Shown in pieces: positions 1 through 64,000 of a stretch of DNA of 64,000 nt. Numbering within the stretch: position 1 is the first letter of the stretch; each line of letters begins with the position of its first letter. The stretch lies in contig CAMCWC010000001.1 of the NCBI GenBank assembly GCA_945882415.1, positions 124,001 to 188,000 of the forward strand, given 5' to 3'. The position numbers and the translations under genes were made by a program. Source of the stretch: Chthonomonas calidirosea. GTDB lineage: Bacteria; Armatimonadota; Fimbriimonadia; Fimbriimonadales; Fimbriimonadaceae. Below the pieces are notes generated by a model, which ran no database searches, was not told where the DNA came from, and saw nothing but the letters and a program-made list of their open reading frames with translations.

Positions 1-2
1 AG

Positions 3-422
3 CGTTGCTGGTTTATCGGAGAGACCGTTCCATCCGATGTCACGGACGCCCTCAGCGCGGTCAATGCGGCGATTTCCGCCGCCGCGAGCGTCCTTCGCCC
101 GGGAGCGCTTGGCGTAGATGTGGATGCGGCGGCAAGAGCTTCGATCAGTGCCAGCGGCTACGACGTGTATCAGCACGCCGTCGGGCACCAAGTCGGCCGG
201 GTCGCGCATGACGGCGGTGGCATCCTCGGGCCAGCTTGGGAAAGGTACGGCACCACCCCGTATCAGCCGGTTCGAGCCGGACAGGTTTACACCCTGGAAC
301 TCGGCGTGAACCCGCCGGGACGAGGCTACATCGGAATCGAAGAAATGGTTCTTGTGACCGATGACGGCATTGAGTGGCTCTCCGATCGGCAACTGCACAT
401 GCCTACGATTCCGCCAATTTAA
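3..422 (+). CDS. M24 family metallopeptidase (Xaa-Pro peptidase-like), C-terminal part
   Basis: The 5' end lies outside the window; about 139 residues remain, open from base 3 to the TAA at 420-422. The M24 'pita-bread' fold is recognised by the order of metal-ligand motifs: GHQVG (ligand His), then TLELGV (ligand Glu), then GIEEMVLVT near the C-terminus (last ligand Glu). Members remove N-terminal residues, often ahead of proline, using two metal ions. A HAVGHQVG stretch followed by an HDGG segment is closer to Xaa-Pro peptidases than to methionine aminopeptidase. No signal can be judged because the N-terminus is absent. The next gene begins 89 bp downstream with its own promoter, so this is probably the end of a transcription unit. 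Confidence 0.8.
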   Translation, partial: RCWFIGETVPSDVTDALSAVNAAISAAASVLRPGALGVDVDAAARASISASGYDVYQHAVGHQVGRVAHDGGGILGPAWERYGTTPYQPVRAGQVYTLELGVNPPGRGYIGIEEMVLVTDDGIEWLSDRQLHMPTIPPI

Positions 423-499
423 GGGAACGTTAGAGGTTCTTGTCCCATTTTGCGCTTCTTGTGTACTGAAATTCTGCAGGAAGAAATCTTAAAATTACA

Positions 500-511
500 T
501 ATAATCAGACC
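500..511 (+). promoter_or_regulatory. -10 element of a probable leaderless promoter
   Basis: TATAAT at 500-505 is followed by exactly 6 nt and then the GTG at 512. There is no Shine-Dalgarno sequence in that space, so transcription would start at or next to the start codon. No good -35 hexamer is seen 16-18 bp upstream. Confidence 0.55.
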
Positions 512-793
512 GTGAAACCAACGGAGGACTCGCATTGGCTTCGGCTCATTGAGCTGGCCGTGTTGCTGATTCTCACGATTGCGCTGGTGGACGTGTGGAC
601 TGACCGAGTCGATGTGGTGCTCGCACTGTCGTATGCGGTTGTGTTTCTCACGGTTTTGGGTTTCTCAATTCGTCCCCGGAATTTGACCGCGTTACGCCTT
701 GAACCGGCGGAGGCCATTGCTACCGAAACGATTGTAATGGAAACGTTTCAGCGCATCGACGATTCGCCGCTTGTTCGGATCGTGCACTTTTAA
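512..793 (+). CDS. small membrane protein of unknown function
   Basis: 93 residues from a GTG start. The protein has a short polar N-terminus, then two hydrophobic segments at about residues 12-26 (IELAVLLILTIALVDVW) and 33-50 (VVLALSYAVVFLTVLGF) separated by a short charged turn, then a soluble tail of about 40 residues. It looks like a two-helix inner-membrane protein. I recognise no family. The start is supported by the perfect TATAAT 6 nt upstream. It is followed after only 24 bp by the MerR promoter, so it is probably monocistronic. An ORF on the opposite strand covers much of the same interval, but it has neither promoter nor recognisable product. Confidence 0.5.
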   Translation: MKPTEDSHWLRLIELAVLLILTIALVDVWTDRVDVVLALSYAVVFLTVLGFSIRPRNLTALRLEPAEAIATETIVMETFQRIDDSPLVRIVHF

Positions 794-817
794 AGGCCAA
801 TAAAATTCGCTGGGACC

Positions 818-849
818 TTGACTTGGAGCGCACTCCAAGTTTGTAAAGT
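818..849 (+). promoter_or_regulatory. MerR-type promoter with dyad operator
   Basis: The -35 TTGACT (818-823) and -10 TAAAGT (844-849) are separated by 20 bp, longer than the usual 17. The over-long spacer holds an inverted repeat, ACTTGGAG (821-828) and CTCCAAGT (833-840), around a 4-nt centre. This is the hallmark geometry of MerR-family promoters, where the regulator untwists a 19-20 bp spacer to activate transcription. The MerR gene itself starts 7 nt after the -10, so the site is autoregulatory and also controls the coupled reductase. Confidence 0.75.
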
Positions 850-856
850 ACGGATA

Positions 857-1285
857 GTGACTTGCGAAGGGTTCTCGATAAAGGAAGCGGCAGAGATGAC
901 CGGAGTTTCGGCCGATACGCTCCGCTACTACGAAAAAGCCGGATTGCTGGATGGCGTTTCACGGAACGTCGGCGGACATCGCCGGTTTTCTTCGGCTGAT
1001 CTCAACGGACTCCGCTTTGTTCTGAAGCTACGCATGACCGGCATGCCGATCCGTGACGTCCGCCGCTATGTCGAACTTGTTCGGCAAGGGGACGCGACTA
1101 CGGACCAACGACGGAGCATTCTCCAGGACCACGGCGATCGAATTCGGCAACAAATGTCCGAACTCGCGCGTTGTCTCGAGATCGTAGACGTAAAGCTTGA
1201 AATGTACGACCTTGGGCTCAGCCCAACGGACGAACACGATTGCACCAAGAAGCTCGCAAGTCTCCTTGAAGGAACATTGAAATGA
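857..1285 (+). CDS. MerR family transcriptional regulator
   Basis: 142 residues from GTG 857. The N-terminal winged helix-turn-helix is typical of MerR proteins: FSIKEAAEMTGVSADTLRYY, a wing with GGHRRFSSADL, then helix LRFVLKLRMTGMPIRDVRRY, followed by a dimerisation coiled coil (about residues 70-125). Close MerR relatives with this 'MTGMPI' helix control aldo/keto reductases or respond to small organic electrophiles. The inducer here cannot be read; the C-terminal region has only one Cys and no obvious metal-site pair. An in-frame TTG exists at 818 but falls inside the promoter, so GTG 857 is preferred and the mRNA would be leaderless. The gene overlaps the aldo/keto reductase by 4 nt (ATGA), implying one operon. 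Confidence 0.85.
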   Translation: MTCEGFSIKEAAEMTGVSADTLRYYEKAGLLDGVSRNVGGHRRFSSADLNGLRFVLKLRMTGMPIRDVRRYVELVRQGDATTDQRRSILQDHGDRIRQQMSELARCLEIVDVKLEMYDLGLSPTDEHDCTKKLASLLEGTLK

Positions 1286-2280
1286 AACAACGAAAAATCG
1301 GTAATGATCTCGTCGGCGAACTTGGCCTCGGCTGCATGGGAATGTCATTTGCCTACGGCACCCCAAACGAGCCAGAGTCCCTCAAAACATTGCATCGCGC
1401 TCTGGAACTCGGCGTGAACCATTGGGATACCGCCGATATCTATGGCCCATTAGCCAACGAAGAACTTCTTGCAAAGGCGTTGGTCGGCAAGCGAGATCAG
1501 GTGTTTTTGGCGACAAAGTTCGGCAACGTTCACGACCGAACGATGACGACCCACCAAGACCAAGTAGCAGCCAACGCGCCTTGGATCGTTGACGGCACGC
1601 CGGCGTACGCGCGCAAATCGCTCGAAGGCTCGCTACAACGACTCGGGGTCGATCACGTTGACCTTTACTACGTTCACCGCATCGACAACACGATTCCGAT
1701 TGAGGAAACCATCGGCGGAATGGCGGAACTGGTGAAAGAAGGGAAGACCCGCTACATCGGCATTTCGGAAGCGGTGGAATCCACGATTCGAAAGGCGCAT
1801 GCCGCGCATCCGATTGCCGCCGTGCAGAACGAGCTGTCGCTTTGGACTCGCGACTTTCTCGCTGCTGAGGTGCCCGCCTGTGACGAACTGGGCATCGCCT
1901 TCGTGGCTTATTCCCCTCTCGGCCGAGGCTTCTTAACCGGTAGCTTTGCAACTCCAGACGACATTCCTGAAGGCGACTGGCGACGCGTGAACCCGCGCTT
2001 CACCGGTGAGAACTTTGCCATTAACTTTGGCATCGTTGAACGAGTTCGCGAAATTGCGACTCGCCTTGGAGTGACGCCTGGCCAAGTTGCCCTTGCTTGG
2101 GTTCTCTCGCAGTCGGAGAGCATCGTCAGCATCCCCGGAACCAAGCGGGTGGCGTATCTAGAAGAGAATGCATCTGCGTCGGACATTGTTCTGTCCTCGG
2201 AGGATATTGAAAGCCTTGCCGAGTTCAGCCCGGTAGGTAACCGCTACCCCGACGCATTCATGGAATTCTCGGCCCGTTAG
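1282..2280 (+). CDS. aldo/keto reductase, MerR-linked
   Basis: 332 residues. NADPH-dependent (beta/alpha)8-barrel oxidoreductase that reduces aldehydes or ketones. The catalytic tetrad can be placed: Asp49 (HWDTADIYG), Tyr54, Lys79 (LATKFG) and His132 (YYVHRID). The NADP-binding end of the barrel is seen in the SIPGTKRVAYLEEN segment near residue 280. The N-terminal GLGCMGMSFAYG resembles the AKR13-like branch. It is cytoplasmic, with no signal peptide. Its ATG overlaps the MerR stop by 4 nt, so it is translationally coupled, and the dyad promoter at 818-849 should control it. This fits an aldehyde or quinone detoxification unit, but the substrate is not shown. Confidence 0.85.
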   Translation: MKQRKIGNDLVGELGLGCMGMSFAYGTPNEPESLKTLHRALELGVNHWDTADIYGPLANEELLAKALVGKRDQVFLATKFGNVHDRTMTTHQDQVAANAPWIVDGTPAYARKSLEGSLQRLGVDHVDLYYVHRIDNTIPIEETIGGMAELVKEGKTRYIGISEAVESTIRKAHAAHPIAAVQNELSLWTRDFLAAEVPACDELGIAFVAYSPLGRGFLTGSFATPDDIPEGDWRRVNPRFTGENFAINFGIVERVREIATRLGVTPGQVALAWVLSQSESIVSIPGTKRVAYLEENASASDIVLSSEDIESLAEFSPVGNRYPDAFMEFSAR

Positions 2281-2284
2281 GGCT

Positions 2285-2340
2285 CACTTGCTTGGGTACC
2301 GGAACCTCCGGTACCCAAGGACTAACTGCTTAGGCAAGTG
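2285..2340 (+). terminator. nested inverted repeats downstream of the aldo/keto reductase
   Basis: A perfect 11-bp stem (2292-2302 with 2308-2318) closes a 5-nt loop. It is enclosed by a second pair of arms, CACTTGC (2285-2291) and GCAAGTG (2334-2340). There is no T-tract after either stem. The position, 5-60 nt after the stop codon, suggests an mRNA 3'-end structure or a weak terminator. Confidence 0.45.
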
Positions 2341-2438
2341 ACGCACGAGGAACGCTAGAACGCAGTCTCGCATTCAACGATCGCTAGACCGGGTCTGACT
2401 TTTCTCCGTCTATGCCCAAACCCGGGGGTATGTAGCTC

Positions 2439-2450
2439 GACAATCAAAGC
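2439..2450 (+). promoter_or_regulatory. -10-like element 6 nt before a GTG start
   Basis: GACAAT (2439-2444) is followed by 6 nt without Shine-Dalgarno character and then GTG 2451. The geometry is the same as at 500-512, 53108-53120 and 63033-63045. Confidence 0.4.
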
Positions 2451-4886
2451 GTGAGCAGTTCTGAGCGTTCTGAATTGCGCTTTGATGAGATTGAGCGACA
2501 GTTAGCCTCCGTGACCCGGCGGATGGATTCGCTTGAGCGAATAGTGACGGGCCGAACGGCGGTGGTTCCCGCTCGCGAGACTCCTCCGCCCACCCCTCCG
2601 GCCCTTCGACCGGAGTTGGAGACGCCGAAGCTGGCAATGCCGAAGACGGAAACCGTCAGCGAGCCAGCCGAAACCGTCGCACCATCAACCTGGAACGTCC
2701 CGCCGCCGGTCATCGCGGTACCACGGGCCTATCCGCCCACGCCACCGGCCCCGAAAGAGGACGTCGAGTACAACATCGGCGCGAAAGTGCTCCCTTGGGC
2801 CGGTGCGCTGACCCTCATCTTGGCCCTTGGTTTCTTCATTGCCATCGGCATCGAGCGCGGCTGGCTCACGCCGGCGGTTCAGTTCGGGCTCGCTTTGCTC
2901 AGTAGCGCCGTGTTCATGTTCTTCGGCTATCGCCATCGCGAGGAGCGCGAGGACTTTGGTCAGTTGCTCATGGGCCTTGGCTCATGCGGCGTCTACCTTT
3001 CGTTTGCCGGGGCCCATGTGTTTCACAAGCTGTTTGTAGGTGAAGTGCTGGTCGCGGCGTTCTTTGTCTGGAGCTTGGTGAACCTAGGCTACAGCCTCAT
3101 CATCGGCTCCCGAGCATTTCATGCCATTGGCTTCATCGGCGGTCTGTTGGCCTCCATCATGCCGCTGCAAAACGAGAACTCGACGGCCGCCGCCTTGCTT
3201 CACTTCTCCATCGTTATCCCGTCCATGCTCGCGGCGGTCCGGGTGAAGTGGAACAGCTTTGTCACACTCGGCTGGTTCATCACTTCGTTTTCGTTGTCGC
3301 TCGCTTACTACCAGTCCGATCGCGCACCCATCTGGATCGGCCTCATCGGTCTTAACACCATCGTCGCGTGCCTCGCCAATCTGTTCACATTCGAGAAAAC
3401 CGAGTTCGACCCGAGAGGCGTCTTCCCGACGATCGCGCTTACTCTCACCGGAATCTTTATCGTTTTCGCGAAAGGGACCGTGTCTTACGGAATTGTTGAA
3501 CTAGCTCTTGCCGGCGTCGCGCTTGCCATCGCTTGGATTTTCCGTGAGAAGAAGGGTGCCGACATGCTCGCCATCGGCGGCGGAATCCTCGCCCTCTGCT
3601 TCGCGCCAAGCAGCCTCACTTCTCTCCAGCCGTTGTTCGTGTACGCCGGTTTGGCCACCGGCCTTGCGGTGATCTCGAGCTGGCAGTACCGTCGCTTAGC
3701 CCTCAAGTTCGCTGCTGTCGAGCTGCTCTTGGAATTCGGCACATATATGGTGCAAGGCGACAATGTAGGCTCGTGGCAGACTAAAGCCTGGGCAATGGGC
3801 ACGCTCGTCGCCTCCACCATCGTTCTTGGTTGGTTCACCGCTCGGGATAACGAGCATGCGGAAGCATCGATTTTTGCAACCCTCGCTTTGGTATTCCTGA
3901 CGGGTTCCCGCTGGGTCATGCTGCCCTTTACGGACCTAGATGCCGCTCTTCCGATGCTGCTGGTTGCATGGCCTTGGTTTGCCGTGGTCACATCACTCGT
4001 TCTTGGCAGGCGATCCCTTGTTGCCGTGGTGATCAGCATTAGCGCCTGGACTCTCGCCACCGTGCTGTACTTTGGTCTCACCGAAGTTTCAGTCGGACCG
4101 GAACCTCGCTTCGCCATTCTTGTGAGCACCTTAGTTGCGGCGCCGATCCTTTGCTGGGTCACTCTCCAGCGCCTTTCCGACGATAGCCGGGGCGGCGCAA
4201 AAGATATGTCGCTGAACCTGTTCGGGCTCGCAAGCGCCGCAACCCTGACCCAGCTTCTGAACCTGGTCTTCACCAACCACTACCGAATCGCTCCGGCGGA
4301 AGCCATCGTGTACTCGCTGGCGGCCATTTCGCTCATTGGGTCGGTCGTTTTGGCCACGAGCCAGCGACAAGTAGGCGGACTGTTGGGCTGGATTTTTGCG
4401 GCAGGAAGTGTTTCGCTTTTCATCGGGACGCCAAACGTCACCTGGCCGCTTGCTGCAGTGGGACTTCAGATCATGACGTTCGTTGCGACAAGTTGGTTGA
4501 CCGCCAGATGGATGAAGAAGACCGGGCAGGATGGAGCACCGCTCCCAATCTACGTGGGCGTCACCGTGGTCTGGTTCTTGCTGGAGAGTCTGGCCAAAGC
4601 TTGGGAAGTGAGCTTGAGCCCCGAGTGGGTAACGGTCGGGTTCCGGTCACTCTTCGCGGTTATCCTTCTCGTTACCGGCTTCCGCGCCGACGACCGAACG
4701 ATGCGACTGAGCAGCATGGCAGTCTTCGGAGTTACGACCGTCGGCGTGCTGTTCCGAGTGATCTGGGAAGCCCAGGACCCAATCATCCGCGTGCTCATGC
4801 TCACCGGTCTCGGACTGGCGATGCTCGGCGGTGGTTACGCCTACATTCGATCGCAGAAAGGGAAGTCGGTCCCGGTGGCGGATTAG
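2451..4886 (+). CDS. DUF2339 multi-pass membrane protein
   Basis: 811 residues from GTG 2451. Residues 1-33 form a charged coiled-coil-like segment (FDEIERQLASVTRRMDSLER). Residues 40-105 are rich in proline and likely a flexible linker. From about residue 110 to the end there are some twenty or more hydrophobic helices, beginning with NIGAKVLPWAGALTLILALG, the conserved start of DUF2339 membrane proteins. The family is found in the inner membrane of many Gram-negative bacteria; its biochemical role is not established, and no catalytic motif is visible. The gene stands alone between two hairpins and ends at a bidirectional terminator shared with the convergent FG-GAP gene. Confidence 0.8.
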   Translation: MSSSERSELRFDEIERQLASVTRRMDSLERIVTGRTAVVPARETPPPTPPALRPELETPKLAMPKTETVSEPAETVAPSTWNVPPPVIAVPRAYPPTPPAPKEDVEYNIGAKVLPWAGALTLILALGFFIAIGIERGWLTPAVQFGLALLSSAVFMFFGYRHREEREDFGQLLMGLGSCGVYLSFAGAHVFHKLFVGEVLVAAFFVWSLVNLGYSLIIGSRAFHAIGFIGGLLASIMPLQNENSTAAALLHFSIVIPSMLAAVRVKWNSFVTLGWFITSFSLSLAYYQSDRAPIWIGLIGLNTIVACLANLFTFEKTEFDPRGVFPTIALTLTGIFIVFAKGTVSYGIVELALAGVALAIAWIFREKKGADMLAIGGGILALCFAPSSLTSLQPLFVYAGLATGLAVISSWQYRRLALKFAAVELLLEFGTYMVQGDNVGSWQTKAWAMGTLVASTIVLGWFTARDNEHAEASIFATLALVFLTGSRWVMLPFTDLDAALPMLLVAWPWFAVVTSLVLGRRSLVAVVISISAWTLATVLYFGLTEVSVGPEPRFAILVSTLVAAPILCWVTLQRLSDDSRGGAKDMSLNLFGLASAATLTQLLNLVFTNHYRIAPAEAIVYSLAAISLIGSVVLATSQRQVGGLLGWIFAAGSVSLFIGTPNVTWPLAAVGLQIMTFVATSWLTARWMKKTGQDGAPLPIYVGVTVVWFLLESLAKAWEVSLSPEWVTVGFRSLFAVILLVTGFRADDRTMRLSSMAVFGVTTVGVLFRVIWEAQDPIIRVLMLTGLGLAMLGGGYAYIRSQKGKSVPVAD

Positions 4887-4893
4887 GTCAGAC

Positions 4894-4932
4894 AAAAAAA
4901 GGTCGTCCACCAGAACCGGTGGACGACCTTTT
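4894..4932. terminator. bidirectional intrinsic terminator
   Basis: A perfect 11-bp stem, GGTCGTCCACC (4901-4911) with GGTGGACGACC (4918-4928), has a 6-nt loop. It is flanked by seven A's on the left and four T's on the right, so it can act on both strands. It sits exactly between the convergent DUF2339 and FG-GAP genes. Confidence 0.9.
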
Positions 4933-4942
4933 GCAAGTGTGC

Positions 4943-7885
4943 TTAGTTGACGGTGAGCTTCGCGCCCTTCACGCCGTGACCTGGAAGGTTGGCGTAGATG
5001 TTCGAAGTGCCTACCACTCCGGCGGTAGTAGTGACCGTGACTGAAGCGGAGGTCTGGCCCGCAGGGATCGTGAGGGTTGCTGGAACTCCCGCGATGGATG
5101 GGCTCTGGCTACTGAGCGTTACCACCATGTCGGAGGCAGCCGTAGCGTTCACGCTTACGGTGAACGTCGTTGTGTTTCCGCTGGTAACGGTTGTGCTACC
5201 AAGGGCAACGGCGGTGATGTGTCGGTGCACTACATCAATGGTAGCTGCCTTGGTAACCGTTCCGAGAGTGGCGCGGATCAAGCCAGCGGAGACGGGAAGA
5301 GCTCCGCCTGCAATGGTGAATTGCGCCGAAGTGGCTCCTTCTGGAACCGTGACGGTTGATGGCAGAGTCAGTCGATTGGTGCTCGAGCTGAGAGTGATGA
5401 CCGAACCACCAGCTGGTGCTGGGCTCGAGACCGTGACCGTTCCGACGGTTGAGGTCGAAGCAAGGATGGTCGTGTTCTGGATGGTGAAGTTAGCCAGATA
5501 GTAAGGGAGAACCGAGATGGTCGCCGATTTCTCGGTGAAGCTCGGGGTACCGGTTACCTTAGCCAGCGCGATTGTCGCCACATTCTGTCCGACAACTGTA
5601 AAGGTTCCGCGAGTTTGGCCCGCGGGAACGAGAACGGTTGCAGGGCAAGAGAGCGAAGTAGGCGCATTGTTTGCGAGGTTTACGACGATTCCACCCGTTG
5701 GGGCAGCGGCTTGCAAGGTGACCGTTCCCGTCGCCGACTGGCCCACAGCGATCGAAGACGAGCTGAAGCTCATCGCTCCAACGCGAGGAAGTCGAACGTC
5801 GAGGGTCGTCGAAGCATTGGCATAGCCGGTTCCGGCCGCCGAAACGGTAGCGAGGGTGTCTACGAGAGTAACGCTCGACGTCGCGACGAAGGTTGCAGTG
5901 GTGTTACCGGCAAGCACGGTGACGCTGGCAGGAACCTGCAGCGCGGCGGAATTGCTTGAGAGAGTAATGACGGTATCAACCGCTGGCGCTACTCCGAGAG
6001 TCACGGTTCCGGTCGAAGATCGACCACCGATGACGCCCACGGTTGGGAACGAGAGGCTCATCGTTTCAGTCAGCTGGAAAGCATAAGCCGCTCCGGCATT
6101 GGAAACGGCAGATGGGTCGTTACCGTTGGCACCCACGATGGCGCGAACTCCCGAGATGGAAACGGATGTTCCGAAGGCATCTGAAGCCGCTGAGTCGGAT
6201 CCGGTGAACTTAACTTCTTGGCTCCACGCACCAGCGCCATCGCGAAGGAAGACATAGGCAGCACCGCGAGCGGCGGCATTAACCGTCGCAGCAGAGGAGC
6301 CGATGATGGCTCGGCTACCCGAAATCGAAACCGAGTTGCCGAACAAGGCACCAGAGGCGACATCTCCGGCAACGATCTTGGCTTCCTCAGTCCAGACCGT
6401 TCCGGAACGAGTAAACGCATAAACCGCACCGGCATCTGTGAACACGGTTTGATTCTTAAGTGGAGCACCAATCACGGCTCGATCTCCCGAGAGCGATACG
6501 GAAGAACCGAACTGGTCATCGTTCGTGGAATCGCTGCCAACGATGATGGCCTGTTGACTCCAAGTTCCGTTGAGAGCGCGAACCCAAACGTAAGCGCCGC
6601 CGATGTTGCTATTTCCTTTGAGGTTCGCTCCGGCGAGAACGTAGTCGCCCGAGAGCGAGACCGAAATGCCAAGACCGTCCGCGACCGATCGGTCGCTGGC
6701 GTTCAAGATTGCTTCCTGGCTCCAGGTACCGGCGATCGAGCGAGCGTAAATGTAAACCTGACCGGCGTTGTTGACGTTGCCGCCCTTTGCGCCAGGTGAT
6801 CCAACCGCGATGCGGTCGCCTGTAGTGGATACCGATGCGCCCATGTTGTTGTTTGATGCGCCGTCAGAAGCGAGCAGCTTGGCTTCTTGTGTCCAGGTGG
6901 TTCCGGAGCGAGTGAAGACGTAGGCCGCTCCAGCAGCGTTCGCGCTGGCATCTTGTCCAGTCGCGCCGACTACGGCGCGTACACCGGAGATGGAAACGCT
7001 AGTTCCGAAGAAGTCACTACCCGTCTTATCGCTGGCGATGAGCTTGGCTTCCTGGCTCCAAAGTCCATTTGTTCCGCGGAAGAAAACGTATGCTGCGCCA
7101 GAATCGAGCGTGCCACCAGCGTCGTTCGTTGGTGCGCCAACGATGGCTCGATCTCCGTCAATGGCGACCGAGGTGCCAAAGGCGTCGGTAGTTGCTGCAT
7201 CGCTCGCGGTGAGCTTGGATTCCTGAATCCACGTAGGGTCGATAGTAACGGGATATGATGCCTTAGCATCATCGACAACTAGATAGATTGCTGTCCCCGA
7301 TACTTTCATTCGAGCATCGAGATAGGTGCCTTTGGCATCCCAAACCTTAAGACCGGCGTAGCTAAAAGTTCGGTCCTTTCCGGAGACTTCAACTTGACTA
7401 TCGGAAACCTGTCGAAGTGCTCCGGGGGTGGTGACGGCGAGCTTGACCCACAGGTCGCCTGCGCCAGACTTCTTGTTAACCTGCATCCAGTGGTGCAGTC
7501 CGTTTCGCTCGTTCACAAACCATTCGGATAGGTTTGAACGGTTGAACGTGAGCTTTGGCCAGCCGTTCGCGTCGGTGGAGGTTCGCGAAGTTGCCGCGCC
7601 CGCCAAGTTGGAAACGTTTCCGTTACCAAACGCCGTGACGGCGGCAGAGATTTCATTTAAGTGCAATCGCGCGGAACTAGACACTTTAAAGTCAAATTTG
7701 CCGGGCTGCGACGCCGTATATCCGTTGGAACTAATGTCATAGCTTCGGAGCGACCGAGCGATGACTTCATTGAGGTTGTTGCGGTAAGTTTCTCCGCTTT
7801 GTGACACCGCCGGGCTCGGAGAGCCAAACAGGATCATGCTTGTAACAAGGTTAGCAAGAAGCATCGCTGCTAAAGTACCTATCAA
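4943..7885 (-). CDS. secreted FG-GAP repeat / beta-sandwich surface protein
   Basis: Up to 980 residues. The N-terminus is a hydrophobic secretion signal (LLANLVTSMILFG) ending near AVSQS. Residues of about 40-215 form a variable region. About 222-590 contain seven repeats of roughly 52 residues with the pattern FGTSVAIDGDRAIVGAP...GAAYVF and W-S-Q-E-AK-L, which is the FG-GAP (integrin alpha-type beta-propeller) signature; seven copies would close one propeller. The last 390 residues are Ser/Thr/Val-rich and hold at least four repeats of an Ig-like beta-sandwich (V.S.A..GT..VTLSS..P). It is probably an exported adhesion or surface protein. No sorting motif is seen at the C-terminus. The start is uncertain: TTG 7885 is the first codon after an in-frame stop and ATG 7864 is as likely. 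Confidence 0.75.
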   Translation of the reverse strand: MIGTLAAMLLANLVTSMILFGSPSPAVSQSGETYRNNLNEVIARSLRSYDISSNGYTASQPGKFDFKVSSSARLHLNEISAAVTAFGNGNVSNLAGAATSRTSTDANGWPKLTFNRSNLSEWFVNERNGLHHWMQVNKKSGAGDLWVKLAVTTPGALRQVSDSQVEVSGKDRTFSYAGLKVWDAKGTYLDARMKVSGTAIYLVVDDAKASYPVTIDPTWIQESKLTASDAATTDAFGTSVAIDGDRAIVGAPTNDAGGTLDSGAAYVFFRGTNGLWSQEAKLIASDKTGSDFFGTSVSISGVRAVVGATGQDASANAAGAAYVFTRSGTTWTQEAKLLASDGASNNNMGASVSTTGDRIAVGSPGAKGGNVNNAGQVYIYARSIAGTWSQEAILNASDRSVADGLGISVSLSGDYVLAGANLKGNSNIGGAYVWVRALNGTWSQQAIIVGSDSTNDDQFGSSVSLSGDRAVIGAPLKNQTVFTDAGAVYAFTRSGTVWTEEAKIVAGDVASGALFGNSVSISGSRAIIGSSAATVNAAARGAAYVFLRDGAGAWSQEVKFTGSDSAASDAFGTSVSISGVRAIVGANGNDPSAVSNAGAAYAFQLTETMSLSFPTVGVIGGRSSTGTVTLGVAPAVDTVITLSSNSAALQVPASVTVLAGNTTATFVATSSVTLVDTLATVSAAGTGYANASTTLDVRLPRVGAMSFSSSSIAVGQSATGTVTLQAAAPTGGIVVNLANNAPTSLSCPATVLVPAGQTRGTFTVVGQNVATIALAKVTGTPSFTEKSATISVLPYYLANFTIQNTTILASTSTVGTVTVSSPAPAGGSVITLSSSTNRLTLPSTVTVPEGATSAQFTIAGGALPVSAGLIRATLGTVTKAATIDVVHRHITAVALGSTTVTSGNTTTFTVSVNATAASDMVVTLSSQSPSIAGVPATLTIPAGQTSASVTVTTTAGVVGTSNIYANLPGHGVKGAKLTVN

Positions 7886-7984
7886 TTTTTAAAATTGCTT
7901 CTCAATTAAAGTGCATAAACTCTGAAACTTGCTGGATTTGCCATCGTTGGCAGTCTTTCCGCAATTTTTCACCTTCAAAGCATA

Positions 7985-8018
7985 AAATGGGACAAAACCT
8001 CGCAGGTTTGTCCCATTT
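7985..8018. terminator. strong bidirectional hairpin
   Basis: The left arm 7985-8000 and right arm AGGTTTGTCCCATTT (8004-8018) pair over 15 bp with a single bulged A and a 3-nt loop. A/T-rich ends on both sides give a short U-run on either strand. It could terminate a transcript running left from the gap or insulate the FG-GAP gene. Confidence 0.6.
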
Positions 8019-8254
8019 ATTTCGCTGATTTCCCGTGACCCATTTACGTGATATGTTTTGAAAACCAGTATTTATTCTGGGTGTGATATTTTGGGAAATC
8101 CTCGCCAATTGGCGATTAACTAGAGAGAGTGCGGGGACGAGTGAATGTGGCTATCTGATGCAAAAATTCTAGAATGTTCCGAAAAACGTATTCAAAATAC
8201 TTCGAAATTTGAGTCGTTAAAATTTGATTTAGATGCCGATTAGGCAACACTAGC

Positions 8255-8300
8255 AATAAATAAATGAGACGAGCCCCCGGACCTTCTGTCTCGGGAGCTC
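8255..8300 (-). terminator. probable terminator of the DEAD-box helicase gene
   Basis: On the minus-strand RNA, GAGCUCCCG (8300-8292) can pair with CGGGGGCUC (8279-8271), with one G-U pair and a 12-nt loop. It is followed by a U-rich stretch (UCAUUUAUUUAUU). It lies 36 nt after the helicase stop codon. Confidence 0.5.
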
Positions 8301-8335
8301 ATCAATAGCGCTTTTAAAAGCGTAACCTTTAACCG

Positions 8336-10072
8336 TTACTCTGCCGGTGGGCGGGCGAGTTGTACTTTGACCTTCTTGTTTCGCAGCTTTGTGTTGCGAA
8401 GGGCCTGGACCACGCGCTCACCTTCAGCGAGTGGAACCTCGACAAACGCTGTGCGGTCGAGGACGTCGATGACGCCAATTGCCTTCGAAGCGATTCCCGC
8501 TTCATTAACGATCGCCCCAACGATGTCCCCAGGGCGGAGGCCGTCTTGTCGGCCAAGGCCGATGAAGATTCGGGTCATGCCCATTTCTGGCTGTTCAAAA
8601 TCGGCATCCAACTCTTCGGCGGCGGCCGGAGTCGAGTGCTGGTTTTGCCAGAGCAGGTGAAGTGCGGCGGCGGCGATCTGTGCCGGATCGAAGTCCTCGG
8701 CCAGGTCATCGACCGTGGCAAGGTGGGCTTCGAACTGTCCGGCGGCAATCGCCTCGCGGAGGGTGTCCTTAAACTGGTCTCGTCGTCGAGCCGCAATATC
8801 TGCGGCGGTTGGGATGCGCGCCGGTTTGATCTTCGCGCCGGTGACTCGCTCGATGGCTTCCAGCTGACGTCGCTGTTTGCCTTCGATAAGGGTGATTGCG
8901 TCGCCGGTTCGTCCCGCTCGACCGGTTCGACCGATTCGGTGAATGTAAGCCTCAACGTCAAACGGAATGTCGTAGTTGATGACGTGGGTGACGGTTTCGA
9001 TGTCTAGTCCACGTGCAGCAACGTCGGTCGCGACCAGCAAGTCGGCCGCGCCGTCGCGGAATCGTCGCATGACCCGATCTCGCTCCTGCTGGCTCATGTC
9101 GCCGTGCAGGGCTTCCGCGTTGTAGCCGCGAAGTCGAAGATTGTCCGAAAGATCGTTCGTTTCCTGTCGCGTTCGGCAGAAGACGATGGTCGGCCCGGGG
9201 CTTTCCATGTCGAGTACGCGTCCGAGCGCTTCCAGCTTCTTGCCCTTCGGCACTTCGTAGTACGTCTGGTTGGTCGTTTCGACCGTTCGTCGCTTGCTCT
9301 CGATGCTGACGTGCTTCGGATTCTTGAGATAAGTTTTTGTTAGCGCGGCGATCTTCGGCGGCATGGTAGCCGAGAAGAAGGCAAGCTGTCGCTCATCGGG
9401 CAACTGCGCCAGAATCGCTTCCATGTCCTCGGCAAAGCCAAGGGCCATCATCTCGTCGGCTTCGTCGAGAACGCAGAACTTGACCGTACTCAGGTTGAGC
9501 GAGCCGCGGCGAATATGGTCCAGAACGCGACCTGGAGTTCCAACTACAACATGCGCGCCGGACTTGAGGGCGCGGAACTGTCGGTCAATCGGCTGTCCGC
9601 CGTAAACCGGCACAACGCGGATTCCGGTGTGCTTGGCCAGATCCCAAATGCCGCCCGCAACCTGCACCGCAAGCTCTCGCGTCGGTGCGAGAATCAGGGC
9701 CTGGGTGTCGTTGGTAGAAGGATCGACGCGCTGAATGATAGGAAGAGCAAAAGCGGCGGTCTTTCCGGTTCCGGTTTGGGCTTGGCCAATGAGGTCTCCG
9801 CCTTCGAGCAGGACTGGAATGGCGCGAGCCTGAATCGGCGTTGGGCATTCGTAGCCCATTTCGACGATGGCTTTGACGATGGAATCTTTTAGACCGAGTT
9901 CGGCGAACGTTGGAAGATCTGCAGGAGTTTCCTCAACAACGGGTGCTGGTGCGGCCTTCTGGGCGTCGGGGTCTAGTGGCTTTTGGAAAGCGGGTTTGTT
10001 ACGTTTTGGCTTGCCCGCAAACTTGTCTCGCGGTTGGAATTTGCCTTTGAATTCTGGCTTAGGTTTTCTCAT
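8336..10072 (-). CDS. deaD: DEAD-box ATP-dependent RNA helicase, DeaD/CsdA-like
   Basis: 578 residues. A basic N-terminal extension (1-50) is followed by the two-RecA-domain helicase core: Q-motif at about 55-81, Walker A AQTGTGKT (98-105), PTREL (130-134), TPGR (179-182), DEAD (203-206), SAT (234-236), and HRIGRTGRAGR in the second domain. The last 75 residues (from MTRIFIGLGRQDGLRPGDIV) match the DbpA/CsdA RNA-binding domain, which places it with the DeaD/CsdA/DbpA group rather than RhlE. Such enzymes unwind structured RNA in ribosome assembly and mRNA decay, often in the cold. The stop is followed by a terminator-like hairpin. The ATG at 10070-10072 has no clear Shine-Dalgarno sequence. 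Confidence 0.92.
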   Translation of the reverse strand: MRKPKPEFKGKFQPRDKFAGKPKRNKPAFQKPLDPDAQKAAPAPVVEETPADLPTFAELGLKDSIVKAIVEMGYECPTPIQARAIPVLLEGGDLIGQAQTGTGKTAAFALPIIQRVDPSTNDTQALILAPTRELAVQVAGGIWDLAKHTGIRVVPVYGGQPIDRQFRALKSGAHVVVGTPGRVLDHIRRGSLNLSTVKFCVLDEADEMMALGFAEDMEAILAQLPDERQLAFFSATMPPKIAALTKTYLKNPKHVSIESKRRTVETTNQTYYEVPKGKKLEALGRVLDMESPGPTIVFCRTRQETNDLSDNLRLRGYNAEALHGDMSQQERDRVMRRFRDGAADLLVATDVAARGLDIETVTHVINYDIPFDVEAYIHRIGRTGRAGRTGDAITLIEGKQRRQLEAIERVTGAKIKPARIPTAADIAARRRDQFKDTLREAIAAGQFEAHLATVDDLAEDFDPAQIAAAALHLLWQNQHSTPAAAEELDADFEQPEMGMTRIFIGLGRQDGLRPGDIVGAIVNEAGIASKAIGVIDVLDRTAFVEVPLAEGERVVQALRNTKLRNKKVKVQLARPPAE

Positions 10073-10164
10073 GAAATTGGGTGGTGTCCCTATAGTGACA
10101 GACCCAGCCCTCAGAAACCCAGTTTTGCCCCTCGTTCAGTTTCGAAAGAGGGGCATCGGTGGCC

Positions 10165-10917
10165 TTAGGCGGCTCGGAATCCACCGTCCACCGGAAGACT
10201 GACCCCGGTGATAAAGGAAGCGGCGTCTGAAGCCAAGAACACTACGGCTGCGGCGACTTCTTCAGGTCGGCCGAGTCGACCGATTGGGTGCATACCGGCA
10301 ACGTAGTCTTTTTGTTCGCCGAATGCGCGGTCAACCATCTCGGTTTGAACGGCGCCGGGAGCAACGGCATTGACTCGAACACCAAGCTTCGCCAGCTCAA
10401 GCGCGGCTGACTTTGTGATGCCTTCAACCGCGTGCTTACTCGCGTCATAAACGCCTGCTCCGGGGAAGCCCACGAGTCCGGCGACGCTGGTGGTGTTCAC
10501 CACGGAACCGCCACCAGTTTGTAGCATGGCCCGCACGGCGTACTTTTGGACAAACAGAAGTCCCCGTACGTTGATGTTGAACACATCGTCATATGCATCG
10601 ACTCCGGCTTCGTGCAGCGGAGACCCGAACGTGCCCTCGATTCCCGCATTATTGAAAAGAATATCGAGACGGCCAAACTTCTCCACGGTCTGATTCACCG
10701 CATTTTCGGCCTGGGCTTCAATCGACACGTCGGTCTGGACGAAGATGGCTTCGCCGCCATTGGCGATGATTTCGGCTACGACTTGGTTTCCTTCGGATTC
10801 CCGACGGCCCGCAACGACGACCTTTGCGCCTTCCGCGGCAAAGGCAAGCGCGGTAGCGCGACCGATGCCGGAAGTTGCGCCAGTGATGAGAGCGATTTTG
10901 TTTGAGAGTTGATTCAT
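10165..10917 (-). CDS. short-chain dehydrogenase/reductase (classical SDR)
   Basis: 250 residues from the ATG at 10917. Rossmann-fold NAD(P)-dependent oxidoreductase: TGATSGIG cofactor motif (12-19), the basic GRR at 37-39 favouring NADPH, NNAG (89-92), catalytic Ser144, Tyr157 and Lys161 (YDASK), and a C-terminal IGRLGRPEEVAAAVVFLASD segment typical of FabG-like and glucose-1-dehydrogenase-like SDRs. The reading frame stays open for another 114 codons upstream, but that part runs through the TetR gene in another frame and is low-complexity, so it is excluded. A TetR-type operator lies 7 bp before the start, and the adjacent TetR gene is the likely repressor. The substrate is unknown. Confidence 0.9.
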   Translation of the reverse strand: MNQLSNKIALITGATSGIGRATALAFAAEGAKVVVAGRRESEGNQVVAEIIANGGEAIFVQTDVSIEAQAENAVNQTVEKFGRLDILFNNAGIEGTFGSPLHEAGVDAYDDVFNINVRGLLFVQKYAVRAMLQTGGGSVVNTTSVAGLVGFPGAGVYDASKHAVEGITKSAALELAKLGVRVNAVAPGAVQTEMVDRAFGEQKDYVAGMHPIGRLGRPEEVAAAVVFLASDAASFITGVSLPVDGGFRAA

Positions 10918-10923
10918 TTTGTG

Positions 10924-10935
10924 TACCGTTTGGTA
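10924..10935. promoter_or_regulatory. palindromic operator before the SDR gene
   Basis: TACCGTTTGGTA is a TACC-N4-GGTA inverted repeat placed 7 bp upstream of the SDR start. A near-identical site (TACCAATGAGTA, one half-site mismatch) occurs at 11586-11597 before the TetR gene. Two related palindromes, one before each gene, suggest that this is the TetR protein's operator. Confidence 0.6.
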
Positions 10936-10982
10936 TGTTTTGATTTTCACGCGTAAAAGATCATCGCTACGGTGGGTAGGGA

Positions 10983-11561
10983 TTACGGAAGCAGGGCTGA
11001 GAGCCCGCATTCGGCGCGGGCGGTGAGGATTGCGGGGTCGGCCGTCGTCCTTGCGGTGACGTGCAGACCGTGAATGAGGGTCAGGAGGTAGCCCGCCGCA
11101 TCCATCGGAGACAGATCGAGGGAGATTTCTCCCGCCGCTTGTCCGGCGGAAACGTAACGCGCCAGCAGGGTTTGAACCTGCAGGAAGTGCTTTTGAAGCA
11201 CTTCTTGGATTTCGGCTTCGTGCGACGCGGTCTCGATGGACGCGTTCACACAGAAGCAACCCTTTCGGTCATTAATGCTGTCGGGGATAGCGGTGGCAAG
11301 GAATCGCCGAAGGGAATCGACCGGAGTCGTTCCTTCGGCGAGAAGCTTCTCTAACTGCGCCCGTGCTCCGGCCTGGTAGGCCATCAGCGCGTCGCGATAA
11401 AGCTCGGCCTTCGATCCAAAGGTGTCGTAAAGACTTGGCCTCTGGATTCCCATTTCTTCGGTGAGGTCAGTTAGGGAAGCGGCTTCAAACCCTTTCTGCC
11501 AAAAGACATCGGTCGCTTTCGCGAGCGCGTCTTCGACTTTGAACTGTTTGATCCTTCCCAT
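10983..11561 (-). CDS. TetR/AcrR family transcriptional regulator
   Basis: 192 residues. The N-terminal DNA-binding domain (about 8-55) has the classical helix-turn-helix of the family: LTDLTEEMGIQRPSLYDTFG followed by SKAELYRDAL. The C-terminal alpha-helical ligand domain includes KGCFCVNASIE (about 100-110), common in TetR proteins that govern oxidoreductase genes. The start is clear: ATG at 11559-11561 with an AGGAGG-type Shine-Dalgarno sequence (plus-strand CCTCCT, 11567-11572). It lies between an aldo/keto reductase (54 bp upstream) and an SDR (65 bp downstream), all on the minus strand. Palindromes at 11586-11597 and 10924-10935 are its probable operators, giving autoregulation and SDR repression. 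Confidence 0.9.
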   Translation of the reverse strand: MGRIKQFKVEDALAKATDVFWQKGFEAASLTDLTEEMGIQRPSLYDTFGSKAELYRDALMAYQAGARAQLEKLLAEGTTPVDSLRRFLATAIPDSINDRKGCFCVNASIETASHEAEIQEVLQKHFLQVQTLLARYVSAGQAAGEISLDLSPMDAAGYLLTLIHGLHVTARTTADPAILTARAECGLSALLP

Positions 11562-11585
11562 TCTTTCCTCCTGACAACTTTACTA

Positions 11586-11597
11586 TACCAATGAGTA
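11586..11597. promoter_or_regulatory. palindromic operator before the TetR gene
   Basis: TACCAATGAGTA (minus strand TACTCATTGGTA) matches the TACC-N4-GGTA palindrome at 10924-10935 with one mismatch. It lies 25 bp upstream of the TetR start, overlapping the expected promoter, as for an autoregulated repressor. Confidence 0.55.
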
Positions 11598-11615
11598 CAG
11601 AAAAGTTCCGTAGTT

Positions 11616-12593
11616 TTACTTTCCGGAATACCAAAAGGCCCGGCGCCAGTTGTGGCGGCGTAATCGAATCATCAAATCGGTGTCCAAATCCGGTAGTTCC
11701 GAAACCGCACAGTTCAGCTCGGCTTGGTTCACATTTCGAATTCCAGGGATCACAGTGCTCACTGCTGGGTGCGCCAACACAAACTTGAGCGCAACCTGCG
11801 CCATCGTGTATCCGCTACCTTCAACGTCCTTGCGGATTTCCTCGGCACGATCGACCGCTCGACTCAGTCGGTCTCCCGCGAAGTAGTTTCGTCGGAAGTC
11901 GTCTTCAGCGAACTGCGTGTCGGCGGTGAACTTGCCGGTCAATACGCCTTCGTCAAAGGCAACCCGTACAATAATTGCCGTGCCCGTTTCGCCTGCGACG
12001 TCGAGAAGTTCAGCGGCGGGTTCTTGCTCGAAAATGTTGTAGATCACCTGAACCGTGTCTACCCATCCGCCCCGCATCAGATCGATGACCGCGTTCTGGT
12101 CGTGCTCAGGTGTTGAGATCCCGATGAGCCCGATCTTGCCTTCGGCCTGAATGTTGCGGAGATGGGCAAATGGCTTTGGATCACGGTTCCAAGCCCGGGT
12201 CCAAGTGTGGAGCTGAAGCACGTCGACTTTGTCGCTGGCGAGGAACTTCATTCGCTCAGCGAGGTTTTCCCGAAGGTACAGCTCACTGTATCGATCTTCC
12301 GGATCATCGTATGGAGTCGGAGGCCATGCTCCGGAAGCGGGAGGCGTCTTCGTGGCGACGTGGATTTTGCTGCCGCCTCGGTCCTTCAGGACCTCGCCGA
12401 TGATGCGCTCACTCTTTCCGCCGCCGTAGCCGGCCGCGGTGTCAATGAAGTTCACGCCGAGGTCAAGCGACTTCTTCAGTGCGTCAACCGAATCGGTTTC
12501 GGACTGCGGTCCCCAACTTCCGCCAATCGCCCACGCTCCAAACCCAATTTCCGAAACGTCGAACCCGTGCTTACCAAACGGTCTGAACTTCAT
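11616..12593 (-). CDS. aldo/keto reductase
   Basis: 325 residues. Barrel oxidoreductase of the same superfamily as the one at 1282 but clearly a different branch. Tetrad: Asp51 (FIDTAAGYG), Tyr56, Lys82 (ATKTPP) and His129 (LQLHTW). The C-terminal cofactor segment includes VSTVIPGIRNVNQ. There is no signal peptide. It starts 14 bp after the stop of the epimerase-like gene on the same strand, so the two are very likely co-transcribed. Together they suggest a sugar or polyol interconversion route in which a sugar is isomerised and a carbonyl reduced or a hydroxyl oxidised. The substrate is not readable from sequence. Confidence 0.88.
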   Translation of the reverse strand: MKFRPFGKHGFDVSEIGFGAWAIGGSWGPQSETDSVDALKKSLDLGVNFIDTAAGYGGGKSERIIGEVLKDRGGSKIHVATKTPPASGAWPPTPYDDPEDRYSELYLRENLAERMKFLASDKVDVLQLHTWTRAWNRDPKPFAHLRNIQAEGKIGLIGISTPEHDQNAVIDLMRGGWVDTVQVIYNIFEQEPAAELLDVAGETGTAIIVRVAFDEGVLTGKFTADTQFAEDDFRRNYFAGDRLSRAVDRAEEIRKDVEGSGYTMAQVALKFVLAHPAVSTVIPGIRNVNQAELNCAVSELPDLDTDLMIRLRRHNWRRAFWYSGK

Positions 12594-12607
12594 TCCCGCA
12601 GGTTAAC

Positions 12608-13441
12608 CTAAATGTACGGTTCGAGCGCACTCAGCTGGACCTTGAGGCTTTCCCACTCGTTCCCAGCTTCGCCGTGGACAAGGGTGTAGGGCCCGTTGAA
12701 GCCGACTTCCTTCGTGAGTTCAAGGCACTTCACAAAGTCATCCAAATCGGGCTCGCCGTCGACGAAATTACATTTGGCGTGGCAGGACTCGGCTAAATGG
12801 ACGATCTGACCTAAGTCGGAATACTTGTTCTCTCCGCCCCAGTTGCCGAAATCGAAGCAAAGTCCGAGTTCATCTCCCAACTCACGAGTGACATGCAAAA
12901 TCGCCTCCGGCGTGGACATGAGCGGGAACCAGTTCTCAATAACGACCCGGATTCCACGAGCTTTGGCGTAGGCGGTGAGGTCTTTCAGGTGTTCCGTCAC
13001 CTGGTCCAGGGCACCTTCTGGGGCGGTCTTGCCGGCGATCACTCGAACTCGGGCGAACCCTCCTTCTGCGGCAATATCAACCCAACCTTTGATCCAAGCA
13101 AGGTCCCGCTCATGGTTCTCCAGGTCCGCGATGTCGCCATCATCGATCAGTAGTTGATACAGGTGTACGCCCGCCGCTTCAGCGGCTGCTTTCAACTCGG
13201 TGGCTCGTGTTCGAGGAAGGTGAAAGTGGCAGACCTCAAGGTTGCGGATGCCAAACTTTGCGGCTTCCGCTGGCACTTCACCGAGTTTGCCAATCGGCTC
13301 CTCACCCGCCAACTCTGCCCCTGGTTTATCCCAAAGCGACTGCCCAATCCACCCATTGACGGCCCAAGTGGAGAGGGAATACCGGCGCGGCGTGGAGACT
13401 TGCATAACTCCGGAAAAGTTACCCGGCTGAATCATTGCCAT
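12608..13441 (-). CDS. sugar phosphate isomerase/epimerase family (TIM barrel)
   Basis: 277 residues. Belongs to the AP endonuclease 2 / xylose isomerase-like TIM-barrel group. Seen in the sequence: an N-terminal SLSTWAVNGW strand; Glu in NLEVCHFH; the metal-site Glu in VVIENWFPLMS; Asp in LCFDFGNWG; His in ESCHAKCNF; and Glu of VHGEAGNEW near the end. These Glu/Asp/His residues are the usual divalent-metal ligands of the fold. The family epimerises or isomerises ketoses, inositols or hydroxypyruvate-type substrates; which one applies here is unknown. Starts are possible at ATG 13441 or ATG 13435. The gene diverges from the hydrolase-caspase operon, and the first 40 bp of the two transcripts overlap or abut. 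Confidence 0.8.
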   Translation of the reverse strand: MAMIQPGNFSGVMQVSTPRRYSLSTWAVNGWIGQSLWDKPGAELAGEEPIGKLGEVPAEAAKFGIRNLEVCHFHLPRTRATELKAAAEAAGVHLYQLLIDDGDIADLENHERDLAWIKGWVDIAAEGGFARVRVIAGKTAPEGALDQVTEHLKDLTAYAKARGIRVVIENWFPLMSTPEAILHVTRELGDELGLCFDFGNWGGENKYSDLGQIVHLAESCHAKCNFVDGEPDLDDFVKCLELTKEVGFNGPYTLVHGEAGNEWESLKVQLSALEPYI

Positions 13442-13457
13442 CCGAGCACGACCGGGT

Positions 13458-13470
13458 TAGAATGCAGAAG
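13458..13470 (+). promoter_or_regulatory. -10 element of the hydrolase-caspase operon
   Basis: TAGAAT (13458-13463) lies 7 nt before ATG 13471, with no Shine-Dalgarno sequence between. Read on the opposite strand the same bases give ATTCTA, so the element could serve divergent promoters. The first gene would be leaderless. Confidence 0.45.
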
Positions 13471-14664
13471 ATGCAAGTTGTTTTTGTCCATGGAGTTGCG
13501 AATCGTAAGGAAGGAGATGGGACTGCGTTTGAGCGAGATGTTGCGAACCGGTCTCAACTGCTTTCGAAAATCACCTTTGATGGCAAAGCCAAGGTTCGAA
13601 ATCCGTACTGGGGTGACCACGGCGGGCGGTTGCGTTACAACGGGGCCTGCGTACCCACTGCAGAAGGTGCCGAAACGCTGGGCGAAGAAAAAACTCTAGA
13701 AGTCCTGGGCGACCCTGCCGCAAAGTCCGGGTTAAAGGGCAACCAACTCCTCACCATCGCTCGCAAACCCGCGACGGACGGGAGCGAACTGAGCGGAAAA
13801 GAGCAACTGATCGACCTCATCGTGAGCGGGATGGATCAATCTGAAAACGATAGCGAGGAATCTTACGGAGAAGCGGTCAAGATTCTGTCCGAGTACGCCA
13901 AAGAAGGCGACTGGACTTGGTTGGACTCGGTCAACACGGACGCCGAACTCATCGATGAACTGTTGCCCCAAGTCAACGCCTTCCAGCAACAACGAGAAAC
14001 CGAAACGATCAAAGAGAGTCTGGGCGCCTTCGACTTTCTCAGCAAAATCTCCGATGGGTTTAAGAAAGCCGTCGGCAGCGTCATCGATCGCGTTTCGGAC
14101 AAGTTCATGCTGAAGACAAAGAGCGCCATGACCGTTGGTGCGGCGAAGTTTATCGGTGATGCCTTCGTGTATCTCAACTCTCGTGGACCGGCAAACGCCC
14201 CCAACGAGATCACAAAAATCGCCTTGACCGACATTACGGCGGCGTGGAATGAAGCTCAAAAGAACGGCGAAAAGCTGGTGCTTGTCGGCCACAGCTTCGG
14301 CGGAACGGTCATTTGGGACATCCTGACCCACCATCGAGATCTGTTGCCAGCGGGCTTCTTTGCCGATGCCGTCGTCACCGGTGGAACCCAAGTGGGCCTC
14401 TTCATGGAGCTTGATGTGTACGGTCAAAAGTTGAGCGTCGTGCCACCGGCAAAGACCGCAAAGCCGAACAACTTCGGCGTTTGGCTCAACTCGTACGACT
14501 TCGCCGACCCGCTCGGATTTAGATTGGAACCGATGCTCGAAGGGGCCCACGACTTCCAGTTCAACACTGGCGGCTCGTTGATCAACGCCCACAATTTGTA
14601 CTTCGGATTGCCAAGCTACTACACCCGCCTGAAGGTCCGGCTGCAAGAGTTTAAGGTCATCTGA
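13471..14664 (+). CDS. alpha/beta hydrolase, first gene of a caspase-containing operon
   Basis: About 397 residues from ATG 13471 (ATG 13462 and ATG 13435 are also in frame). The N-terminus QVVFVHGVANR is the first beta-strand and oxyanion turn of an alpha/beta hydrolase. The nucleophile elbow GHSFGG carries the Ser about 275 residues in. Asp residues in NSYDFADP and the His in INAHNLY are the likely acid and base of the triad. Between strand 1 and the nucleophile there is a long, charged, mostly helical insert (about 180 residues), unlike ordinary lipases. No signal peptide, so it is cytoplasmic. The natural reaction is unknown; an esterase, lipase or thioesterase is possible. Its stop overlaps the caspase start by one nt (TGATG), so the two are translationally coupled. 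Confidence 0.8.
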   Translation: MQVVFVHGVANRKEGDGTAFERDVANRSQLLSKITFDGKAKVRNPYWGDHGGRLRYNGACVPTAEGAETLGEEKTLEVLGDPAAKSGLKGNQLLTIARKPATDGSELSGKEQLIDLIVSGMDQSENDSEESYGEAVKILSEYAKEGDWTWLDSVNTDAELIDELLPQVNAFQQQRETETIKESLGAFDFLSKISDGFKKAVGSVIDRVSDKFMLKTKSAMTVGAAKFIGDAFVYLNSRGPANAPNEITKIALTDITAAWNEAQKNGEKLVLVGHSFGGTVIWDILTHHRDLLPAGFFADAVVTGGTQVGLFMELDVYGQKLSVVPPAKTAKPNNFGVWLNSYDFADPLGFRLEPMLEGAHDFQFNTGGSLINAHNLYFGLPSYYTRLKVRLQEFKVI

Positions 14665-15764
14665 TGCTTGTTTTCGACAGCGATCTTGGCGCTTCGGCGG
14701 CCGTTCATGTCCTCTGTATCGGCGTGGGGGATTACTTCTTCATGCCTAAGCCCAAGGAAACGATGCCTGCGGCGTTGAAAGGGAAGTACCACAAGGAGAC
14801 GCCAATCATGAACCGATTGACGTCACCACAACCTTCCGCTCGGGCGGTAGCAGATTGGTTCATTGCCAATCAAGATCGACTCGAAGTGCCGCTCGGAACG
14901 GTGCAACTTCTTATCGGTAACGATCCGACCGGGAAAATTACTGGCGGAGCCACTCTCGCCGAAGTCAAAGCCGCCGCCAGAGCGTGGTCGGACCTTTGCA
15001 ACCAGAACGCCGACAATGTGGCGATCTTCTACTTCTGCGGGCACGGCGTCTCCGACCCGAGCACGAGTGAAAGCATCCTGCTTCTCCAAGACTTCGGTGA
15101 CATTGAGGAAGAGTTCTGGCGAAACTCGGTGAACTTCGAGCAGTTCAAGCGGTCGATGGGGGCGAACGAGGCGATGACCCAGGTGTATCTGGTCGATGCT
15201 TGCCGCAACGTGCCGAAATCTTACATGGACATTCCGCGACAAGGACTGAGCACCTTGCTCACCGCCCGGCCCCTGCTGATTAGCGGGAAGAACGTGCCGG
15301 TCATTCGTGCGGCGACCCTAAACCAAACCGCAGAAGGAACGGTGAACGCCGAAACTCGGTTCTGTGAAGTCTTGCTCGACTGTCTCAACCACTACGCCGC
15401 GACCGAGGTCGGCAACCGATGGCAGGTCACGGTTGATTCGCTAGGTGCCGCGGTAAAGGCGGTCGGGAATCCACATCGACGACAAAAGTTGCCGGCAATT
15501 TTCGAGGTCGGCGGTGAGACGGTCTGGGAACAGTCGCTCGTCAACGTCAAGGAGCCGAAAGCTTTTGCTAAAGTTTTCTTCGAGGCGACCTCGCCCGGTC
15601 CAAAAGTGGGAATTGAGGCGAAGGGGCTAGGTCGGTTTGTTGGCGACGACGAACCGGTGACGTTCTCGGCCCCGGTTGGCCCAATCGACGTTCAGCGTCC
15701 GGGTAGCCCGGACTGGAAGACTTGCCACGCTAAACCACCCGTGTTGGTTCTGGAGGAGTTCTAA
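14664..15764 (+). CDS. caspase-like cysteine protease (peptidase C14 fold)
   Basis: 366 residues. The caspase-haemoglobinase fold is shown by VHVLCIGVGDYFF (first strand), SARAVADWF helix, FYFCGHGVSD with catalytic His127, and VYLVDACRN with catalytic Cys180; the spacing of 53 residues between them is normal for metacaspase-like bacterial proteins. After the protease (to about residue 290) follows a small beta-rich domain (about 295-366) without known motifs. No transmembrane segment, repeat or STAND-type sensor is fused to it, unlike many bacterial caspases. It is translationally coupled on both sides (TGATG with the hydrolase, TAATG with the next gene), so the three products are probably made in fixed ratio and may form one complex. 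A proteolytic effector or regulator of the partner proteins is plausible. Confidence 0.85.
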   Translation: MLVFDSDLGASAAVHVLCIGVGDYFFMPKPKETMPAALKGKYHKETPIMNRLTSPQPSARAVADWFIANQDRLEVPLGTVQLLIGNDPTGKITGGATLAEVKAAARAWSDLCNQNADNVAIFYFCGHGVSDPSTSESILLLQDFGDIEEEFWRNSVNFEQFKRSMGANEAMTQVYLVDACRNVPKSYMDIPRQGLSTLLTARPLLISGKNVPVIRAATLNQTAEGTVNAETRFCEVLLDCLNHYAATEVGNRWQVTVDSLGAAVKAVGNPHRRQKLPAIFEVGGETVWEQSLVNVKEPKAFAKVFFEATSPGPKVGIEAKGLGRFVGDDEPVTFSAPVGPIDVQRPGSPDWKTCHAKPPVLVLEEF

Positions 15765-17128
15765 TGGCGCGACTCTCGATTCGGCTCGATTTAGGAAGCA
15801 GTTTTCCGCAGCCTGTTGTGCCGGTAACTCTAACTCACCTGGATCGCACGGTCCAGCGAGTTCCGATCACTGCCGCCATCCCTCGGTCCGGGTATTTGGA
15901 CGTCGAGGATCTCCGACCGGGCACCTACTCCGTTCAAGCCCTTCTTCCAAATGGTAGCAGCCTCCGAAAAGAAGTGGAGGTTGGCGATTTCTCGGCCCAA
16001 GTTCTGCTGGACAGTCCGTATCGTTCGCCGCGCGAAACATTGGCTGCTGCCATTGCGTCGCGGCAGGTTCTTAGCCAAGCCGCGACCATCAATTTTGAAA
16101 GCATGCGGCCGGCACGTGATCTGTTTTTGGAGCTTTGGCGAAACGGGGAGGATGGCTGGCAGCCAACTTCGCTGCCAAACGGCGTCGATTGGATGTCGCA
16201 AGAGTCGACGAACTCGCTGACCGCGCGAGTTGAGATTTATCCGGACAACGTCCAACGCGTCTTGAAAGTCGGTGGGCCAAAGATTCCGGTTCGATTCGTC
16301 ATGGTTCCACCGTACGTTCCGAGCCAGGTGGTTGTGTTTCCTCGACCCGATGGGCTGGAGTCGCCCAAGCAGCAGCAACAGGCCGACGGCCGACCGCTAG
16401 AGAGCACGCGTGACCCCATCTGCGTTAGCGTAATGACGATGAACCCCGTGGCCGAAGGGTTACTTTCGTACGCGCTTCAAGGGCATCATGGAGCCGCCCG
16501 GACGATTCAAGACACCGTAGCTCGGGAACTCTTGAATCAGAAGTTTCAAGACCCCGTAGGCGCAACGGCAGGCGCTTACGCGATGCTGCAATCAGGCGCG
16601 ATTTCCGACGTCCTTGACTGGCTCGCGAACTTAACGGATAAATTTGAAGCGCTTTCCGATGGCCTACTTATCATCGCCGCGCTGGCCATCGGTAGCAAGA
16701 TTCCCGAGTCCAAACTTCGCCAACTTCCGGCCATGCGAGGGCTGCGATTCAAGAGCGAGAGTGACGAGCATGTTCGCCGGGAGGTCATCGCGATGACGTG
16801 CCTCGGCATGGCCTACGAGCGCGGACTGCCGCTTTATACCGAGGGTCTTCGGCTGCACCTTGGCATCCTGGACCTGCTCGATTTCGATGCACCGGAAGGG
16901 TTGCCTCGCCATGAATGGGCGCGCGAGAAGTTATCGAATGTTCAAGTCTTGAACAAGAAATTGAAGTATCGGCAATGGCCATCCCGAATGCGCTTCACGC
17001 TTGATGCCAGCGATCAAACCGACTGGTTCGCACGTGTGACGACCGTTTACAGCGACCGACCCGACCGAATATCGAAACGTCGAACTTTCTGGCGCGAGCC
17101 GGGCGAGTTCACGCATTCGGAACGGTAA
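15764..17128 (+). CDS. unrecognised third protein of the hydrolase-caspase operon
   Basis: 454 residues, no family recognised. Residues 1-80 look like a transthyretin or carboxypeptidase-regulatory-type beta-sandwich (LDVEDLRPGTYSVQALLPNG). Residues 95-200 are a second beta-rich part ending in a Gln-rich linker (KQQQQ). Residues 220-400 are alpha-helical, with a notable stretch DPVGATAGAYAMLQ...VLDWLANLTDKF...LSDGLLIIAALAIG. No signal peptide and no enzyme motif are visible. The ATG overlaps the caspase stop (TAATG), so it is coupled. By position it may be the sensor, scaffold or protease substrate of the operon. It ends 73 bp before the next gene, which has its own promoter-like sequence. 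Confidence 0.7.
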   Translation: MARLSIRLDLGSSFPQPVVPVTLTHLDRTVQRVPITAAIPRSGYLDVEDLRPGTYSVQALLPNGSSLRKEVEVGDFSAQVLLDSPYRSPRETLAAAIASRQVLSQAATINFESMRPARDLFLELWRNGEDGWQPTSLPNGVDWMSQESTNSLTARVEIYPDNVQRVLKVGGPKIPVRFVMVPPYVPSQVVVFPRPDGLESPKQQQQADGRPLESTRDPICVSVMTMNPVAEGLLSYALQGHHGAARTIQDTVARELLNQKFQDPVGATAGAYAMLQSGAISDVLDWLANLTDKFEALSDGLLIIAALAIGSKIPESKLRQLPAMRGLRFKSESDEHVRREVIAMTCLGMAYERGLPLYTEGLRLHLGILDLLDFDAPEGLPRHEWAREKLSNVQVLNKKLKYRQWPSRMRFTLDASDQTDWFARVTTVYSDRPDRISKRRTFWREPGEFTHSER

Positions 17129-17172
17129 CGTCGCCGGAACGTACAACATTTGGGTCGCCGGGAAACGGCGTG

Positions 17173-17178
17173 TAGAAT
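17173..17178 (+). promoter_or_regulatory. -10-like element before the DUF1592 gene
   Basis: TAGAAT at 17173-17178 lies 23 nt upstream of GTG 17202, giving a short leader with GCGGGA near the start. This is the only promoter-like sequence in the 73-bp gap. Confidence 0.35.
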
Positions 17179-17201
17179 GAAGGCGGGAGACTAGCGGGAC
17201 A

Positions 17202-19568
17202 GTGGCGTCACCGATTTACACTCTATTTGGGTTCGCGGGAATAAGCCTCTTTTTGGGGATGAGCGTGCTTGCGCCCGGGCAAGGGAAAGTTAAACCCAAA
17301 GCACCCGCGCAAGCCAAGACCGGAGCGCAGGTCTACCAATCGAAGTGCGCGCCTTGCCACGGAGTCAAAGGCCAAGGCGGCGCAGCGTATCCCAAGCCTC
17401 TTACGGGTACTCAGTCGGTCGGCGAACTCAGCAAATTTATCGCCCAGCAGATGCCGCCTGGACCGGTCAAATGCGCGGCGCCCGACGCCGCGAAAGTCGC
17501 GCAGTACATGTACGACACGTTCTACTCGCCTCTCGCGCAGGAACGGAACCGACCAGCCCGCGTCAGCCTGAGCCGCTTGACGGTGCGCCAATTCAAGAAT
17601 TCGGTCACCGACCTGCTTTCGGGCATGCAGCCACGCTGGGGCGTTGGGACTCGGGGAGGCCTGAGCGCGACCTATTTCCGAGGAAGGCTCTGGGAAGGAA
17701 AAGATCCCATCAAGCGGGTGGATAGTGGCATCCGCGCTCAATTTGGCACCGAAGCCCCCAAGGTTCCTGGGCTAGATAATGTAGATCCGCACAAGTTTTC
17801 GATCCGTTGGGTGGGTAGCGTAGTGGCCCCGGACACAGGGGACTACGAGTTCATCGTGCGATCTGATCAGGCGGTACGGCTGTACTTGAATAGCCAAACG
17901 AAACCGTTGATCGATGGTTGGATTCGGAGCTCGAACGACAATGAATTCCGGGCTTCGGTACCGCTAACGGGCGGACAGGCGTATCCGATCGTGCTTGAGT
18001 TTTCTAAGTCGACGGTCGGGGTGGATGACACCGAAAAGCGAAAGAAACTAAAGCCCGCGCCCGCCTTTGTGGAGTTGCAGTGGAAGCGACCAAAACTCGC
18101 GGCCGAGACGATTCCGTCAAGGTTCCTATTCTCGCAAGAAGTCCGGGAGTCTTACGTCGTCTCGACTCGCTTCCCGGCGGATGATCGCAGCATTGGATAC
18201 GAGCGCGGAAGTAGCGTGAGTAAGGCTTGGGACGACGCGACCACGGAAGCCGCCCTGGAAGCTGCGGGCTATGTGGCTTCCCGTTGCCAGCTGGTCACGG
18301 GAGTAGATCCTAACGCGGCAGATGCAAAGAAGAAGCTGGCCGAAATCATGCTTCGGACGGCAGAGCGAGCCTTCCGCCGACCACTGACCCCCGAGCAAAA
18401 GAAGCTGTACGTCGAAAAGCATTTTGTCGACACCGTGTCAACCGATTCCGCGATCAAACGCTCGCTTCTGATGATCCTTAAGTCGCCGCGATTCCTCTAT
18501 CGAGAAATCGGCGAGGCGCAGCGAGATAGCTATCTGGTGGCTTCTCAGCTTGCTTATGGCCTTTGGGATACGTTGCCCGATGACGAACTGCTTCGAGCCG
18601 CCGCAGCGGGCAACTTGGTGACGAAAGAACAAGTTGAGTATCAGGCAAACCGCATGGTTCAGGACCCGAAGGCATGGACCAAGCTTCGGGAATTCCTCCT
18701 TTCCTGGCTGAAGGTCGACGAGATTCCAGATTTGGTGAAGAGCGCAAAGCGCTACCCCGAGTTTGATGATGCGACGGCTTCGGACTTGCGCCAGTCGTTG
18801 GAGCTCATGCTCCAACAAACCGCGGGGTCAGAGGCGTCCGACTATCGACAACTCATGCTGACCCAGCAAATGCCGATCAACGGGCGACTGTCGCAAATCT
18901 ATGGCGGCGGCTTGCCTAAGGATGCAGACTTCCAACCGGTGAAGCTGGGCGAGGACCGAGCAGGGGTGTTAACCCACCCTTACATGCTGAGTCGGCTTGC
19001 CTATCTTGAAACGAGCTCGCCCATCCATCGAGGTGTGCTGGTCGCGCGCAGCATGTTGGGCCGTACGTTGCAGCCACCACCGGCCGCATTTGCGCCGCTT
19101 GCGCCCAGTCTCCATCCGAGCCTGACCACTCGCCAACGCGTGGCCATGCAGACCCAACCAGATGCGTGCAGCTCTTGCCACAACATGATCAACCCGCTCG
19201 GCTTTGCCTTGGAGCGATTCGATGCGATCGGAAAAGAGCGAACGCAGGAAAACAGCAAGACGATCGATACGAGTGGCTTGTATCGCACCCGCGGTGGGGC
19301 CGTTGTCAAATTCTCGGGCCCGGTGGACTTGTCTAACTACCTGGCAACGAGCGATGAAGCGCACGCCGCTTTCACCGAAAAGCTGTTTCATCACATGGTC
19401 AAGCAACCGGCACTGGCGTACCGGCCGACCTTAATCTCCGAACTCACCGCCAGCTTTGCCAAAAATCAGTTTAGTATTAAGAGGTTGATGGCCGAAACCG
19501 TCGTCCAAACCAGCCTCGCGCCGGAGCGAAAACCGGCCGTGCAACCCACAAAGGCAGCCGCAAAATGA
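17202..19568 (+). CDS. DUF1592-type protein with cytochrome c and PA14-like domains
   Basis: 788 residues from GTG 17202. Order: signal peptide (1-27); cytochrome c domain with CAPCH haem motif (49-53) and a distal QQMPPG Met; a PSD-type DUF1587 segment (about 115-135); a PA14-like carbohydrate-binding domain inserted at about 145-290 ([15 protein letters not shown]...[20 protein letters not shown]); DUF1595 and DUF1592 (about 345-590); DUF1588 with a second CSSCH motif (656-660); and DUF1585 at the end. This architecture is typical of Planctomycetes-type secreted haem proteins. Its redox partner and substrate are unproven, though the PA14 part suggests glycan contact. It overlaps the DUF1552 gene by 4 nt, the standard partner of this family. 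Confidence 0.88.
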
Positions 19569-20884
19569 GAATCGAAAGAACCAGAAGAGAGTTCATCCGC
19601 GATATGGGACTGAGTGCGGCGATGCTGCCATTCGTCACGAACCTCCCCAGCGTCTCTGAGCTTGCCTTACTCCCGCGAAAGAAGCGGCTGGTGATCATCT
19701 TCAGCCCGGACGGCATCGTGCCCAAAACGTTCTGGCCCGATCAAGTCGGGACAAACTTTGAACTCAAGGAGAGCCTTAAACCGCTTGAACCATTCAAGAA
19801 CAAAACCCTGATCCTCAATGGCGTTTCAGATCGCGTTCGCGGTGATGGCGATAACCACATGCGCGGGATCGGCTGTCTGCTCACCGGAATTGAGCTGTTT
19901 CCCGGCAACGTTCAGGGCGGATCGGACACGCCAGCCGGATGGGCGAGCGGACACTCCATCGACCAAGAAATCAAGAACCATCTCCAAAAGTCGATTGTCA
20001 CGCGAACTCGATTTGGCTCCCTGGAGTTCGGCGTCATGGTCCCGGAGCACGCGGACACCTGGACGCGTATGGTCTACGCCGGACCGAACAAGCCGATTGC
20101 GCCGATCGACGATCCGTACCAAATGTTCGGCAAGCTCTACGGCCAAATGAAGGACCAAGAGACGCTCAAGAGCGTACTGGACGACCTACAGGCCGACATG
20201 GCGAAGGTCAAGGCTCAACTGAGCGCTCAGGATCGGCTACTTCTTGATGAGCACGCTTCGCTCGTTCGAGATATGGAAAAGGAAATCCAAGCCTCTCGAA
20301 AGAAGGAAGTCGGCCATAAGGTTCCGGAGATGCCCGCTGGCGTTCGACGCGATAACGACAAAATGCCGGAGCTCAGTAAGTTGCAGATCGATCTCATGGT
20401 CAGCAGCTTCGTCGCAGACAGCACCCGCGTCGCCACCTTGCAGTACACCAACAGCGTTGGCCAAGCCCGCATGTCCTGGCTCGGGATCAAGGAAGGGCAG
20501 CACGACCTCTCCCACGAACCCGATTCTAACAAAGAGGCACAGGAGAAGCTCACCAAGATCAATCGCTGGTACTGCGAGCAACTCGCTTACCTCTGCAAGC
20601 GCCTCGCGGAAACGCCGGAGACCGACGGAACCGGCAACATGCTGGACAACACGACGGTTGTATGGACTAACGAACTTGGACAGGGCAACTCCCACACGCT
20701 GGAGAACATTCCGTTCGTCATGGTCGGCAACGGGCTCGACTTCAAAATGGGCCGCTCGGTGAAGTTCAACTCGCTACCGCATAACCGATTGCTGATGTCC
20801 CTCGCCCACGGCATGGGACACCCGATCAAACGGTTTGGAAACGGCGACTTCTGTGGCGACGGTCCGCTTCCCGGTTTGGCTTAA
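19565..20884 (+). CDS. DUF1552 protein, Tat-exported
   Basis: 439 residues. The N-terminus [12 protein letters not shown]-like segment (twin Arg in RREFI) followed by [12 protein letters not shown] is a Tat signal, so the protein would be exported folded. The body begins with [20 protein letters not shown], a sulfatase/phosphatase-like strand common to DUF1501/DUF1552, and ends with a [20 protein letters not shown] segment typical of the family. No function is established; the gene nearly always accompanies DUF1592-type cytochromes. The ATG overlaps the preceding gene's stop (ATGA). Its TAA shares the TTAA palindrome at 20881-20884 with the stop codon of the convergent uvrB gene, so no terminator fits between them. 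Confidence 0.88.
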
Positions 20885-22956
20885 CTCCGCGGCTTGAATC
20901 GTCGGTTGTGCCGTTTTTCTTGGCCCAATCGGCCCGCACTTGTGCCATTTAGCTTCCGTAGTTCGCCGATTTCGTCGCGAACCTTCGCGGCTTTCTCAAA
21001 CTCCATCGCCTTCGAAAGGTCCTTCATCTCCTTCTCGAGGGCGTCGATCAGCAGCGGAATGTCTTCGACCCGGACCGGCGCACCGTCCTTTCCGATCGCT
21101 TCGCGAACCTCGTCGGAGTATTGGTTGGCCACCTCGTTCACGGCATCGTAGGAACGCACGGTTTCTCGAACCATCTTCGTGACCGTCTTCGGCGAAATTC
21201 CGTGTTCGTCGTTGTAGCGCTGCTGGATTGCTCGGCGGCGGTTGGTTTCATCAATGGCAGCTTGCATCGCGTCCGAGATCACGTCGGCGTACATGATGAC
21301 TTTGCCTTCAACGTTTCGTGCGGCTCGGCCAACGGTTTGAATGAGGGCGGTGGCGCTGCGAAGGAAGCCGGTTTTGTCCGCGTCAAGGATCGCGACGAGC
21401 GTGACTTCGGGAAGGTCCAAACCTTCTCGGAGCAGGTTGACACCGACGACGACGTCGTACACGCCAAGCCGAAGGTCTCGCAAAATCTCGGGTCGCTCAA
21501 GGCTGTGAACGTTCGAGTGGATGTAGTTGACCTTGACGTTAATGTCCTGCAGGTACCCGGTCAGGTCTTCCGCCATCTTCTTGGTCAGCGTCGTGACAAG
21601 GGTTCGCTGGTTTATCGCCGCGCGCATCTGGATTTCGTTGAGCAAGTCATCGATCTGACCTTTGCTTGGCCGGATATCGATCTCTGGGTCGACGATGAAC
21701 GTCGGGCGGATGATCTGCTCGACCACTTGGCTCTGTACTTCGGCCTCAAACGGTCCCGGCGTGGCAGAAACAAAGACCACCTGGGGCACGCGTTCTAGAT
21801 ACTCATCGAACTGCAACGGACGGTTATCGAGCGCGGAGGGAAGTCGGAAACCGTAGTCCACCAGGACGGACTTTCGCTGCCGGTCGCCGTTGTACATGGC
21901 GCGAATCTGCGGCAAGGTCTGATGACTTTCATCGATAAAGACGAGTGCATCGGTGGGAAGGAAGTCGAGCAAGGTGTACGGCGGGTCGCCCGGCTTTCGA
22001 CCGTCAAAGTAGCGGCTGTAGTTCTCGATGCCGTTACAGAAACCGACCTCACGCATCATTTCCAGATCGAACTCGACTCGCTGTCGGATGCGTTGCGCTT
22101 CTAGCAACTTGCCCTGAGAAATGAACATTGCCTCCTGGGCCTCAAGTTCGGCCTGAATCTGCGCCGTCACCACGTCCATCTTTTCCCAAGGCGTCACGTA
22201 GTGGGTGGCGGGGAAGACAGAGATCCGGTTGGGTTCGTCGATGACCTCGCCGGTCAGCGGGTCAACGAGCCGAATTCGCTCGATGGTGTCGCCAAAGAAC
22301 TCGACCCGGGTAACGATCTCTTCATCCTTGGGTTGAACCTCCAAGGTGTCGCCACGAACTCGAAACGTGCCGCGCTCAAGAATGAGAGCCGTTCGGGTGA
22401 ACTGCATCTGGCTGAGCTTCTTCAGGACATCGTCAAGCTCAATGGTCTGGCCCTTTTCAAAGGTGACGACTGCCTCCGCGTACTCGCTTGGCGAACCGAG
22501 ACCGTAGATGCAACTGACCGACGCAATGACGATCACGTCTTTGCGCTCAAGGAGACAGTGCGTCGCGGCGTGGCGGAGCCGCTCGATTTCGTCGTTCACC
22601 GAACTGTCTTTTTCGATGTACAAATCCGCACTCGGCACGTACGCTTCGGGCTGATAGTAATCGTAATAGCTGATGAAGTACTGAACCGAGTTCTCGGGGA
22701 AGAAGGCCCGGAACTCTTGGCAAAGCTGGGCGGCCAGGGTTTTGTTGTGCGCGATGATGAGCGCAGGGCGTTGTGTCTCCGCAATGACGCTAGCCATCGT
22801 GTAAGTCTTTCCGGTACCGGTCGCACCGAGCAAGGTCTGGAACCGGTAGCCCGCATCCAGTCCTTCCACCAATCCCGCGATGGCGGTGGCCTGGTCGCCA
22901 CGCGGGGTGAAGTCTTTGGCAAGCACCAAGGGGGTGTCGTACTTAACGATGCTCAT
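20881..22956 (-). CDS. uvrB: excinuclease ABC subunit B
   Basis: 691 residues, normal length for UvrB. It loads onto damaged DNA with UvrA and then recruits UvrC in nucleotide-excision repair. Visible features: Walker A GATGTGKT (44-51), the damage-probing beta-hairpin region [21 protein letters not shown], helicase motifs in the second domain ([15 protein letters not shown] and QTVGRAARN), and the C-terminal UVR coiled-coil motif ([24 protein letters not shown]) used to contact UvrC. A -10-like TAAAAT overlaps the stop codon of the upstream DUF5916 gene and lies 9 nt before the ATG, so uvrB may have its own promoter. Confidence 0.97.
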
Positions 22957-22968
22957 CTGTCTACTATT

Positions 22969-25002
22969 TTAGAACGCAAACACCACCTTTACGCTGACTC
23001 GGGACACAAATTCTTGGGTATTTGGGTCGCCGACGATTAAGTAGTACTCCGTTCCGCTCCCCCCACCGTTTCGGAAGGCAAGATAGCCGTTTCGGCGACC
23101 ATTGCTATCGACTAATCGACCGGTGACTGACATCGTTCGCGAGAACTCGTATCCGAGGGTGGCGATGGTTTGGCGATCCGTATCGCCCACGGTAATCACC
23201 GAATGAGAAAGCCCGAGGTCCATGCGCTTGAACAAGCGATAGCTCGCTTGAAGACTGGTGAAGTTGCTTGAAACTCCGCCGCGTTGCCCAGCCTCGGTGT
23301 AGATCGAGAACTTTCGGAATCGGTTGCTTTGATTCGGCGAAATGAAGACTCCGAAGACTCGATCCAACTTGCCAAAGAACCTTGTGTTCGTGTGGTTCAC
23401 GGCAAGACGCACGTCGTTGCGGGTTGTCATTCCAGCCGAGGCTTCAAACCCTTTCTCCTGTTCTTGGCCATCGTACTGTTCGAAGTACGTTCCGAAGATG
23501 TTCGCATTCACGTCCCGGACGCCGCCTTTTCGGAACTCACGGAAGTACTCGGTGTAAGACGAAAACCCTTTTCGGTCGGTCCAAGGAATAAAACCAAGCG
23601 GCGGAGCAAAGTCCGGTTTGATCCAACGATAGGTCACGTCGGAGAACCAGTTCGGGACCTGATAGTTCATCGAAACGTTGCCGGCGGAGCTGTAGGCTCG
23701 CGACTGATCCTTCTCGACGGCTGCATTTCCGGACCACGCAAACGAGCCGCGCTGCGTGTAGTAGCTGCCGCCCAGGGCCTCGTGGCGATATCCGCCGGGG
23801 CGGTTCAGCGTTGTGCCGAACAGCGACATATCGCCGCGCTGACCGGGGTCCTGGTGGATTCGGAACACGCCGACCGACTGCTTCCCGGTGTCATTGGCCA
23901 CGAGCGCGCCGTAATCCAACCGGTTCGTAATGCGGCCAAAACTCTTTGCGCCCCAATCCATCTCCTGGATGCGGTTTGAATAGAACAGGTTGCCGTAACC
24001 AAAGAATCCGCCAGTACGGAAGAAGTCCGAACCCTCCGTGAAGAACGGCCGGACGTCGTTGAGAAATCGTTCCGTGCGGGTGAAGTCGATGCCGGCGATT
24101 TGGGCTTCGATGTTGCGGAAGTCTGGGTTTACGGAAAGCAAACCGGTGACGGTCGAGGTCGGTTGGTATCGGACGTCCAACCCGGCTCGCACTCCGGACG
24201 AGGTGCGATCGTACTCTGGCGCAATGTAGCCGAGGTACTGAAACGGCTTCAGCGCGGCCGGTGGAGGCGAAACACCTAACCAACGGGCCGAACGGTCGCT
24301 GAACTCTTGCAAGCCGATATTTGGCCAGAAGGACTTTGCCTGGCGCTTGCCTTCAACGCGAGCAAAGATCACGTCCATGTTAAGGTCCTTGCCGCTCGGA
24401 TAGTTCAAGACCTTCCAGGGGATGCGCATTTCGACTGACCAGCCGTCCTCAAGTCTCTTGGTGCCAGAAGTCCATTCGCCTCGCCACTCGCGCTTCGAAG
24501 ATCTTCCTCCAGCGATGTCATCGCTTTGAGTGTTTAGCGGATTTACAAAGAAGTCGCTCGTGCCGGAACCGCTCCGGGTTCCGAAAGGATTGATCGTAAA
24601 TCCAACGAAGTCTTCGCCTTCAAACTCTGCCCCGATCCGAATTTCTCGAGCGATGATATCGCTCGGCTCCAGCGCGTAACACCGAAACGCCACAAAGAGC
24701 GCCTCTTGGTTGTAGGTGAGGAAAACCTTCGTCCGGTTTCGAGCGCCTTGACCAGTAACCGGATCAAAAAGGCCGTCCTGCACAAATGCGCCTTGCCACT
24801 CGGTCTCTTCAATCTCGCCGTCAATTTTGATGATTTGGGTGGTTTGTGCAGTTTTGATCTCAGGAACGGATGAAGGGGCTTGCCCAAAGCTGATCGAAGC
24901 GAGCAGCATAAAGCAAATAGGTATTAAATTGCGGCATCGTCGGAATCTGAAGAAAGGCAAGGCACGCAGTAGTACCACCATACGATTCCAAAAGGTGCCC
25001 AA
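22969..25002 (-). CDS. DUF5916 outer-membrane protein with CBM9-like domain
   Basis: Up to 677 residues. N-terminal signal peptide (ICFMLLASISFGQA); the exact start is open (ATG 25002 or ATG 24981). Residues of about 45-215 form a carbohydrate-binding family 9-like beta-sandwich (IDGEIEETEWQGA...DGWSVEMRIPW). From about 230 onward lies DUF5916, with alternating aromatic beta-strands and the final residues VKVVFAF ending in Phe, as in barrels assembled by BamA. It is therefore probably an outer-membrane protein that binds glycans or related ligands. It precedes uvrB by 12 bp with no functional link apparent. The start diverges from the metH half-gene 39 bp away. Confidence 0.85.
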   Translation of the reverse strand: MGTFWNRMVVLLRALPFFRFRRCRNLIPICFMLLASISFGQAPSSVPEIKTAQTTQIIKIDGEIEETEWQGAFVQDGLFDPVTGQGARNRTKVFLTYNQEALFVAFRCYALEPSDIIAREIRIGAEFEGEDFVGFTINPFGTRSGSGTSDFFVNPLNTQSDDIAGGRSSKREWRGEWTSGTKRLEDGWSVEMRIPWKVLNYPSGKDLNMDVIFARVEGKRQAKSFWPNIGLQEFSDRSARWLGVSPPPAALKPFQYLGYIAPEYDRTSSGVRAGLDVRYQPTSTVTGLLSVNPDFRNIEAQIAGIDFTRTERFLNDVRPFFTEGSDFFRTGGFFGYGNLFYSNRIQEMDWGAKSFGRITNRLDYGALVANDTGKQSVGVFRIHQDPGQRGDMSLFGTTLNRPGGYRHEALGGSYYTQRGSFAWSGNAAVEKDQSRAYSSAGNVSMNYQVPNWFSDVTYRWIKPDFAPPLGFIPWTDRKGFSSYTEYFREFRKGGVRDVNANIFGTYFEQYDGQEQEKGFEASAGMTTRNDVRLAVNHTNTRFFGKLDRVFGVFISPNQSNRFRKFSIYTEAGQRGGVSSNFTSLQASYRLFKRMDLGLSHSVITVGDTDRQTIATLGYEFSRTMSVTGRLVDSNGRRNGYLAFRNGGGSGTEYYLIVGDPNTQEFVSRVSVKVVFAF

Positions 25003-25041
25003 ATGGGACCGAAAGGTTAGGAACCGGTATTCTCGTTAGCA

Positions 25042-26727
25042 GTGCCAGGTTCGGGAAGCGATCAGCAGCGAGTTTGTACATATGATCCCCTCATCGAGCT
25101 GATGTCTCGATTCGAGAACGTCCGGGCCAGCAGCGATGCTACCGACGCCTTTGCTGGACTCTCCATCGAAGACCAGCTGAAGAAGCACATCATCAACGGC
25201 GTCAAGAAAGGGCTCGATTCCCGCCTCCAGACCGCGCTCGAGACCTATACGCCGCTCGCGATCATCAACGACATTTTGCTGGACGGGATGAAAACCGTTG
25301 GAGAACTCTTCGGTTCGGGCAAGATGCAGTTGCCGTTTGTCTTGCAGAGCGCGGAAGTCATGAAGACGGCGGTTCGATTCCTTGAGCCCCTCATGGAGCG
25401 AGTCGAGGGCAGCGAAAAGGGCTCGATCCTGTTGGCGACGGTGGCGGGTGACGTGCATGACATCGGCAAGAACCTCGTCGATATCATCCTCAGCAACAAC
25501 GGTTACCGCGTCGTGAACATCGGCATCAAACAGCCGATTAACACCATTCTCGATAAGTATCGCGAGAGCGGCTGTCAGGTCATCGGACTCAGCGGCTTGC
25601 TCGTAAAGTCGACCCTCATCATGAAGGAGAACCTGCTGGAGATGAACAGCCGGAATCTCTCGCGCGTACCGGTGATTCTCGGCGGAGCGGCGCTGACGCG
25701 CTCATATGTAGAACAAGATCTCCGAAACCTATACAAAGGCAAAGTCTTTTACGCGCAGGATGCCTTTGAGGGATTGCGGGTCATGGAAGAGATCGCCGCG
25801 ACGGCGCATGAATCAGCGCCAGAGGTTGAAACCGAGGACGTTCCTGTCGAGCGAGTTCGAAGTCACCGGCTCGACGTGCTTGACCCGTCTCTTTACGTTT
25901 TTGACGGCATCCGATCGGATGTCGTGCCTCTAGCGGATTCACCCGCGCTGCCGTTTTACGGAGCGAAGCGGCACACGAACTTCGACATTTTCGAGCTTTA
26001 TAAATACATCAACCCGATTGCGCTTTTCCGGGGACAGTGGCAGTTCAAGCGACCGGAAGGAATGGGCAACGTGGAGTTCACCGCCTGGCTGGATGCCCAA
26101 GCTCGACCGGTGTTCGAGCGGCTCCAGCGCGAACTTGCCCGGGTGCTTGAACCCAAAGTGGTTTGGGGCTATTTCCCCTGCAACTCAGAAGGCAACGACC
26201 TCATCATCTACGAAGAGGACGAAAGAACCGAGCGAATGCGGTTCTCCTTCCCGCGTCAACGGGACCACCGAAACCTCTGCCTCAGCGACTTCTTCCGCCC
26301 GGTCGGCGAGGCGCCAGATACGGTTGGTTTCCACGTCGTGACAGTGGGCAAAAAGATTTCCGAGCATGAGCAAAAGCTGTTTGCCGACGGCAACTATCAG
26401 GACTATCTCTTTGTCCACGGCATGGGCGTCGAGACTGCGGAGGCGCTGGCCGAGTACTGGCATCGCCAGATCCGCCTAGAAATGGGGATTGGCGACCAGG
26501 AGCCGGACGATTTTCGGCTGATGTTTAGCGCGAAATACCATGGCTCGCGCTACTCGTTCGGATATCCGGCGTGTCCAAACTTGGAGGATCAATCCAAGTT
26601 GTTCGAACTGCTCAAACCAGAGCAGATTGGTTTGGAACTGAGCGAGGAGTTCATGCTGGTGCCCGAGCAAAGCACCAGTGCGATCATCGTTCATCACCCC
26701 GAGGCGAAGTACTTTAATATCCGCTAA
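25042..26727 (+). CDS. metH: methionine synthase C-terminal half (cobalamin and reactivation domains)
   Basis: 561 residues from GTG 25042. Order: cobalamin cap domain (about 45-120, ending in FLEPLME), B12-binding domain with GDVHDIGKN (His139 is the lower Co ligand) and the distal GLSGLLVKST and GGAALTR loops, then the AdoMet-binding reactivation domain (about 290-561) with FGYPACP and SEEFMLVPE. The homocysteine and methyltetrahydrofolate domains that make up the first 650 residues of standard MetH are missing, and an in-frame stop (TAG 25018-25020) closes the frame upstream. So this is a genuine short gene, presumably working with a separate N-terminal half encoded elsewhere. TATTCT ends 8 nt before the GTG, with no Shine-Dalgarno sequence. 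Confidence 0.9.
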   Translation: MPGSGSDQQRVCTYDPLIELMSRFENVRASSDATDAFAGLSIEDQLKKHIINGVKKGLDSRLQTALETYTPLAIINDILLDGMKTVGELFGSGKMQLPFVLQSAEVMKTAVRFLEPLMERVEGSEKGSILLATVAGDVHDIGKNLVDIILSNNGYRVVNIGIKQPINTILDKYRESGCQVIGLSGLLVKSTLIMKENLLEMNSRNLSRVPVILGGAALTRSYVEQDLRNLYKGKVFYAQDAFEGLRVMEEIAATAHESAPEVETEDVPVERVRSHRLDVLDPSLYVFDGIRSDVVPLADSPALPFYGAKRHTNFDIFELYKYINPIALFRGQWQFKRPEGMGNVEFTAWLDAQARPVFERLQRELARVLEPKVVWGYFPCNSEGNDLIIYEEDERTERMRFSFPRQRDHRNLCLSDFFRPVGEAPDTVGFHVVTVGKKISEHEQKLFADGNYQDYLFVHGMGVETAEALAEYWHRQIRLEMGIGDQEPDDFRLMFSAKYHGSRYSFGYPACPNLEDQSKLFELLKPEQIGLELSEEFMLVPEQSTSAIIVHHPEAKYFNIR

Positions 26728-26733
26728 GCAAGA

Positions 26734-27342
26734 TCAGAGGCTTCGGACGGTGCTTACCGCCTTGTCTCGAGAAATGGAGGTCTTGATCACAGATCGTTCC
26801 GTCGCTGCTTCGACGCCTGCGATTGCGGCCTCGGCTGCTGCGGATTCCGCAATTGCACGCTGCGCTTCGGCTTCGGCTCGAGCAACTTCCGCCTCGGCAA
26901 GAGCCCTATCGACTTCTGCAAAGGTTTCGTGCTTCATCGGAGGCTTTGGCGGTCGGGGTGCTTCTGCGGGAGCGACGATTTCCACTGGCATACCTTCCGG
27001 ACCAAGAGCGATCACATGAACCTCGCTTTCTCTAGCTTCACTCACCCGCATAGGTCGATTGTCAAAGTTGCTCGTGATTCGCGTACCGCCGCCTAGGAGC
27101 GTAAAGAGGGCAAACGCCGTGGCGGCGGCAAGGCCCAAGCTGAGTCGTGCAGATCGGTCGAAACCGAATCGGTCGGTCTGCGCCGCAGATTCGAGAAGAC
27201 CGTTCAAAGTCTCGTCATCTACACCGAGCATATTCTTCAACTGCTCTCGGTCAATTTGTTGTTGTTCCGCACCTGCTTCGCGCTTCAATCGCAGTCGCAG
27301 AACTCGTAGTGCCTCCGCCAAACTAATCTTGCTTTGATCCAT
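26734..27342 (-). CDS. single-pass membrane protein with Ala/Glu-rich coiled coil
   Basis: 202 residues from ATG 27342, chosen because GAGG precedes it and the 48 upstream codons look random. An N-terminal cytoplasmic helical part (SLAEALRVLRLRLKREAG...DDETLNGLLESA) is followed by one membrane helix (LGLAAATAFALFTLLGGG, about 100-118), a proline-rich segment (APAEAPRPPKPP), and a long Ala/Glu helix (AEAEVARAEAEAQRAIAESAAAEAAIAG). The layout recalls anti-sigma-like or peptidoglycan-spanning anchor proteins, but no family is recognised. It is convergent with the metH half-gene (6 bp apart) and divergent from threonine dehydratase. Confidence 0.6.
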   Translation of the reverse strand: MDQSKISLAEALRVLRLRLKREAGAEQQQIDREQLKNMLGVDDETLNGLLESAAQTDRFGFDRSARLSLGLAAATAFALFTLLGGGTRITSNFDNRPMRVSEARESEVHVIALGPEGMPVEIVAPAEAPRPPKPPMKHETFAEVDRALAEAEVARAEAEAQRAIAESAAAEAAIAGVEAATERSVIKTSISRDKAVSTVRSL

Positions 27343-27452
27343 TTCTTGCCTCGCTCCCAGTATGTGATGGAAATACTGAGCGCGGGACAAAGATAGTTCC
27401 GAGGTCCTAGACGTGCAGATAAAGAAAACTCGGCGTAGACTCACTGTCATCC

Positions 27453-28658
27453 ATGGAGCCTTCCTTTGATCAGATTGTCGCCGCACGTTCGCGAATCGCT
27501 AGCGGCATTCTGACAACACCTTGCCGAGAGTCATCGGCGCTTTTGGAACTGACCGGCTATCGCGTTTTCACCAAGCTGGAGTATTTGCAGCGCACCGGTT
27601 CATTCAAAGAACGTGGTGCGCGGAACGCCCTTTTGCAGTTGAGCCCCGAGCAGCGCCAACGTGGCGTTGTTGCGGCTTCGGCAGGCAACCATGCCCTCGC
27701 TCTGAGCTATCACGGTCGAGACCTCGGGATTCCGGTCACGGTCGTGATGCCGATCTTTTCGCCGCTAGTGAAACAATCGCGTTGCCGAGGATACGGTGCC
27801 CGAGTTGAGCTATTTGGCCAGAACATCGGGGAAGCCAAAGAGCTTGCCGACGAGTTTGTAGAGAAAGAGGGCCTGACCTACGTTCACGGATTTGACTCGG
27901 CCGAAGTCATCGTTGGACAAGGCACGATTGGCTTGGAAATCATGGAGCAGGTCCCAGATGCGGATGCCGTACTGATTCCGATCGGCGGTGCTGGATTGAT
28001 CGCAGGGGTTGGCCTAGCGATGAAGACCATGCGGCCGGGCATCGAGATCATTGGCGTTGAGCCCGAAAATGCGGCAACTTACACAGCGGCCATGAAGCAC
28101 GGCGGTCCGGTGCTTTGCGGCATGAAGCCGAGCCTTGCAGATGGTTTGAGCGTTCCCACCGTCGGAGAACGTGCTTTTGGCATTGCCCAGAAAGTTGTTG
28201 ATTCCGTGGTTCAAGTTGACGAGGAGTCCATTGCCCTCTCGATCCTTCGGCTCTTGGAACTCGAAAAGGGAGTCGTCGAGGGCGGCGGCGCCTCGTCGCT
28301 CGCGGCGATCTTAGCGAACAAGGTGCCGCACCTTATTGGAAAGACGGTCGTGTTGATCCTGTGCGGTGGCAATATTGACCCCGCTGTTCTTGGGCGCGTG
28401 ATCGAATACGGTTTGGTCGCCGATGGCCGACTCGCTCGCTTCCGCACCGTGATCTCGGATCGTCCGGGCGGACTAGCAAAACTCGCGGCTGTGCTTGCCG
28501 AATCGGGAGCTTCCGTCAAGCAAATCATCCACGACCGGGCCTTTGCCAGCGCGGACGTTTCGACGGTCGAAGTTGAATGCACGGTTGAAACTCGCGACCT
28601 AAATCACCTCAATGCCGTGAAAGAAATGCTCACCCAGCGCGGAATGGAATGCAAATGA
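27453..28658 (+). CDS. ilvA: threonine dehydratase with C-terminal ACT domain
   Basis: 401 residues. PLP-dependent deamination of threonine to 2-oxobutanoate, the first step toward isoleucine. The PLP Lys is Lys52 in GSFKERGARNALL; SAGNHALALSY and the phosphate-binding GGAGLIAGVG loop follow, then a C-terminal regulatory ACT domain (about 325-401). At 400 residues it is the short form with one ACT domain, as in TdcB/YbgE-type enzymes of Firmicutes, not the two-ACT E. coli IlvA. The role can therefore be biosynthetic or catabolic; no neighbouring ilv or tdc gene is seen. TAGACT lies 11 nt before the ATG. Its stop overlaps the tag start (ATGA). Confidence 0.88.
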   Translation: MEPSFDQIVAARSRIASGILTTPCRESSALLELTGYRVFTKLEYLQRTGSFKERGARNALLQLSPEQRQRGVVAASAGNHALALSYHGRDLGIPVTVVMPIFSPLVKQSRCRGYGARVELFGQNIGEAKELADEFVEKEGLTYVHGFDSAEVIVGQGTIGLEIMEQVPDADAVLIPIGGAGLIAGVGLAMKTMRPGIEIIGVEPENAATYTAAMKHGGPVLCGMKPSLADGLSVPTVGERAFGIAQKVVDSVVQVDEESIALSILRLLELEKGVVEGGGASSLAAILANKVPHLIGKTVVLILCGGNIDPAVLGRVIEYGLVADGRLARFRTVISDRPGGLAKLAAVLAESGASVKQIIHDRAFASADVSTVEVECTVETRDLNHLNAVKEMLTQRGMECK

Positions 28659-29233
28659 TCAACCGTTGCGCGTGGCCGAAGCACGAGCTCGAAATCGCCT
28701 ACCACGATGCCGAGTGGGGCGTTCCGGTTTTTGATGATCAAGTTCTGTTTGAGTTCCTCACCCTTGAGGGCGGCCAAGCGGGCCTTAGTTGGCTGACCGT
28801 GCTCAAGAAGCGGGAAGGATATCGTCGCGCCTTCCACGATTTCGAGATTTCTAGGGTCGCGGAAATGACCGATGACGAACTGGCTGAAGTACTGCTGACG
28901 GGCGAGATTGTTCGGAACCGAGCAAAGGTTGCGAGCACCCGGCTCAACGCGCAAAAGCTTATCGACCTTGTCGCAGAGCAAGGTTCCTTTTCGAACTACT
29001 GGTGGGGCTGGACCGATGGCCAGCCCATCAACAATGAGTTTAAGTCGATGCGAGACCTTCCCGCGAAGAGCAGCGTTTCGGAAGCGATCAGCAATGATCT
29101 CCTGAAGCGCGGCTTTAAGTTTGTTGGGCCAACGATTATCTATGCGATGGCTCAGGCGACCGGGCTGGTCAACGACCATACAATCGACTGTTTTCGACAC
29201 CAAGAGTGCCAGCAACTACGAACTCAAAAGTAG
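28655..29233 (+). CDS. tag: DNA-3-methyladenine glycosylase I
   Basis: 192 residues from ATG 28655, whose ATGA overlaps the threonine dehydratase stop (28656-28658); an in-frame ATG also exists at 28649. Removes 3-methyladenine from alkylated DNA, opening base-excision repair. The structural zinc site of Tag proteins is visible: Cys in NRCAWP near the N-terminus, His in YHDAEWGVP, and the C-terminal HTIDCFRH pair. The substrate pocket signature FVGPTIIYAMAQATGLVNDH and the helix-hairpin-helix region VLKKREGYRRAF are also intact. Length matches the family. The coupling to threonine dehydratase has no obvious functional logic. Confidence 0.93.
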   Translation: MINRCAWPKHELEIAYHDAEWGVPVFDDQVLFEFLTLEGGQAGLSWLTVLKKREGYRRAFHDFEISRVAEMTDDELAEVLLTGEIVRNRAKVASTRLNAQKLIDLVAEQGSFSNYWWGWTDGQPINNEFKSMRDLPAKSSVSEAISNDLLKRGFKFVGPTIIYAMAQATGLVNDHTIDCFRHQECQQLRTQK

Positions 29234-29257
29234 CGCGGCTGGTACCCTGATCTTTTG

Positions 29258-30874
29258 ATGAAGCAGACGGTCCTCGTTCTCGGGTCAGGCCCGATTCGAA
29301 TTGGTCAGGGGATCGAGTTTGATTACTCTTGTGTCCACTGCGTTTGGTCCCTTCGAAAGATGGGCTACCGAGCGATTATCATCAACAACAACCCCGAAAC
29401 GGTCAGCACCGACTTCGATACCGGTGATGGCCTCTACTTTGAGCCGGTGACGTTGGAAGACGTTCAGGACGTGATTGCGCACGAAAACCCCATCGGCGTA
29501 GTCTGTCAATTCGGTGGTCAAACCGCGATCAACTTGGCCGAGGGCTTATCCAAAGAAGGCGTTCAGGTTCTCGGTACCTCGCCGAAGGCAATCGCCATGG
29601 CCGAAGACCGCGAGCAGTTCGAGGCGCTCCTAGAAGGGCTTGGTATTCGCCGGCCAAATGGTAAAGCGGTTCGCTCGCTTGCAGAAGCCCGCGAAGCAGC
29701 GGCAGAGATCGGCTATCCGGTCCTGGTTCGGCCCTCCTTCGTTCTTGGTGGCCGAGCGATGGAGATCGTCTTCTCCGAAAGCCAGCTTCAGAACTTTTAT
29801 CAAGAAGCGGAAGACGCCAATCCTGGCCAGCCCGTTTTGGTTGACCAGTATCTCCTGGGCAAGGAAGCGGAAGTTGACGTCATTTCGGACGGCGTCGATA
29901 CGCTGGTGCCAGGAATCATGGAGCACATCGAGCGCGCCGGTATTCACAGCGGTGACTCGATGGCGGTCTACCCACCGATTTCGCTTAGCCCAGAGATTCA
30001 GGCGGAGATGGTGCTGAGCGCGGCGAAAATTGCGCGAGCCCTCGGCGTGCATGGTCTCATGAACATCCAGTTCGTCATTGTGGACAACGTTCCTTACGTT
30101 CTCGAAGTGAACCCACGCGCCAGCCGAACCGTGCCGTATCTCAGCAAGGTCACCGGCGTAAACATGGTCGACCTCGCCACCCGTTGCATGATGGGACAGA
30201 ACCTGAAAGATCTGGGCTTTGGCAGCGGACTCTGGAGTCCGAAAGCTGGCCTCATCGGCGAAACTGAGCTTGCCGAAGGCAACTGGACGCCGCCCGAAGT
30301 CGGTTTCTTCGCGATCAAGGCACCGGTATTCAGCTTCCAGAAGCTCGCGAAAGTTGAGCCTTCGCTCGGACCGGAAATGAAGTCAACCGGCGAAATTCTC
30401 GGAATGGACCGCACCTTTGAAGGGGCGCTTTATAAGGCCATGATTGGCAGCGGCATCCACTTTAAGGGCGATGGCCTCGTCTGCTTGACCGTTAAGAACG
30501 GAGATAAGGAACGTGCCTTGGAAATCGCGCAAGGGCTGAAAGCCTCCGGTCACTCTATCGCCGCGACACCGGGTACCGCTAAGTACTTAATCGAAAACGG
30601 AATCGAGTGCGAGATTCTGAGGAAGATTCAAAATGGATCGCCGAGCATTCTAGAAGCGATCATGTCGGGGCGAATCTCGCTGATGATCAACACCCCGAGT
30701 CTAAACGAGACCGCCGAAAGCGAGGCCGCTCGAATTCGGCGGGCATGCATTGAAACCGGGGTGCCGTGCGTGACGTCGATCGACACCGCAGTTGCGTTGA
30801 TCCGGGCCTTGGATGTGTTCTCCGATCCGACGAAGGCAGACTGCCTTCGCCTAGAAGAGTACATCGGGAACTAA
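29258..30874 (+). CDS. carB: carbamoyl-phosphate synthase large chain, C-terminal half
   Basis: About 538 residues, half of the usual 1,070. It corresponds to the second synthetase unit plus allosteric domain of E. coli CarB: LGSGPIRIGQGIEFDYSCVH at the start, ATP-grasp motifs YPVLVRPSFVLGGRAME, GIMEHIERAGIHSGDS and EVNPRASRTVP, then the MGS-type regulatory domain (ATPGTAKYLIENG, about 410-538). This half phosphorylates carbamate to carbamoyl phosphate for pyrimidines and arginine. No N-terminal half lies in the window, and the ORF begins just after the tag gene with a TACCCT -10-like element, so the split is not a sequencing cut. Start choice: ATG 29258, or TTG 29255 directly before it. Split CarB is known in some thermophiles such as Aquifex and in Methanocaldococcus. 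Confidence 0.9.
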   Translation: MKQTVLVLGSGPIRIGQGIEFDYSCVHCVWSLRKMGYRAIIINNNPETVSTDFDTGDGLYFEPVTLEDVQDVIAHENPIGVVCQFGGQTAINLAEGLSKEGVQVLGTSPKAIAMAEDREQFEALLEGLGIRRPNGKAVRSLAEAREAAAEIGYPVLVRPSFVLGGRAMEIVFSESQLQNFYQEAEDANPGQPVLVDQYLLGKEAEVDVISDGVDTLVPGIMEHIERAGIHSGDSMAVYPPISLSPEIQAEMVLSAAKIARALGVHGLMNIQFVIVDNVPYVLEVNPRASRTVPYLSKVTGVNMVDLATRCMMGQNLKDLGFGSGLWSPKAGLIGETELAEGNWTPPEVGFFAIKAPVFSFQKLAKVEPSLGPEMKSTGEILGMDRTFEGALYKAMIGSGIHFKGDGLVCLTVKNGDKERALEIAQGLKASGHSIAATPGTAKYLIENGIECEILRKIQNGSPSILEAIMSGRISLMINTPSLNETAESEAARIRRACIETGVPCVTSIDTAVALIRALDVFSDPTKADCLRLEEYIGN

Positions 30875-31342
30875 GGTCGGGGTGACAATGACAAGCCGGC
30901 GCTTGCCGTCAGCATCGGTCACCGTGAGGGTGAAGGACTTTCCGGTTTTCAGCACGGTTTTGATCTCGTGCGTAACGCTCTTAGGTCCATAGGCGCGCTC
31001 GACGCTGGCGTCAAGCTTGATTCCATCCTCGGTGTAAGTCGGAAGCAGCTTCCAAGCTTTCGTCAAGATTAAGGATCCTGCGCTACCCGGACCGAGGGTG
31101 GCAGGCATCCCAGAAATTGTCCGAACCATTGTGTTTGCGCAGATCTTTGCACGGCGAAGGTCCGCGAGCGATTCTATCGACTTCGTGATCTTCGCGGTGT
31201 CGACCACGGCTCGGACGGTGTTGTCCTTGGAGCGGGTCACGCTGACTTCCGTGAGCTCGAACTTGGCCGAGACCTCGTACTCGACCACACTGATATTGAT
31301 TTGCTTGATGTCGGAAACTAAGTGCAGCGCGAGAAGGATCAT
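30851..31342 (-). CDS. hypothetical beta-rich protein downstream of lon
   Basis: 163 residues. A short hydrophobic N-terminus (MILLALHLVSD) is followed by alternating beta-strands (VEYEVSAKFELTEVSVTRS) and a GKSFTLTVTDADGKRRLVIVTPTLV ending. It may be a small exported protein, although the signal is weak. No family recognised. It lies 35 bp after the lon stop on the same strand, and a hairpin in that gap overlaps its start region, so expression could be attenuated. Its last 24 bp overlap the 3' end of the convergent carB half. Confidence 0.5.
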   Translation of the reverse strand: MILLALHLVSDIKQINISVVEYEVSAKFELTEVSVTRSKDNTVRAVVDTAKITKSIESLADLRRAKICANTMVRTISGMPATLGPGSAGSLILTKAWKLLPTYTEDGIKLDASVERAYGPKSVTHEIKTVLKTGKSFTLTVTDADGKRRLVIVTPTLVPDVLF

Positions 31343-31368
31343 CCCTCGTTAGACGCGCATCACGAGGG
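31343..31368 (-). terminator. hairpin between lon and the hypothetical gene
   Basis: CCCTCGT (31343-31349) pairs with ACGAGGG (31362-31368), extendable by flanking bases, with no T-tract. It could weaken read-through from lon or mask the GAGGG directly before the next start codon. Confidence 0.4.
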
Positions 31369-31376
31369 AATCATTC

Positions 31377-33821
31377 CTACTTTTCCAGGGCGAGCTTCAA
31401 AACCTGGTCGGCGTGCTTCACGAAGTGCACCGTCAGCTTCTCACGAATTTCGGACGGAACGTCCTCAAGGTAGTCCTTTTGGTTCTGATCCGGAAGAATC
31501 AGGGTGTCCACGCCCGCGCGGAACGCCGCTAGAACCTTCTCCTTAATCCCACCCACCGGCAGCACCTGGCCCGAGAGGGTGATTTCTCCCGTCATCGCCA
31601 ATCGCTTCTTCACCGGGCGATCGCTGAAGAGGGAAGTGAGGGCGGTCAGCATCGTGACGCCCGCGCTGGGGCCGTCCTTTGGAACCGCACCCGCCGGAAC
31701 GTGGACGTGAATCTCCGTTTTATCCAAGTTGGACAAGTCCAACTTGAGCTTTACCGCATTACTCCGTGCGTAGCTCATGGCGGCGGTGATGGACTCTTTC
31801 ATCACATCGCCGAGTTGTCCGGTGACGATCAGTCCACGGGTTCCGGGCATCTTAGCGCTTTCGATAAAGAGGATGTCTCCACCCACCGGCGTCCAGGCAA
31901 GGCCAACCGCCGTTCCCGGATTCAGCTCACGTTCCAAGACTTCGTCATGGATGAATCGCGGAGCGCCGAGCGCGGTTTCCACGTACTTCGTGGTTACGTT
32001 GATCTTCGCCTTGTTGCCTTCGGCAAATCGGCGAGTCACCTTTCGGGTGACGGTGCCGATCTCGCGCTCAAGGTTACGTACCCCAGCTTCGCGAGTGTAG
32101 TGGCGCACGATCTTTTGGATCGCCTCGCGTTTGAAGGCGATTTGGGTTGGACGAAGCCCGTGCTCTTCGACTTGCTTTGGCACGAGGTGGCGTACCGCAA
32201 TTTCGATCTTCTCTTCTTCGGTGTAACCGCCGAGCTCGATAATCTCCATTCGGTCGCGCAATGGCGCAGGAATCGTGTCTAGGCGGTTTGCCGTCGCGAT
32301 GAAGAACACGCGGCTCAGGTCGAACGGCACGTCCACGTAATGGTCACGGAACGTGATGTTCTGCTCTGGGTCGAGGACTTCGAGCAGGGCTGAGGAAGGG
32401 TCGCCGCGGAAGTCGTTGCCGAGTTTGTCAATCTCATCGAGCACCATCACCGGGTTCCCGCTCTCGACTCGGCGCAGGGCCTGCATGAGCTGACCGGGCA
32501 TCGCGCCGATGTAGGTGCGACGGTGGCCGCGAATCTCGGCTTCGTCCCGCATTCCACCAAGGCTGATGCGGGCGTACTTGCGGTCCATCGCGGTGGCGAT
32601 GCTCCGGCCGAGCGAGGTCTTTCCGACGCCTGGTGGGCCGACGAAGCAGAGGATGGGCTGCCGAATCGTGCCGGTGGTTTTGACCTTTCGGACGGCGAGG
32701 AATTCGATGATTCGGTCCTTAATCTGGGCGAGACCGTAATGGTCGGCGTCCAGAACTTCCTTGACGTTCGCGAGTTCCAGGCGGTCGACGGTGGTGGTGT
32801 TCCAAGGCAAGGAGACCATCGTGTCGACGTAGGTTCGCGCGACGGTGTATTCCGGTGCGCCAGGGTTCATGCGTCGAAGTCGATCGAACTCACGGTTGAC
32901 TTCCTTGAGCGCGGCTTCGGGCAAGTTCGCTTCCAAGATTCTTCCTTGGAGTTCTTCCAGCTCTTCGCCGCGGTCGTCCGATTCCCCGAGCTCACGCTGG
33001 ATGGCCTTGAGCTGCTCGCGGAGGTAGTAGTCGCGCTGGGTCTTGCTGAGTTCAGTATTAACTTCGCTTTGTACTTTGCTCGTGAGTTCTAGGACCCGAA
33101 CTTCCTTGACGAGCAATTCGAGGAGAAGGCGAAGACGTTCTTCGACATCCGAAATCTCGAGAATCCGCTGCTTGTCCTCAAGGGTCAGCGTCATATGCGC
33201 GGCAACCAGGTCGGCCATGACGTTCGTTTCTTTGACCGCCTGAGTCAGAGACCGGAGCTCATCCGGGAGGTTTGGCGACAACCGAATCGCTTGCTCAAAT
33301 AGCGCAGCGATGGAGCGGCGCAGGGCTTCGATTTCCTCGGCGCGGTCCGGGCCCGGCTGAACATCTTCGATGACCTCGATGCGCGCAGTGAGATACGGCT
33401 GATCTTGGACCTGCTCGATGATCCGGAAGCGGGAAACGCCCTGTACGATCAACCGAGTTGCATCGGGCATCTTGACGAGGGTTCGAATAATGACGGCGCA
33501 ACCGTACTGGTAGACATCGTCAAATCCCGGCTGGTCCATCTGCGGATCCTTTTGGGCGACCACGCCGATGATGCGGTTGTTGCCAACCACGCTCTCGTCA
33601 ACGAGCTGAACTCCGGCATCGCGGCCGACCGAAAGCGGAGCGATCAGCATTGGATAGATGACGCTATCGCGCAGCGGAAGAATGTTCAGAATGCTCGGAA
33701 CGTCTGGCTTAGCTTCTTGCTCCGTCCCGTCTTCAACATCCGGGGTGGGCAAGTCTTCGCTAACGGATTCCTCTTCTTCGATGACCGGGAGGATAACTTC
33801 GGTGAGGGTGTCTTCGGGCAT
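31377..33821 (-). CDS. lon: ATP-dependent protease Lon (LonA type)
   Basis: 814 residues. Cytoplasmic AAA+ serine protease that removes misfolded and regulatory proteins. A short acidic leader (1-40) precedes the LON substrate-binding domain (about 44-245), a coiled-coil linker (250-320), the AAA+ domain with Walker [10 protein letters not shown] (395-403) and later Walker B ([10 protein letters not shown]), and the C-terminal protease domain with the Ser719/Lys762 dyad in PKDGPSAG and GGIKEK. Length and layout are standard LonA. The ATG overlaps the hsp20 stop by one nt (TAATG), so the two are coupled and share the promoter ahead of hsp20. Confidence 0.96.
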
Positions 33822-34258
33822 TAGATTCGATTAATCGTGACGGTCAGGCGTTCCATCTTCGGGATCATGATGAGCAGAAAGCCATTCCGATATTGGGCGC
33901 GGATTCCTTGGGAGTCGATCGCTCCTCCGGGCAAGGTGATTTCGCGGTGAAACTCTCCATAGAGGATTTCAAGTTGATGAATGCCAATTCGGTCGCCATC
34001 GCTGAAGTCTTCGTTGCGTACTCCGTGGAGCACGACTGCATTTCGCTCCGGGGCATAGGCAAGTTGAATGTCTTCTGAGCGGACGCCGGGGAGTTCGGCT
34101 TTGATGAGGAATCGGTGCGCTTCTTCGAGCACGTCTACGCGTGGTTGCCAGTAACGACTCCCGGCCAGCCGGGGGCGGCTAGAAGTCACTTCGTCGGTGG
34201 CACGGTCAAGGTCTCGGCTGGTGATCCACAGCCACTCTTCGACCTCGCGACTTCCCAT
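33821..34258 (-). CDS. small heat-shock protein, Hsp20/alpha-crystallin family
   Basis: 145 residues. ATP-independent chaperone that binds unfolding proteins. The alpha-crystallin domain spans about 38-145: WQPRVDVLEEAHRFLIKAEL (beta-2/3), ELPGVRSEDIQL (beta-4), LHGVRN, then YGEFHREITLPGGAIDSQGI and ending NGFLLIMIPK. The family's C-terminal IXI motif is read as ITVTINRI, partly conserved. It is the first gene of an hsp20-lon-unknown operon, a sensible stress-response pairing of holdase and protease. Confidence 0.9.
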   Translation of the reverse strand: MGSREVEEWLWITSRDLDRATDEVTSSRPRLAGSRYWQPRVDVLEEAHRFLIKAELPGVRSEDIQLAYAPERNAVVLHGVRNEDFSDGDRIGIHQLEILYGEFHREITLPGGAIDSQGIRAQYRNGFLLIMIPKMERLTVTINRI

Positions 34259-34270
34259 GGGGAAATATTA
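34259..34270 (-). promoter_or_regulatory. -10 element of the hsp20-lon operon
   Basis: On the minus strand TAATAT (34270-34265) is followed by exactly 6 nt and the ATG at 34258, with no Shine-Dalgarno sequence; the transcript is probably leaderless. No CIRCE element or other heat-shock operator is seen. Confidence 0.5.
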
Positions 34271-34297
34271 CTTGACCGGCCAGCTAAAAGCTCTGGG

Positions 34298-35611
34298 TTA
34301 GGTTAGGTCTCGCAGGACGCCGCGATTTGCGAACCCATAGAGTGCACCGCAAATCATGAGACAAGCGCCGATATGCATGGCGAGCGGAATCCCCGATCCA
34401 AAGACGCCAAAGCTAGAATCTCTCGATTGTCGCGCGACGGTGCCAAGAATCGCGACCCCGAACGGGGACAGCCCGTTGAGCGCCCAAATGTGGGCGGAGA
34501 GAGCTCGGCCGCGTAAGTGCTCCGGGGCGATGGTTTGAAACAGCGCATTCGTCGTGTTGAACTGCAAAACGGTGCACGCGCCGATCACTGACATCAAAGG
34601 GAAGGCAAGCCAAGGGTTTTGAGCACTGGCGAGGACCCACAGCACCAATCCGCTCACCGCCATTCCGATTGTGATGAAGCGACCTTTGCGCTTGGCATCC
34701 GTGATTTGCGTCATGAGCAGCAAAGTGCAAAGCGCCCCGACGCCGATGGCAGTGTAGGCGTTGCCAATGGCCAGTTTGCCCGCCGGGGTCTCGTTCGGAA
34801 TCTTGAGCACCTGGTCGATGTAGGCCGGCATCATCGGGATGTAGAAAATGCCGAAGAGAGCGGTGACGCTCTCCATGATGAGCAAGGTTCGCAACCTTCG
34901 CTCGTTCCAGGTGTACTTGATCCCTTCTTTGATCAAGGTCAGGAAGGGCACCCGCTCTGTGGTTGCCGGAGAGAGATCGGCTCTCATCGCCGCCACGCAG
35001 CCGATCAACGCCATAAAGGTCAGCGCGTTCACAAGGTAGCCGACTGGCACCCCAACGTTGGCCAGCAAAACACCGCCAATCGCCGGACCAATAATGCGGG
35101 CCGTATTAAAGGTCATCGCCTGGATCGGAATCGCGGCGGAGAGAAACTCCACCGGAACCACCCGGCTCACGACGCTCTGGCGGGTTGGAGCTTCGACGCA
35201 AGCAATCGTGCCCAGCATGAAGGAAACGAGAATGACTTGCTCGTAGGAGACGAAGCGAAAATGCGTTGCCGCCGCCATGTAGAGTGAGGCACAGGCAAAC
35301 AGAATCTGAGCCCCGATGAGAATGTGTCGTTTGTCTCGGGTGTCAACCAGCGATCCAGCCGCAAGGCCGAAGAGAAAGAAGGGAATCGAGTTCGCCGCGC
35401 TGACGTACGCCAGCTTCGACTCATCCTTTGTCATCTCGTAAATCAGGTAGCCCTGACAAACGTTTTGAACCCAACTGCCGGTGAAACTAAAAAATGCACC
35501 GATCCAGAGCAGTCGGAAGTCTCTAATGGAAAAGACTTGAGCCAGTGGATTGCCAGCTAGTTTGGCCTTCCAACCCGGCTTTGGTAGCCCAGAGTTGGAG
35601 GATGATTCCAT
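34298..35611 (-). CDS. MFS transporter (MFS_3/DHA3-like)
   Basis: 437 residues with about twelve hydrophobic helices. The N-terminal RDFRLLWIGAFFSFTGSWVQ and the loop DTRDKRHILIGAQILF (motif A-like region) are typical of the MFS_3 branch, which exports siderophores, macrolides or other hydrophobic compounds by proton exchange. An APTRQSVVSRVVP segment between helices 4 and 5 is also characteristic. The transported substrate is unknown. It diverges from a glycosyltransferase gene 69 bp away. On its minus strand TACTAT ends 5 nt before the ATG at 35611, another probable near-leaderless start. The downstream hsp20 promoter lies in the 39-bp gap. Confidence 0.88.
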   Translation of the reverse strand: MESSSNSGLPKPGWKAKLAGNPLAQVFSIRDFRLLWIGAFFSFTGSWVQNVCQGYLIYEMTKDESKLAYVSAANSIPFFLFGLAAGSLVDTRDKRHILIGAQILFACASLYMAAATHFRFVSYEQVILVSFMLGTIACVEAPTRQSVVSRVVPVEFLSAAIPIQAMTFNTARIIGPAIGGVLLANVGVPVGYLVNALTFMALIGCVAAMRADLSPATTERVPFLTLIKEGIKYTWNERRLRTLLIMESVTALFGIFYIPMMPAYIDQVLKIPNETPAGKLAIGNAYTAIGVGALCTLLLMTQITDAKRKGRFITIGMAVSGLVLWVLASAQNPWLAFPLMSVIGACTVLQFNTTNALFQTIAPEHLRGRALSAHIWALNGLSPFGVAILGTVARQSRDSSFGVFGSGIPLAMHIGACLMICGALYGFANRGVLRDLT

Positions 35612-35680
35612 GAATCATAGTATGAACCTTGAAAGGTATCCTCGCTGGATTACGGTTCGTGGTAACAAGGAACGGAAAAT

Positions 35681-36772
35681 TTGAGCAACGACGGCCAGTT
35701 GAGAGTCCTGCAACTTATCTCAAGCAGCGCAACCTCCGGTGCGGAGCGGCACGTCTCATCGCTCTCAAATCTCCTGCAGCAGAATGACCATCACGTTCAG
35801 GTCGTAACGCCCGGCGGCGGGTGGTTACCCGGGGCATTGCGCTCCAGCGGTATCCCGGTGATGGAAAGCCGAATGAAGGGCTTCGGCTGGCTGCAAACCA
35901 TGACCGGCTTGGTCCGCGAAATCCGCCGAAACGATATTCAGCTTGTTCACACGCACCTCACTCGCGCGGCCTATATTGGCCACGCGCTGGGCTTGTTGAC
36001 GCGGGTTCCGATCGTCACGAGCGTTCACATCGCCAACAACGACCAGATTTATCGGCGCCTAGCACATCGCAACAATCGCTTGGTCGCGGTGAGCAACTAC
36101 GTTGCCGGAATGTTGCGCGGAAATGGCATTCCAGAGCGCTTCGTGCGGACCGTATATAACGGTACAGACTTTATTGACTTCGCCCCGGCAGATCGGAATG
36201 AAGTTCTGGCTGGTCTAGGCATCCCAACCGACCGAAAAGTGATTGGCCTCGTGGGCAAAGTTTGTCGGGATAAAGGACAACTCGAACTGATCAGCGCGAT
36301 GAAGCAAGTCCGGCAAGACCATCCGGACGCACATGTTCTCTTTGTCGGAAAGGTAGAAGAAAGCGTTCAGGCCGAGGTTCACGCCGCAATCGACGATTCT
36401 GGTCTGCGAGATCACGCGACCTTAACCGGAGTACGACACGATATTCCAAGCCTGCTGGACGCAATGACGATCAGCACGCTGCCAAGCGTGATGGAAACGT
36501 TTGGTGTAGCGGCAATCGAGGCCATGGCCCGGCGACGTGCGGTCGTCGCAACGCGAATTGGAGCTTTGCCCGAGGTTGTTCAGCACAAACAGACCGGTTT
36601 GCTGGTTGACCTACGACCGTCCAGCATCGCCGAAGCCATTCACTACTTGCTCGAAAACGAGGATGAGCGTGAACGAATGGGGCGGACTGGACAGAATGTC
36701 GTCCGCCAAATGTTCACGCTCACCGAAATGGTCAAACGGTTTGAAGCCGTTTACCGAGACGTACTCAACTAG
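35681..36772 (+). CDS. glycosyltransferase family 4-like (GT-B)
   Basis: 363 residues from TTG 35681 with AAGGA about 11 nt upstream. It has two Rossmann domains: an N-terminal acceptor domain with VLQLISSSATSGAERHV (the GGxExH-like start of GT4 proteins) and VHTHLTRAAYIG, and a C-terminal donor domain with GLVGKVCRDKGQLELISAM, LPSVMETFGVAAIEAMA (the E-x7-E retaining motif) and TGLLVD. It transfers a sugar from a nucleotide donor, probably in surface polysaccharide synthesis; donor and acceptor are unknown. No transmembrane segment. It overlaps the convergent rhamnosidase by 8 bp. Confidence 0.9.
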   Translation: MSNDGQLRVLQLISSSATSGAERHVSSLSNLLQQNDHHVQVVTPGGGWLPGALRSSGIPVMESRMKGFGWLQTMTGLVREIRRNDIQLVHTHLTRAAYIGHALGLLTRVPIVTSVHIANNDQIYRRLAHRNNRLVAVSNYVAGMLRGNGIPERFVRTVYNGTDFIDFAPADRNEVLAGLGIPTDRKVIGLVGKVCRDKGQLELISAMKQVRQDHPDAHVLFVGKVEESVQAEVHAAIDDSGLRDHATLTGVRHDIPSLLDAMTISTLPSVMETFGVAAIEAMARRRAVVATRIGALPEVVQHKQTGLLVDLRPSSIAEAIHYLLENEDERERMGRTGQNVVRQMFTLTEMVKRFEAVYRDVLN

Positions 36773-39353
36773 GCACGTTGCCGACAAACGTGTATCGGCC
36801 AGATCCAACCGTTGCACCGTCAAACGGCGCGCCGTTAAGCGTGCCGCCTTCGGTCGGCGGGTGAATTTCGGCGGTCGTGTTCGGTGGCACCACGAAGGTC
36901 CAAGTCACCGTTCCTTCTGAGACCTCCCAAGCCGAATGCACTAATCCAAACGGAGTGTCTTGGGATGCGGTCACCGAGGTTAGGTTTCCACCGATGTGGG
37001 GTTGGAGCCGAATCTTGGCAAAGCCTGGCGCTGCCAGGTCGATGCCTGCGAGTTTCTGCATCATCCAATCACCAATCGCACCGTAGGCATAGTGGTTGAA
37101 GCTGTTCATGCCCTTGTCCTGGAATCCCTTGTCGTGCGTCCAGCCGTCCCAACGCTCCCAGATTGTGGTTGCGCCTTGAGTGACGGCATAAAGCCAACTG
37201 GGCCACTGGGTTTGGTGCAGCAGTTTGAACGCCACGTCGGCGCGTCCGTTGTTTAGAAGGACGTGGTTCAGATACGGCGAGCCTACGAATCCGGTGCTGA
37301 GTTTGTAGCCGCGTTTGCCGATATCCGTGACCAATGCTTCGACGGCCGCGGCGTGCAGATCTTCCGGCAGCAGGTCGAAATGGAGGGCAAGCACGTAAGC
37401 CGCCTGAGTGCCGCTCAGGATAAATCCATCGGCGGTAACGAAACGGCGCAAGAAGGCTTCGCGAATCTCGCGGAAGCGAGTTTCGTAGTGTTCCACCCGG
37501 TCCTCGCGTCCGACAACACGACAAATCTTCGCCATTAGGTCGGCACTGCGCGCATAGAACGCCGTCCCAATGAGCTCGATCGGTGTGTCGGCGTTGATGC
37601 TGAGCCAGTCGCCAAAGCCGAGGAATCCGGGCTGGTTCGGGTGACTCCGAATGTCATCGATTGCCGCGCGATCTAAGGAGCGGAAGTAGGCCTCGAAACT
37701 CGCAAAGTGCCGCTCCAGAATTCTCGCGTCGCCAGTGGTTTCGTAGACCGTCCAAGGGCAGATCAGAACGGCATCGGACCATGCTGGGCCGCCATCCGAG
37801 TCCTCAAAGATCGCCGTATCTGGCGCTGTCGGCGGGATCTTGCCCTGTGGGCTTTGGCTATCGGCGAGATCGAGTTGGTACTTCTCCCAGAAGGTTTGCG
37901 TGTTCGCAATGGTCAAGGCGGTCCGGACAAACACCTGGGCGTCGCCGGTCCAGCCAAGGCGCTCGTCCCGCTGTGGGCAGTCGGTCGGCACATCCACGCT
38001 GTTCCCACGCCAGCCCCAGCGGATGTTTTTCCACAACTGGGTGAGAAGTGGATCGGAACAAGTGAAGTCACCGGGCATCTCGTAGTCGGTGTGCAGGACC
38101 ACCGCTTCGATGTTCTCGGTGGAAAACTCGCCCGGAAAGTTCTGGATTTCGGCGTACTGGAAACCGTGGAAAGTGAACTTCGGTTCGAAGATTTCCACAC
38201 CGTCGCCGCTCAGGGTGACAAAGTCGGTTTGAGTCGCCGAGCGGAGGTTCTCCGTGTAGAGATTTCCGTTATTGTCGAGCTTTTCCCCAAAGCGAATCCG
38301 AATCGTGTCGCCACGTTTTCCGGAAACTTTCAACCGCACTCGGCCAACGAGGTTCTGGCCGAAGTCGACCAAGTAGATGTCAGATGGCCAAGTTGGGATT
38401 CGCTTCACGCTCACTGGCTGCAAAGTTTCAACTGCCTGAATAGGCGGACAGTTGTAAGCCAAAAGCGCGCCGACATTTGGCTCGACCGTTTCGACCGGGA
38501 GCCAGTTGCTGGCATCAAATCCTGGCGCATCCCAGCCGGGGAAGCTCAATCGGTAGTCGTGGTGCTCACCCATCAGGATGTCGGCCTGAACGATCGGACC
38601 GTAGTTGTGTTGCCAATCTCCGTTGGTCACCACTTCAACTCGGCCGTCCTCGGTTTCCACTACGAGCTGAGCCAATAGGGCCGGTCGGTCGCCGTAGAGC
38701 TGCCGCCCACGCCACTCGACGTTGCCGGAGTACCAGCCGTCGCCCACCGCGACACCGAGCACGTTCTCGCCTTGCTGCAGGTGTTCGGTGACGTCGTAAG
38801 TGACATACCGGACGCGCTTTCTATAGTCCGTCCAGCCCGGGCTGAGCTCGTCTGTTCCGAGCAAATGGCCATTCAGACTCGGGTCCATCACGCCAAGGGC
38901 CGTGATGTACAGTCGGGCTCGAAAGACCTTGGACTCCACCGCAAACGAGCGCCGGAAGTAAGGGGCCGGAACCATGGCGCGCCGACCACCGACCAGGCGG
39001 CCTTGAATCCAGTCCGCCTTCCACTCGGCGGGATCCAACAGTCCAGTTTCAAACCAAGTTGCCTGGGATGTTTCAGCGTTTCCAGCGGAAATCACGGTGA
39101 CGGTGAGCAGGTAGCGTGTTGCCGACAGCAGAGCTGGGCCGCGATACTCAACGCGCTGCTCGGACTGAGCGAGTTGCCCGGAGTCCCAGACCTCAGTGCC
39201 GTCTTCCAGCGTGACGCGAACCTGAAAAGCTTCCTGGCGCCAATTGTTGGCATCGGTTTCGATTCGCCAGGTGAACCGTGGCGAAGGCTCGCTGATGCCG
39301 AGCGGCTCGGTCGTGTATTCGGTTTGAACTTTTGAGATTTGGAAGGTGCTCAT
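36765..39353 (-). CDS. alpha-L-rhamnosidase, GH78
   Basis: About 862 residues from ATG 39353; GTG 39368 is an alternative overlapping the previous gene. Cleaves terminal alpha-L-rhamnose from glycans or glycosides. Order: N-terminal beta-sandwich (1-130, EPSPRFTWRIETDANNWRQ), a second beta domain with SPGWTDYRKRVRYVTYDVT (about 165-300), a carbohydrate-binding-like domain, the (alpha/alpha)6 catalytic barrel (about 425-760) with the GH78 signature VDVPTDCPQRDERLGWTGDA, and a C-terminal beta-sandwich. No signal peptide, so it likely acts in the cytoplasm on imported oligosaccharides. It begins 7 bp after the other GH78-like gene, forming an operon. Confidence 0.93.
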   Translation of the reverse strand: MSTFQISKVQTEYTTEPLGISEPSPRFTWRIETDANNWRQEAFQVRVTLEDGTEVWDSGQLAQSEQRVEYRGPALLSATRYLLTVTVISAGNAETSQATWFETGLLDPAEWKADWIQGRLVGGRRAMVPAPYFRRSFAVESKVFRARLYITALGVMDPSLNGHLLGTDELSPGWTDYRKRVRYVTYDVTEHLQQGENVLGVAVGDGWYSGNVEWRGRQLYGDRPALLAQLVVETEDGRVEVVTNGDWQHNYGPIVQADILMGEHHDYRLSFPGWDAPGFDASNWLPVETVEPNVGALLAYNCPPIQAVETLQPVSVKRIPTWPSDIYLVDFGQNLVGRVRLKVSGKRGDTIRIRFGEKLDNNGNLYTENLRSATQTDFVTLSGDGVEIFEPKFTFHGFQYAEIQNFPGEFSTENIEAVVLHTDYEMPGDFTCSDPLLTQLWKNIRWGWRGNSVDVPTDCPQRDERLGWTGDAQVFVRTALTIANTQTFWEKYQLDLADSQSPQGKIPPTAPDTAIFEDSDGGPAWSDAVLICPWTVYETTGDARILERHFASFEAYFRSLDRAAIDDIRSHPNQPGFLGFGDWLSINADTPIELIGTAFYARSADLMAKICRVVGREDRVEHYETRFREIREAFLRRFVTADGFILSGTQAAYVLALHFDLLPEDLHAAAVEALVTDIGKRGYKLSTGFVGSPYLNHVLLNNGRADVAFKLLHQTQWPSWLYAVTQGATTIWERWDGWTHDKGFQDKGMNSFNHYAYGAIGDWMMQKLAGIDLAAPGFAKIRLQPHIGGNLTSVTASQDTPFGLVHSAWEVSEGTVTWTFVVPPNTTAEIHPPTEGGTLNGAPFDGATVGSGRYTFVGNVPS

Positions 39354-39360
39354 CTTTCTG

Positions 39361-41724
39361 TCAGTCACGCTCTAGTCGGTGGTTGCCACCCACTACGTTA
39401 ATCGTTCGCTTGCCAAAAATGATCGTTGCCGGCAAGCCATCTGGCAACGACACGTCCAATACTTTTCCGTTGATGGAGGCGATGATGTTTCCGCGAGGGG
39501 TGACGAGAGTGCCGGAGAGTTCCTTTAGCGAGGACAACGCGGGATTGATTTGCACGCGGCTAAAGTTGGCGTCTGTCGGACGAATCCCCAGCAAACTCGC
39601 GTAGGTGTGATAGATCGGGTGCGCTCCCCAGGCATGGCAGTCGGAACGCGTCGGCTCCGGCATTTCAATGGTCGTTTTGAGCCCGTTTTTGACTAGACCG
39701 CGCCAGAGATCGAGTCGGTTCAGGATGGCGTCACCATCGCCAAGGGCATAGAACGCCTCAAACAAGTAATGGGTGAAGTAGATGGTGGTCTTCTCTAGCC
39801 CCGGTTGTTTCAGCGCGGTTCTTGCCTCATCTTGAGTCAGCACTCGCGCGATGAGTCCGAGCGCTTGCGAGTGCTCGCTCCGGTGCTGGTGACCGAGGTC
39901 ATCGGAAAGAATGCCGAGCTTGCTATCCCAAAACGACTTGCGAATGGCAGTGCTCAAGCGCTCGGTTTTAACGCCAAGGCGGGTCTCGAGCAACGGTTCT
40001 CCCGCTTGCGCTTCAAGTTCAGCCATCGCCCTGAGGGCCAAGAGGTACTGCAAGTTGAGGGGCGCGGTTGGATGCTCGGCGCTTGTCGGAGGCATTCCGT
40101 TTCGCCAGCCTGGTACCCAATCGATGTAGTTCCAACCTGGTGGCGGGGTGAGTAAGCCCGTGTCATTCACGAACTGAGCGAAGTAGTCCAAGACGATTCT
40201 TGCACCGGGCAGGTGCTTCTTTACATCCGCAAAATTGTCGCCGTACAGCATCGCGTCGTGGAGCATGCAAATCCACCAAAGCGAGAAGGGCGGGATCACT
40301 TGCCGCACACGACTCGGGTACCGCGAGTGGGTGATGCCGCGGTTCCGCCGCGATTCGTCGAACGCACGCAGGGCTTGCTGCGGCAAACGACGGTCTTGTC
40401 CAAGAGTGTAAGTCGCAAGAACCTGCAGCCTCGTGTCGCCCGCGTATTGCAACTGCTCGTAGTACGGGCAGTCCATATATGTCTCGTGCGAGCACATTTC
40501 CAACGTACGGATGCCGATTCGGTGGATGTCTGCCAGGTCCGGATCGCTGGATTTGAACGTGGAGCTGAACTCGTACGGATAGTGCGTTTCGATGAATCCG
40601 AGCCCGGTCAGGGTCAGGGGCTCAGCATCGGTTTCGATGACAACTTCAACGTATCGACCGGCGTGCCACCAGAGACTGCGGAACTGTCCGACGAACTCGG
40701 CGATCACTTCATCGCCAATGCCATCTTCCCAGGACCAAATCGTCGAGAAGTGCTTGCCTTCGATGTCGTCGCGATTGCCTTTGCTCATGGCTTCGTCCTT
40801 CACGAACAAGGCTTCTTGCCAGTTCAATCGAACGGATCCTTTGCCGTTCCAGCCGATCCAATGTCGCGCACAGACGTAATCGTTCAGGTCAAGGATCGCG
40901 CGGACCCGGGTGTTCGGCGGGACCTGCATGGACGTGCCAGCCAATAGCTGGGAGAACTTCTCCGTCCATGCGGCAGATGACTCCGCCTGCCGAACCGGAA
41001 TGACGTGAGTTGGACCGGCGGGAACCTCTCGTGCATGCCGGACGGTTGTCTTCGACCACTTGTCCTCGTACATGGGCGGCAGGGTTGCCGGGCGAAGCAA
41101 GTGGATCCGGTCAAACTCGCTCTCGGCGACGTTCAGTAAACCGGGATGGATGGACTCAGCTTTTTGCCATTCGGCACGATCGCGCATTGAGGCCCGGAAT
41201 CGGATTCGGTCTCCCGTTCCCCAAGCCGCTTGGGGAGGCTTAAACTCGAACTCGGGACGGATTACCGCTTGCCAGTCGGCCTTACCGGTATTGATGCGCT
41301 CGATGAAGGAAGGGTCTTCGGTTGCAAGGAGAAAGCCGTGGCAAATGGAGTGCTGGGCATAAGCTTTTGTTTCTCCCGCCGACCAAACCAAAGCCGAGAT
41401 CGTGTGCGTTCCGGATTCAAAGTTCGCCTGATAGGTTTCGAAAGCCCAGTGGTCCTCGTCTCCGCGCTCTGGGCCCCGGCCCACGAGTTCGCCATCAAGG
41501 TACAGCTCGTAGCGATCATCGCCGGTGACGTGCAAGTTTAGGATCGCTTTATCGGTGAAATCAACTTTCAGGGAGTACTCGATCACGATTGGCCCCTGCT
41601 TGATCTTCGGGTGAGAAATCCAGTTGGCGGGCCAAACACCTTCTCGGTTCCAGCCTGCTTCACGCCGAAGTCCGAATGGATCAGAGGTCAAAAGTAACCG
41701 TCGCGCCGTCGCGATATTTGCCAT
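39361..41724 (-). CDS. GH78-like alpha-L-rhamnosidase (second, divergent)
   Basis: 787 residues. The N-terminal beta domain has YELYLDGELVGRGPERGD, a sugar-binding fold common to rhamnosidases, and the catalytic six-hairpin barrel begins near residue 430 with CSHETYMDCPYYEQLQYAGD. Here the Arg-Asp-Glu acid region of the other enzyme (CPQRDERLGW) is replaced by CPYYEQLQYAGD, which marks another branch of GH78-like proteins and may change specificity. The C-terminal beta-sandwich ends in HRLERD. No signal peptide. It is first in the two-gene operon, and a TATGCT -10-like element lies 9 nt before its ATG on the minus strand. The divergent gene at 41865 is a further six-hairpin enzyme. Confidence 0.85.
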   Translation of the reverse strand: MANIATARRLLLTSDPFGLRREAGWNREGVWPANWISHPKIKQGPIVIEYSLKVDFTDKAILNLHVTGDDRYELYLDGELVGRGPERGDEDHWAFETYQANFESGTHTISALVWSAGETKAYAQHSICHGFLLATEDPSFIERINTGKADWQAVIRPEFEFKPPQAAWGTGDRIRFRASMRDRAEWQKAESIHPGLLNVAESEFDRIHLLRPATLPPMYEDKWSKTTVRHAREVPAGPTHVIPVRQAESSAAWTEKFSQLLAGTSMQVPPNTRVRAILDLNDYVCARHWIGWNGKGSVRLNWQEALFVKDEAMSKGNRDDIEGKHFSTIWSWEDGIGDEVIAEFVGQFRSLWWHAGRYVEVVIETDAEPLTLTGLGFIETHYPYEFSSTFKSSDPDLADIHRIGIRTLEMCSHETYMDCPYYEQLQYAGDTRLQVLATYTLGQDRRLPQQALRAFDESRRNRGITHSRYPSRVRQVIPPFSLWWICMLHDAMLYGDNFADVKKHLPGARIVLDYFAQFVNDTGLLTPPPGWNYIDWVPGWRNGMPPTSAEHPTAPLNLQYLLALRAMAELEAQAGEPLLETRLGVKTERLSTAIRKSFWDSKLGILSDDLGHQHRSEHSQALGLIARVLTQDEARTALKQPGLEKTTIYFTHYLFEAFYALGDGDAILNRLDLWRGLVKNGLKTTIEMPEPTRSDCHAWGAHPIYHTYASLLGIRPTDANFSRVQINPALSSLKELSGTLVTPRGNIIASINGKVLDVSLPDGLPATIIFGKRTINVVGGNHRLERD

Positions 41725-41864
41725 TGCGTCGCAAGCATAGCTAAACCAGCGAACTTGGTGCCTTGCATCTTTTCTCCGCCTGACGATCGCCGCGCTATGA
41801 AAGTCCGAGTAGTATGCTGAGCCGAGAGAAACGACCAGATCTTTGAAGTCTGGCGGGTTGAAAA
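41725..41864. promoter_or_regulatory. divergent promoter region of the rhamnosidase cluster
   Basis: 140 bp between the rhamnosidase operon (minus) and the six-hairpin gene (plus). On the plus strand TAGTATGCT near 41812-41820 is a -10-like candidate for the right-hand gene. A short inverted repeat, CCAGA and TCTGG (41835-41853), could be a regulator site. No regulator gene is adjacent. Confidence 0.4.
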
Positions 41865-44324
41865 ATGCAATACAAACTCACTGAGCTCGTCGATCGATAC
41901 TGCATTTTGGAGCCGCTGGACACCATCGTTCATGACCTCCGGGATGGCGGCGCGCTCACCGTTTTTGAGGCCTTCGATAACCCGTATGGCTCCGTTTTGC
42001 CAGGAGAATCGATCATCACGGGTGGTGTAGCGGGCGAACATCGCATCTCCGATGAAGACGGCGAGGTCGATATCCGGTTCCGGCTGGAACCCAAAACAAA
42101 GATCTGCGAATCGACCCAAGAATTCGAGCGCCTGTTCCAGCGATTGCTGTTCACCATGACGAGCGAACCGATGGAGCGATCAATCGTGGATCTCGCGGGC
42201 TCAATTGGGAATCCCAAAACGTATCGATTCTTCGTCTGCTGGCTCCGCGACCACGTTCACGTGCTAAAAGGCATGAAGTACTTCGAGGCCTCTCTGAAGG
42301 GGGCGCTTGAGCTTTATCGAGACACGCAGCGAGAGGACGGCATGATCTTCGACAATTGCTATCCGCGAACGGCTTGGCCCAACTACTGGGACATGCGGTT
42401 TGCCGATGGCGATTACACGCGCCCCTTCAAAGATCGCTCATTCGAGATGAAGCGCATCCCGGTGGAGGCGGACGTTGAGTACCTCTACGTCGAAGGCATT
42501 TACGCGACTTGGAAGGCTACGGGCGACGATGGCTGGATGGCGAGCTTCCTGGAGTCCGCGGAAAAGGCGATCGGCTACGTTCGCACCAGCAACGTTCGGT
42601 GGTCGAACAAGTACAAGCTCGTTAAGCGCGGCTACACGATCGACACCTGGGATTTCCAGAACTCTTTTGATTCCGTAGTTGGTGGAGATGCGATGCGAAT
42701 CGATCCAGACAAGACTCGCTTTGGCGTAATGTTTGGCGACAACACCGGGCTCGCGGTAGCGCACGACCAGCTCGCGGAAATGTACGAAGCGCTCGGGAAC
42801 GAACGTTCGGCGAACGATCATTCTAAGCGAGCAAAACAAATTCGCATTCGATTGCGCGAAGTCTCGTGGCAGGAGCACTTCTTCCGGCATTTTGTTGCCG
42901 AAGACGAAAAGCCGAATCCGGAGCTTGGGGTTAACGAGTCTTCGCAGGTCTCACTGTCGAATGCGTATTCGATCAACCGGAACCTCGATCCGGACCAGAT
43001 TCAAAGCATCATCGGAACCTATAAGGCGATCTATCAGGCCGCCCCAGAGGGCAGTCCGGGCGAGTGGTACACCATCTTCCCGCCGTTCGAAAACGGCTTT
43101 AGTAGCCATTGCGATAAGTGGCAATACATGAACGGTAGCGTTACGCCGATTGTCGCGGGCGAGCTCGCACGAGGTGCGATGAACGCGGGGCACGAGACTT
43201 ACGGCATCGACATCCTTCAACGGGTGGGAACCCTCGGTGAACCAGACGAGCCGATCTTGCACTGCAGCTACGTTGGCGCAACGATCGAGCGTCCAGAGAC
43301 CAAGTTCGCACCGTTAGATTTGAGGGGAATCGTCAATGCTTCTTTGAGATCAGACGCGAGCGTCTCGATCCCTTGGACTTCGGAGGAGGATAACGACCTT
43401 CACGATCTCCAGCCGGGCACACACGACGGCTCTGGCGTACCGTTCGAGGTCATCGACCCTGCCGAGAACGACGGAAAAGCGGCGGTTTTGCTGTCTAGCC
43501 AGGGCGCTAATGCTCGTTCGGCCGAGTTTGACGTCGATGAGCTCGTAGCGTCGCTCTACTTGATGCACCTCGTCTCGAAACCGGGTAGTGCGAACCTTGC
43601 CGGCACGGTTACTTGGCGCTATGAGGACGGCACCGAAAGCACCCAATACGCCGTCGTCGGAGAGTCTGTTCTGCATTGGTGGATGCCCGAAAAGCCGAAG
43701 GGCACGGGAACTCGGCGAGCTGATTTCGTTTGGACTGGGGCAAATCCAAAGTGTCTGAACGTCGGAGTTTCGATGGGGTACTTCGATAACCCAGCGCCAG
43801 AGAAGCGAGTGAAATCGGTGCGGCTCGATGCCGCGAAGGATGGAGCGATGTGGGCGGTGTTGGCGGCGACCGTGGCGAACCAGCCTGGCTTCATACCGCC
43901 GAGCGAGGTTTCCTACGGCATCCCGAACGGCTGGGGAGCGGCGGCCGTGATGTACGCCATGGTCGAAGGGCTGGCGGGCGTTGTGGACACTTCAACTGCG
44001 CTTCACACGACCGAGGTTTCGCCGCGATGGGACCTGACGGAAGCCGAAGACGCTCAGGTTTGTATCTGCTATCCGGCGAGTCAAGGCTACGTTTCGTACC
44101 AGTGGACGCGCGCGGAAGACGGGCAAGAGCTTTTGATCACGACCTCTGGGCACGACATGACTTTGCGAATCCCGGTTGAAGACGATTCGGCGCGGTTGTT
44201 TGTGAACGGGACCGAGCGCGACTTTGAAGTGGAGCTGATCAACGAGCAGAACTATGCGGTGTTTGACTTCGAAGAAGCCGATCTTTACGGTCCGACCAAA
44301 GTACGCGTCGTATTTGATGACTGA
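41865..44324 (+). CDS. six-hairpin glycosidase-like protein, family not identified
   Basis: 819 residues. Residues 1-110 form an N-terminal beta-rich domain, and from about 125 to 480 there are paired helices with Trp/Asp-rich turns (PRTAWPNYWDMRFADG, DTWDFQNSFDSVVGGD, GEWYTIFPPFENG) like (alpha/alpha)6 catalytic barrels. The last 340 residues are beta-rich. Asp and Glu residues in these turns could serve as acid and base, but I cannot assign a GH family. No signal peptide. Its place opposite two GH78-type genes makes a role in the same oligosaccharide degradation likely. Confidence 0.6.
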   Translation: MQYKLTELVDRYCILEPLDTIVHDLRDGGALTVFEAFDNPYGSVLPGESIITGGVAGEHRISDEDGEVDIRFRLEPKTKICESTQEFERLFQRLLFTMTSEPMERSIVDLAGSIGNPKTYRFFVCWLRDHVHVLKGMKYFEASLKGALELYRDTQREDGMIFDNCYPRTAWPNYWDMRFADGDYTRPFKDRSFEMKRIPVEADVEYLYVEGIYATWKATGDDGWMASFLESAEKAIGYVRTSNVRWSNKYKLVKRGYTIDTWDFQNSFDSVVGGDAMRIDPDKTRFGVMFGDNTGLAVAHDQLAEMYEALGNERSANDHSKRAKQIRIRLREVSWQEHFFRHFVAEDEKPNPELGVNESSQVSLSNAYSINRNLDPDQIQSIIGTYKAIYQAAPEGSPGEWYTIFPPFENGFSSHCDKWQYMNGSVTPIVAGELARGAMNAGHETYGIDILQRVGTLGEPDEPILHCSYVGATIERPETKFAPLDLRGIVNASLRSDASVSIPWTSEEDNDLHDLQPGTHDGSGVPFEVIDPAENDGKAAVLLSSQGANARSAEFDVDELVASLYLMHLVSKPGSANLAGTVTWRYEDGTESTQYAVVGESVLHWWMPEKPKGTGTRRADFVWTGANPKCLNVGVSMGYFDNPAPEKRVKSVRLDAAKDGAMWAVLAATVANQPGFIPPSEVSYGIPNGWGAAAVMYAMVEGLAGVVDTSTALHTTEVSPRWDLTEAEDAQVCICYPASQGYVSYQWTRAEDGQELLITTSGHDMTLRIPVEDDSARLFVNGTERDFEVELINEQNYAVFDFEEADLYGPTKVRVVFDD

Positions 44325-44409
44325 GCCCGCCATGAGCTAAGGATCGAAGGCGGAACGAAAGATTCGGGACGTTAAAGTTCGGATTCAAACTCTCCGTCAG
44401 CGTCGGGGC

Positions 44410-44415
44410 TATAAT
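44410..44415 (+). promoter_or_regulatory. -10 element of the tRNA-Cys gene
   Basis: A perfect TATAAT at 44410-44415 ends 10 bp before the first tRNA base. No convincing -35 is seen; TTCAAA (44384-44389) would need a 20-bp spacer. Confidence 0.6.
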
Positions 44416-44425
44416 CAGTTTGGTT

Positions 44426-44502
44426 GGTGCCGTGCCCAAGTGGCCCAAGGGGACGGTCTGCAAAACCGTTATTCGGCGGTTCGAATCCGCCCGGCACCTC
44501 CA
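44426..44502 (+). tRNA. tRNA-Cys (anticodon GCA), CCA encoded
   Basis: A full cloverleaf is seen: acceptor stem GGTGCCG (44426-44432) with CGGCACC (44492-44498), anticodon stem ACGGT/ACCGT around loop CTGCAAA giving anticodon GCA, and T-arm GGCGGTTCGAATCCGCC. The discriminator base is T (44499), the identity base of tRNA-Cys, and the 3' CCA is encoded (44500-44502). It decodes UGC and UGU. The next gene begins about 90 bp later. Confidence 0.96.
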
Positions 44503-44591
44503 CTTCTCCCTCGCCAACCCAACCTTCTCTCGCTTCGGCCGCTTGATTTCTGCGGCTTTCGAACCCAGTGAGTCGTCCAAACAAGGGCAGG

Positions 44592-45386
44592 ATGGCTCCC
44601 CGATCTGAAACCTTGGAAAGTCTTGACCGGCCAAGTCATTCGGTTACGGCGCTTGGCGTGGTTGCTCCACCGCCGATTCACATTTCAACGCCCGTTTTCG
44701 ATGGGTCGCTGGCAATGCTCTTCTCCTGCGTTCGCGACCATCGGGTTGACCTGCTGGATATCCCGCTCGCGCCGGTCTGCGAGGCATATTTCCACTACCT
44801 CCTGAATCTTCCGGATGCCGACTTTGACGAGGCCGCTGCGGCCCTGGCCGCCCTCGCGTACCTGCTAGAGCGCAAAGCCTGGCTGTTGCTTCCCCAAGAA
44901 GAACCCGAGCCGGACATGTACGAGGATTCGTACGAACCAGAGCCGAGCTCCATTGGAGACTTTGCGATGGCGATGGAAGTCTTGACCGCCTGGCAAGAGG
45001 AGCGGTCGGAGTGGTTCTTCCGAAGCCCCGATGCTGGACCCGGCACCTATGAATTGCCGTACCAACTGGCAAATGTCAGCGCATTGGACCTCTCGCGAGC
45101 TTTTCAACGAGTCCTCGACCGCGCACTGCCGCAAGAAATGCCGCTGCTCAGCAAGCCTCGGCGATCCTTGAATGAAGAGATGCAGGTTGTTCTGGATCGA
45201 CTCAGCGGCGAATGGCAATCGCTTACTTGCGTTTTTGGAGATTCGGCCACGCGGACGGATTGTGTCTATTGGTTCTTGGCTCTCCTTGAGCTTGTGCGCC
45301 AGGGCGATGCAGAGGTGAAGCTGCTGGACGAAGAACCCGTTTTCGCCCGAAATCAGGCACCAAAGGCAAAGGTGGTGTTCGATTGA
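44592..45386 (+). CDS. scpA: segregation and condensation protein A
   Basis: 264 residues from ATG 44592, preceded by AAGGGCAGG; an in-frame GTG exists at 44568. ScpA is the kleisin that bridges the heads of SMC with ScpB in chromosome condensation. The N-terminal SMC-neck-binding helices are seen in FDGSLAMLFSCVRDHRVDLLDIPLAPV and the following ADFDEAAAALAALAYLLERKAWLLLP, a typical ScpA signature. An acidic linker (EPEPDMYEDSYEPEPSS) follows, then a C-terminal winged-helix (LELVRQGDAEVKLLDEEPVF). Coupled to scpB by a 4-nt overlap. Confidence 0.88.
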   Translation: MAPRSETLESLDRPSHSVTALGVVAPPPIHISTPVFDGSLAMLFSCVRDHRVDLLDIPLAPVCEAYFHYLLNLPDADFDEAAAALAALAYLLERKAWLLLPQEEPEPDMYEDSYEPEPSSIGDFAMAMEVLTAWQEERSEWFFRSPDAGPGTYELPYQLANVSALDLSRAFQRVLDRALPQEMPLLSKPRRSLNEEMQVVLDRLSGEWQSLTCVFGDSATRTDCVYWFLALLELVRQGDAEVKLLDEEPVFARNQAPKAKVVFD

Positions 45387-45919
45387 CGCCGGTCGACCGC
45401 GTTCTCGCGTTGCTTTTCGTTGCTGACGCTCCAGCCCCGGCCCAGACAATGGCGCTCGCGTTGCAGCTCACGGAGGGGCAAGTGGAGCAGGCTCTGGAAA
45501 TCCTGGAAGCCCAGTTACATGAACGTGGACCGATCCAACTCGTGAAGCTCGCCGGAGGCTGGCAACTGAGTACCAAGAAGGCTTACGCGGTGGACATTGC
45601 GGCCTTCCTGAAGCCACAAGCTTCGAAGCTGAGCCGAAGCCTGATGGAGGTTTTGGCGGTGATCGCGTATCGGCAGCCGATCACCACTGGCGAACTGGAA
45701 GTCATTCGCGGCGTCAGTTGTGACTATGGCGTCCGCGCATTGCTTGAACGACGACTGATCGAAGAGAAGGGCAAGCGACAAACTCCCGGACGCCCGATCC
45801 TTTACGGCACCACGGACGAGTTTCTGCACCAATTCAAGATGAAGGACCTCGGCGATTTGCCTCCGGTCAGCGAGGGGTTGCCAGCTTTGCCGGAACCGAC
45901 GGACGCGGCGGCGCGGTAA
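45383..45919 (+). CDS. scpB: segregation and condensation protein B
   Basis: 178 residues from TTG 45383, which overlaps the scpA stop (TTGA). ScpB dimers bind ScpA in the SMC complex. Two winged-helix domains are visible: one at about 1-75 (PVDRVLALLFVADAPAP, VKLAGGWQLSTKKAYA) and one at 85-150 with the family signature LSRSLMEVLAVIAYRQPITTGELEVIRGV and GRPILYGTTDEFLHQFKM. The short acidic tail is normal. The four-nt overlap and the weak TTG start suggest tight coupling to scpA translation. Confidence 0.93.
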   Translation: MTPVDRVLALLFVADAPAPAQTMALALQLTEGQVEQALEILEAQLHERGPIQLVKLAGGWQLSTKKAYAVDIAAFLKPQASKLSRSLMEVLAVIAYRQPITTGELEVIRGVSCDYGVRALLERRLIEEKGKRQTPGRPILYGTTDEFLHQFKMKDLGDLPPVSEGLPALPEPTDAAAR

Positions 45920-45927
45920 GTTTTGCT

Positions 45928-47097
45928 ATGGCTTCGATCTTGACGGCGTTGATCATCGGGCAAGCGATATCTGGCCCGGTGGTAGACGCGCCAAGCGCAA
46001 TTATCGTGGACGAAGCCTCCGGCAAGGTTCTGTGGGGGCGAAACGCGAACTCACCAATGTTCCCGGCCAGCACCACCAAGATCATGACGGCGATGCTTTT
46101 GCTGGAGCACTCCACGCCGGGAGAGATCATCACCGCCCCGCCGGGAGTCGAATACATAGAGCCAAGCAGCATGCATCTAAAAACCGGCGAAAAGGTCCGC
46201 GTGAAGGACATGCTTTATGCCCTCATGCTTCGGTCAGCGAATGATGGTTGCGTGGCAGTGGCCCACCATGTGGCCGGTTCTGTTCCGAACTTCGCGGACC
46301 TGATGAATCGCAAAGCTCAGCAGTTGGGCTGTGCGAACACGAAGTTTACGAACCCGAATGGATTGCCAGATGAAGGTCACGTGACGTCGGCGAGCGACTT
46401 GACGCTGATGGCGAGGGCGGCAATGAAATATCCGCTTTTTCGAGAAGTCGTTCGCACCAAGAAAACGCGCATCGCTCGCTCGATCAATGCCAAAGACCTC
46501 TGGATGGTCAACCGGAACAAATATCTTGGGAAGGATCCATCCGCCGATGGCATCAAAACGGGCTACACGAAGGCGGCGAAGAGTTGTTACGTTGGTAGCG
46601 CAACGCGCGAGAACTTCAGAGTGATCACGGCCATTTTGGGCAGCGAAGAGTGGATCGTGGACCACGCCGCGATGCTGAAGTGGGTGTACAAGAACTACGA
46701 CCGTCAGGTTGTGTTTCGGGCTGGCGCGCCAGTCGGGCAGATTGAGCTGGCGGGACTAGAAAAGCCGATTCCAGCAATGACCGGCATCAACATCATCTCA
46801 GTCGTTCGTCCCGGCAAAACCGATGGCACGCTGAAAATCGAGACTTTGCCCGATCTTAGGGGCCCGATTCTCAAGAAGCAGAAGATCGGTGAGGCAACTT
46901 GGACGGACAGCGACGGCTTCGAGCAGAGGTTCGCCGTGTTCGCTTCGGAGGCGGTGGATTTGGCCCCGGTCCAGGGCAACTCACTGTTAGGCGGTACCCT
47001 CTGGCTAGGCGTCGGCGTTGCGGGGGGAGCTTGGTTCCTCCAAAATCGAAATCGACGCCGGTTCATTTATGGCCGCCGAAAAAGAAAACTCGTCTGA
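45928..47097 (+). CDS. D-alanyl-D-alanine carboxypeptidase (S11), membrane anchored
   Basis: 389 residues. Penicillin-binding-protein-type enzyme that trims the terminal D-Ala of peptidoglycan pentapeptides. The three active-site motifs are intact: S48-T-T-K51, S103-A-N105 and K210-T-G212. The short N-terminal helix (SILTALIIGQAISG) serves as export signal. A single C-terminal hydrophobic helix (LLGGTLWLGVGVAGGAWFLQ) followed by a very basic tail (NRNRRRFIYGRRKRKLV) anchors it in the inner membrane. It lies 8 bp after scpB and overlaps rluB by 29 nt, so the cluster is a single operon. Confidence 0.92.
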   Translation: MASILTALIIGQAISGPVVDAPSAIIVDEASGKVLWGRNANSPMFPASTTKIMTAMLLLEHSTPGEIITAPPGVEYIEPSSMHLKTGEKVRVKDMLYALMLRSANDGCVAVAHHVAGSVPNFADLMNRKAQQLGCANTKFTNPNGLPDEGHVTSASDLTLMARAAMKYPLFREVVRTKKTRIARSINAKDLWMVNRNKYLGKDPSADGIKTGYTKAAKSCYVGSATRENFRVITAILGSEEWIVDHAAMLKWVYKNYDRQVVFRAGAPVGQIELAGLEKPIPAMTGINIISVVRPGKTDGTLKIETLPDLRGPILKKQKIGEATWTDSDGFEQRFAVFASEAVDLAPVQGNSLLGGTLWLGVGVAGGAWFLQNRNRRRFIYGRRKRKLV

Positions 47098-47830
47098 TCT
47101 CGAACGGATACACGTTCGAATTGCTCACTCTGGACTTTGCAGCCGGCGAAAAGCCGAAGAGCTGATCCTGCAAGGACGCGTGTCCGTCAACGGCGAGCAG
47201 ATCAAGACGGTCGGCGTTAAGGTGAGTCCAGACGACGAGGTTGCCGTGGATGGCGAAGTGATTCGACCTCCGACGCGGTTGCTGACCGTTCTGATGAACA
47301 AGCCAAAAGGCATCATCACGACGATGCGCGACCCGCAGGGGCGAGCGACGATCACGAAGTTTCTTCCCGAAATGGCGGCAGTCGTAAAGCCGGTTGGACG
47401 GCTCGACAAAGAGTCGGAAGGACTCCTCCTTTGCACCAGCGACGGAGAGCTTGCGCACCGCTTGACCCACCCGCGCTATGGCGTCGAAAAGGAATACATG
47501 ACGGTTGTGACCGGCATTCCAGACGATAAGGCGATCAACAGGTTGCGAAAGGGCGTCTTCATCGAAGGAGGAAAGACTGCTCCTGCCGACGTCACGGTCA
47601 TTCACGCCGAGGCCAAAGCCGGAACCACCAGCTTGCGGATTATCATTCACGAAGGCCGCAAGCGTCAGGTGCGCTTGATGTGCGAGGCGGTTGGACATCC
47701 GGTCATTACATTGCGCCGCGTGCGAATCGGGCCGCTGAAAATCAAAGGAATGCACCCGGGCGAAGTTCGTCTGCTTGGTAAGAAGGAAGTTGACGAGCTG
47801 AAGAAACTCGTTGGCCTTCCGGTTGACTAA
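47069..47830 (+). CDS. rluB: 23S rRNA pseudouridine synthase, RsuA/RluB family
   Basis: 253 residues from ATG 47069, which lies inside the 3' end of the carboxypeptidase gene. S4 RNA-binding domain at the N-terminus (RIHVRIAHSGLCSRRKAEEL and GRVSVNG), then the catalytic domain with the aspartate motif GRLDKESEGLL (Asp113), the TSLRIIIHEGRKRQVRLM pocket and KIKGMHPGEVRLL ending. RluB modifies U2605 in E. coli 23S rRNA; the precise target here is not readable. Its stop overlaps the next start (TAATG). Confidence 0.9.
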   Translation: MAAEKENSSDLERIHVRIAHSGLCSRRKAEELILQGRVSVNGEQIKTVGVKVSPDDEVAVDGEVIRPPTRLLTVLMNKPKGIITTMRDPQGRATITKFLPEMAAVVKPVGRLDKESEGLLLCTSDGELAHRLTHPRYGVEKEYMTVVTGIPDDKAINRLRKGVFIEGGKTAPADVTVIHAEAKAGTTSLRIIIHEGRKRQVRLMCEAVGHPVITLRRVRIGPLKIKGMHPGEVRLLGKKEVDELKKLVGLPVD

Positions 47831-48309
47831 TGATCGCGCTTCTTCTCCAAGACCGAATTCTTTTGACCGGCGAAGGCTTTCTTTATCGCATCGAGAAGCC
47901 GCGGACCCTGCAATCAATCAAAGTGAAGCCCTCCGAATCCCCGGTGATGGCGCGGTTCACCAACGCGGCGGGGGAGAGATTCACGATCTTCACCGACGCG
48001 AAGTCCGCAACCCCGAGTGCCGTAGAGCGAATCATTGATGCGCGCTTAGAGAAAATCCGCAAGACAACCGGTGGAAAAATCCAATCCAAAGGCAAACGAG
48101 AAAACCTATTTCGCGAAACGGCTTACCTGTTTCAGGTCGTGAATCCCGACGAGAGCATCGTTCGACTGGCTTTTTACGACTCGCCAAAGGTGGTCACCAC
48201 GTTCCAGGCGGAGCTCCAATCTGCTGCAGATCCGTACCCTGGATTGGAAGATTTTGAGTTGCTCTATCTGAGCTACGGGTTTGTTACCGACAAGATCAAA
48301 AAGAAGTAA
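47830..48309 (+). CDS. hypothetical protein, last gene of the scpA operon
   Basis: 159 residues. No signal peptide or membrane helix; alternating beta strands (FLYRIEKPRTLQSIKVK, GERFTIFTD) with a helix AVERIIDARLEKIRKTTGG in the middle, and a basic tail (DKIKKK). No family recognised. The ATG overlaps the rluB stop (TAATG), implying coupled translation. The gap that follows contains DnaA-box-like sequences. Confidence 0.5.
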   Translation: MIALLLQDRILLTGEGFLYRIEKPRTLQSIKVKPSESPVMARFTNAAGERFTIFTDAKSATPSAVERIIDARLEKIRKTTGGKIQSKGKRENLFRETAYLFQVVNPDESIVRLAFYDSPKVVTTFQAELQSAADPYPGLEDFELLYLSYGFVTDKIKKK

Positions 48310-48313
48310 TCAC

Positions 48314-48384
48314 TTTTCCACATATCTGGAAAAGGTTGGGGAAAACCCGATGCTGTTATCCACTGCTCGGATCGTTTATCCACC
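48314..48384. promoter_or_regulatory. cluster of three DnaA-box-like 9-mers
   Basis: TTTTCCACA (48314-48322), TTATCCACT (48356-48364) and TTATCCACC (48376-48384) each differ by one base from TTATCCACA. All face the same way, and their starts are 42 and 20 bp apart, roughly whole helical turns. They sit in a 198-bp gene-free gap. A short hairpin, CTTTTCC with GGAAAAG (48313-48334), overlaps the first. No dnaA, dnaN or gidA lies nearby, so an origin is only one possibility. Confidence 0.35.
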
Positions 48385-48507
48385 AGCCTCAAGCTAAAGT
48401 TCTGCTTCAAGAATGCGCTCAACGTGTCGCGGATCGGCGGAGCGGCGTTTGCAATATGAGCATTGTTCAACGGGCATTTGCACGCGCGGGGAAGCTATTG
48501 TTAGTCT

Positions 48508-49566
48508 TTAGCAGAGCAACGATGGACTAGCGGCAGCGCGTTCCGTCGGGCTCGGCAGTCCATCTTCTGTCGAAATTTCGGTGATCTCGGCGGCATGAAG
48601 TTGAGCAAAGAATTCGTCCACGGTGATCGTTCGCTTTAGAACGTCAAAGTGGGCAAATTCACCGTGTCTTGAAGCTATGCTCAGCCATTGCTTTAGCCGC
48701 TTGACCACGTGGTTCGAAAGGTAGTCCTTGTAGTGCTCGCACCAGTGGAGGAACCCACGAAGGAGTGGTTCCCATTCGACAATCGGCTCCGGATCAAAAG
48801 GAAGGCCAAGCTCGCGGGCAACTTGGTGGGAGAGGCTGGGGTTCGCTAGGGCGCTGCGTCCGAGCATGAAGCGGTTACAACCGGTCTCATCCTGGCAGCG
48901 GTAGAAGTCTTCAAGGGACCAAATGTCGCCGTTGGCGACCACTGGGATATCAAGCGCGCGCCTGACAACTCCGATGGGTTTCCAAAAGACTGGCGGGTTG
49001 TAGCCTTGTGCCTTCGTTCGGGCGTGAATGGTGATCCACGATGCTCCACCTTCCGCAACCATCTGGGCGTTGACATGGATGTCCTCGATGCTTTCCCAGC
49101 CCAGGCGCAACTTGGCGGAGACGGGGATTTCGGGCGGAACGGCGTCACGAACTGCCCTCACGATTTCTCGAATTCGGTCTGGGTGGCGTAACAGGGAAGC
49201 GCCGCCATCGTTTCGGTTTACGGTTGGGGCAGGGCAACCGAAGTTGATATCGATGCTGTGCGCTCCGGCGCGGCAAGCGGTGACGGCGCTGATTGCCATT
49301 CGCTCAGGATCGCCGCCAAGAATCTGGACTTGCACAGGAAGTCCGGTTGGCGTTCGGCCGAGATCGTTCAGTTCGGGCACGTCTCGGAGGAAGACTTTTC
49401 GGGGCAGCGGCTCAATGCTTACCCTCAAGAACTCGGTGACCGAGTAGCTGAACCCGCCGATTTCTCCTTGGAGCGCTCGCATCGGTGCATCGGTGATGCC
49501 GTCCATTGGAGCGAGCACGAGGGCCGCCTGGGCTGGATTTTGTGGCATCTGAGCTGATTCGTTCAT
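48508..49566 (-). CDS. tRNA-dihydrouridine synthase, DusC-like
   Basis: 352 residues. FMN-dependent reduction of uridine to dihydrouridine in tRNA D-loops. The N-terminal LVLAPMDGITDAPMRAL and TEFLRVS, the catalytic Cys111 in INFGCPAPTVNRNDGGASLL, and the HARTKAQGYNPPVFW and IPVVANGDIW segments match Dus. The CPAPTVNRNDGG and TKAQGYN pattern resembles DusC (U16) more than DusA or DusB. A GAGAGGG Shine-Dalgarno sequence stands 4 nt before the ATG. The last 30 residues (AASPSLLC) are an extension of unknown role. Confidence 0.9.
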   Translation of the reverse strand: MNESAQMPQNPAQAALVLAPMDGITDAPMRALQGEIGGFSYSVTEFLRVSIEPLPRKVFLRDVPELNDLGRTPTGLPVQVQILGGDPERMAISAVTACRAGAHSIDINFGCPAPTVNRNDGGASLLRHPDRIREIVRAVRDAVPPEIPVSAKLRLGWESIEDIHVNAQMVAEGGASWITIHARTKAQGYNPPVFWKPIGVVRRALDIPVVANGDIWSLEDFYRCQDETGCNRFMLGRSALANPSLSHQVARELGLPFDPEPIVEWEPLLRGFLHWCEHYKDYLSNHVVKRLKQWLSIASRHGEFAHFDVLKRTITVDEFFAQLHAAEITEISTEDGLPSPTERAAASPSLLC

Positions 49567-49736
49567 CCGACCCTCTCATTGTGGAGAATCAAACTAACAT
49601 TTCGGATTCTCATCGCGTCTAAAACGTTGGTGTCACCAAAATACGCCTCGTGGCGTGTGACTGGTTGGCTTGTGCAGGCTTTCTTACGAATATTGTTCAG
49701 CAAGATTCGGCAGAATTGGATTTAAAGAGGAATCTT

Positions 49737-51722
49737 TTGGCAACAGGAAAAACAATTACATCACTTTTCGCCCTTGCTGGCTTGGCGGTGTCTGCGATTG
49801 CGCAGACAACCATTCCTGCGGACCGGACATACCCGGTCACGCCTGGTCCCAAGTTGGATACTCGTGCTTTCGCTCCGCAGGTTGACAAGAGCTATCGCCA
49901 GAAACCCTACAAGCCCGAGAATCCGCTGATCAACAAACGTCGGGCGGCAAACCCTAACAACACGCTGAAGGCTGGCGGATTGATTCCAAACATCCGAGCC
50001 GCGGCGCTACAGGGCAATTTCCCTGCCGTCGATGCAACTGGCTGGACACCACCAGATCCTGACCTTGCCGTTGGACCGACCCACGCAGTCGTTGTCGTCA
50101 ACAGCTCGATCGGCTTCTTCCGAAAGTCGGACGGCGCAAACACCTTCCTGCGCACTTCAGAAGATTTCTTCGCCGGACTCGGTGCTACCAGCTTCCAGTT
50201 CGACCCTAAGGTTCTTTACGATACGGTCAGTAAGCGATTCTTCATCCTCTTCCTAGAAGCAGACTTTGATGGAAAGCAGAGCAAGAGCCTGATTGCGGTT
50301 TCTGACGACTCCGACCCGAACGGCACTTGGTTCCGATACCGAGTTGAGAGCAAGCAGACCGTCGGTTCGACCGATTTCTGGCTGGACTACCCAGGCTGGG
50401 GCGTTAGCAAAAAGTATCTCGGCTTCTGCGGAAACATGTTCGGCTTCGAGAACGGCTGGAACGGTAACCAGTTCGTCGTCATCGACAAAGCACCTCTTTT
50501 GACCGGCGCCGCCGCCACCGCCTCCAGCGTTTCGGACACCGGCTCGGCTTCGGTTAAGTTGGTATCGCAGTCCGATGTCGACCAGCTCATTGCAGTTTCG
50601 ATGAGTGCCGACGACAGCATGAGAGTTCATGCTGTGACCGCTTCTTCTGCTCAGAGCATTGAAGTCGCGGTTCCGCCATTCGCCGGACCGGGCGGACCAA
50701 TTCCTGGCCCAAGCAACCACAACCTCGACTCCTTGGACGGACGACTTTTCAACGCTCACCTTCGCAACGGCAACGTCGTCACGACTCACGGCGTTCGCGT
50801 CGGAAATGACACTCGCGTTGTTTCGCGATGGTATGACGTGAAGCTCAACGGTTGGCCAGCATCGGGCCGCCCGGCACTCGCACAGTCTGGAAACGTCACC
50901 GGCGGAACCGGACAGTTCTTCCACATGCCAGCGGTTGCTCGCAACCGTAAGAACGAGATGGCTCTCGTCTTCACCCGAACGAGCACCAGCATCATGGCCG
51001 ACCTCATGATCACGGGCCGAAAGCCAACCGACGCGCTTGGTTCGATGGGCGCTCCGGTCCGAATCAAGAGCACCCCGGCACTTTATGGCGGCTCGAGCTC
51101 CAGCGGCTACAACCGATGGGGTGACTACTTCCAGGTGGTCGTCGACCCAGTTGACGAAGTGACCTTCTGGGCAATCGGAATGCTCGGACGAGCAGACGGC
51201 AACTGGACCACCGAAGTGTTCCCGTTCAAGGTCAGCAGCTACGAAGATGCCTTGGTTTCCAAACCAGCTACTTCGATGGCAACTCTGCCTAGCCAAGGAA
51301 CGCTCCGGACGACCGGAACGACGCGGATTAACACCGCTGACGGCGTCACTGCAGAAGTAGCTTCGCAGTTTGCCAAGAACGTTGGCGACATGACTTCGCT
51401 GGAAACGACGATCAACTCGGGCCTGACGCCTGCGACGATCGGTCAACTTCGCATTAGTACGCTCGACAACGCCCCAGCGGGCTCGTCCGCGTTCTACTAC
51501 GCTTGGAACAACCTGACTTCGAAGTGGGATCAGCTCGGCACCTACCCAGGTTCCACGACCGCCCGACGGTTCGACCGAATTGAGGGTCAGGCTTCGCCGT
51601 ATATTGCCGCTAACGGAAACGTTAAGCTGCTTGTGCGAGTGGTTCAGCCTCTTCGTTCGGTCTCACGACCTTACGTTCTCAAGGTCGACCAGCTCGGCAT
51701 TTCCGTCGCTCCTCGCTCGTAA
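49737..51722 (+). CDS. secreted protein with probable beta-propeller fold
   Basis: 661 residues from TTG 49737, chosen because AGAGG precedes it by 6 nt and the residues that follow form a clean signal peptide (TITSLFALAGLAVSAIAQ). The frame stays open for 29 codons upstream without signal-like composition. Residues 20-70 are Pro/Lys-rich. From GWTPPDPDLAVGPTHAVVVVN on, repeated W/F-D-P blocks (FQFDPKVLYDTVSKRFF, FWLDYPGWGVSKKYLGFCG, GRLFNAHLRNG) indicate a sialidase-like propeller of the kind common in Planctomycetes surface proteins. No catalytic residues were assigned, and no sorting motif is present. It ends at a strong terminator. Confidence 0.65.
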   Translation: MATGKTITSLFALAGLAVSAIAQTTIPADRTYPVTPGPKLDTRAFAPQVDKSYRQKPYKPENPLINKRRAANPNNTLKAGGLIPNIRAAALQGNFPAVDATGWTPPDPDLAVGPTHAVVVVNSSIGFFRKSDGANTFLRTSEDFFAGLGATSFQFDPKVLYDTVSKRFFILFLEADFDGKQSKSLIAVSDDSDPNGTWFRYRVESKQTVGSTDFWLDYPGWGVSKKYLGFCGNMFGFENGWNGNQFVVIDKAPLLTGAAATASSVSDTGSASVKLVSQSDVDQLIAVSMSADDSMRVHAVTASSAQSIEVAVPPFAGPGGPIPGPSNHNLDSLDGRLFNAHLRNGNVVTTHGVRVGNDTRVVSRWYDVKLNGWPASGRPALAQSGNVTGGTGQFFHMPAVARNRKNEMALVFTRTSTSIMADLMITGRKPTDALGSMGAPVRIKSTPALYGGSSSSGYNRWGDYFQVVVDPVDEVTFWAIGMLGRADGNWTTEVFPFKVSSYEDALVSKPATSMATLPSQGTLRTTGTTRINTADGVTAEVASQFAKNVGDMTSLETTINSGLTPATIGQLRISTLDNAPAGSSAFYYAWNNLTSKWDQLGTYPGSTTARRFDRIEGQASPYIAANGNVKLLVRVVQPLRSVSRPYVLKVDQLGISVAPRS

Positions 51723-51733
51723 TCTGAAGCGAG

Positions 51734-51773
51734 AATGGCCCACGCTAGCAAAAGCTAGCGTGGGCCATTTTAT
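51734..51773. terminator. strong bidirectional terminator
   Basis: A perfect 16-bp stem (51734-51749 with 51754-51769, loop AAAA) is followed by a T-run (TTTTATTT). It lies between the convergent secreted-protein and transglutaminase genes. Confidence 0.95.
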
Positions 51774-53038
51774 TTGCCATTTGGTCGATCGATGCGGAAG
51801 AAGATTCCTTCCTTCGTGAACACAACGAACTGGTCGTCTTTCTCGGTGAGCGGCTGGATGACCAGCTTCTCCGAGATGGTCGGGTGGACCGATCCGATGT
51901 AGCTACCACCCGAAAAAATCACCCAGTCGCCGCAGTTGGTTGCACCACGCGCACCAGAGCCAGGAGTTGGCTCATTCTCCAGGCCCTCAATTCGGGGGCG
52001 GAAGAAGTTAGAAGCATCGTCTTCGAAAAGCAGAAGTCGCTGCGGCATCGAATCGGATATGAGTTCGAGGCCAGACCGGTTTGGCGTGACGCCGTACGCC
52101 GCCACGGCCGCGACATCCACCAAGAAACTGTCCCGTAGTTGCGGGTCGTAGATGCGGCAAACGGTGTGCGCCTTTCCAGTTTCAAGAAATCGCCCAGAGA
52201 CCTTGCTCGCCGGAATTCCGACCGCCCTTGCCGCGAAAAGCAGCGGCGTGTTTAGGGCGTGGCAGTTGCCGATGCGCTGATAGCTCGGGTCGAAGAACTG
52301 GTTCATGTCGAGCGTCGGCTCGTCTACGTCTTTGTCGTAAAGCGAGTTCTTGACGAAGAACATGCCGATTCTGTTTAGCATCTCGCCAACTTTCACGGGC
52401 TTACGGTCAATGATTTCGTGGCCGGCAAGCTGCTCCAGTAGCTTCGGCAAGTCCGCCTTGTATTCGTCCTCGGTGGGTGAAAGGTAGGCCGACTTGACCT
52501 CGACAGGAAGTTCAAATTGATACGCGTTCTGCGCTGGAGAGCCGGGGCGGACTACCGGGTGGATCAGGGTTCCGCTAACGTCAACCGTGAGGTTGATCTT
52601 TTCCGTCCCTTCCGGTGGGCTTAGGCGAATCGCGATGCAATCGGCTCCGCGGCGGCCTTCGGTGTTGAAGGTCCAGTAGTTGGATTCGCCTTGCTTCGGT
52701 ATGGGAACAAACGGTAGCTCGGTTTCTCCGCGATAGATCTTCACGTCGCGGATGCGCTGATCCGGATAGTCGCGCACGCCGGGGTACTTTGCGGGACTAA
52801 ATCCTAACGGGCAAGGGAAGACAATGGTGACAGGCCGGCCCGTCCAGACCGAACCTTCTGCTAATCCGATCTGACCCGTGAGCCGAGATTGAAACGCCTC
52901 TTGGTTGCTGCGATCCAGGTGATAACTCGGCGGAGCCGCAATGTCGACTAGAGAGACCGGGAGAGCGGGGTCTTGAGCCTGAGTCGATTGAATCTGTGGA
53001 TACGCCAACATCAGCGCGATGATCGTAGTCGTGGCCAC
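51770..53038 (-). CDS. transglutaminase-like exported protein
   Basis: 422 residues. N-terminal signal (TTIIALMLAYPQI). Residues 35-185 are beta-rich. The transglutaminase-like core (about 195-315) has catalytic Cys259 in RIGNCHALNTPLLFAARAVG, His291 in GKAHTVCRIY and Asp308 in FLVDVAA. Proteins of this fold include peptidases and amidases as well as crosslinkers; secreted members in Gram-negative bacteria often act on peptide or cell-wall substrates. The remainder (320-422) is beta-rich. It diverges from cvfB 81 bp away. Confidence 0.8.
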   Translation of the reverse strand: MATTTIIALMLAYPQIQSTQAQDPALPVSLVDIAAPPSYHLDRSNQEAFQSRLTGQIGLAEGSVWTGRPVTIVFPCPLGFSPAKYPGVRDYPDQRIRDVKIYRGETELPFVPIPKQGESNYWTFNTEGRRGADCIAIRLSPPEGTEKINLTVDVSGTLIHPVVRPGSPAQNAYQFELPVEVKSAYLSPTEDEYKADLPKLLEQLAGHEIIDRKPVKVGEMLNRIGMFFVKNSLYDKDVDEPTLDMNQFFDPSYQRIGNCHALNTPLLFAARAVGIPASKVSGRFLETGKAHTVCRIYDPQLRDSFLVDVAAVAAYGVTPNRSGLELISDSMPQRLLLFEDDASNFFRPRIEGLENEPTPGSGARGATNCGDWVIFSGGSYIGSVHPTISEKLVIQPLTEKDDQFVVFTKEGIFFRIDRPNGK

Positions 53039-53107
53039 AAATCGAGTCTAATCATTCCAAAACGCACTTGCAACCCGGTAAATTTTGCAGGTCAAGAGGA
53101 AACCACG

Positions 53108-53119
53108 CACAATGAGAGG
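53108..53119 (+). promoter_or_regulatory. -10-like element directly before cvfB
   Basis: CACAAT (53108-53113) is followed by GAGAGG and ATG 53120, again a 6-nt gap. GAGAGG could instead act as a Shine-Dalgarno sequence, but at no distance from the ATG this is unlikely. Confidence 0.35.
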
Positions 53120-53956
53120 ATGCGTTTAGGTGAATATCACGAACTGAGGGCGGTCCGAGAGGGACCGCCGGGGCTATTTCTGTCGGACGGCCAGACCGAC
53201 GTTTTGCTCCCCAAGGCTCAGGTTCCGCCGCGAATCTACGTAGGAGACGTGCTGCGGGTGTTTGTGATGAAGGACTCGGAAGACCGGATCATCGCCACTA
53301 CGAAGACTCCGTATGCCATTCCTGGGGAGTTTGCTCGCCTGACCGTGGTGTCCGTCTCCGAGATCGGAGCGTTTCTCGACTGGGGCCTCGATAAAGATTT
53401 GTTCTGTCCGATCAAAGAGCAGATGATGCGAATGCGTGCGGGGCAGGACTATCTGGTTCGCATCTACATCGACGAAGTTTCCGAGCGCATTGCTTGTACC
53501 TCGAAGTTCAATCGCTATCTAAAGGCAACGAGTGAGGACCTGGAAGTCGGGCAAGCCGTGAAGTTGATGATCGCCGACCGAACGGAGGACTTCATCCGTG
53601 TGATCATCAATGGTCAATTCAAGGGATCGCTGTTCCCCGACGAATGGATTGAAAAGCTACAAATGGGCGAAGTGCGTGCAGGCTACATCAAGCGGATTCG
53701 TCCCGAAGATGGTCGGATCGCGGTGTCGTTACGGCCCCAGGGATTCAGCGCGGTACTTGGCGAGCGAGACCGAATTCTCGCGGCACTGAAAGACGCGGGC
53801 GGCACTCTCCCGGTATCGGACAAATCGTCTCCGGAAGAGATTCAGCGCCGATTCGGCCTGAGCAAAGGTGCGTTTAAGAAGCTGATCGGTGCGCTGTATC
53901 GCGAAGAGATGATCGAGATAAGCGATCACTGGATCAAGCTGAAATCTCCCAGCTGA
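53120..53956 (+). CDS. cvfB: CvfB-like S1-domain RNA-binding protein
   Basis: 278 residues from ATG 53120; the frame is open further upstream but runs antisense to the transglutaminase gene. The start MRLGEYHELRAVREGPPGLF and LLPKAQVPPRIYVGDVLRVF match the N-terminal S1-like domain of CvfB/YitL; a second S1 domain runs from about residue 70 (VVSVSEIGAFLDWGLDKDLFCPI), and the C-terminal winged-helix region has RRFGLSKGAFKKLIGALYRE. CvfB binds RNA and influences virulence gene expression in staphylococci; in this setting a general role in translation or RNA handling is likelier. It is probably monocistronic. Confidence 0.85.
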   Translation: MRLGEYHELRAVREGPPGLFLSDGQTDVLLPKAQVPPRIYVGDVLRVFVMKDSEDRIIATTKTPYAIPGEFARLTVVSVSEIGAFLDWGLDKDLFCPIKEQMMRMRAGQDYLVRIYIDEVSERIACTSKFNRYLKATSEDLEVGQAVKLMIADRTEDFIRVIINGQFKGSLFPDEWIEKLQMGEVRAGYIKRIRPEDGRIAVSLRPQGFSAVLGERDRILAALKDAGGTLPVSDKSSPEEIQRRFGLSKGAFKKLIGALYREEMIEISDHWIKLKSPS

Positions 53957-54008
53957 TTTGTTCTTCGGAGTTTACGTCTGGGTAAGTGCGTAGTACAAAG
54001 GTGGCAAA

Positions 54009-55274
54009 ATGGGGTGGGTCAAGATGAAACGAACTGCAATTTTTGGAATATGTTGTGCGCCCATCTTGGCGGCGGGCTGGATGCACCAAACTGCGGCGAC
54101 TCCGGCTGCCGACCCTGTCGCACTACTTAAGAAAAGGATCTCCAGCGGACAAACAAAGTTGGAGTTCGAGCCGAAGCAAGGTTATCTTCGCTCGATCCTG
54201 ACGCAGTTAAAAATCGACCCGAATTCGCAGGTTTTGGTTTTCTCAAAAACGAGCCTTCAGACCGACCACATTTCGCCGAAGACGCCTCGCGCGCTGTACT
54301 TTAACGACGAGGTCTATGTCGGCTGGATTCCAGGTGCGCCGCTAATTGAGATCATGAGCGTGGACCCGAAGCGTGGGGCGTTGTTCTACACGATTGAGAA
54401 CACCAAACAGGCTCAGGTCGCGTTTTCGACCGAGGGCTCAGACTGTTTTCGTTGCCACGGCGGAAGGGGATTCGGTTCCCCGGCGGCCCTGTTCGGCCGG
54501 TCGGTTCAAACCGCGCCGAGCGGCTACTCGAGGGTCTTTGCCCAGACCTATAACATGACTCCATCCACCCCAATCCGGAATCGATGGGGAGGTTGGTACG
54601 TTTCCGGCACGCACGGAAAGCTTCGTCACATGGGTAATGAACTTTCGCAGGGCACCGACGAGAAGCATTCAATAAACATCGAGCGAGGCGCAAACGTAAC
54701 GAGTTTGTCGCGTTACTTCGACGTTAAGCCGTACCTGACCCCGCACTCGGACATCGCCGCGCTTATGGTTTTCGAGCAGCAAATGGAGGTCCAGAACCTC
54801 ATCACGCGAGCAAACCAAGATGCGCTGCTGATTTTGCGAGGGACGAACCCTGAAAAGGCTAGTAAAGAGACGATCGCAAATATCGAGAACTATAGCGAGG
54901 GCCTAGTTTCGGGACTGCTGTGCCAAGGGGAGGCGAAGCTCACGAGTCCCGTCAAGGGCACGACGGCGTTCGCGAAGACGTACTCGGAGTCGGGTCCGAA
55001 GGACTCCAAGGGCCGGTCGCTGTATCAGCTCGATCTCACGACGCGAATTCTCCGCTACCCATGCAGCCCGCTGATTTACTCGCCGTCGTTTGATGCCTTG
55101 CAGTCGCCGGTGAAGAACTTCGTTTATCGTCGACTTGGGGAGATTCTAAGCGGACGGGACAAGTCGAGTGGCTACGCGCATCTGAGCGCAACGGATCGGA
55201 AGAACGTCCTTGAGATCCTGACCGAGACCAAACCAGATTTCGCGAAGTCTCTTGCGAGTTCGGGGACGAAGTAG
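54009..55274 (+). CDS. exported protein with a c-type haem motif
   Basis: 421 residues; ATG 54009 (AAAGGTGG about 7 nt upstream) or ATG 54024. N-terminal signal-like helix (AIFGICCAPILAAGWM). A single haem-attachment motif CFRCH (146-150) follows GSD, with GGRGFGSP after it, as in cytochrome c domains; Met residues downstream (NMTPSTP, HMGNEL) could ligate the iron. The rest is helical and beta-mixed, with YSEGLVSGLLCQGEAKL and DLTTRILRYPC segments. The overall family is unknown to me, though similar single-haem secreted proteins occur beside DUF1592-type genes in related phyla. It is convergent with the glutathionylspermidine-synthase-like gene. Confidence 0.6.
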   Translation: MGWVKMKRTAIFGICCAPILAAGWMHQTAATPAADPVALLKKRISSGQTKLEFEPKQGYLRSILTQLKIDPNSQVLVFSKTSLQTDHISPKTPRALYFNDEVYVGWIPGAPLIEIMSVDPKRGALFYTIENTKQAQVAFSTEGSDCFRCHGGRGFGSPAALFGRSVQTAPSGYSRVFAQTYNMTPSTPIRNRWGGWYVSGTHGKLRHMGNELSQGTDEKHSINIERGANVTSLSRYFDVKPYLTPHSDIAALMVFEQQMEVQNLITRANQDALLILRGTNPEKASKETIANIENYSEGLVSGLLCQGEAKLTSPVKGTTAFAKTYSESGPKDSKGRSLYQLDLTTRILRYPCSPLIYSPSFDALQSPVKNFVYRRLGEILSGRDKSSGYAHLSATDRKNVLEILTETKPDFAKSLASSGTK

Positions 55275-55304
55275 CTGTTCCGTACCGGACGGACGGAAGC
55301 AGCT
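55273..55304. terminator. terminator-like hairpin between convergent genes
   Basis: AGCTGTTCCGT (55273-55283) pairs with ACGGAAGCAGCT (55293-55304) with one bulge and a 9-nt loop. It overlaps the last bases of the left-hand gene's stop codon. No U-run follows on either side. Confidence 0.4.
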
Positions 55305-55310
55305 CAAGAA

Positions 55311-56465
55311 CTACCGAATCACGTGCGGCACGAACCGACTGAGGTCGGTCGTGATCCGGCCGTCGGACTCCCGAATTCCTACCCCGGCTGACTCGTCGCC
55401 GACGACCCACGAGCCAATGACTGCGTGGTTTCCGCCCGCTTCAAACAAAGGCGCAAGGGCTTGGTAGATGTATTTCGGTTGGAGGCCGATTTGGGTTGTA
55501 TCTGCATCCGGCGTTTCTTCGGTCGTCACACCATCAATCACTACGCGGACACCGTCGCCCTCTCGCGATAGCAGAGGCTTGCGAACGTATTGAGCCATAT
55601 CCCGAGGGCCGTCGAAGTAGGCGGGGAGGAGGTTCGGGTGATTTGGGTAACGCTCCCAAAGAATTGGCAAGATCGCTTTGTTCGCGAGCAGCATCTTCCA
55701 AATCGGCTCGATCCAGATGTTGCGAAGCTCCGGCTGCAAAGCGTGGCTGCCGAAGTTTTCTCGCACCATCCACTCCCACGGGTAGAGCTTAAACATCTTT
55801 CGGATCGCTCCGTCTCGGGCGTCTAGGAACTGTCTGGTCTCCTTGTTCCAGCCGATCTCGGTCATGAGCAATCCGTCGGTCTGCAGCCCGGCCTCGGTTG
55901 CCGTGTCGCGGAGAAGGGCGATGGTCATGAGGTCTTCGTCCGACTCGGAGTGGGCGAAGTGGACGAAGCCGGGAACAAGGTTTTGGTCCTTCAGCCAAGT
56001 CCAGCGCGCGATGAGGCTTTCCCAGAGCGAATTGAACTGATCTGAACCCGGGAAGCGATCTTGGCTCCACTGCCACTGCACTACAGCCGCCTCAAGCAGC
56101 GACGTCGGAGTGTCGGCATTGTATTCGAGCATCTTCGGCGGATTTGTGCCGTCGTAGGCAAAGTCGAATCGGCCGTAGAGGTGCCCAGTCGGGTTTGCCG
56201 CGTAGTCCTCAAGGACAAACTCGCAATACGCTGGGAGGTCGAATTCCCGAAATCGCTTGGTGCGGATGAGGTCTTGCACCGTCTCCATGCAGAGTCGGTG
56301 CAGCTCGTTGGTCGCGGATTCAATGGCGTCGACGTCTCGTGGGCCGAGAGTGTAGTAGGCACTTTCATCCCAGTACGGTTTGCCGAGGTGGGTGTGAAAC
56401 ACCAGACCCCACTTTTCGACTTCGGCTTCCCAGTTCGGGCGTGGGTCGATTCGGTGTCTTTGCAC
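55311..56465 (-). CDS. glutathionylspermidine synthase-like ATP-grasp protein (YgiC/YjfC family)
   Basis: 384 residues from GTG 56465. The C-terminal-amidase-less synthetase domain of glutathionylspermidine synthase family proteins: PNWEAEVEKWGLVFHTHLGKPYW at the N-terminus, GRFDFAYDGTNPPKMLEYNADTP with nucleotide and metal contacts, ATP-grasp lid KPLLSREGDGVRVV and terminal VGDESAGVGIRESDG. Members are ATP-dependent amide-bond formers; the actual substrates of YgiC-type proteins are not established. It starts 2 nt after the stop of a small lipoprotein resembling YgiB (DUF1190), reproducing the ygiBC pair of enterobacteria. Confidence 0.85.
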   Translation of the reverse strand: MQRHRIDPRPNWEAEVEKWGLVFHTHLGKPYWDESAYYTLGPRDVDAIESATNELHRLCMETVQDLIRTKRFREFDLPAYCEFVLEDYAANPTGHLYGRFDFAYDGTNPPKMLEYNADTPTSLLEAAVVQWQWSQDRFPGSDQFNSLWESLIARWTWLKDQNLVPGFVHFAHSESDEDLMTIALLRDTATEAGLQTDGLLMTEIGWNKETRQFLDARDGAIRKMFKLYPWEWMVRENFGSHALQPELRNIWIEPIWKMLLANKAILPILWERYPNHPNLLPAYFDGPRDMAQYVRKPLLSREGDGVRVVIDGVTTEETPDADTTQIGLQPKYIYQALAPLFEAGGNHAVIGSWVVGDESAGVGIRESDGRITTDLSRFVPHVIR

Positions 56466-56467
56466 GT

Positions 56468-56737
56468 CTAGCTAAATCCGCTGCCCATGGAGCCAAAGCC
56501 GCCGCGTGATACAGATGGGGTTGCCGAGCCGCCGAGGATTCGGCCGCCGGATTGCGATCCGCCGTAGATGAACCGTGGCGCGCCGTAGTAGCCCGTGCCG
56601 CCACGATACGTGGTGCAAGCAGAGTCGGGCAGTTTCTTGCCGCTGGCATCCACGCAGTCGCGCCGCTCCGAGCCACATCCCGCCAAGATAACCCCAGCAA
56701 AAGTCACAACCCACGCCAACTTAAATTCCTTTTTCAT
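56468..56737 (-). CDS. small lipoprotein, YgiB/DUF1190-like
   Basis: 89 residues from ATG 56737, with AGAGG upstream; the frame is open for 24 further codons back to a TTG. The signal ends in a lipobox (VVTFAGVILAGC), so the mature protein is lipid-anchored at CGSERRD. It has a further Cys pair (DCVDASGKKLPDSAC) and a Gly/Ser/Arg-rich tail with SRGGFGSMGSGFS, the tail type of DUF1190 proteins. Directly upstream of a YgiC-like synthetase, as in E. coli ygiBC, so a joint role in the envelope is likely. Confidence 0.7.
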   Translation of the reverse strand: MKKEFKLAWVVTFAGVILAGCGSERRDCVDASGKKLPDSACTTYRGGTGYYGAPRFIYGGSQSGGRILGGSATPSVSRGGFGSMGSGFS

Positions 56738-56879
56738 CCCGAAAATGCCTCTTTGTAAGACATTGTAAGTGTACGTTGCTCTCATGCGGCAGGATGCAAA
56801 GTTGATCAAAAATTTGCGAGTTCATGACCTCGTCCTAGCTAGAATTCTCTCATTGATTTAGAATGTACGGGAGTCAAAG

Positions 56880-58346
56880 ATGACAGTACGCGAGAAGATT
56901 CAGCATCTCCACCGACGGCTCGGCTTTGGACTGACTCCGCCAGAACTCGCGGCCGAGGAAAAGTTGGGCTTTGACAGATCGGCCCAGCGGCTGCTCGACT
57001 TCCCAAAGCTTCCCGATCTTGGCGTTTCGCCTTACGAATTCTGCTGGCGAAACCGCGAGAAGGAACAGGCCGACGTGGGTTCTTATCGGTTCCGTGCCTG
57101 GTGGACCTTGCGCATGGTTGCAACAGAACGGCCGTTGGAAGAAAAACTAACGCTGTTTTGGCATTCGCACTTCGCCGTGGGCGACAACAAGGTGGAAGAC
57201 GGCCCGATGATGCTGTACTACCTGCAGACCATCTACAAGCACGGATACGGCAAGTTTGAGGATCTACTGCTGGCGATATCTCGTGAACCGGCAATGATGC
57301 GGTACCTCGACATGACGCGTAGCGTGAAGGGGAACCCAAACGAGAACTTTGCTCGTGAGGTCATGGAGCTTTTCACGATGGGTATCGGCAACTACACGGA
57401 AGACGATGTGAAGGAGCTATCGCGCGCGCTTACCGGCTGGGGTTACATTCACACGTATTACGAGTTGCCTGGCGAATCGAACCTGAAGCTAACGGAGAGC
57501 ATTCAATTCGACCGACCCTTCGCTTCGTTTGCCTATCTCCCAAGTATGCGGGACGAGACGGACAAGACGATTCTTGGGCAAAAGCGAGATTGGGATGGCG
57601 AGGCGGCTCTGCGAATGCTCTCCAATCGGCCAGAGACGGCTCGCTACGTTTCCGGGAAACTCTGGAGCTACTTTGCCGGGCAAGAAGCTCCGCCAAAAGT
57701 CTTGGATCGACTTGTGACGGTCTGGAAAAAATCGGGCGGCAATATCCCAGACATCGTGCGTGCGATTGCGCTCGCGCCAGAGTTTTACGCGGAATCGGTA
57801 GTAGGCAATTATCCAAAGAATCCGGTGGATTTTGTGATTAGCATCGCCCGCAAGCAGGGAATGGGCCGATCCATGATGGCCAAGCGGCCGAAGGATGCGA
57901 AACCGACGGACGAGATTCCGAAGGAGATCATGGACCAGATGGGCTACGCGGCTTACCGAATGGATCGAATGGGGCTAACTTTGCTTGTACCGCCTGACGT
58001 AGCCGGCTGGACCTGGGGTGAGAACTTCATTAACAGCAGCTCAATGGCGGAACGCTATCAGTACCAAGGGTTCCACTATTTGGTTGACAACGTGGAGCAA
58101 TGCGCCGCGACAGTGTTCGGCTACCTGAAAAATCTCCAATTGACCAGCGTCGAGGACATCACGCAGAAGTTTGCCGAGTACTACGACGTTAAGCCAAATC
58201 CAGAAACAACGAAGATTTTGAATGCAATCTTCGCGTCGGTTGGTGGCGTGGCGATGTTTGAAAAGGCGAAGGAACCCCAATGGCCGGGGTGGCATTTTGC
58301 CACCCTCAAGTATCTCGTCGCTTCCCCCGAAATGCACCTCTACTGA
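56880..58346 (+). CDS. DUF1800 family protein
   Basis: 488 residues. The family start HLHRRLGFGLTPPELAAEEKLGFD is followed by LTLFWHSHFAVGDNKVEDGPMMLYYLQ, NPNENFAREVMELFTMGIGNYTEDDV and FFAGQEAPPKVLDRL-type segments, all typical of DUF1800. No signal peptide is obvious at the N-terminus. Function unknown; in other genomes it accompanies DUF1501 proteins and is implicated in cell-surface or periplasmic processes, but here that partner is absent. TTAGAAT lies about 25 nt upstream, with a GGGAG Shine-Dalgarno sequence before the ATG. It converges on the next gene, 4 bp away. Confidence 0.85.
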   Translation: MTVREKIQHLHRRLGFGLTPPELAAEEKLGFDRSAQRLLDFPKLPDLGVSPYEFCWRNREKEQADVGSYRFRAWWTLRMVATERPLEEKLTLFWHSHFAVGDNKVEDGPMMLYYLQTIYKHGYGKFEDLLLAISREPAMMRYLDMTRSVKGNPNENFAREVMELFTMGIGNYTEDDVKELSRALTGWGYIHTYYELPGESNLKLTESIQFDRPFASFAYLPSMRDETDKTILGQKRDWDGEAALRMLSNRPETARYVSGKLWSYFAGQEAPPKVLDRLVTVWKKSGGNIPDIVRAIALAPEFYAESVVGNYPKNPVDFVISIARKQGMGRSMMAKRPKDAKPTDEIPKEIMDQMGYAAYRMDRMGLTLLVPPDVAGWTWGENFINSSSMAERYQYQGFHYLVDNVEQCAATVFGYLKNLQLTSVEDITQKFAEYYDVKPNPETTKILNAIFASVGGVAMFEKAKEPQWPGWHFATLKYLVASPEMHLY

Positions 58347-58350
58347 GCCG

Positions 58351-59250
58351 TTACTTCTTCGGGTTTGCGTCGAAGAAGTCAAATAGGAGGATGCTTGCGC
58401 GGATACCGCTGGCGGTTTCTTTGCCGCCGACGGTTCTGCCGCCGGGCCACGCATGGCCGCCGTCAGCCAAGGTCACGAGTTGAACCATGCGTCCGTTCTT
58501 GCCGTTTTTCCAAGTCTCGGTTACCACCTTGCCATCGTTGATCTCAGACTTTTCTGCTGGGGCGGTGATGCCGAGTTGCTTGGCCCACCACTGTGCGCTC
58601 TTGGACTGGGAGATTCCTTTCAGGAGGCTTTGGCTGTTCTCGTCGTAGGCCACGGTGTTGTCGTTCTTCGCATGGATCATGAGAACGGACACCGGTTCCT
58701 TGGGATTGGGGATGATACGAGGTCCAACCCCGGTGGTTCCTGCGACGGCTCCGATGGCCGCAAGTCGGTCGCCGATCTGCGTGGCGGCAAAGTGAGACAT
58801 GAAGGCACCGTTTGAGTGCCCGCACATATACACGCGGTTCTTGTCCACCTTGACTTCGCTTTCGATCTTGTCCAGGATTGCTGACATGAAGGCAACATCG
58901 TCCTTCTTCTGTCCCGAAAGGTCGATGAAACCGGCGTTCCAGCCTGGTCGCTCGCCCAGCCCATCGGGATAAACCGCGATGTACCCGCGCTTCTCCGCTT
59001 CTTCTGCCGTGTCCGTATACACCTCTGCCAGCGCGGCGGTTCCGGTCCAGCCGTGAAGGATGAGCACTACCGGAAGGGGCTTTCCGTCTTCCGCCTTCTT
59101 TGGGATTCGAAGGATGTAGGAGCGCTTGACCCCTTCGGATTCAAGTGTCTCAACGTATCTGCCCGGACCCTTGGTTTGCGCGGGAACGGGGGACACGCAG
59201 CCGGCCAGGAGCAAAGCCAAAAGGGGGATTCGGAGTGCGCTTGAATTCAT
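58351..59250 (-). CDS. lipoprotein esterase of the LpqC/PHB-depolymerase family
   Basis: 299 residues. Signal with lipobox LLLAGC (Cys18), so a lipid-anchored alpha/beta hydrolase. Motifs: LILHGWTG with the oxyanion His-Gly, nucleophile elbow CGHSNGAF with Ser146, IHAKNDNTVAY with the likely acid Asp, and the terminal GGHAWPGG with the base His. This pattern is typical of extracellular PHB depolymerases, feruloyl and acetylxylan esterases. The substrate is unknown. On the minus strand TAGTAT lies exactly 6 nt before the ATG at 59250 (leaderless geometry). Confidence 0.85.
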   Translation of the reverse strand: MNSSALRIPLLALLLAGCVSPVPAQTKGPGRYVETLESEGVKRSYILRIPKKAEDGKPLPVVLILHGWTGTAALAEVYTDTAEEAEKRGYIAVYPDGLGERPGWNAGFIDLSGQKKDDVAFMSAILDKIESEVKVDKNRVYMCGHSNGAFMSHFAATQIGDRLAAIGAVAGTTGVGPRIIPNPKEPVSVLMIHAKNDNTVAYDENSQSLLKGISQSKSAQWWAKQLGITAPAEKSEINDGKVVTETWKNGKNGRMVQLVTLADGGHAWPGGRTVGGKETASGIRASILLFDFFDANPKK

Positions 59251-59262
59251 CTGTCAATACTA
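59251..59262 (-). promoter_or_regulatory. -10 element directly before the esterase start
   Basis: On the minus strand TAGTAT (59262-59257) is followed by TGACAG and the ATG at 59250, giving the same 6-nt spacing seen at other starts. Confidence 0.5.
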
Positions 59263-59321
59263 CACCTTGACCTCCTGGGTCGCAAACTAGGTGGACCAAT
59301 GTCGCGCTAATCCGGTACCCG

Positions 59322-59389
59322 AGATCAACCACCCCAGATCAACCACCCCAGATCAATCGCCCAAACTCAATCACCCCAGAGCAACCGCC
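59322..59389. repeat. degenerate 14-bp tandem repeat array
   Basis: Five consecutive units based on AGATCAACCACCCC, the first two nearly identical and the rest increasingly degenerate. It lies in the 187-bp gap between the esterase and the PEP-CTERM cluster. It is too short and degenerate to be a CRISPR. Confidence 0.85.
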
Positions 59390-59437
59390 TAATTCTCGCC
59401 GCTGGAAACTGCGAGCACCAAAAGCAAAAATGAACAC

Positions 59438-60157
59438 GTGAAATTAGTTTTGTCTGTCAGTTCGGTTTTGTTGTTCTGTGCTGTAGCACAGGTCAACGCC
59501 CAAACTATCAACCCATCCAATTTGTTGCGTAGTGGTGATAGTGTAGGGAGCGATCTTCAGACCCTGACACGAGGTTCGGGACAACTGAGCTCAGTGGGTT
59601 CGGGTTTAGATACTGGCGATCAAGCAGCGGGTCGCTTATTCAATTTGCAGGATCCGACCACGGCGCAGAATTGGCAAATCAGCTGGCAGCGTGCAGGCTT
59701 CGCCCCACGGCACATGCTTGGGTACTACACGGATATTACGGCGACAAACCCGAAGATCACTTGGGTTCTCGGCGGCAGCAACTCTGGCTTGCCAAGCTCA
59801 GCTAAGGTCAAAATTGACGGCACGTTTGGATTGGTTTTCGGTAGCGGGGACAACAACGATCCAAAGAAATCCACAATTTATTACAGCGAATCTTGGCGCA
59901 ACTCGGCGAAGCAGAATCGCGTTGCAGTCCTGAAGGATCGTGACCTCAACGGCCTCCGCCCATTTGGATTAACCGTTTCCTGGGAAGATGGTTACAACTT
60001 AGGTGACCAAGACTACAACGACTTCGGCCTTCACCTTGATGGCGTTGTTGCCCAGAAGTATGCCCCGGTCCCAGAACCAGCGCCAATTCTGATTCTTAGT
60101 GTCGGACTCTTCACTCTGGTCGGGCAGCGGATGCGCAGCAAACGAACCTCTGCCTAA
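59438..60157 (+). CDS. PEP-CTERM surface protein, DUF4114-like (paralogue 1)
   Basis: 239 residues from GTG 59438; AAAAAT lies 6 nt upstream. Signal peptide (LSVSSVLLFCAVAQVNA), a globular part with the DUF4114-type motif EDGYNLGDQDYNDFG (about residue 190), and a C-terminal PEP-CTERM tail: VPEPAP followed by a hydrophobic helix (ILILSVGLFTLVG) and basic residues. PEP-CTERM proteins are processed by exosortase and sorted to the cell surface, often with exopolysaccharide. About 83 % of its residues match the paralogue at 60957. Confidence 0.85.
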   Translation: MKLVLSVSSVLLFCAVAQVNAQTINPSNLLRSGDSVGSDLQTLTRGSGQLSSVGSGLDTGDQAAGRLFNLQDPTTAQNWQISWQRAGFAPRHMLGYYTDITATNPKITWVLGGSNSGLPSSAKVKIDGTFGLVFGSGDNNDPKKSTIYYSESWRNSAKQNRVAVLKDRDLNGLRPFGLTVSWEDGYNLGDQDYNDFGLHLDGVVAQKYAPVPEPAPILILSVGLFTLVGQRMRSKRTSA

Positions 60158-60189
60158 TGGCTCAAGCCTAAAAATGCAGGGGGCTTCGA

Positions 60190-60960
60190 ATGCAAAAACT
60201 TCTGTTGATTTCGCTTTGTTTGTTCAGCGTTGATTTGCCTGATGTTGCCCCGAAAGTATTGCCGAGAAACGATCTGGCAGAAATCGGAGTGCACCAGGCT
60301 GAGAAATTCAAAAAAACTATGGCGGCCAATCTTGGCCCTGTGATACCGGCGTGGACGCCCCCCGGGCCAAGGCCTTCAGAGTTGGTAACGCGACGAATTG
60401 AGATGCCGTACCACCCAAGAAACCTGTCCAACGTTCGAGTGGCGGAAACAGAGCGGATGCAGGCCGTGATCGACGAAATCGGTTGGAATCGCCATGTGGA
60501 CTCGGCACCGAAACTCGAGGAACTCAACGACTCAAAACTTGTTCCGACAAATCCGCTCTTGTTTGATCTCAACGTCACCGCCCTCCGGCTCCTCGGCAGC
60601 GAAATGAACGGCCTAGCGCTGACTCTGGCACCGCCGAGAGCAACCGAGCTCCTGTCAACTCCCAGTGAGGTTTTGCAATCTCTCGAAGGCTTGACTTCCC
60701 AGACCAAAGATCATGACGGCGCCGCAGAGTACAGGTTCAAGCGTCGTCCAACGACGGCAAGCCCAGTGCCGGAACCGGCCGCAGTTGTGCCGTTTGCATT
60801 TGGCGCTCTGCTGCTTGCGCTTCGTAAGCGTTCTTTACCGAAGCTCAGTCTCGGTTTTCCGGTGACACCTTTCGGTGAACCCGTTTGGGGCACCGGGGTG
60901 ATGCGACCACGAACTAGCGACTTGAACTTCGCCCATTTCGGATCAACAATAGAAGCATGA
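60190..60960 (+). CDS. PEP-CTERM protein with an unusual C-terminal extension
   Basis: 256 residues with a strong Shine-Dalgarno sequence (AGGGGG). A signal peptide (LLLISLCLFSVDL) precedes a low-complexity body. A PEP-CTERM-like motif VPEPAAVVPFAFGALLLALRKRS stands at about residues 193-215, but some 40 residues follow, whereas the tail normally ends the protein. The gene is not a paralogue of its neighbours. A frameshift or loss of a stop codon near the end is possible. Its stop overlaps the next start (ATGA). Confidence 0.6.
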   Translation: MQKLLLISLCLFSVDLPDVAPKVLPRNDLAEIGVHQAEKFKKTMAANLGPVIPAWTPPGPRPSELVTRRIEMPYHPRNLSNVRVAETERMQAVIDEIGWNRHVDSAPKLEELNDSKLVPTNPLLFDLNVTALRLLGSEMNGLALTLAPPRATELLSTPSEVLQSLEGLTSQTKDHDGAAEYRFKRRPTTASPVPEPAAVVPFAFGALLLALRKRSLPKLSLGFPVTPFGEPVWGTGVMRPRTSDLNFAHFGSTIEA

Positions 60961-61661
60961 TTAAATTAAATCTTCTTTCTGTTGCTTTCCTCGGGGTGGC
61001 GTTTTCAGCTCAAGCTCAAGCGCAATTCATTTCCCCATCGAAGCTCACGACAGGCGGCGATGGAGTAGGTACCGATCTTCAAACTCTCACACGAGGTTCG
61101 GGCCAACTTAGTTCTGTCGGCTCGGGCAAGGACACCGGCGACCAGGCTAGCGGTCGATTGTTCGATCTCCAGGATCCGAAGACTCCGCAGAACTGGAGCA
61201 TCAACTGGCAGAAGGCAGGCTACGCGCCTCGGCACATGCTGGGCTACTACACCGACTTGACAGCGACGAACCCGAAGATCACTTGGGTCCTTGGTGGCAG
61301 CGGCTCCGGACTACCAACCTCCGCGGACGTGAAGATTAAAGGCACCTTCGGTTTGGTTTTTGGAAGCGGCGACAACAGCGATCCTAAGAAGTCGACGATT
61401 TACTACAGCGAATCTTGGAGGAACAAAGATCAGCAGAATCGAGTCGCTGTTTTGAAGGATCGAGACCTGAATGGACTTCGTCCTTTCGGCTTGACCGTCT
61501 CTTGGGAAGACGGCTACAACTTGGGCGACCAGGACTACAACGACTTCGGATTGCACCTGAACGGTGTCATCGCACGGACCACGGCTCCGGTACCTGAGCC
61601 AGCGTCGATGTTAGCCCTCGGTCTCGGCGTCACGGCATTGCTGAGACGCAAAAAGCGCTGA
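60957..61661 (+). CDS. PEP-CTERM surface protein, DUF4114-like (paralogue 2)
   Basis: 234 residues; ATG overlaps the preceding stop (ATGA). Signal peptide (LLSVAFLGVAFSAQAQA), DUF4114-type EDGYNLGDQDYNDFGLHL, and a canonical PEP-CTERM end: VPEPASMLALGLGVTALLRRKKR. It closely resembles the protein at 59438, including GSGQLSSVGSG, YTDLTATNPKITWVLGGS and STIYYSESWRN segments, so local duplication is likely. It ends at a terminator. Confidence 0.87.
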   Translation: MIKLNLLSVAFLGVAFSAQAQAQFISPSKLTTGGDGVGTDLQTLTRGSGQLSSVGSGKDTGDQASGRLFDLQDPKTPQNWSINWQKAGYAPRHMLGYYTDLTATNPKITWVLGGSGSGLPTSADVKIKGTFGLVFGSGDNSDPKKSTIYYSESWRNKDQQNRVAVLKDRDLNGLRPFGLTVSWEDGYNLGDQDYNDFGLHLNGVIARTTAPVPEPASMLALGLGVTALLRRKKR

Positions 61662-61700
61662 TCCGACGACCTGAGAGTCGGTTCAAAAGGAATATTTTGC

Positions 61701-61728
61701 CGGTCCCACTTTTGTGGGACCGTATTTT
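61701..61728 (+). terminator. intrinsic terminator after paralogue 2
   Basis: A 9-bp stem, CGGTCCCAC (61701-61709) with GTGGGACCG (61714-61722), closes a TTTT loop and is followed by TATTTT. It separates paralogues 2 and 3. Confidence 0.9.
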
Positions 61729-61773
61729 CGTGACGCGTAACCAACAGGGTTGGTCTGCGAGACTACGGATGAC

Positions 61774-62478
61774 ATGTTTAAGTCCCGTATTTTCCTTATC
61801 AGCCTTGCGCTGGTTGGAGTCGCCGCCCAGTCGCAAGCGCAGCTTGTGAATACGGCAGGACTTCTCACCAGCCCTGATGGCGTTGGCACCGATCTTCAGA
61901 CTCTCGTTCGAAACACCGGCTCCCTGAGCTCGGTCGGTTCGGCGTCCAACTTTGGCGATCAGGAATCTGGTCGATTGTTCGAATTCGTTGACCCAACCAA
62001 GTCGGCCGACTGGAGCGTTTTGTTCCAGAAAGCTGGATTTGCCAACAAGCACAAGATCGGCTACTACACTGACCTGACGGCTCTTAACCCACAGATCACC
62101 TGGGTTCTCGGCGGCGCCTCCTCCGGCTTCCCGACCTCGACCTCGGTCAAGATCAACGGAACCTTTGGCCTTGCTTTCAGCAGCGGCGACAACGCCACGC
62201 CATCGACTGTTTACTATAGCGAAACCTGGCGCAACCCAAACAACCAGAACCGAGCGGTTGTTCTTAAGGATCGAGATGCAGCAGGCGTGAAGCCAGCTGG
62301 CCTTCTCGTGGCTTGGGAAGATCTTCCAAACCTCGGCGACAAGGACTACAACGACATCGGCTTGAACCTCGGTGGAATCCGCGCGAAGACCACCAACCCA
62401 GTCCCAGAGCCAGCTTCGATGCTCGCTCTCGGCGTTGGCGTGCTCGCAATGTTCCGACGACGAAAGCAGTCTGCCTAA
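61774..62478 (+). CDS. PEP-CTERM surface protein, DUF4114-like (paralogue 3)
   Basis: 234 residues from ATG 61774 (the frame opens earlier at GTG 61750). Signal peptide (FLISLALVGVAAQSQAQ), DUF4114-type EDLPNLGDKDYNDIGLNLGG near residue 190, and PEP-CTERM end VPEPASMLALGVGVLAMFRRRK. It shares the same layout and many residues with the other two but is the most diverged. It has its own terminators on both sides, so it is transcribed alone. Confidence 0.85.
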   Translation: MFKSRIFLISLALVGVAAQSQAQLVNTAGLLTSPDGVGTDLQTLVRNTGSLSSVGSASNFGDQESGRLFEFVDPTKSADWSVLFQKAGFANKHKIGYYTDLTALNPQITWVLGGASSGFPTSTSVKINGTFGLAFSSGDNATPSTVYYSETWRNPNNQNRAVVLKDRDAAGVKPAGLLVAWEDLPNLGDKDYNDIGLNLGGIRAKTTNPVPEPASMLALGVGVLAMFRRRKQSA

Positions 62479-62494
62479 GACCTAAACATGTAAA

Positions 62495-62527
62495 GGCCAG
62501 GTTGAGCAATCAACCTGGCCCTTTTTT
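62495..62527 (+). terminator. intrinsic terminator after paralogue 3
   Basis: A perfect 11-bp stem, GGCCAGGTTGA (62495-62505) with TCAACCTGGCC (62510-62520), closes a GCAA loop and is followed by CTTTTTT. It stands before the convergent Hpt gene. Confidence 0.95.
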
Positions 62528-62539
62528 ATGTTTGCGGCT

Positions 62540-62914
62540 TTAGCGATTTGCGGTGCCGCGACGGGATGTGCGTAGAACGCCGACGGTGATTCCGAGTTCG
62601 GTGCGGAGATCTTCGGGAGAAAACGGTTCCGCCGTTGCGCGATCGGTGCGGCTCCAAGTTTCCACGGTCTCGCAAACCATGCCGAGTCGCATCATTCCAA
62701 GCGCGCGGCAGGAGCCTTTGAGGGAATGGACCGCACGATGAGCATCCGACCAACGATCTTCACGAGTCGCGAGCTCGTAGTCCGAAATCAGATTCGGGGC
62801 AGTGCTCATAAAGACCTCAATGAGCTGTTGCTCAAAATCTGCGTCGCCCATGGACGATTCGCTCAGCATGCCCAAGTCCAGGACTTCGTATGATTCCAGT
62901 TCCGATTTGTCCAT
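62540..62914 (-). CDS. Hpt domain histidine phosphotransfer protein
   Basis: 124 residues from ATG 62914; the frame extends upstream but that part is not protein-like. A stand-alone four-helix Hpt domain that shuttles a phosphoryl group between response regulators and a hybrid kinase. The phosphoacceptor is His63 in AHRAVHSLKGSCRALGM. The acidic helix MGDADFEQQLIEVFMSTAPN precedes it, and a final helix follows TAEPFSPEDLRTEL. No kinase or receiver is adjacent, so its partners lie elsewhere. Confidence 0.87.
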   Translation of the reverse strand: MDKSELESYEVLDLGMLSESSMGDADFEQQLIEVFMSTAPNLISDYELATREDRWSDAHRAVHSLKGSCRALGMMRLGMVCETVETWSRTDRATAEPFSPEDLRTELGITVGVLRTSRRGTANR

Positions 62915-62972
62915 TAAGTTTTCCCAGGCGGGCTTCGAAGATACCGTTAATCTTGCGCGGCAACGGTTATGA

Positions 62973-64000
<1,028 letters not shown>

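What the first reader, a model, noticed from the sequence alone, without database searches (positions are those of the whole stretch)
25042..26727. Methionine synthase as a C-terminal half gene
Only the B12 and reactivation domains are present, with an in-frame stop upstream and a promoter-like element 8 nt before GTG. The homocysteine and folate domains must be a separate gene. Splitting exactly between catalytic and cobalamin modules is uncommon and tells how the modules can act in trans.
Basis: partly seen in the sequence, partly recalled or inferred. Interest (0 to 1): 0.5.

Follow-up and report, generated by a model that had tools for sequence, protein, structure and literature searches.

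The report
Methionine synthase in two separate halves
This bacterium makes its vitamin B12-dependent methionine synthase as two separate proteins, cut in the flexible joint between the substrate-binding half and the B12-carrying half, and an unrelated bacterial family appears to have independently made the same cut.

Summary
ORF 25042-26727 (+, GTG, 561 aa) carries the Cap, cobalamin-binding and activation domains of MetH and nothing upstream. The missing half is a 652-aa gene elsewhere in the genome (G000:C5) with the homocysteine and pterin domains. No full-length metH and no MetE were found. The cut lies in linker II (Fol|Cap), between FD(E/R)R and YDPL of fused homologues, with no loss or duplication.

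It is not an assembly error. The same cut occurs throughout one family (Fimbriimonadaceae, Armatimonadota): 64 of 70 genomes at least 90% complete hold both halves. All split C-halves form one clade next to fused MetH of the same order. In 8 genomes metH-N lies divergent from a metF-metH-C pair, a functional link. A second, unrelated lineage ('Chlorobiota') has the same cut; one common origin is rejected on concatenated halves (not on the C-half alone, p 0.07).

Best explanation: a two-subunit MetH in which catalysis is between proteins while B12 reactivation stays within the C-half. Other MetH splits are in print (Phaeobacter, Burkholderia, Bacteroides); none that I saw cuts here. New variant of a known kind. 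Activity in trans is inferred, not shown.

The parts
25042..26727 (+). metH-C: separate gene for the Cap-Cob-Act half of cobalamin-dependent methionine synthase, 561 aa, GTG start
   Evidence: TIGR02082 positions 610-1182 of 1182; PDB 8ssc 598-1149
25018..25020 (+). in-frame TAG stop upstream of the GTG
   Evidence: read in the sequence
25028..25033 (+). TATTCT, -10-like hexamer 8 nt before GTG (leaderless-type start)
   Evidence: same in G088 (L167) and G074 (L175)
25042..25167 (+). N-terminal tail, remnant of linker II; YDPL at 25081-25092 aligns with YDPL/CDPL of fused MetH
   Evidence: alignment
25168..25386 (+). Cap domain (B12-binding_2, PF02607)
   Evidence: residues 43-115
25423..25773 (+). 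cobalamin-binding domain (PF02310)
   Evidence: residues 128-244
25450..25467 (+). DVHDIG, the DxHxxG cobalamin-ligating motif (motif name recalled)
   Evidence: sequence; identical in 8ssc
26086..26721 (+). activation (SAM, reactivation) domain (PF02965)
   Evidence: residues 349-560
26548..26565 (+). RYSFGY, the RxxxGY SAM motif of the activation domain (motif name recalled)
   Evidence: sequence; identical in 8ssc
22969..25002 (-). divergent neighbour (DUF5916, 677 aa); not part of the methionine system, bounds the upstream side
   Evidence: same neighbour in G088 and G081

Best explanation
The window gene is metH-C, one of two subunits of a cobalamin-dependent methionine synthase whose ancestral single chain was cut in linker II. 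The other subunit, metH-N, is the 652-aa Hcy+Fol protein at G000:C5. Shown by sequence: gene content, clean cut, single origin in the family, purifying selection, near-constant co-occurrence, and linkage with metF in relatives. Inferred: the C-half's cobalamin domain docks on the Fol barrel of the N-half to take the methyl of methyl-THF, then on the Hcy barrel to make methionine, so both catalytic steps are between proteins; when cob(I)alamin oxidises, reactivation with SAM stays within the C-half because Cap, Cob and Act are still one chain. The cut is tolerable because linker II is a mobile tether while linker I locks Hcy and Fol together.
For: Domains split without overlap: TIGR02082 1-614 in the N-half, 610-1182 in the C-half. 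The DxHxxG and RxxxGY motifs of the C-half and the GMNC and GGCCG cysteines of the N-half match solved MetH. Only PF02965 in the genome; no PF01717 MetE. Same cut in the family: the 38 of 39 N-halves whose 3' end lies on the contig end within about 10 residues after LVFDRR-type sequence, and C-halves begin shortly before YDPL. Hand count over: 85 family-f1 genomes, 70 at least 90% complete; both halves 64, N only 3, C only 0, neither 3 (Fisher p 3.7e-4, not corrected for kinship). Split rows one clade inside Armatimonadota, SH-aLRT 99. dN/dS 0.023 (C) and 0.017 (N). metF between divergent halves in 8 genomes. Linker II and IV could not be modelled (mobile) and Hcy:Fol move as a rigid body in MetH (PMC10567725, passages); [quoted passage not shown]
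Against: No biochemical or expression evidence. In this genome the halves are on different contigs with unrelated neighbours. Three genomes at least 90% complete have N without a C hit (G089, G116, G157; the last cut by a contig end). No riboswitch or shared regulatory RNA found near either half.
Confidence: 0.9

Rival explanations
1. Assembly or sequencing error, or a recent frameshift, broke a normal metH.
For: Draft genome of 38 contigs.
Against: The halves lie on different contigs with separate neighbours, the cut is shared by a whole family and by genomes of 1-4 contigs, and the C-half has its own conserved start.
Confidence: 0.01
2. The C-half is a stand-alone corrinoid protein for another methyl transfer (as MtaC/MtgC-type proteins serve methanol or glycine betaine), and the N-half works with free methylcobalamin or another partner.
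For: The C-half matches pyl_corrinoid and MtgC models weakly; the genome has a second Hcy methyltransferase, HMT/MTHFR (L002).
Against: Those scores are far below cut-offs (127.7 vs 215.3 bits for pyl_corrinoid) while the MetH model covers it end to end; it keeps the activation domain; it is clustered with metF and metH-N in 8 genomes; it falls within MetH trees.
Confidence: 0.05
3. One split metH arose once and spread by horizontal transfer between Fimbriimonadaceae and the Chlorobiota family.
For: Same cut site; with the C-half alone the AU test does not reject one clade at 0.05 (p 0.072).
Against: Concatenated halves: log-likelihood lower by 209, AU p 1.6e-162; the f1 halves sit inside fused Armatimonadota in C, N and concatenated trees; the Chlorobiota N-halves lack the two f1 inserts.
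Confidence: 0.05

Closest known systems
Cobalamin-dependent methionine synthase MetH/MTR (E. coli, Thermus, human; TIGR02082)
   Same: All five domains, same order when the halves are joined, cofactor and SAM motifs conserved
   Different: Two polypeptides from unlinked genes, cut in linker II; each half alone falls below the TIGR02082 cut-off (552 and 643 vs 1010.85 bits)
Three-part MetH of Phaeobacter inhibens (PMC5764234, passages) and MtgCDE of Ruegeria (PMC12478193, passages)
   Same: B12 module as a separate protein, working in trans; shown there by genetics
   Different: There Hcy and pterin domains are also separate and PF02965 is absent, replaced by RamA-like and DUF1638 proteins; the Ruegeria paper places those B12 domains apart from classical MetH
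Two-part MetH of Burkholderia (Hcy | Fol-Cap-Cob-Act) and Bacteroides (Hcy-Fol-Cap-Cob | Act) (PMC7311316, passages)
   Same: Two-gene MetH, genuine split shared by relatives
   Different: Cut in linker I or linker IV, not linker II
Excised halves used for structures: Hcy:Fol (3BOL, 4CCZ) and Cap:Cob:Act (1K7Y, 3BUL) (PMC10567725, passages)
   Same: Essentially the same boundary as the natural cut
   Different: Laboratory fragments, not natural genes

Membership tests
Cobalamin-dependent methionine synthase (MetH) | Hcy domain with zinc-binding cysteines | tested here: met
   In the partner gene: PF02574 E 3.8e-74; GMNC and GGCCG aligned to MetH structures; the role as zinc ligands is recalled
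Cobalamin-dependent methionine synthase (MetH) | Methyl-THF (pterin) domain | tested here: met
   In the partner gene: PF00809 E 3.6e-36
Cobalamin-dependent methionine synthase (MetH) | Cap and cobalamin domain with DxHxxG | tested here: met
   DVHDIG at 25450-25467
Cobalamin-dependent methionine synthase (MetH) | SAM/activation domain with RxxxGY | tested here: met
   RYSFGY at 26548-26565
Cobalamin-dependent methionine synthase (MetH) | All five domains in one chain above the TIGR02082 cut-off | tested here: not met
   552.1 and 642.5 bits separately, cut-off 1010.85; no fused gene found
Cobalamin-dependent methionine synthase (MetH) | Methionine synthase activity | not testable with these tools
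   needs reconstitution or genetics
Phaeobacter-type three-part methionine synthase | Hcy, pterin and Cap-Cob each on its own gene, no PF02965 | tested here: not met
   Hcy and pterin are fused and PF02965 is present
Burkholderia-type split MetH | Cut between Hcy and Fol | tested here: not met
Bacteroides-type split MetH | Act domain alone on a second gene | tested here: not met
MtbC/MtgC-type corrinoid proteins | Score above the NCBIfam cut-off | tested here: not met
   pyl_corrinoid 127.7 vs 215.3; MtgC about 105 vs 310-370

The most novel reading that the evidence does not exclude
The cut at linker II is a repeated evolutionary outcome that turns the B12 half into a diffusible, self-reactivating methylcobalamin carrier. 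Its ratio to the N-half is set independently, and it may serve more than one partner (for example the HMT/MTHFR protein at G000:C14). The f1-specific inserts in the N-half (21 residues in the Hcy barrel, 23 in linker I with a conserved HW...FPGFDF core) would be docking elements that replaced the tether.
Probability: 0.12. Interest if true: 0.7.

Novelty: new variant of a known kind. Interest (0 to 1): 0.42.

Why it matters
How MetH's domains trade the cobalamin between three sites is an open structural question, and the tether between the two halves is central to it. A natural, long-lived, apparently twice-evolved enzyme without that tether shows the linker is dispensable (if the pair is active) and gives a system where docking of the B12 half on each barrel can be measured as ordinary binding between proteins. 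For annotation, each half scores below the MetH cut-off, so pathway tools could wrongly call these bacteria methionine auxotrophs.

Tried and rejected
Inversion model: the head-to-head order metH-N | metF-metH-C in 8 genomes suggested the cut arose by inverting the N-half. The 7 of these in the tree lie in one subclade of 12 rows with five others (G099, G101, G127, G154, G079), while the earliest-branching split lineage (G148, L008) shows no such pair, so the arrangement may be secondary. Not supported.

Riboswitch control: no cobalamin or SAM riboswitch at gathering thresholds in the window, L001, L002 or in 11 related loci.

Common origin of the two split lineages: the C-half alone did not reject it (p 0.072); concatenation did. 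Both are reported.

Rows dropped: L220 (C-half broken in two frames) from trees; L154 (odd long branch) and L007 (identical to L218) from the second C tree; L241 (fragment of G342) from trees; one search used 15 of the 37 f1 genomes with both halves. Outgroups were 21 hand-picked fused loci. In one search the output was cut, so some C-half starts were not seen there. In one search the linker I spacing could be measured in only 14 of 21 outgroups. The co-occurrence table was counted by hand.

Not tried: structure prediction. The N-half came through the genome search, which the tool does not list as an allowed source, so I did not send it; a model of the C-half alone would not test docking.

Literature: 8 searches found no paper describing a Fol|Cap split; the library lacks most subscription journals. 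I read passages only.

Full report
WHAT IS THERE. The window (G000:C1:124001-188000) holds a 561-aa GTG ORF at 25042-26727 with Cap, B12-binding and activation domains. An in-frame TAG stands at 25018-25020, and TATTCT at 25028-25033 is 8 nt before GTG. The GTG is the credible start: G088 has the same N-terminus and the same hexamer-8 nt-GTG, and C-halves of other genera start a similar short way before the shared YDPL.

THE MISSING HALF. The genome has two PF02574 genes. One, at C5, is a 652-aa protein with Hcy (PF02574) and pterin (PF00809) domains only. The other, at C14, is a 609-aa HMT/MTHFR bifunctional protein, also the only MTHFR match in the genome. The only PF02965 match is the window gene, and MetE (PF01717) gives no match. 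Another Cap-domain protein is an ArsR-HTH plus B12-binding regulator. On the MetH model TIGR02082 the N-half covers 1-614 and the C-half 610-1182 of 1182.

WHERE THE CUT IS. Fused MetH of the sister family f2 reads ...LVFDERDEGCDPLIEFMARFE... or ...LVFDERDGDYDPLVDFMAQFE...; split N-halves end ...LVFDRREFA(x), and split C-halves begin M(x)..TYDPLIELMARFE (part of the C-half list was cut from that output). Nothing is lost or duplicated. This is linker II, Fol:Cap, which could not be modelled in the Thermus filiformis full-length structure because it is mobile, while linker I locks Hcy:Fol as a rigid body (PMC10567725, passages; species named in PMC13376404). [quoted passage not shown]

HOW WIDESPREAD. 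Phylum scans with PF02965 and with the N-half covered 291 genomes each. Family f1 is Fimbriimonadaceae in the wide sense, inferred from the titles of L007 and L008, whose genomes G292 and G293 give the same N-half coordinates as G148 and G149. Counting by hand, f1 has 85 genomes, 70 of them at least 90% complete: both halves in 64, N only in 3 (G089, G116 and G157, the last cut by a contig end), C only in 0, neither in 3 (G132 and G133, 1.5 Mb genomes; G123, which has an E. coli-type fused MetH of 1217 aa). Families f2 and f4 of the same order, and f19, have fused frames of about 1150-1190 aa, apart from a few broken by contig ends or shorter frames. In trees the split C-halves form one clade (SH-aLRT 99) next to fused f2 (42 rows; 40 rows), and the 39 split N-halves do the same. 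The cut happened once in this lineage. Both genes are under strong purifying selection: own vs G088 dN/dS 0.023 (C) and 0.017 (N), synonymous sites near saturation.

LINKAGE. In the window genome and most relatives the halves are unlinked. In 8 genomes (G077, G103, G105, G106, G107, G118, G125, G126) metH-N is divergent from a metF (MTHFR; Pfam-checked in two of them, found by protein comparison in all 8) followed on the same strand by metH-C. MTHFR makes the methyl-THF that the N-half uses, so this is independent evidence that the halves act in one pathway. It is confined to one subclade and may be secondary.

A SECOND LINEAGE. L011 ('Chlorobiota bacterium isolate J074') also begins MPLKRRCVYDPLAELI. 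Seven of the 8 genomes of its family carry such a C-half, six with frames of 594-655 aa and G342 in fragments. Six of the seven have a separate 635-682 aa frame with both PF02574 and PF00809; G291 shows no full N-half (1.9 Mb held). In G298 and G336 the halves are far apart on contig C1. The cut is in the same place. The group falls elsewhere in C, N and concatenated trees; holding the two split groups together costs 209 log-likelihood units on concatenated halves (AU p 1.6e-162), but with the C-half alone the test does not reject it (p 0.072). I conclude two independent cuts, with that reservation.

LINEAGE-SPECIFIC INSERTS. f1 N-halves carry two inserts that none of 11 fused Armatimonadota has: about 21 residues (own 37-57) in the Hcy barrel and 23 residues (336-358) in linker I. 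The GGCCG-to-GE(R/K)TN spacing is 74-75 in 37 of 39 f1 rows (82 and 88 in the others), 52-53 in 11 of 11 fused Armatimonadota, 53-62 in 6 Chlorobiota N-halves, 52 in 5 fused Chlorobiota-order rows, and 52-60 in 13 of 14 measurable outgroups, with one cyanobacterium (L048) at 74. The first insert is largely missing in G148. Whether they replace the tether is a guess.

MECHANISM. Inferred: methyl transfer from methyl-THF to cobalamin and from cobalamin to homocysteine occurs between the two proteins; SAM-dependent reactivation remains within the C-half. Shown: only sequence, phylogeny, co-occurrence and linkage.

WHAT IS KNOWN. Splits in print that I saw: three-part (Phaeobacter, PMC5764234, passages; Ruegeria, PMC12478193, passages), Hcy | rest (Burkholderia) and four domains | Act (Bacteroides) (PMC7311316, passages); PMC4364669 names a split metH in Burkholderia (one passage). 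GapMind reports nine split MetH cases in 35 organisms; I did not see the cut of each. The F. ginsengisoli genome paper (PMC4072686, passages) does not discuss methionine synthase in what I saw, and PMC10982107 (passages) mentions Armatimonadota and methionine synthase only apart. Searches showed no Fol|Cap split. G080 is probably F. ginsengisoli (single contig of 5,231,762 bp, vs 5.23 Mb in the abstract), a cultured strain in which this could be tested.

VERDICT. A genuine, conserved, apparently convergent variant of a known kind of enzyme; interest moderate.

Noticed in passing
window, 45 non-overlapping ORFs of at least 120 aa: A TANNNT hexamer lies 5-11 nt before the first start codon in 16 cases where about 3.2 are expected from positions 12-35 (Poisson 3e-7), while Shine-Dalgarno-like motifs are seen in only 8 of 45. 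Leaderless transcripts may be common in this genome.
   Followed up: partly
L005:1216-2169 (G000:C4 about 102.9 kb): 317-aa regulator joining an ArsR-type helix-turn-helix to Cap and B12-binding domains, unlike the MerR-type CarH (that comparison recalled).
   Followed up: partly
G184:C11:10894-12756: A free-standing N-half-like protein (49% identity, 668-aa frame) in an f19 genome that also has a fused MetH.
   Followed up: no
[quoted passage not shown]
   Followed up: no
G123:C68 and G124:C97: Genus g18 has an E. coli-type fused MetH (G123 1217-aa frame; G124 909-aa frame at 34% identity to the N-half) instead of the split pair.
   Followed up: no
G132 and G133: 1.5-Mb, 97%-complete family members with no match to the N-half or PF02965; not among the PF01717 hits, so possible methionine auxotrophs.
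   Followed up: no
L220:2995-4661: In G150 the C-half is broken into two ORFs (343 and 212 aa): frameshift or decay.
   Followed up: no
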